From: a virus
Direction: 5' to 3' (one strand)
IMG/VR virus record: IMGVR_UViG_3300023170_000198
Location: 1-22,284 of that record
Length of the DNA stretch: 22,284 bases
Each line of letters starts with the position of its first letter. The first letter of the stretch is position 1. Of this stretch, positions 1-22,284 are shown in pieces. A model generated the notes under the pieces. It did not search any database. It was not told the origin of the DNA and saw only the letters and a list, made by a program, of their open reading frames with translations. The position numbers and the translations under genes were made by a program.

Positions 1-347
1 GGTGATCTCGCATTATAAGTGAACGGTGACTGAGCATTTGCTATATACGGCTGTTGACCATTCGCAATATAAGGATAAGGCTGTTGAGCATTTGCAATAT
101 ATGGCGTTTGAGAATTAGCAATATATGGATAAGGTGCTTGAGCATTTGCAATATAGGGTTGCTGACCTGATACTGGATTTCTATATGTGAATGGTGATCT
201 GTTCTGATATGTAAAAGGTGTACGACCTTGAGCAGGTTGTCGAGCAGGTTGTCTGGCACTTACAGGTGTTTGAGCATTTGCTGGTACTCTAGCAGTGTAA
301 GTCTGCTGAAAGGTATTACCTGTGTTTATGTATATTTCTTCAGACAT
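1..347 (-). CDS. YIAN-repeat structural protein, partial (3' end outside window)
   Basis: The reading frame starts at the ATG at 347-345 and stays open for 115 codons to the window edge, so the C-terminus is missing. The start lies 6 bases after the stop of the fibre-like gene, in the same direction. The N-terminus is MSEEIYINTGNTFQQTYTAR. After a Q/P/R-rich stretch (residues 21-60), five copies of a YIAN unit follow at residues 65, 75, 83, 93 and 101, joined by linkers such as AQQP and AQAPYP, and then SPFTYNARS. I recall similar PYIANAxQP repeats in virion proteins of marine T4-like phages, but their function is unknown to me. The low complexity and the position next to the fibre-like gene suggest an extended fibre or surface protein; this is inference. 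No good ribosome binding site is visible, so translation may be coupled to the upstream gene. Confidence 0.8.
   Translation of the reverse strand, partial: MSEEIYINTGNTFQQTYTARVPANAQTPVSARQPARQPAQGRTPFTYQNRSPFTYRNPVSGQQPYIANAQAPYPYIANSQTPYIANAQQPYPYIANGQQPYIANAQSPFTYNARS
27..167 (-). repeat. In-gene tandem repeat coding YIAN units
   Basis: Five imperfect units of about 24 or 30 bases code for YIAN plus a linker. On the plus strand the core reads close to GAGCATTTGCAATATA and varies at synonymous and non-synonymous sites. The spacing alternates because some units carry an extra PYP or YP. The units stay in frame, so this is a protein repeat and not a CRISPR array. Confidence 0.8.
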
Positions 348-353
348 TGTTCA

Positions 354-1418
354 TTAGATTACGAACCATAAGTGTCCTGTCGAAGTTGAACCAACACCTG
401 ATGGTGCAGAAGAAACTGTTTCGTAATCTAATTCTACATCATCACCATCTATTTTCACACCGTTCGAAGTATTCACACTCATTGTTGTTCCTGTTAAAGT
501 TAAACCATCACCACCTGTAACAGAATTAGAACCTGTTAAAGAAAGAGTATTACTGAAATCATCATATGATACTGTTATGTTTGTATGTGTTCCGCCTGTA
601 ATCATAGATGCAGCTGCATCTTGTGCCTGCTCATCTGTGTAGTTTGCAGGTTGATCATCTGGTTCCCACTGACTTGTTGAAGAATTATAAATCAACAACT
701 GTCCGTTAGAAGCTGTACTTGAAGAAACATTACCTAAAGCACCTAAGTCATGGTTAGAAATACTTGTAACTGTTCCTGTAATATCACCTGTTAGATCACC
801 AACAAACTTTTTACCACTCGCAACTTCTATATCTTCTTCTGCATATGTTTTACCTGCAAGTTGAATTGTAAAACCTGATTGCAATGCAGTTGTCGGTGTT
901 GAGTTATCACCATTTATGATAACACCATTTGTGTTTGTGTTATATATTGTATTTTGTGCTGACTCTACAAAATAACCAACTGAACCTTGTGCTGTTGCTG
1001 TGCCTTCAAATGAACCTGTGAATGAGTATATTATAATCTTATCGTTTAGTGTAGCACCACTTGTAAGCGTTATAGTAGTATAAAAGGCACCTGAAGGACC
1101 TCCTACAGTGAAATCAATATCTTCTATTAAGTGATTGCCGTTTTGAAAAACTTGTATTCTGTTTTGTTTGAATTGGAGAGATTTACCAGAGTCATCTTGA
1201 TTTTCGAAAAGTGTTTGACCACCTGTTGCAGTATACACATATTCTTGGAAGAAGAAAACTTTATCTTCAATCGCATTGACAGCATCTACTAAAGTATTTC
1301 CGTTTGAAGTTTTGATAGAATCTCTAAGACCTGATATTTCACCAATGTCTGTTGCCAATTCATTGTATCGAACTCTAAATTCTTCTATAGTACTGAAATT
1401 GTCTACTGTTTTAGCCAT
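354..1418 (-). CDS. Fibre-like virion protein with an inserted beta-sandwich module
   Basis: This is a 354-residue protein of unknown exact role, probably a tail or baseplate fibre component. The N-terminus (residues 1-30, TVDNFSTIEEFRVRYNELAT) is an alpha-helical motif I associate with structural proteins of marine T4-like phages. Residues 60-133 form a beta-rich module (TATGGQTLF, then QNRIQVFQNGN, then LNDKIIIYSF) that recurs in three other proteins here. Residues 140-255 are Gly/Thr/Ser-rich beta sequence (GDLTGDITGTVTS), typical of trimeric fibre shafts. Residues 258-296 (YTDEQAQDAAASMITGGTHT, then SYDDFSNTLSLTG) are a motif often seen in phage fibre proteins. The protein ends in WFVI. 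Its start overlaps the end of the 70-residue gene by 8 bases. No chaperone domain, peptidase or enzyme motif is visible. Fibre-like is firm by composition; the receptor-binding role is inferred. Confidence 0.8.
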   Translation of the reverse strand: MAKTVDNFSTIEEFRVRYNELATDIGEISGLRDSIKTSNGNTLVDAVNAIEDKVFFFQEYVYTATGGQTLFENQDDSGKSLQFKQNRIQVFQNGNHLIEDIDFTVGGPSGAFYTTITLTSGATLNDKIIIYSFTGSFEGTATAQGSVGYFVESAQNTIYNTNTNGVIINGDNSTPTTALQSGFTIQLAGKTYAEEDIEVASGKKFVGDLTGDITGTVTSISNHDLGALGNVSSSTASNGQLLIYNSSTSQWEPDDQPANYTDEQAQDAAASMITGGTHTNITVSYDDFSNTLSLTGSNSVTGGDGLTLTGTTMSVNTSNGVKIDGDDVELDYETVSSAPSGVGSTSTGHLWFVI

Positions 1419-1623
1419 CTATTTTCTCTATTATCTTTACAAGAAGACTTTTTATTTCTGTTACATCTTCTTTTAATGTATTTATTTCTTTCCTCTGAGA
1501 TATAAACATCTCCTTTCTTTTCTTTGCTAAGTAATAAGCTTCTATGTCTGTATTTACTATAGCAGTAGTTTCTTCATCTCTTACTAAAGACGAATGACCA
1601 TCCACTTTCACATAATTATCCAT
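1411..1623 (-). CDS. Small conserved protein with C-terminal coiled coil
   Basis: This 70-residue protein starts MDNYVKVDGHSSLVRDEETT. The N-terminal YVKVDGH-LVRD motif and a following INTD-like segment (IVNTDIEAYYLAKKRKE) are features I recall from a family of small proteins encoded in T4-like marine phages. Their function is not known to me. Residues 40-69 have heptad-like spacing of I/L (INTLKEDVTEIKSLLVKII), so a short coiled coil is likely. The ATG at 1623 is one base after the stop of the giant protein, and the end overlaps the fibre-like gene by 8 bases. The position between a giant baseplate-type protein and a fibre suggests an adaptor or assembly helper; this is inference only. The overlaps and the intact motif argue that it is a real gene despite its size. 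Confidence 0.8.
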   Translation of the reverse strand: MDNYVKVDGHSSLVRDEETTAIVNTDIEAYYLAKKRKEMFISQRKEINTLKEDVTEIKSLLVKIIEKIDG

Positions 1624-1624
1624 A

Positions 1625-4600
1625 TTATGTTGCTAGTGCTAAACACCTCAAACTTGATACTAGAGGAACTACTGAAGTATTTGTTCCTGATCCTACAATC
1701 TTGATAGCAAAAGAACTAAACTCTGCTATGTTCTCTACAGTATATTCGTATTCTTTGAAGTTGCCAGCATCCTCAATAATTGTCACATCTGGTGAACCAT
1801 CTGTATTGAAATATGTCCATTCAATATCATCCCATGGTCTCTGATCATCTGCTTTCAACACTTTATACATAAACTTGACATCTGTTGTAGATGGTCTGAA
1901 TAAATCTGCCAAAACTCTGATAGCAGTAGCAGGTGTTTTTAGATTGACCTTTCTTGTGCAATATACCATTGAGTGACTATCACCATCTGGTTCAGTAGAT
2001 GAAACATCTGTTGAATTGTTCAGTCTATTCATAATAGCAATAGCACCAACTGTTGAAACATCAATTACAGGTGATACATTACTGTTGAAAGATTGCAACT
2101 GTAGTTTACAATCGAATGATTTCTCTGAAGACATTTCATTTGTTTCATTGATTGCAGAAGCAACAATTCTAGGTGTACTTAGGAAAACATTATCGTTTAG
2201 TGTAATAAAATCACTAGATGTTTGTTTGTTATATGAAGTGCCACCAGAAACACCTTCAGGTGACTTCATAAATGTACCTAATATTGAAGCATGTATTCTT
2301 GTACCTTTGAATAATAAGTTTGGTATTAATGTATGAATAGCATCGTAATAGTAGTTTCTAGTTGATGTTACTGAATTACCACCACTCACTGTTGACGCTA
2401 ATGCAACATAAGCTGATTTCAAGTCTGTACCTGAAAGATCAGGAGTTACTGTAAATGAATCTATTTTTACATCACCTACAGAAGTATAAGTAGCATTGAT
2501 TGCACTAACAGGTATACCACCTATTGTATCACCAACTGTATCAATGTCTATTGAAATTGTTTCTGAATTTCCTGTCACATCACTCAATGTGATTGTATCT
2601 GAAGATGCATAACCTTGACCAGGATTTGATATTACAACTGAACTGATAACTTCATTACCTGCTGTTCCTGTAATTGTTACATCTATAGTACAATCTTGTC
2701 CTGTTCCACTTGTATCTGCCTCTGCTAGATATGATCCTGCAGAACCACTAGCCAATGTACCAGACGAAACTGTTGGATTGCTTATTGTAATTACTGAACC
2801 AGTTTTATCTCCTGTCACTCCAGCAATTGTAACATTAGATGAAGTATCGTACATACCATGTGAATAATTATAAACTTTTACATAGTTTTGACCTGATACA
2901 GTTTCAATTGGATTGTCTTGTAAAGAGTAAACAGGCAGAGCAGCGTTTTCAAACTCTAAGACGGATGTTTTTGTTGTATCGAATTTAGCAATTTTGAAAT
3001 TGAATTTGAGATCGTCTGTCTGTTCTGCAGTCCATGTTGATGCATTTTGTGATAAGAATAATGAACCAGCATATGGTTGTCCTGAAATCGTTTGACCAGT
3101 AATAAGATCATTTTCACCCATTCTGGATATAAAGCACTCATAATCGTCTGAATTTGATAATACTACAAAACAGTACTCTACACTTTCTTCTAAGTATACT
3201 GGTGAATCAAATGTAAATGTAGTTGCAACTGAACCATCAGCTGATATATTTACATCACCAGGATTCTTTGTAACTTCTGAGAATGGTAATACTATTTGAC
3301 CAGGATATCCGTTTACCATATTTCTTATTTCTATAGAAACAGGTAAGTTTCCTGATTTTGTTCTGAAGTATAAGTCTATAGATGTAGCAAACATACCACC
3401 ATCTGCTTCAACCATAAATGACTGAGCAAGTGGATCTCTCCAACCACCATCTATTTCTCTAAATCTTCTAGGTATTTCTCTATCTGGTCTAGCTCTTCGA
3501 ACCACAGCAGGTTCAAAAGGAAGAACAGGAGGAACTTCAGGCGGAGGATTTTCTACAACAGGTGGTATGATATCTGAAATAGGTGGATCTGCAGGAGGTG
3601 TAACAGGTGGATCTACTCTATCGATTGCTGGTGGAATCTCATCTGTTATAGTACTGTTTAGTTCTTCACCTCTTCTTGTAATAACTCTTTCGCCTGAAAC
3701 ATGTTCAACTACGACTCTACCATTTCTTGTAGCGACGATTTCTGTTTGGTTGGTTTGTAATAATCCTTGTGCTTGATATATTGCACTAGCAGAAGAAGCA
3801 GGATTAGATAAACGGAACGAACTTGATGTAACTTCTATTTTTCTGGCACCACTTGCAAATTTTTGTGTTGCATTATTTGGTAACTCGAAGTATGCTCTGA
3901 GTCTACCATTACCATTTGTTTTTACACCAGATGTAACTGTCACACCACCATCTTGTGAGAATGATGCACTATATGGTCTTACATATTTTGTAATAGGTAG
4001 ACCATCGAAGAATAAGAAATGATTTGTATTCGGTTTTAGATTTGTTACATCAATCTCAATTGTTCTTGACCTCATGAAAGGTATAATATTGACAGAAACA
4101 ATTCTATCATTTCTTGTTTCTACAAAGTCTTCAACAACTGAAGTTGTAATACCTGATCTCGTTTGTGTTTCAGGTGTTTCTGTAATCTCTCTGAAGATTG
4201 CTTGACCTGGTACCCATTGACCACCTTGTGCTGGATCTCCTTCCCAAAATCCTTCAGCAAATGCCTCAACTTCAGCAGCTACTCGTACAGGTTCTCCTAC
4301 CCATGATTGTTGCCAGTTATTCCAAACTGTACCTATATCATTACCTGCTAATACAGCATCAAAGTTTCCTTCTCTGTTGATTCTAACTTCAGGTAAAGTT
4401 GATGTATCTTGCCAAATATCAGTAGATGGCGTAAGTTTCATTTGACCTATAAATGCAAATACATTATATGGGTTTACATTTAGTGATCTAGAAGCTTTGT
4501 TTTGATTTACAAATGATATTTGTGAATAAGGTAATGTAATCAAGTCACCTGTTTTTTGATAATTCTGTGATGAACTTGAGTTTAGTGAAATGTCAAAGAA

Positions 4601-7600
4601 TTGTGAGAATGATTTTGGTCTCAAAACTCCAAGCCTTGAATCAATAGAACAATTATAGTCAGGATGATTTACATCACCTGCTTTGTGTCCTCTGAAGTTA
4701 TCTACCAAGAAACCTGATTTGAATCTATCAAATCCATCAGCATCTAAAATTTGTTTTGATTGTATGTCTTTTTCTAAAAGAGATAGAGATGTAATTCTTT
4801 CTAAATTTGTAACTCTATTGTTTATTTTGCCAATATCTGCCATAGTGAATCGTCTATGGTCTTTTGATTTTACTCTAATGTCTTTTAGATTTAGTGTGTA
4901 AGCTGGAATATGTAATTCAAACAATTCGATACATTCATCTACAGCTTTTGGTCTTGTTGGTGATAAAGCAGGAACACCAGATGCTATTTGTATTTCACCT
5001 GATTTATGTAAGAATACTTTATCTATTCTTCCTACATAGAAACTTATGTCACCGACAACACTAGTTTGATCAACTGGTGTATCTACTGCGTTTGCACCAG
5101 ATGCTGTGATATTTGTTCTGCTTGACAAGAATGATCTACCATTTTCATAAGAGAATGGTGAGTACATTGCACCATCACCTGAACCACCATTGTAATCAGA
5201 TAAATCTAATATACTTGTAAGATCAGGATTTGCTGATGAAAATGTTGATAATTTTAGAATTTGTCCTACAGAGGGCCTAAAGTCAACACAATCTGAAAGT
5301 TCAAATGTGCCATCTGGTTCTAGTCCACCTAAGTCTACTCTACTTGGAGAGTAAACAGGAATATCTTTGTAATCAATTGATGAATATGAATTTACATCAT
5401 AGAAATCTCCACCACCTGAAGATGTGAAGAAATCGAAAACAATCAATATTGGATTGTTTGGTGATGGTTCGCCAACCTTTCTTGTAATCTTTGCTAAGTC
5501 ATAGTAACCATCTCTTTGACCGTTGTCAAAGAAGAATCTGTTTGTTATATTTGGTGAACCTTGTGATACAGTAGTAATAGTTGCAATTGCAGATGATTCT
5601 TGACCTACAACTGTTTCTCCTTCTACAAATTGATTGTTGTTTGTGTAATACCAATACGATGTATTACCTGTACCGTTGTAGTCTATAAGAACAGCTCTTG
5701 CATCTGAAGTTTGACCAACGATTGTTTCAAAAACAGTGAAAGAACCTGTAATACTTCCCATGACAGCATTTGGTGTGATTGGTGTTCCGTCAACACCTTC
5801 ATAAATGCCTCTAATTTTGAAAGCATCTGGTACACCTAATGTTATTTCTTTATCATCGTATGCAGTTCCATAAAAACCATTTGCACTTCTAGCACTACCG
5901 ACTTTTAGACATCTTGCTTTTCTAAGTGTCTTATCTCTGTTGACTGGATCTGTAATTGTGACTGTAAATGTTGCTTTGATAACAGCACCATCATCGTTAG
6001 ATAGACCAGAAACATTCAATTGTTGACCTGATCCTGATGATGTAGTAGAACTAGATAAATCTTCTATGTTTATTAGATCACCAGCACTGTAATCAGGAGT
6101 TCCTGAAGCTTCTTCAACAACTGATAATGTGAAGTTATCAGTATTTCTGGTACCAAAAGTTCCATTTGAACCTGTATCTAATGAGAAAGCACCACTCGAA
6201 ACTGTGACCACTTGTTGTCTTCGAACTGTTACTGACTCAGGTGTATGTGTTGCTACCCAATTTCTAGGCCATGCAAATATTGAAGCTGTTTGTTCTTGGT
6301 TGAACAGTCTAGCTCTTCTTCTAGTTACATTCGCATTAGATATTGCAGTACCACTGGTTGTGATAGTTGCACTTGTGTCATTTGTGACACTTTGTATTAT
6401 TCTTTCGTTACCACCACCATCTATGATAATATCTCCTTCTTTCAACTCACTGTTGAAAGAGGTACCAAAACCTGTAACTGCTGTTCCTGATATTGAAACT
6501 GAACCAGTAAGGATTTTATCTGAATCTAGGTAGATGTCTGCTGTAAAGGTCTCTCTACCTGTGTTGTTTGGTATTTGTGTGATTGATCTAACTCTATCTA
6601 TGTTATATGATCTAGGTGTAGCACTCAAAGTGCCTACTGAACCACCACCTGTTCCTATAGATGTTAGTGAATCAGATGTTGTGAATTGACCTACTACATC
6701 ATGTACATATAAATGTGTAGTTGATACAGTATAGGCTACAATACCTGTTGCACCTGAACTCGAACCAACAACTTTGTCACCAACTGAAAGAGAACCAGTG
6801 ATTGTACCTGTAAGTTTGGTAAACATTTTGATATCAAACATTGAAAGATTCCAAATAGATGTATCATCGTATACATCACTTGTATCTGTTCCTTCGTGTA
6901 GTGTTATATCTCTAACTCTAGCAAAACCAATGTGATCTTCTGAGTTTTCAGTACCAGCTGAACTTACAGCACTTGGAAATAATTTTACAGGATTGAAAGG
7001 ATCCTGTGAATCTGAACCTGCTTCATTACCAAACTCTGGTAATGAATGAGCATTTTTTACTCTTAGGAAGTTTCCTAATCTTACAGGTGTGTTTGCATTA
7101 TCCAAAGATACAGTTGATCTTGCCTTTTCAAATGAGAGAGGTGTTGTACCAACCTTTTCTATTTCATATCCTTTTACATATGCTTTGCCTGGTGATACTT
7201 GCATGACAAACTGATTTTCATCACCGCCATATGCTGATGTGTAGTAACCTCTGTTTGTCGTATCGTCTAAATGTTCTCTGAATGAATGTGTAAATTGTCT
7301 AATAACAAAGTCACCATTTGCATCAAATGTTCTTCTTGCTAATGTGTTTTCAATTTGATTGTAAATCGGTCTTGTAATCTGTAATTCGATAACACCATTG
7401 TTCACTCTTACTAACTCGATGAAATTTATGTCATCTGTATTTGTTAGTGCGTATTTAGCTAATGTTAGACCAACTTTTAGTCTATCAGCACCAGCAGCGT
7501 TTTCGTTTGAAGAACCTGTAGCATTATCTAAAAGTGAATTATCATTAGCTGATGAGATAAGTGATTCTGCTATTTCTAAACCAACTCTATATGATGGTTT

Positions 7601-8248
7601 ACCTGAGTATTTTTCTAAAATGAGTTCTTGTGCATCTACTTTGCAGAAAAATCCTCTAATGAATACAATACCTTCTGATATGTTTGCTATAGAAGCACGA
7701 CCATTTGGTGTGTCTGTTGCTGATGCAACTTGGAATTCATTGTTGCTTGACGCAGATGTGACAGCACCACTCTCACTAACAACGACTTCTGTTAGTTCTT
7801 CGTCTGCTAAGAATGTAAATGAATGATCTGTATCTGTACCTTGTGATAAGTATTTTACAAAAAGTGTTAGTTTATCGTCTGTAGTTTCTGCTGATGATGT
7901 TATAACTTGTGCTACAACACCTGAAGTTTGACCTTGTAGAAATTTTCCATGTGATGTTGATCTATATGTCTCTGCATTAGCATCACCTAAACTGTTTGGA
8001 TTTGCTGATAAACATTTGACAAAATATGTGTCCATATTAATGTCTGATTGAGCACCTTGAACAATTGAGCCTTCTTTGAAGAAATGATCACCGAATCTTT
8101 CGATCTGATTTTGTAAAATAGATTGTGACTGAGTTAGTTCTCTTGCTTGAAGTGGACGACCAGCACGAAACAAGACTTTATGAAACTTCTTGTCTTCGCT
8201 ATAGTCATCATAGTAAGGTGATATGTTTAAGTCAGTTTTCTCTGGCAT
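1625..8248 (-). CDS. Giant DUF4815-type baseplate/tail structural protein
   Basis: This 2207-residue protein is by far the largest in the window. Residues 10-65 carry the signature I know from DUF4815 phage proteins: SPYYDDY, KVLFRAGRPLQARELTQ, ILQNQIERFGDHFFKEGSIV. About residues 1134-1186 hold a second conserved stretch (NLERITSLSLLEKD, DGFDRFKSGFLVDNFRGH). A proline-rich linker spans about residues 1535-1585 and leads into a beta domain at about 1600-1780 that begins RDPLAQSFMVEADGG and looks like a jelly-roll, possibly carbohydrate-binding. A GQGY-type beta module lies near residues 1840-1905, and GE(T/K)VVG-type modules near 100-125, 483-530 and 837-890. There is no enzyme motif. It occupies the place of T4 genes 9-12, downstream of gene 8, so it may replace the peripheral wedge and fibre-attachment proteins; this is inference. 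AGGA at 8257-8254 is a suitably placed ribosome binding site. Confidence 0.85.
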   Translation of the reverse strand: MPEKTDLNISPYYDDYSEDKKFHKVLFRAGRPLQARELTQSQSILQNQIERFGDHFFKEGSIVQGAQSDINMDTYFVKCLSANPNSLGDANAETYRSTSHGKFLQGQTSGVVAQVITSSAETTDDKLTLFVKYLSQGTDTDHSFTFLADEELTEVVVSESGAVTSASSNNEFQVASATDTPNGRASIANISEGIVFIRGFFCKVDAQELILEKYSGKPSYRVGLEIAESLISSANDNSLLDNATGSSNENAAGADRLKVGLTLAKYALTNTDDINFIELVRVNNGVIELQITRPIYNQIENTLARRTFDANGDFVIRQFTHSFREHLDDTTNRGYYTSAYGGDENQFVMQVSPGKAYVKGYEIEKVGTTPLSFEKARSTVSLDNANTPVRLGNFLRVKNAHSLPEFGNEAGSDSQDPFNPVKLFPSAVSSAGTENSEDHIGFARVRDITLHEGTDTSDVYDDTSIWNLSMFDIKMFTKLTGTITGSLSVGDKVVGSSSGATGIVAYTVSTTHLYVHDVVGQFTTSDSLTSIGTGGGSVGTLSATPRSYNIDRVRSITQIPNNTGRETFTADIYLDSDKILTGSVSISGTAVTGFGTSFNSELKEGDIIIDGGGNERIIQSVTNDTSATITTSGTAISNANVTRRRARLFNQEQTASIFAWPRNWVATHTPESVTVRRQQVVTVSSGAFSLDTGSNGTFGTRNTDNFTLSVVEEASGTPDYSAGDLINIEDLSSSTTSSGSGQQLNVSGLSNDDGAVIKATFTVTITDPVNRDKTLRKARCLKVGSARSANGFYGTAYDDKEITLGVPDAFKIRGIYEGVDGTPITPNAVMGSITGSFTVFETIVGQTSDARAVLIDYNGTGNTSYWYYTNNNQFVEGETVVGQESSAIATITTVSQGSPNITNRFFFDNGQRDGYYDLAKITRKVGEPSPNNPILIVFDFFTSSGGGDFYDVNSYSSIDYKDIPVYSPSRVDLGGLEPDGTFELSDCVDFRPSVGQILKLSTFSSANPDLTSILDLSDYNGGSGDGAMYSPFSYENGRSFLSSRTNITASGANAVDTPVDQTSVVGDISFYVGRIDKVFLHKSGEIQIASGVPALSPTRPKAVDECIELFELHIPAYTLNLKDIRVKSKDHRRFTMADIGKINNRVTNLERITSLSLLEKDIQSKQILDADGFDRFKSGFLVDNFRGHKAGDVNHPDYNCSIDSRLGVLRPKSFSQFFDISLNSSSSQNYQKTGDLITLPYSQISFVNQNKASRSLNVNPYNVFAFIGQMKLTPSTDIWQDTSTLPEVRINREGNFDAVLAGNDIGTVWNNWQQSWVGEPVRVAAEVEAFAEGFWEGDPAQGGQWVPGQAIFREITETPETQTRSGITTSVVEDFVETRNDRIVSVNIIPFMRSRTIEIDVTNLKPNTNHFLFFDGLPITKYVRPYSASFSQDGGVTVTSGVKTNGNGRLRAYFELPNNATQKFASGARKIEVTSSSFRLSNPASSASAIYQAQGLLQTNQTEIVATRNGRVVVEHVSGERVITRRGEELNSTITDEIPPAIDRVDPPVTPPADPPISDIIPPVVENPPPEVPPVLPFEPAVVRRARPDREIPRRFREIDGGWRDPLAQSFMVEADGGMFATSIDLYFRTKSGNLPVSIEIRNMVNGYPGQIVLPFSEVTKNPGDVNISADGSVATTFTFDSPVYLEESVEYCFVVLSNSDDYECFISRMGENDLITGQTISGQPYAGSLFLSQNASTWTAEQTDDLKFNFKIAKFDTTKTSVLEFENAALPVYSLQDNPIETVSGQNYVKVYNYSHGMYDTSSNVTIAGVTGDKTGSVITISNPTVSSGTLASGSAGSYLAEADTSGTGQDCTIDVTITGTAGNEVISSVVISNPGQGYASSDTITLSDVTGNSETISIDIDTVGDTIGGIPVSAINATYTSVGDVKIDSFTVTPDLSGTDLKSAYVALASTVSGGNSVTSTRNYYYDAIHTLIPNLLFKGTRIHASILGTFMKSPEGVSGGTSYNKQTSSDFITLNDNVFLSTPRIVASAINETNEMSSEKSFDCKLQLQSFNSNVSPVIDVSTVGAIAIMNRLNNSTDVSSTEPDGDSHSMVYCTRKVNLKTPATAIRVLADLFRPSTTDVKFMYKVLKADDQRPWDDIEWTYFNTDGSPDVTIIEDAGNFKEYEYTVENIAEFSSFAIKIVGSGTNTSVVPLVSSLRCLALAT

Positions 8249-8266
8249 CTTATTCCTAATTTTGTG

Positions 8267-8281
8267 TGGGGCATTGCCCCA
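8267..8281 (-). other. Perfect hairpin between gene 8 and the giant gene
   Basis: TGGGGCAATGCCCCA on the minus strand is a perfect 6-bp GC-rich stem with a 3-base loop. It lies in the 37-base gap after the gene 8 stop. No U-run follows (CACAAAATTA), so it is not a standard intrinsic terminator. It could slow decay of the upstream message, reduce read-through, or be an RNA processing site. The giant gene has no late promoter of its own that I can see, so some read-through must occur. Confidence 0.55.
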
Positions 8282-8285
8282 TTAA

Positions 8286-9746
8286 TTACATTTCAATGAT
8301 CAGTTTGATGTCTTCGATCTGATCGGCAGCTCTTGATACTGCACCTCTATTCTCTACATACATTATTTGACCAGAGTATTTTTCAACTTCTGGAAAAGTA
8401 GCATCTACAGATGATACTGAACCAATTGAAGATCCACTCTTATAAACTGTATCAGCAGCTACAAAATCAACATAACCACCTTCTGAGTTTACAGAAGGAA
8501 TGAAAGATACTACTGTACCTGATATTGATAGTATTCTTGCAACAGCAACACCACTTCCGTCTGCAGCTGCATTCATAATAATGTCATCAGCAGAAAGACC
8601 TGACACTGAAGATAGTGTCATTTTGTGGTAAGATGATAATGTACTTGCAGTAGCAACTGTTGTTGTACCAACTGTAAAAGGATCTTGGATAAGACCAATT
8701 CTTCTAAAATCGTTGTCGATTGGGAAGTCACCTGAACCTTCTGCAAACTCAAGTCTTGAATTTACGATTACATAGTTTCCGCCCAACTCTTGTACTGGAT
8801 CTGCACCATGACCAATGATTGGTGAAATAATTGGTGTAACACTTGCATTTGTGCCTGAACCAATTCCTGTTATGCCTGCAATGTCAATAGATGCTCTCTT
8901 ATAACCAGAACCATTTGTTGTTACTGTGATATAAGAAACAACACCAGAATCTACAACAACTGTACATACACCACCTGAACCATCTCCGTCAATTGCTACA
9001 GATGTGTATGTGCCGTCAGTGTAACCTGAACCACCTGCATCTACTCTAACATGATAGATAGCACCGTCTACTGCACCGTTTTCTACATCCCATTGACCAG
9101 AACCGTCATCGGTTGCAGATGAACCCATTGCACCACTTGTTCCTGTTCCGTCTATTTCGGTTTGAGCACCGATAGTTTTTACTGGAATAAAGTCGTTAGT
9201 TACGAATTTGATTGTTTCTGAGGCAGAAATTGTGTACATATATTTCCAGATGTAACCTCGACCAGCGGCAGCTGCTGAATCTGAAGTCTCAACTAATACT
9301 GTTGCACTTGTTCCTGTAGGTTTTACTGTTGAAGCAACAACTGCTCCTGAAGCATCTCTACCTGTTCTGATACATTTGTATACATGGTATTCGTCTGTAA
9401 TTACATAGAATCTACCATCAAATAAACTATTTTGTGCTGTTGCAGGAGTTTGATTACTTGATGAATAGTCGTGTGCATATTCATCATATGTTACTCCTGA
9501 TGTCCAGTTATATCTTGTCAAACCATGTGTAACATCTGAAGAAGATACCTTCTTCAATGCTATCATATCTGACCATGAATCGATTTCTTCTCCGATACCA
9601 TTTACTGGTGAAGGTGGATTATTCTCATCTGTCCATGCGTTAGGTCTACCTATGAATAGGTAACTTGAAGAAGCGGATTCACCGAAATCTTCCTTAAATT
9701 GTTTAGCGTTATGTACTCTAAACTTTTCCGTAATAATTGCTGCCAT
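8286..9746 (-). CDS. 8: Baseplate wedge protein gp8
   Basis: This 486-residue protein is a counterpart of T4 gp8, a wedge component that joins gp6/gp7 to the peripheral proteins. The N-terminus (IITEKFRVHNAKQF, then YLFIGRPNAWTDENNPP), the GYIWKYMYTIS motif at residues 164-174 and the C-terminus (SGQIMYVENRGAVSRAADQI at 458-477, then EDIKLIIEM) match the pattern of T4 gp8 as I recall it (YVWEYLFEI; GEMIYMENR ... DQTEEINILF). T4 gp8 is about 334 residues. The extra length comes from glycine-rich inserts: residues about 228-308 contain GGSGYTDGTY and GSGYKRASI repeats, and 360-450 another beta-rich stretch. The start at 9746 is fixed by AGGAG at 9761-9757 and by two late promoter boxes directly upstream. 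It follows the gene 7 counterpart, the T4 order. Confidence 0.9.
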   Translation of the reverse strand: MAAIITEKFRVHNAKQFKEDFGESASSSYLFIGRPNAWTDENNPPSPVNGIGEEIDSWSDMIALKKVSSSDVTHGLTRYNWTSGVTYDEYAHDYSSSNQTPATAQNSLFDGRFYVITDEYHVYKCIRTGRDASGAVVASTVKPTGTSATVLVETSDSAAAAGRGYIWKYMYTISASETIKFVTNDFIPVKTIGAQTEIDGTGTSGAMGSSATDDGSGQWDVENGAVDGAIYHVRVDAGGSGYTDGTYTSVAIDGDGSGGVCTVVVDSGVVSYITVTTNGSGYKRASIDIAGITGIGSGTNASVTPIISPIIGHGADPVQELGGNYVIVNSRLEFAEGSGDFPIDNDFRRIGLIQDPFTVGTTTVATASTLSSYHKMTLSSVSGLSADDIIMNAAADGSGVAVARILSISGTVVSFIPSVNSEGGYVDFVAADTVYKSGSSIGSVSSVDATFPEVEKYSGQIMYVENRGAVSRAADQIEDIKLIIEM

Positions 9747-9765
9747 TTTTTTAATCTCCTCAGAT

Positions 9766-9773
9766 TATTTATA
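9766..9773 (-). promoter_or_regulatory. T4-type late promoter box, proximal copy before gene 8
   Basis: This is an exact TATAAATA on the minus strand. A start site about 6-7 bases downstream would fall within the ribosome binding site of gene 8 (9757-9761), so this copy may yield a poorly translated message or serve as a second contact site for the upstream copy. Confidence 0.6.
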
Positions 9774-9776
9774 TAC

Positions 9777-9784
9777 TATTTATA
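9777..9784 (-). promoter_or_regulatory. T4-type late promoter box, distal copy before gene 8
   Basis: This is an exact TATAAATA on the minus strand, in the 40-base gap between the gene 7 counterpart and gene 8. It predicts a start site near 9770 and a leader of about 24 bases that contains the AGGAG ribosome binding site. T4 late promoters consist of this box alone, read with the phage late sigma factor (gp55). It is the best placed late promoter in the window. Confidence 0.75.
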
Positions 9785-9786
9785 AC

Positions 9787-12700
9787 TTATGCCGACTTCA
9801 CATAAGCATTAAATGATAAATTAGTTCGTTTTCTTTCATGTAGAGGATATTCTGCTACATATGTCTTAGGTAAATATGTTTCTAAATCATAGAATCTAAC
9901 ACCCTCTAAGTGTGATTCTTCTGATAGTAAAGCACCATGACCATCCTCTAACAAGATATCATCTTCATCAACTTCATCTTTTAGATAGTAAGATATCTTA
10001 TATGTTTGTTGATTTGTTATTATATTTATTGTTTTAATTGTAGGTCCAAATGGAACAAAAGATGTATAACTGTGTGAACCAGCATCTTCGTCAACCATTG
10101 CCTCTCCATCTTCAAAGACTATTCTATCATGATCTTCAAATAAGAAGTACTGGTCTTTGAGTTCTATTGATCTTTCTGTTGTAAAATAATGTACAGGTTC
10201 GTCTGTAGTTCCTTCTTCAAGGCGTATTTGTTCACCTGATTCAAATATGAATGTATCACCAAAGTCACCTTTTACATTAGCAGTAGGACTTGGTTCCATT
10301 CTTAGAATAGATGCATCATCTTCTAATTCGATTAGATAACCATCTTCAAGTACCAATCTTTCATCAACTAAATCTTGTGAAGTATAAATTTTACCTTCGA
10401 TAGCTGGTCTTCTTTCTGTACTTCTAACAAGATAGTTGTTATCTGCAGTATCTAATGATAGAACGGTAGGTATACCATTGTTTGTAAGTAAACCGACCTG
10501 TGAAGATGCTAATGAATGTAATTGTTGTATGTTTACATTGAAATGAGCATTCTCGTTTGGTGAATTTGATGAGCTATCACCACCAGCATCTTTTAGTACA
10601 ATGAGTGGATCATTTATTTCATCAGCATTAGTGTATATCTCTATCTCTCTCATAGAGTTAGAGAATGCATTTACAACATATGGTACGACTTCAAGACCAA
10701 TAATAATTGTTGGTCTAAATCTAAATTGATTTTCTGGTACAGTATCAATGTTGTTTCGTATTGCTACTTCACCAAAGAAAATATGACCAGATGGATGAAT
10801 CAAGTCTTTGAGAGCACTTCTCCATTTATTAATTGATTCACCTACACTTACAACATATGAATGTGTTTGATAATATGTTCCATCTTGTATATTCGAAGCA
10901 TCTTCATCTAAGTACGATCTTGTACCTAAGAATTGTTTCTGCATGATGCCTTCACCTGATTGAGTACCACGGCCAACAAAAGGATCAAACTTAAGAATTT
11001 TGAATTCGTCCACATTATTAAATGAAACTGTTTCGTTATCTAGGAACCAACCATCTAAATCTGTTATTTTTAGAATGTGTTTATTGATCTCATAAGATAC
11101 TACTTTAGCAGTAGCACCAGAAATATCACCAGTTAGAACTATGTCTCTACTCAAACTAGCAGTAGGTGTAGTAATCAACATTGGGAAGTATGACTTGCTA
11201 GATGGTATACCATCTTCATCAAAACTGTGTCCTTGGTCTTGTATGTTTAGAGACTCTATACCACCAATGTTTTCACCATATGCAAATATTTTAGCACCAG
11301 TACCACTTGAAACTTGAGCAAGTGTGTTTAGTTTAGCAGTGGTAGAATCACCACCTGTGATTTCTTCACCTGTAAGAAAAACTCCTGTATCACTGCTGTC
11401 TCTCTTTACTACAATTCTGTTTTTAGTTGGCTCTAGTCTAATGATTGAAGCAGTAGCACTAGAGTTAGTTCCTGTTACTGTTTCACCAACTTGATATCCT
11501 GTAATGTCATCAAAGTATAGATAACCACCAGGATATGCATTAGGTGTTGTGTTATAATGACCACCACTTAGAATTTTGACTGATCTAATGTTACCTGTAG
11601 TTGTTTCTTGGTTTATAAGATCACCATCTTCGTAAGTTATTCTATTGAAAGATGTGTAAATCTCAACTAGTTCTCCACCTGATAATGGAGTTCCAAAGGT
11701 CACTCTATCATTTTTGAATGAAAAATCTGTTATAGGTGTAGATTCTATTCCGTCAACAAATACTCTAACTAAGTTGTCGTTGAAGAATATTCTGTTTCCA
11801 TTGTTGTCAACTCCTGAGAATACTGTCTGACCAACATTAGCTGTTATTTCAAATTGACCCCATAGAGTAGCATTCTCTAAAAGTAATTCATCACCAACTG
11901 ATCCTATAATTGCTTCTGCACCGCCTTTCTGTAGGTTGTCATCAAAAACTACTATGTCACCAGCATCGTAATTTATTCCGTCTTCTTCTATGTAAATGTG
12001 TGTGATTGGACCATATGTTAGTCCATCTACAACTGCTACTGATTCTCCTGTACCAGAATCTCCTTTAGCACCAGTGAAAACAAGCTGATCGTTTAGATCA
12101 TACATTCCACCATCACTTCTAGTTTCTAATGTAAGGCCACTGCCATCTTCTAAAAGAATTACGCCGTCATCATCATGTTCTAAGTATACTGAAGAGTTGT
12201 CGGTGTTTACGCCTGAAATGATGCCTTTTATAACTGCAGTATATGATGTTTTGTCATCTCTGTCAAGAAAAGTGACTGCATCTAAATTTGAAAACTCACC
12301 GTAATGGTTGTTCTTTATTTCACATGAATATAAAAATGATGCAGAATCTATAACATAGACATTTTCTACAATTGATTCTGCTAATACGGTTCTTCCGTCT
12401 GAATCGTATTTTGTAATCTTATCTGTTGCTTGTGGCAGTGTGTCTTTATCCATCTGCACAACAAGTCTTCTTTGTTGTTTGTAATCTGATCTTGATAAGT
12501 ATAGTGTTTCATTATCAGGATATCTAACTGTAGAATCCTGACCGTATAAAATTCTCATTAGGAATTTTATAGATTCTTCTGTACCTTTTTTCTGATATAA
12601 TTCTCTGATATGTTTTATTGCTATTCTTTTGTTTGGTACACCAGTCAAGTCTAGTGAAGGTACAAAATCTTTTTGGAAGTATTTGACAAAATCTTCCGTA

Positions 12701-13224
12701 GTGTGATCGATATCACCTAAGTCTAATAGTTTATTGTTAGCAACAATTGTGTTATATTTGAAAGATTTTACAGTACCTTTTTGGCCACCTAGTCTTCCTT
12801 CTACAACTTCTTGTTCTGAAAAACCATTACCAAGAATTGTGTCGATATAGAGAATGTTTCCATTTATAACTCTAATTTTAGCGACACTTGAATTTGTTTC
12901 TCCATAAATGTACTCACCCACTTTGAACGGACTTGCATTTATATTTGGGTTTGTAGATGTTGTTTCTAATATGATTTTAGAGTCATCTTTATCTGGAGAG
13001 GGAGAGACCGTAGATGGCTCTAATAACATAGAACCATCTCCGTCCTCGAAAAGTATGCCGTCTAGGTCTTCTTGTGTTTCGAGTACAAGTATTTCAGACT
13101 CTAGGAACTCAAAATACGCTTTCAGAAATTGTTCAAAGACTGGTGCTTCTTCCTTTACGAAATCAGGCAGAAGACTAGGTAGTCTATGACTCAATTTATC
13201 TGTAATGTATTTCTCGTGTGACAT
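9787..13224 (-). CDS. 7: Baseplate wedge protein, gp7 counterpart
   Basis: This 1145-residue protein lies between genes 6 and 8, the place of T4 gene 7 (1032 residues), the wedge initiator. Residues 12-44 (SHRLPSLLPDFVKEEAPVF, then FLKAYFEFLE), 198-236 (NKRIAIKHIRELYQKKGTEE, then IKFLMRILYG) and 805-819 (LKDLIHPSGHIFFGE) parallel three stretches of C-terminal T4 gp7 as I recall it (FEAFCEAYIQYL; STKGIEASYKFLFKVLY; FVHPVGFGF). Large beta-rich inserts separate these segments. Residues 458-526 are the beta module shared with gp53 and the fibre-like protein. Modules of the type VGETVTGTNSSA lie at 100-150, 576-627 and 696-735. A (I/L)LxEDG motif recurs at residues 57, 356, 957, 992, 1035 and 1090. 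I see no counterpart of the N-terminal part of T4 gp7. The start is 4 bases after the preceding stop. The gp7 identity rests on position and short motifs, so it is likely and not certain. Confidence 0.7.
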   Translation of the reverse strand: MSHEKYITDKLSHRLPSLLPDFVKEEAPVFEQFLKAYFEFLESEILVLETQEDLDGILFEDGDGSMLLEPSTVSPSPDKDDSKIILETTSTNPNINASPFKVGEYIYGETNSSVAKIRVINGNILYIDTILGNGFSEQEVVEGRLGGQKGTVKSFKYNTIVANNKLLDLGDIDHTTEDFVKYFQKDFVPSLDLTGVPNKRIAIKHIRELYQKKGTEESIKFLMRILYGQDSTVRYPDNETLYLSRSDYKQQRRLVVQMDKDTLPQATDKITKYDSDGRTVLAESIVENVYVIDSASFLYSCEIKNNHYGEFSNLDAVTFLDRDDKTSYTAVIKGIISGVNTDNSSVYLEHDDDGVILLEDGSGLTLETRSDGGMYDLNDQLVFTGAKGDSGTGESVAVVDGLTYGPITHIYIEEDGINYDAGDIVVFDDNLQKGGAEAIIGSVGDELLLENATLWGQFEITANVGQTVFSGVDNNGNRIFFNDNLVRVFVDGIESTPITDFSFKNDRVTFGTPLSGGELVEIYTSFNRITYEDGDLINQETTTGNIRSVKILSGGHYNTTPNAYPGGYLYFDDITGYQVGETVTGTNSSATASIIRLEPTKNRIVVKRDSSDTGVFLTGEEITGGDSTTAKLNTLAQVSSGTGAKIFAYGENIGGIESLNIQDQGHSFDEDGIPSSKSYFPMLITTPTASLSRDIVLTGDISGATAKVVSYEINKHILKITDLDGWFLDNETVSFNNVDEFKILKFDPFVGRGTQSGEGIMQKQFLGTRSYLDEDASNIQDGTYYQTHSYVVSVGESINKWRSALKDLIHPSGHIFFGEVAIRNNIDTVPENQFRFRPTIIIGLEVVPYVVNAFSNSMREIEIYTNADEINDPLIVLKDAGGDSSSNSPNENAHFNVNIQQLHSLASSQVGLLTNNGIPTVLSLDTADNNYLVRSTERRPAIEGKIYTSQDLVDERLVLEDGYLIELEDDASILRMEPSPTANVKGDFGDTFIFESGEQIRLEEGTTDEPVHYFTTERSIELKDQYFLFEDHDRIVFEDGEAMVDEDAGSHSYTSFVPFGPTIKTINIITNQQTYKISYYLKDEVDEDDILLEDGHGALLSEESHLEGVRFYDLETYLPKTYVAEYPLHERKRTNLSFNAYVKSA

Positions 13225-13228
13225 TATC

Positions 13229-13702
13229 TTATGTTAAGGTAGCACCCACATTTGAGATTGGGAACCAATTGTTTCCATCCCATATGCAAATTACTGATTC
13301 GCCTCTTGTGTCTAATACGATCTGATTTGATGTACTAGCAGAGTATCCCCATGAAGACACTGTAATTTGTGCTTCATATGAAGATGCAGGCTCTGTAGAT
13401 GCATAGATTACCTTAATTTGACCTGTATCAGTACCATCGTCCAATGTGAAAGAGACATTGCCTGAAAAACTTGATCCGTCAATTGCTGTTGCAAAAGTAG
13501 AAGCAAGATTTGAAGCTGTCGCTGTCAAAGTTGTAATATCATCAACTGCAAGGTGAGTTGGGATATTTTCGAATAACTGACCAATGGTCATCTTTTTATT
13601 TACTGGCGTGCCACCAGGATTGTCAACAATGTGTAGAAGATCATCAGCACCTATGTCTGAATCTGCTACTGCTGTTAATGCACTTATTTTTTTATCTGCC
13701 AT
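13229..13702 (-). CDS. Small beta-rich virion protein (KISALTA family)
   Basis: This is a 157-residue protein that begins MADKKISALTAVADSDIGAD, with LLHIVDNPGGTPVNKKMTIG following. This N-terminus is one I recall from small structural or tail-associated proteins of many marine phages and from the start of some fibres; its precise role is unknown. The C-terminal half is beta-rich and ends VICIWDGNNWFPISNVGATL, a pattern typical of small trimeric beta domains. It sits between genes 6 and 7, where T4 has no gene. It has the strongest ribosome binding site in the window, GGAGGA at 13716-13711, 8 bases before the ATG, and follows a 72-base gap that holds a hairpin. Both suggest expression at a higher level than its neighbours; this is inference. 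Confidence 0.8.
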   Translation of the reverse strand: MADKKISALTAVADSDIGADDLLHIVDNPGGTPVNKKMTIGQLFENIPTHLAVDDITTLTATASNLASTFATAIDGSSFSGNVSFTLDDGTDTGQIKVIYASTEPASSYEAQITVSSWGYSASTSNQIVLDTRGESVICIWDGNNWFPISNVGATLT

Positions 13703-13744
13703 TTTTTATATCCTCCAATATAATCCAAATAAATGGGAAATTAC

Positions 13745-13759
13745 TCGTGGGACTCACGA
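13745..13759 (-). other. Small hairpin between gene 6 and the KISALTA gene
   Basis: TCGTGAGTCCCACGA on the minus strand forms a perfect 5-bp stem with a 5-base loop, in the largest gap of the window (13703-13774). The bases that follow (GTAATTTCCCATT) are not a U-run. It may mark an RNA processing or stability site. I see no TATAAATA in this gap. Confidence 0.35.
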
Positions 13760-13774
13760 TCACTTTACGCATAA

Positions 13775-15643
13775 TTAGTAACTAGTGTTTGGTGTAGAGT
13801 TATATCCTATACCTGCACTAGACTCACCACTTGCGATGGTGTCTACTTCACCTTTGACACTTATGTTTTCAGATGATATGTCTATAAGAGAACCTCTTGT
13901 TGCAACAATATCATAACTACTTGGTATCACTGTGAAGTCAATAGATTTGTTAGCATTTGCTGTAGAAGCAATAGTCAACGCATCAATTGTTATTTTACCA
14001 GTTGAGTACTCTATAGTACCCGCCTCGTTGTCTGTATAAATTCTTACAGAATTAGAAACATAGAATCTTCTTACATTTCCTTTTCCGTCATCATCGAAGA
14101 AGAATGTTTTAGCATCTCCTTCTAATGTAAAACCTGTTGTTGTGAGAATACCACCAGCAGTTGCATTATGACCAGAATGAGGATTGTATAAACCATTTCC
14201 AAAGTCTACAATAAGTCCTTTATTCTCACCAATTTTTATGCTTGATTGTTTTCTCAATCTTATGTTTGTAATGTTAGATAATACTGAAGCATTAGCATCA
14301 TCTATTGCTCTAACTATCTTTGAATGTCTGAAAATCGCATCAAAGTTGTTTAGATTTGTGCTATCAAAATCTAAAATTGCATTCGTAACCAATGTTTCGA
14401 TTTCTCCTTTTGATAACTGAGTAAGAGATGGATTGTATTTGAAAGTTGTAGATATAAGTATTTTTACAATTTCTGGATCTACAATCTCTGGTCTTACTGT
14501 AATCATGTTTAATTTTCTGAGATTAACGATTATAACTCTTTTCTCTTCTTCTGTTAAATAATCTGAATTTGTAGGTTTGATAGCAAGAAAAACTTTTCCG
14601 TATTCAGGTGGGTCGTTATCTTCACCACCCCACACTGCAACTGCATCTGCATTCGGATAATACTCACTGACTTTTGCTTTGTAGTCATTCAGTGTTACCA
14701 GTCTGTTTTGTGATGTATAGTACTTGTTAGCTTTGAACTTGATAGAATCGATACTCTCTCTTTCACCACCACCACTTGCAGCTTGCAATGTTATAACATT
14801 CGAACTTGTATAACCACTCACACCTGTAACTTGATAGAAAACATTAGCACCATTACCATGCTCTTCGTCTACTACAATATATGTGATATCTATTTGATCA
14901 CCATCTAATAGTGCTTTACCTAAAACACCATCACCAAAATATACTTCTATATGTCCTTCTTCATTTTCTTGTGTGTAGTAGACTTTAGAAGTTGTGGTAA
15001 TTGTTGATACATCTGTTGATAGATCATAAGATGACGCTACACCATTAGATGTAACTGTCACTCTCAATGTGGATTTGTCCACTCTTCTATTTGATAAAAC
15101 AAACTTGATGTTTTGTATTTGATTATCGTATACAAATGTATCTGTAATATAAGTTCCTTGAATAAGATCAATGTTATCGTAAGAAAACTTATCAGTCTCT
15201 TGTGTTGGTTTTACCGAACTGGTAACAACAAAATTTAGTGTACTGCCATCGTAAACAGTCTGAAATAATGCACCTCTTAGCAATGTCATATCGTTTGGTG
15301 TTGGATATGTGCCGTCAGCATTTCTTACATTGTTTATTGTTAATTGAATTTTTGCCTTGGCAGCTGCTTCAGATGCTGGTGTAAAACCTAAATCTTTTGC
15401 TCTTGACACAACATTCTTTCTGAGTTGTGCTGAATCTAAAAACAATTCACTTGCAACTAAATTTGTGTTGAATGCAGATATGTGTGAAGCATATGCTAGT
15501 AAGTCTATCAAAATAGAAAGGTTAGAACCTTCAAAGTCGTAATCTTTGAATTTGTCTTGTCCCTTTAGATAGTCTTTTAGATTCTGAACGATATCTTCAA
15601 AATCTGAATCTGATACATTGAGAAGTGAACTGTTTACTGCCAT
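13775..15643 (-). CDS. 6: Baseplate wedge protein gp6 (baseplate J type)
   Basis: This 622-residue protein is the gp6 counterpart (T4 gp6 is about 660 residues). gp6 dimers join the six wedges into the inner ring around the hub. The N-terminal core at about residues 38-93 is typical: FEGSNLSILIDLLAYASHIS, then LVASELFLDSAQLRKNVVSR and AKDLGFTP. The middle part is beta-rich and contains a baseplate-J-like stretch (VYYTQENEEGHIEVYFGDGV, then GGGERESIDSIKFKANKYY and RLVTLNDYKAKVSEYYPNAD). The C-terminal third (FFFDDDGKGNVRRFYVSN, YSTGKITIDAL) resembles the end of gp6-type proteins. The ATG shares one base with the gene 25 stop (TAATG), so the two are probably translationally coupled. The order 25-6 with the gene 7 and 8 counterparts following agrees with a wedge cluster. 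Confidence 0.92.
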   Translation of the reverse strand: MAVNSSLLNVSDSDFEDIVQNLKDYLKGQDKFKDYDFEGSNLSILIDLLAYASHISAFNTNLVASELFLDSAQLRKNVVSRAKDLGFTPASEAAAKAKIQLTINNVRNADGTYPTPNDMTLLRGALFQTVYDGSTLNFVVTSSVKPTQETDKFSYDNIDLIQGTYITDTFVYDNQIQNIKFVLSNRRVDKSTLRVTVTSNGVASSYDLSTDVSTITTTSKVYYTQENEEGHIEVYFGDGVLGKALLDGDQIDITYIVVDEEHGNGANVFYQVTGVSGYTSSNVITLQAASGGGERESIDSIKFKANKYYTSQNRLVTLNDYKAKVSEYYPNADAVAVWGGEDNDPPEYGKVFLAIKPTNSDYLTEEEKRVIIVNLRKLNMITVRPEIVDPEIVKILISTTFKYNPSLTQLSKGEIETLVTNAILDFDSTNLNNFDAIFRHSKIVRAIDDANASVLSNITNIRLRKQSSIKIGENKGLIVDFGNGLYNPHSGHNATAGGILTTTGFTLEGDAKTFFFDDDGKGNVRRFYVSNSVRIYTDNEAGTIEYSTGKITIDALTIASTANANKSIDFTVIPSSYDIVATRGSLIDISSENISVKGEVDTIASGESSAGIGYNSTPNTSY

Positions 15644-16059
15644 TATCGTGCCCTTGTTACTTTGAATTCTACTGTTGCTGGTCTTGTACTATTTACTATC
15701 GTATATGTGATAAGTAAATTTACAGCATTCTCATCAGCATCAGCAACTGATACTTTGAGATTGCTAACTCTAGGTTCTAAAATGCTAATACTCTCTTCTA
15801 TTCTTCTAATAAGAGAGTTTCTTCCTCTTGAATCATTTGTTTCAAACAGTTTACTTCTGAGATTTGAACCAAAATTTGGTTTGAACGGCCTTTCATAGAA
15901 GTTTGTTGACACTATGTTTCGTACCGATCTTTTTACAGCTTCTGCATCTGTTTTTAGAGTTATGTCTTTAGTAATAGGATGTAGTGTGAAAAACAAGTCT
16001 ATATCTGAGTAGATGTTTCCAGTTGCTACATTCTTTGCTTTGTTTACTAAGTCGACCAT
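15643..16059 (-). CDS. 25: Baseplate wedge protein gp25
   Basis: This 138-residue protein is close in length to T4 gp25 (132 residues). gp25 is the most conserved wedge subunit: it forms the core bundle with gp6 and gp53 and provides the docking strand for the first ring of sheath. Conserved marks are YSDIDLFFTLHPITKDITLK at residues 17-36, FYERPFKPNFGSNLRSKLFE at 54-73, and the LEPR motif at 94-97, the hallmark of gp25-like proteins of contractile systems. An exact TATAAATA lies 5 bases upstream of its ATG. No purine-rich ribosome binding site is visible between the upstream stop (16086) and the start. The end shares one base with gene 6. Confidence 0.95.
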   Translation of the reverse strand: MVDLVNKAKNVATGNIYSDIDLFFTLHPITKDITLKTDAEAVKRSVRNIVSTNFYERPFKPNFGSNLRSKLFETNDSRGRNSLIRRIEESISILEPRVSNLKVSVADADENAVNLLITYTIVNSTRPATVEFKVTRAR

Positions 16060-16064
16060 ATATC

Positions 16065-16072
16065 TATTTATA
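16065..16072 (-). promoter_or_regulatory. T4-type late promoter box abutting the gene 25 start
   Basis: This is an exact TATAAATA on the minus strand, in the 26-base gap before gene 25. Only 5 bases (GATAT) separate it from the ATG. With the usual T4 spacing the first transcribed base would be at or within a base or two of the A of the start codon, so the message would be leaderless or nearly so. Confidence 0.65.
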
Positions 16073-16085
16073 ATACTTTCAAACT

Positions 16086-17741
16086 TTATATTTTAATAAT
16101 CGCTATGTTTGCACCAACTTCTGGTGGTTCAATAAATCGTATTCTATCACCACTGACAGGCCTGTACGCACCAACTTCTATACCACCTACTGCAACTGTT
16201 GATTCTTTGCCGTTTATAAAGACTCTTAGTTTTCCTGAACCTGGTGGAATGATGTAAGTATCTGTAACACCATCACCAGTATAGTTCGCAACACTGGTGT
16301 TTTTTTCTCTTTCTTTTATTTCGTCTAATTCACCTTCTCTGAGATTTCTGATTTGACCTGTGGTCTTGTCTCTAACTTGTAGATATTCCTGAATAGAACC
16401 TGCAGTTGATGTTCTAAGAACTGAAACACCTGAGAACAAATCTGCTTGATCTACTGTTACATACCCAGCAGCTGCTAAACCTGCTGTTTTGAGACTTAGA
16501 TTTCCTGGTACTTCAAACGGAAAACCAATAAGTTTTAGAATATCACAAAATGTAATTGTCAGGAAGTCAAATATTGCTCCTAGTCCTATTGCATCTAAAA
16601 ACTTTTTGACAATTTTAGCCCAATCAAAAACCAGTTTCTTTTTCCAATTTATTTTCAAATCTCTAAATGCTTCGATATATGCTTGTATGACATCATCACA
16701 GTTTTTTACTGTACTGTCAATTTTGCCACCTAATAAATCTAAAACATTGAAACCTAGAAGACTGAGATTCTCTAAGCTCATACAGACTTCTTCTCTGTAA
16801 TTATTGAGTTCTGTTAGAAGTTTTTTTCTAGCTTGTTCACTAAGAGTATCTTTCTTCAAGTCTTCGCGTATTTCATTTATTTTTGTTTTTAGTTTTCCAA
16901 TTGCTTCTTCGATCCATGCTTCTACATCAAAGGTAAATAATGAACCTAGATTTGGAAGACCCAATAAATCCCATATCTCATCAAATAAAGATATCAGTTT
17001 TTGAAACAACTTGAAAATACCATTTGTTATCCAATCATGTATTTCTGATTTGATATAACTCCAAATAGCTTGACATCTTTTTTTAGGATCATTGACACCA
17101 AATGTACCATCATAAGTTTTGTATGCCTCTGGCATCTGATCATAAAAGAAATCGATTTTTTCACATATCTGAAGTTTGATTCTGTCTTGTTCTTCTTTTG
17201 TAAGCACTCTAAGAACATCTATCTCAATGCCTAGAATATTGACCTTGAAACTAAAACTTGTTATCTTGCTAATAAGTTCTGCAACCTTTGTCGGAATATA
17301 CAGATGCATTTCTTGTATGAGTTCTGTAATTGCCTCTCTCGCCTCTGCTTGCCAATCTCTACTTTGAAAATCCATGGAGAGTTTATTGATTTCGTCTAAT
17401 ATTTTTTGCCTTTCTTCTCCAAAAGAGTTTTGCAACTCTTCAATTTTTTCTTCCATTTTCTTTCGTATCTCTTCTGTAACAAGCCCTTTGTTCCAGTAAG
17501 GTGATAAAATATCTGCTATCTCATCTTTCCATTTTTCTATTTCTGTAATTACTTCCTCTATTTCTTTTATTGCATCCTCAGTCAATTCATCTCTCTGTTC
17601 TGCAATGTATGCTCTGAGTTTCGAAGGCAATTGACCAATTTTTGTTAGAGTATTTGTTAGATCAGCTGGCGTAGGAAAGTTGAATATGTCGCCATCAGGA
17701 CATGGTATTTCAGTTGGTATTTTTGGTAGGGTTAGTGCCAT
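16086..17741 (-). CDS. Coiled-coil virion protein of unknown role between gp5 and gp25
   Basis: This is a 551-residue protein I do not recognise as a T4 gene product. The N-terminus (LTLPKIPTEIPCPDGDIFNF) is followed by long charged helices at about residues 40-125 (IEEVITEIEKWKDEIADIL, IRKKMEEKIEELQNSFGEER) and again near 270-330 (KLKTKINEIREDLKKDTLSE), likely coiled coils. A more hydrophobic stretch lies near 390-440 (IGLGAIFDFLTITFCDILKL). Residues 481-551 are a separate beta module (SVANYTGDGVTDTYIIPPG, RVFINGKEST, EVGANIAIIKI) of the kind that recurs in three other proteins here. The start is one base after the gp5 stop. Its place next to hub and needle suggests a hub-associated protein, perhaps in contact with the needle or tape measure; this is inference. 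Residue similarity to T4 gp26, gp28, gp29 or gp51 was not apparent to me. Confidence 0.85.
   Translation of the reverse strand: MALTLPKIPTEIPCPDGDIFNFPTPADLTNTLTKIGQLPSKLRAYIAEQRDELTEDAIKEIEEVITEIEKWKDEIADILSPYWNKGLVTEEIRKKMEEKIEELQNSFGEERQKILDEINKLSMDFQSRDWQAEAREAITELIQEMHLYIPTKVAELISKITSFSFKVNILGIEIDVLRVLTKEEQDRIKLQICEKIDFFYDQMPEAYKTYDGTFGVNDPKKRCQAIWSYIKSEIHDWITNGIFKLFQKLISLFDEIWDLLGLPNLGSLFTFDVEAWIEEAIGKLKTKINEIREDLKKDTLSEQARKKLLTELNNYREEVCMSLENLSLLGFNVLDLLGGKIDSTVKNCDDVIQAYIEAFRDLKINWKKKLVFDWAKIVKKFLDAIGLGAIFDFLTITFCDILKLIGFPFEVPGNLSLKTAGLAAAGYVTVDQADLFSGVSVLRTSTAGSIQEYLQVRDKTTGQIRNLREGELDEIKEREKNTSVANYTGDGVTDTYIIPPGSGKLRVFINGKESTVAVGGIEVGAYRPVSGDRIRFIEPPEVGANIAIIKI
16274..16306 (+). terminator. 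Possible plus-strand intrinsic terminator inside a minus-strand gene
   Basis: On the plus strand CACCAGT (16274-16280) pairs perfectly with ACTGGTG (16293-16299), with a 12-base loop, followed directly by seven T (16300-16306). This has the form of an intrinsic terminator but lies antisense within the 551-residue gene, exactly where its C-terminal beta module begins. It may be a chance product of the codons (KNTSVANYTG), or it may stop antisense transcripts. Confidence 0.35.
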
Positions 17742-17742
17742 T

Positions 17743-18750
17743 TTAGCCGATTGTTGGAGCAGTGTTCAAGTTGATTGTTGGGGCAATAATAGATAGGTCT
17801 TTTCCTGAAACAATATCAGTCTTACCTGAAACTTCTATATCAGCATTGCCTTTGACAATGACTCTTACATTGCCACAAACGGTAACTTCTTTTTTGCCAC
17901 ACACAACCTCATAATCATCATTTACAACTCTAGTAACACGATTTCCTTCAGGTGTTATTTCTCTGAAAGTTCCTGTTCTATGATATTCTAATATTCTTTC
18001 TTTGTCTCTTGTATCATCATACTCTATCAAGTGACCTGATTCAGTCAATAATGATTTATTGTAAGGATATTGTGGGTCTGCCTTTGTATCAGGTATGTGA
18101 CTACCGTTTAGAAATTTATATTTCGCTTCACCCTTAGCAAATACTGAGATATCAGATTGATTATAGTAACCTGCTAAAGGATAGTAAGGAAGATCATCTT
18201 CAGTAATGTCTGGATTTTTGTATTTTGAACCTTTGCCATCATAATTTATTTCCAGTGCTTCAGGTATTAGTGGTGAACCTTCGATTGATGCTATTAGACC
18301 ATCCATTCTTCTGCTATGTGCTACAGACTTCACGCCGTCTACTGTGCCGTCATAATCAGCATACTTCAATCTTCTTGGATCATTGAAACCTCTGTCTACA
18401 CTTCTAAGATCAATATTACCTGTCGTTGAACCACCAAAAAGATTTGTATCAGCTACAGGTATTTCTTTTGGCAAATTATGACCAGCTGTCGATCCAATAA
18501 CCACAGGATCTTGATAGTTATCATCTCTAAAAATTACAGCTACTGTTGAACCCTCAACAAGACCATGTTGTATACCAAAACCAGATAAAGCTGCTGTTGT
18601 TGTAGGAAGAATGACTTGAGACCATGGCAAATCTGCAGTTGCTATTTTATCTTTTCTTGCTGTATGCAATTGGTGTACTCTAACTCTGACTCTTCCTAAT
18701 TTTTGAGGATCATTTCTGTCTTCAACTACACCATAAAATATCTCTATCAT
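17743..18750 (-). CDS. 5: Baseplate hub and needle protein gp5, without lysozyme domain
   Basis: This 335-residue protein is the gp5/VgrG-like spike that punctures the outer membrane. Residues 1-95 are the OB-fold (IEIFYGVVEDRNDPQKLGRV, PWSQVILPTT, EGSTVAVIFRDDNYQDPVVI) that sits on the gp27-type trimer. Residues about 235-335 are the needle: TESGHLIEYDDTRDKERI, YHRTGTFREITPEGN, then VxGxxxxx octads at about 282-313 (VCGKKEVT, VCGNVRVI, VKGNADIE, VSGKTDI), the triple-stranded beta-helix repeat. T4 gp5 is 575 residues with a lysozyme in the middle; here the middle (96-234) has no lysozyme E-D-T triad context and is too short for that domain. Start: GGAGGGA at 18764-18758. The ATG overlaps the preceding stop (ATGA). 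No separate tip protein (PAAR) is seen in the window. Confidence 0.93.
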   Translation of the reverse strand: MIEIFYGVVEDRNDPQKLGRVRVRVHQLHTARKDKIATADLPWSQVILPTTTAALSGFGIQHGLVEGSTVAVIFRDDNYQDPVVIGSTAGHNLPKEIPVADTNLFGGSTTGNIDLRSVDRGFNDPRRLKYADYDGTVDGVKSVAHSRRMDGLIASIEGSPLIPEALEINYDGKGSKYKNPDITEDDLPYYPLAGYYNQSDISVFAKGEAKYKFLNGSHIPDTKADPQYPYNKSLLTESGHLIEYDDTRDKERILEYHRTGTFREITPEGNRVTRVVNDDYEVVCGKKEVTVCGNVRVIVKGNADIEVSGKTDIVSGKDLSIIAPTINLNTAPTIG

Positions 18751-20207
18751 CTATAAATCCCTCCAGTTGTTGCTTTAGATAAAGGATTAGTATCAGCAAT
18801 ATTCTTAGCAAAACTTTCTTTCACACACTCAAAGTGTAGTTCGCCTGTTCCAGTTTGTGTATTACCAAATACATTCAATGATGTGATGAGATATCTATCG
18901 TCATTCACTTCATCTTCAATAACTTTACCTTTTTGCAATTCTGGTACAGGCAATTTTAGTTGTACAATAGTACCTACCGATAAATCTGTTCTAAGTGGTA
19001 TAATGACTTTTGTCACATGTTGTCTCAATATAGACATCAATGACATTCTCTCCAACATCGCAGTGTTGTTTGCATCAATGCCATTGAAACTAGCTTGTTC
19101 ACCTACACCAGTGTTATCAAAAATATGGTTAGCATTGAATCCTCTGTGTGTACTCGCTAAAAAACTTTTGTTCAATGCTAAATCCTGGTCAATAGCTGCG
19201 CGCACTGTTGGTGATTTTGAATTTTCCGTTGTGTCGTCTGGTGATAAAATACTTTCAGGATCGTCTAAGTGAATAAGAGGATAACCTGATACATGTCCCT
19301 CATTGCCTTTGAACATTTTGCCTAGATCATATACATTTACATAGGTGTTTTTCAGCAATGGGTCATACACTTGTATATTCGATGAATAAGCACCTGTTGC
19401 CAATCCTTCAAGTGTATCAAACTGCCTAGGTCTTGTAAAAGATTTTATAACACTATTGACACCACCTTGAGTATTTGCACCAATAAGTGTAACATCATTA
19501 TATTCTCTTGGTATATAACTAAACGATATTGGAAATTCATCTTGTGTCATTCTGTAAAATGACTTGAATCTAAAACCACCATTTAGAACTTGATAGAAAA
19601 ACATACTTCTTGAAAAGGTGCCTTCTTCTACCTGCAAGTCAGCATTTCTAGTACATACTTTTATAAACTCTTGTAGAGATAGATTAGGACATATAAATTG
19701 ATTTCTGTCGTTCTGTGTTGGTTCCCAATGATCAAATTCTGATACTTTGAAAGGTCCATTGTCTATTAGACCTTTCTGTAATATATTACTCCATGTTCCT
19801 CTAAAAACTTGACTCAATCTGGTCGACTTGGTGTAAAAAACTCTTGGTTCACAAAACTGTATTCTATAGTTTTGTTCGATCATGTTTTTGGGGTTTCTGG
19901 TCACATCTGTTACACTGTAAACTCTAAATGTTTTATCAATAGAGAAACTTTCTTTTGCAACTTGACCTTGATTGTCGAGTTGACTTATTGATATACGAAT
20001 GTTTTCTTGACCAGTAAGTCTATAGTTTTTTAGAACATTGATACCATCATTTATTATGACTTCTCCACTGCAGAAGTGCTCGTGTATAGATTCATGGAGT
20101 TTGAAGTCTACTGCTATTCGTGATAGGTCTATAGATTCACCAAACTGATTTACAAGGGTGAACGAATTTATCTTAAATTCACCACCTCTAGCTACTTTAT
20201 TTCTCAT
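18747..20207 (-). CDS. 27: Baseplate hub protein, gp27-like
   Basis: This is a 486-residue protein (T4 gp27 is 391). gp27 forms the trimeric ring that links the sixfold tail tube to the threefold gp5 spike. The N-terminal part (FKLHESIHEHFCSGEVIIND, GINVLKNYRLTGQENIRISI, within residues 35-75) has the form of a hub-domain barrel in gp27 and gpD-type proteins. A second barrel-like part lies near residues 107-220 (YRIQFCEPRVFYTKSTRLSQ, FICPNLSLQEFIKVCTRNAD). The C-terminus (VIIPLRTDLSVGTIVQLKLP, DDRYLITSLNVFG) is typical of hub proteins that end in a beta barrel. It overlaps gp53 and gp5 by 4 bases each (ATGA both times). Direct overlap with gene 5 supports the hub assignment; motif evidence alone would be weaker. 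Confidence 0.8.
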   Translation of the reverse strand: MRNKVARGGEFKINSFTLVNQFGESIDLSRIAVDFKLHESIHEHFCSGEVIINDGINVLKNYRLTGQENIRISISQLDNQGQVAKESFSIDKTFRVYSVTDVTRNPKNMIEQNYRIQFCEPRVFYTKSTRLSQVFRGTWSNILQKGLIDNGPFKVSEFDHWEPTQNDRNQFICPNLSLQEFIKVCTRNADLQVEEGTFSRSMFFYQVLNGGFRFKSFYRMTQDEFPISFSYIPREYNDVTLIGANTQGGVNSVIKSFTRPRQFDTLEGLATGAYSSNIQVYDPLLKNTYVNVYDLGKMFKGNEGHVSGYPLIHLDDPESILSPDDTTENSKSPTVRAAIDQDLALNKSFLASTHRGFNANHIFDNTGVGEQASFNGIDANNTAMLERMSLMSILRQHVTKVIIPLRTDLSVGTIVQLKLPVPELQKGKVIEDEVNDDRYLITSLNVFGNTQTGTGELHFECVKESFAKNIADTNPLSKATTGGIYR

Positions 20208-21148
20208 GATAACATTATTTTTTCAAATTCTCTTACTACACTATCAGCGAGTCTAGGTTCTATAACTTTGATTCTCCTTTTTTCTTCATTATGTTCAAGT
20301 TCATGTTCATAGAATGACACAGCAGTAAATCCATCACCGTTTGTATTTCGTTTTATACCATCGCTATTTACATAATGAAGAACACCATCTCGCATTTCTA
20401 TAACAGATTGTATTTCCATACTATGAAGACTTTTCAATCCAGTTATAAACTCACCTGAAGAAAAACCATCTTCAAGTACTGCTATTCTTTTGTGTGTTGG
20501 ATCTACTTGAATTATAAATGATTCTCTTATATCTAAAACATCTAATACATCACCTGCTTGCATCTGATCAGCTGCATCATTTCCAGGTATAAAATTAACT
20601 GAAGAATATTTTCCACCTGTGAGCCCACCAACTGAGTAATTTTCGTTTTGAACCTGTTTCACTCCATTTCTGTAAACAACAAATGTCTCATCATAACTGA
20701 GAGTGAACCCATTATCGTCTGTACCAGAGAATAATGTTTGATTAGCATTAGCAGTAAAAGAATATTTTTTAGCCAACTGCTCACCAACCAAAAACTTACT
20801 TGTTGAATTGCATATGTCTGTTGTATTTTCTGCTATATAATATTTGCCTGGATATTTCTCATCGATGAAAGTAAAGAATTCAGATGAACTCTTGTACCAG
20901 TTATTATGGTTGTCAAAGTCATTGACTAAAAAGAATAACCAGTATAAATCAGGATCACCATACAATCTTGTAGCTAAAGTATCTGGTCTGTCACCTTCTT
21001 GTATTTCTGCATATGTATAATTTACAATTGTATCTAATGCTTCTCTCTCAATCTTTGCTTTCTTAAAGAAATCTTTTACAAAAATTGTTTTACCGTCAGG
21101 TAATGTATATGTGATTTCAGAAAAGTTTTCAAAAAATTTACTTGCCAT
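20204..21148 (-). CDS. 53: Baseplate wedge protein gp53 with inserted beta module
   Basis: This 314-residue protein is a gp53 counterpart (T4 gp53 is 196 residues). gp53 clamps neighbouring wedges together and has a LysM-like fold. Residues 7-110 are the conserved part: NFSEITYTLPDGK, DFFKKAKI, YAEIQEGDRPDTLATRLYGD, DLYWLFFLVNDF, then HNNWYKSSSEFFTFIDEKYP. The conserved C-terminus is EKRRIKVIEPRLADSVVREF at 289-308. Between them residues 129-207 hold a beta-sandwich-like module (YSFTANANQTLFSGTDDNG, VVYRNGVKQV, GDVLDVLDI) that explains most of the extra length and recurs in other proteins of this cluster. GAGGGA at 21162-21157 is the ribosome binding site. The start overlaps the gp48-like gene by 11 bases and the end overlaps the hub gene by 4. 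Confidence 0.92.
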   Translation of the reverse strand: MASKFFENFSEITYTLPDGKTIFVKDFFKKAKIEREALDTIVNYTYAEIQEGDRPDTLATRLYGDPDLYWLFFLVNDFDNHNNWYKSSSEFFTFIDEKYPGKYYIAENTTDICNSTSKFLVGEQLAKKYSFTANANQTLFSGTDDNGFTLSYDETFVVYRNGVKQVQNENYSVGGLTGGKYSSVNFIPGNDAADQMQAGDVLDVLDIRESFIIQVDPTHKRIAVLEDGFSSGEFITGLKSLHSMEIQSVIEMRDGVLHYVNSDGIKRNTNGDGFTAVSFYEHELEHNEEKRRIKVIEPRLADSVVREFEKIMLS

Positions 21149-22226
21149 AAGATTTTTCCCTCATTACTTTAGGTGCAACATTTTTCATGTAGCTTTGATA
21201 TGTCAATAATTCTTTTTCTTGAAACTCTAAAGTTAGAGTTGTGAATAATGGTGTTCCGTCATCGTAATAACCAAATTCGGAACCACTATGTTTTATAGTA
21301 CAACCTGTCAAGAAGCATGGCAAAAATCCCTCAATGTTTTTAGCTATTGGTCCTCGCCATTCTAATTTAAATTGATGTGGGTATCTAAAGAAAGGTTGTG
21401 CTGTATCTTCCTCTAGGTGTTTACCAGCTACATCTTTACCACCCCTAAAGATTGAGTTATAAGTAGAAGGCAACATAGTTTGTCTAAACACATGACAAAT
21501 TTCTCTCACTTCGTCTGATTCTCTTTTATTTTTTGGAAAAAATGTAAATGTAAAACTATGAGTTCTAAACTCTATACCTTCTAGTATCATCTCTTCCATT
21601 GGATTTCTAGCACGACCATATTTGAAATTAGCATATCCACCAGTCAACATGTCAATAACTTTATCACTTATAACACTAGCAGCTGTTTCTGCTGATTTCA
21701 TAGCACCTGCACCATCTAAAGATGTTAAATTTCGTAAAAGTTGATCTGTCACTCTAACACCTGGTCCAAATCCTTTTTTTGTATAAGATACTGTTCCGCC
21801 TGAAACAATAGAATCATCTGGTATATACAATTGTATGTCGTAACCTACAGTACTTGTTTGTAAACCTTTAGTTTTATCAGGATCTTCACCTAAATCTTTA
21901 TCTATACCCTTTGTGTCAAAGTTTTCTATTATAAAACCAATCGAGTTGTTGATAGGCTCAGAAAGTGGATAAGTTAGTTGTTTATCTTCAGTACTTGGTT
22001 TTCTTTTTCCGTAAGCTTTTGCAGGATCAGAAGCAGATAACTGATTCTTTAGATTCTTACTTCTATTTTGTAGATTTTTTCTTGCGTTGTCGTACTGTTC
22101 TTGTAAAAGATCACTGCTAATAATTCCTTCATAGTTGATACTTTTTAGTTTTGCTAGAGTACCTTTGAAAGAGTTTATAGCTGATTTGGCTTTTCTGAAT
22201 TCTTTAATTAGACTACTGAGACCCAT
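21138..22226 (-). CDS. 48: Baseplate tail-tube cap protein, gp48-like
   Basis: This 362-residue protein is close to T4 gp48 (364 residues), which with gp54 sits on the hub and starts tail-tube growth. The N-terminal 65 residues are helical and basic. The key stretch is residues 208-253: NPMEEMILEGIEFRTHSFTF, then TFFPKNKRESDEVREICHVF and RQTMLP, the tube-like fold core. The C-terminal part (FKLEWRG, LPCFLTGCTIKHSGSEFGYY, DGTPLFTTLTLEFQEKELLT) is also typical. Because gp48, gp54 and the tube protein share a fold, gp54 is the alternative; length and the neighbouring gene 53 favour gp48. AAGGG at 22238-22234 is a good ribosome binding site, 7 bases before the ATG. No second gp54-type gene lies in the window. 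Confidence 0.88.
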   Translation of the reverse strand: MGLSSLIKEFRKAKSAINSFKGTLAKLKSINYEGIISSDLLQEQYDNARKNLQNRSKNLKNQLSASDPAKAYGKRKPSTEDKQLTYPLSEPINNSIGFIIENFDTKGIDKDLGEDPDKTKGLQTSTVGYDIQLYIPDDSIVSGGTVSYTKKGFGPGVRVTDQLLRNLTSLDGAGAMKSAETAASVISDKVIDMLTGGYANFKYGRARNPMEEMILEGIEFRTHSFTFTFFPKNKRESDEVREICHVFRQTMLPSTYNSIFRGGKDVAGKHLEEDTAQPFFRYPHQFKLEWRGPIAKNIEGFLPCFLTGCTIKHSGSEFGYYDDGTPLFTTLTLEFQEKELLTYQSYMKNVAPKVMREKSYGK

Positions 22227-22233
22227 ATAAATA
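22226..22233 (+). promoter_or_regulatory. Plus-strand T4-type late promoter box for the divergent gene
   Basis: This is an exact TATAAATA on the plus strand. Its first base pairs with the A of the gp48-like start codon. It lies 24 bases before the ATG at 22258 and would give a leader of about 18 bases, so it fits a promoter for the divergent gene. Confidence 0.6.
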
Positions 22234-22252
22234 CCCTTAAAGTGTTTATTGT

Positions 22253-22260
22253 TATTTATG
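22253..22260 (-). promoter_or_regulatory. Minus-strand late promoter variant for the gp48-like gene
   Basis: CATAAATA on the minus strand differs from the T4 late consensus at the first base. It lies 26 bases upstream of the gp48-like ATG and gives a leader that includes AAGGG. Its first base is the complement of the G of the divergent ATG. It is the only candidate promoter I see for the whole hub-to-gp25 run. Confidence 0.5.
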
Positions 22261-22284
22261 CCTAAAAAATCATATAGTGGTAAG
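22258..22284 (+). CDS. Start of a divergent plus-strand gene, partial (possibly gp4-like)
   Basis: Nine codons are visible from the ATG at 22258: MPKKSYSGK, open to the window edge. The gene is supported by a well-placed plus-strand TATAAATA at 22226-22233 and by the divergent gap of 31 bases; no strong ribosome binding site is seen. In T4, gene 4 (head completion) lies next to gene 53, and gp4-type proteins begin with a basic segment rich in Y, K and G. On that basis gp4 is a guess, not an identification: nine residues cannot prove a family. Confidence 0.45.

Follow-up and report, generated by a model that had tools for sequence, protein, structure and literature searches.

Predicted facing late promoters compacted into the gp48/gp4 gap of a T4-like phage

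The 31-bp gap between the divergent genes gp48 and gp4 of a T4-like phage is probably a compacted divergent late control region, composed of two facing gp55-type late promoters. Judged by its sequence, the layout is real and conserved, a compacted marine form of the divergent late promoter pair found in T4 as well. T4-type late promoters need no −35 element. A single 8-bp box would act here as the promoter of one gene, the Shine-Dalgarno-to-ATG spacer of its neighbor, and part of the neighbor’s start codon, illustrating the extent to which promoter, ribosome site, and start codon can be superimposed when no −35 element is needed.

The gp48/gp4 gap and its boxes

The analyzed DNA, termed the “window”, is a 22-kb fragment (22,284 nt) that carries the baseplate cluster of a T4-like (Kyanoviridae-like) phage. 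The contig end falls 24 bases past the gp4 ATG. By gp6, the closest phages in culture are Melnitz (43.6%), then Mosig and HTVC008M, with cyanophages next. On the minus strand, gp48 is followed by baseplate wedge and hub genes, and gp53 or a wedge subunit likewise comes after gp48 in Melnitz, Mosig, HTVC008M, and Syn9. The gp4 gene is complete in the relative L006 (146 aa; phrog_218, E 4.2e-59), where the genes after it encode gp2 (the DNA end protector) and then tube and hub proteins; the gp48 of L006 is 96% identical to that of the window. The features of the region are as follows.

20204..21148, minus strand: baseplate wedge subunit, next in the gp48 operon (phrog_232, E 1.2e-32; placed as gp53 by the gene order of relatives)
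21138..22226, minus strand: gp48, baseplate tail tube cap, 362 aa (phrog_230, E 2.4e-31)
22226..22233, plus strand: T4-type late promoter box TATAAATA (−13 to −6) for gp4, from sequence, its position conserved in relatives
22234..22238, minus strand: Shine-Dalgarno-like AAGGG of gp48, from sequence; the plus-strand late box fills its 7-nt spacer to the ATG
22239, plus strand: predicted 5′ end of the gp4 transcript, giving a leader of 19 nt, from the T4 box position −13 to −6
22247, minus strand: predicted 5′ end of the gp48 transcript, giving a leader of 21 nt, from the T4 box position −13 to −6
22260-22253 (first base 22260), minus strand: late promoter box CATAAATA for gp48, from sequence, conserved in named relatives
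22258..22284, plus strand: gp4 head completion protein, first 9 codons (MPKKSYSGK), truncated by the contig end

The plus strand of 22224-22260 reads CATATAAATACCCTTAAAGTGTTTATTGTTATTTATG. With TATAAATA or NATAAATA as the accepted forms of the T4-type (gp55) late promoter, each strand holds an exact 8-bp box, TATAAATA on plus and CATAAATA on minus. Start-codon sharing is unequal. The first T of the plus box pairs with the A of the gp48 ATG (22226-22224, minus strand), so that one base is shared, while the first three bases of the minus box are the complement of the gp4 ATG (22258-22260). The gap itself spans 22227-22257, and the distance from the end of each box to its own ATG is 24 (plus) or 26 (minus) bases. 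An earlier note on this DNA had given these box positions, gap, leaders, and overlaps, and every coordinate agrees with the sequence. Measured from the start of the box, the distances are 32 and 34 bases, compared with a median of 30 (quartiles 28-33) for the tandem genes of relatives; the boxes thus stand at the usual distance of a T4-type late promoter upstream of late structural genes.

The earlier note also described two divergent late promoters. The assignment of one box to each gene holds, and the boxes are conserved, but their arrangement is face to face: one box per strand, facing, between gp4 and a divergent structural gene. Owing to this orientation, each polymerase would head for the other box and pass over it shortly after initiation. 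The T4 late box spans −13 to −6, as given in the available part of PMC1524935. On T4 spacing, the predicted 5′ ends of the gp4 and gp48 mRNAs would overlap by ~9 nt (22239-22247).

Motif matches in the window mean little by themselves. One-mismatch matches to TATAAATA are not in excess across the whole window (48 found, 55.9 expected), so a single match carries little weight and the case rests on comparison. There are four exact TATAAATA matches in the window, all in intergenic gaps or at a gene start. Two exact TATAAATA boxes lie 11 bases apart at 9766-9784 (minus strand), upstream of a baseplate wedge gene starting at 9746. Across 12 genomes, face-to-face TAAATA pairs are not clearly in excess of back-to-back pairs (24 vs 18), which makes the layout a feature of the gp4 junction and no general rule.

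Conservation among related phages

A search of IMG/VR by gp4 alignment yielded 80 loci, 72 with an identified divergent partner and 69 non-redundant. Counts cover the gaps of 20-60 bases, 27 of them gp48/gp4 and 20 tube/gp4; 22 others (gap of at most 12 or more than 60 bases) were excluded. The loci share ancestry and their box counts are therefore non-independent: among the gp48/gp4 gaps, the plus box is present in 25/27, the minus box in 26/27, and both in 24/27, against 2.2, 2.9, and 0.21 in shuffled gaps. The paired-box layout at the gp48/gp4 gap is not chance. A base is shared with the opposite start codon by the plus box in 9 and by the minus box in 15 of the 27 gaps (shuffles 0.34 and 0.64). 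Overlap on both sides simultaneously is the exception, found in 5/27 gp48/gp4 gaps (shuffles 0.01) and 2/20 tube/gp4 gaps. All 20 tube/gp4 gaps have the plus box; the minus box is standard in 6 and non-standard in 14. By eye, several of these (L031-L034, L038, L062, L074, L078, L088, and others) show TATACATA or CATACATA instead of TATAAATA close to the gp4 ATG, possibly a variant late box, which was left out of the box counts.

In a pattern scan of IMG/VR, ORFs start exactly at both start codons in at least 38 among the 81 matches listed (minimum ORF length 60 aa, or 20 aa for an ORF running off the contig), and at least 40 flanking proteins among the matches listed match gp4; L018 and L115 are one contig. 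The earlier note had named loss of the boxes in close relatives as a refutation. They are not lost: the 58 bases around the gap are unchanged in L005 and L006, an identity that is weak evidence given how close these relatives are.

Among 18 named phages, both boxes lie within a gap of at most 76 bases in 11. The minus box overlaps the gp4 ATG in eight (S-PM2, Syn9, ACG-2014b, ACG-2014e, S-RIM8, S-RIM12, and S-RSM4, each with the same CATAAATA, and also ACG-2014f), and the plus box overlaps the partner start codon in three (Melnitz, Sf-FS3, and S-SSM7). Both overlaps together occur in none of the 18 (window excluded). At the gp4 junction, TAAATA boxes are paired face to face in nine of 12 whole named genomes, all but HTVC008M, S-SSM7, and Vibrio K368. 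Paired boxes recur even as the gp4 partner changes between gp48, the tail tube, and (in T4) gp53, and Acinetobacter phage W16 carries the pair too. The pair is not universal, given that Aeromonas avDM3 has gp4 in tandem with its neighbors and Klebsiella GWPR59 lacks the plus box.

In P-TIM40 (L216) and S-WAM1 (L219), and also in L048, L050, L051, L066, and L073, the start codons of gp48 and gp4, on opposite strands, either overlap or directly adjoin each other (CATG or CATATG). Without a gap, any promoters must sit within the coding sequence of the neighbor. In P-TIM40 and S-WAM1 the gp48/gp4 junction lacks a standard box; a minus-strand TATAAATA within gp4 is common to both phages.

Anchoring of the boxes to the opposite start codon

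Anchoring was measured in 28 gaps of 29-51 bp: the 24 gp48/gp4 gaps with both boxes plus the window, Melnitz, Mosig, and Syn9. The distance of the plus box to the opposite start codon is constant against gap length (slope 0.05, p 0.75), and its distance to its own ATG has a slope of 0.95; the corresponding values for the minus box are 0.38 and 0.62. Anchoring to the opposite start codon is thus clear for the plus box and partial for the minus box. Distances to the own ATG exceed those of tandem genes (medians 38 and 38.5 vs 30; p 4e-13, a statistic that ignores relatedness), and predicted 5′ ends overlap in 27 of the 28 gaps. The variable spacing of the boxes over these gaps speaks against a rigid operator bound by a dimeric protein, a reading considered and set aside.

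The trinucleotides CCT or TCC, complementary to the Shine-Dalgarno core, occur within 8 bases after the box in 33/85 divergent vs 8/69 tandem cases. This enrichment indicates that a divergent box often lies in the Shine-Dalgarno-ATG spacer of the opposite gene, a placement that can explain the pinning of boxes without regulatory purpose. The earlier note saw each start codon as held in place by its role in a promoter. This has the relation reversed, as the ATG would be kept anyway and the box is fitted to it (CATAAATA, CATCTAAATA, CATATAAATA).

Proposed mechanism and alternative explanations

We infer promoter activity in the window phage, the start sites, exclusion, and clamp choice. The left box would initiate gp4 rightwards from ~22239 and the right box the gp48 operon leftwards from ~22247. 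Each box would be set into the translation start of the other gene, using bases of its start codon, and on the gp48 side the box would also fill the Shine-Dalgarno-to-ATG spacer. The two polymerase complexes would occupy nearly the same stretch, so that any one DNA molecule could start transcription in a single direction at once. Products of both operons would still be made, given the many genome copies present late in infection. Late polymerase requires gp55, gp33, and the sliding clamp gp45. A gp33 is annotated in Mosig and Syn9, and Melnitz is reported, in the available text of PMC9004378, to have a gp45-like clamp as well as a sigma-70-like factor. In T4, the direction of late activation follows the orientation of the clamp and flips on its reversal, according to the accessible part of PMC2988020. 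Opposed promoters in one gap should thus be chosen by the clamp, one per template. By this analogy, clamp orientation may choose between the two promoters of the window. The layout is common in ocean T4-like phages and offers a natural setting in which two opposed, putatively clamp-driven promoters could be tested on the same DNA.

Could the boxes be nothing other than AT-rich sequence that aids the ribosome before start codons? Start regions are AT-rich, and by eye the gp4 of this clade is without a clear Shine-Dalgarno sequence. Yet across the window and L009-L094 (gene starts assigned by simply taking the longest ORF), antisense boxes no more than 20 nt from the ATG occur at 79/132 starts beside the gp4 gap and at same-strand junctions in just 0/118 (gap 20-80), 1/189 (gap >80), and 0/493 (gap <20). 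Their near-absence from the equivalent place ties the boxes to divergent transcription and not to ribosome-site context, which is rejected on these counts and refuted as the sole explanation; we give this reading very little credence. It is also improbable, if slightly less so, that one box is functional and the other a remnant or chance match, since gp48/gp4 gaps so often keep each box and both together, even if the minus box departs from the standard motif in most tube/gp4 gaps.

A regulatory reading of the same pair has a somewhat better, still low, chance of being correct. The geometry would have been selected so that expression of gp4/gp2/tube/hub alternates or balances with that of gp48/gp53/baseplate, fork direction picking the side through the clamp. 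The pair would then be a one-at-a-time direction selector, each template committed to the gp4 or gp48 side by replication-clamp orientation, a role we regard as unlikely to the same degree; if it were true, the ratio of head-completion to baseplate mRNA would be tied to fork direction. The pinning of the plus box to the opposite start codon even in longer gaps, the near-constant overlap of predicted 5′ ends, and the reversal of T4 late activation with clamp orientation (in the part of PMC2988020 available) are consistent with such a role. However, predicted 5′ ends do not overlap at T4 gp4/gp53, the partner genes of gp4 vary, HTVC008M gp2/gp4 has back-to-back boxes, and placement in the Shine-Dalgarno-ATG spacer explains the pinning already. 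The earlier note’s proposal that two late complexes exclude each other is retained in part. With predicted starts 8 bp apart, mutual exclusion on a single template would follow on sound steric grounds, while its regulatory role is putative. The preferred reading is that of a compacted control region with two facing late promoters.

Comparison with known systems

The closest system is T4 gp4/gp53, which like the window has gp4 divergent from a baseplate gene, with a short gap (47 bp) that contains two TATAAATA boxes facing each other. Unlike in the window, the T4 boxes are clear of both start codons, beginning at distances of 14 and 16 bases from the codons’ outer ends; the order is ATG, Shine-Dalgarno, box, and the predicted 5′ ends do not overlap. 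T4 inh/segE is listed alongside gp4/gp53 as a similar late promoter site. At T4 gp26/gp51 (L227 42429-42480), two late boxes overlap by four bases in the palindrome TATTTATAAATA, giving back-to-back promoters at one site.

The cyanophages S-PM2 and Syn9, whose late promoters are of the form NATAAATA, have the same motif, and CATAAATA overlaps the gp4 ATG in both. Their plus box, of the CTAAATA type, differs from that of the window in adjoining the partner start codon in S-PM2 and lying five bases off in Syn9; the gp4 partner in S-PM2 is the tail tube gene, unlike the gp48 of the window. Start-site mapping for Syn9 has reportedly been published. In LIMEstone1 (Ackermannviridae), the gap between gp48 and a homing endonuclease-gp4 has one annotated putative late −10 signal per strand, face to face, and the boxes CTTAAATA and CCTAAATA begin at distances of 13 and 11 bases, measured from the outer ends of the start codons. 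Searches of an open-access library listed no paper, the available portions of PMC2984593, PMC9004378, PMC1524935, PMC3037559, PMC3184105, and PMC2988020 included, that reports a late promoter overlapping the opposite start codon.

Boxes 13 bases before start codons

Of 903 starts in L015-L094 and the window, 40 have a late box (mostly TATAAATAGTNNTATG-like) at a distance of exactly 13 bases upstream of the ATG, compared with 10 boxes at −14 to −23. Boxes placed in this way across L009-L094 and the window include the minus-strand box at 16065-16072 of the window (gp25 ATG at 16059), and others in L010 (HTVC008M), L016, and L021-L029. Shine-Dalgarno 4-mers are scarce at the −13 boxes (2/40, vs 41/132 for boxes at the usual distance). 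No −13 box was found in 46 kb of T4 or 50 kb of Syn9. With the box at −13, the ATG would be +1 and leaderless late mRNAs are predicted; genes of this kind in many relatives may thus have leaderless late mRNAs, for which no paper was found in the open-access literature.

In HTVC008M, 8 of 9 boxes in 46 kb are exactly 13 bases before an ATG. Its gp2/gp4 boxes are back to back, unlike those of the window, each exactly 13 bases before the annotated ATG. They share one base (L010 18916-18943), and both transcripts are predicted to be leaderless from a 26-bp gap. The gp4 start of HTVC008M may be annotated too far upstream.
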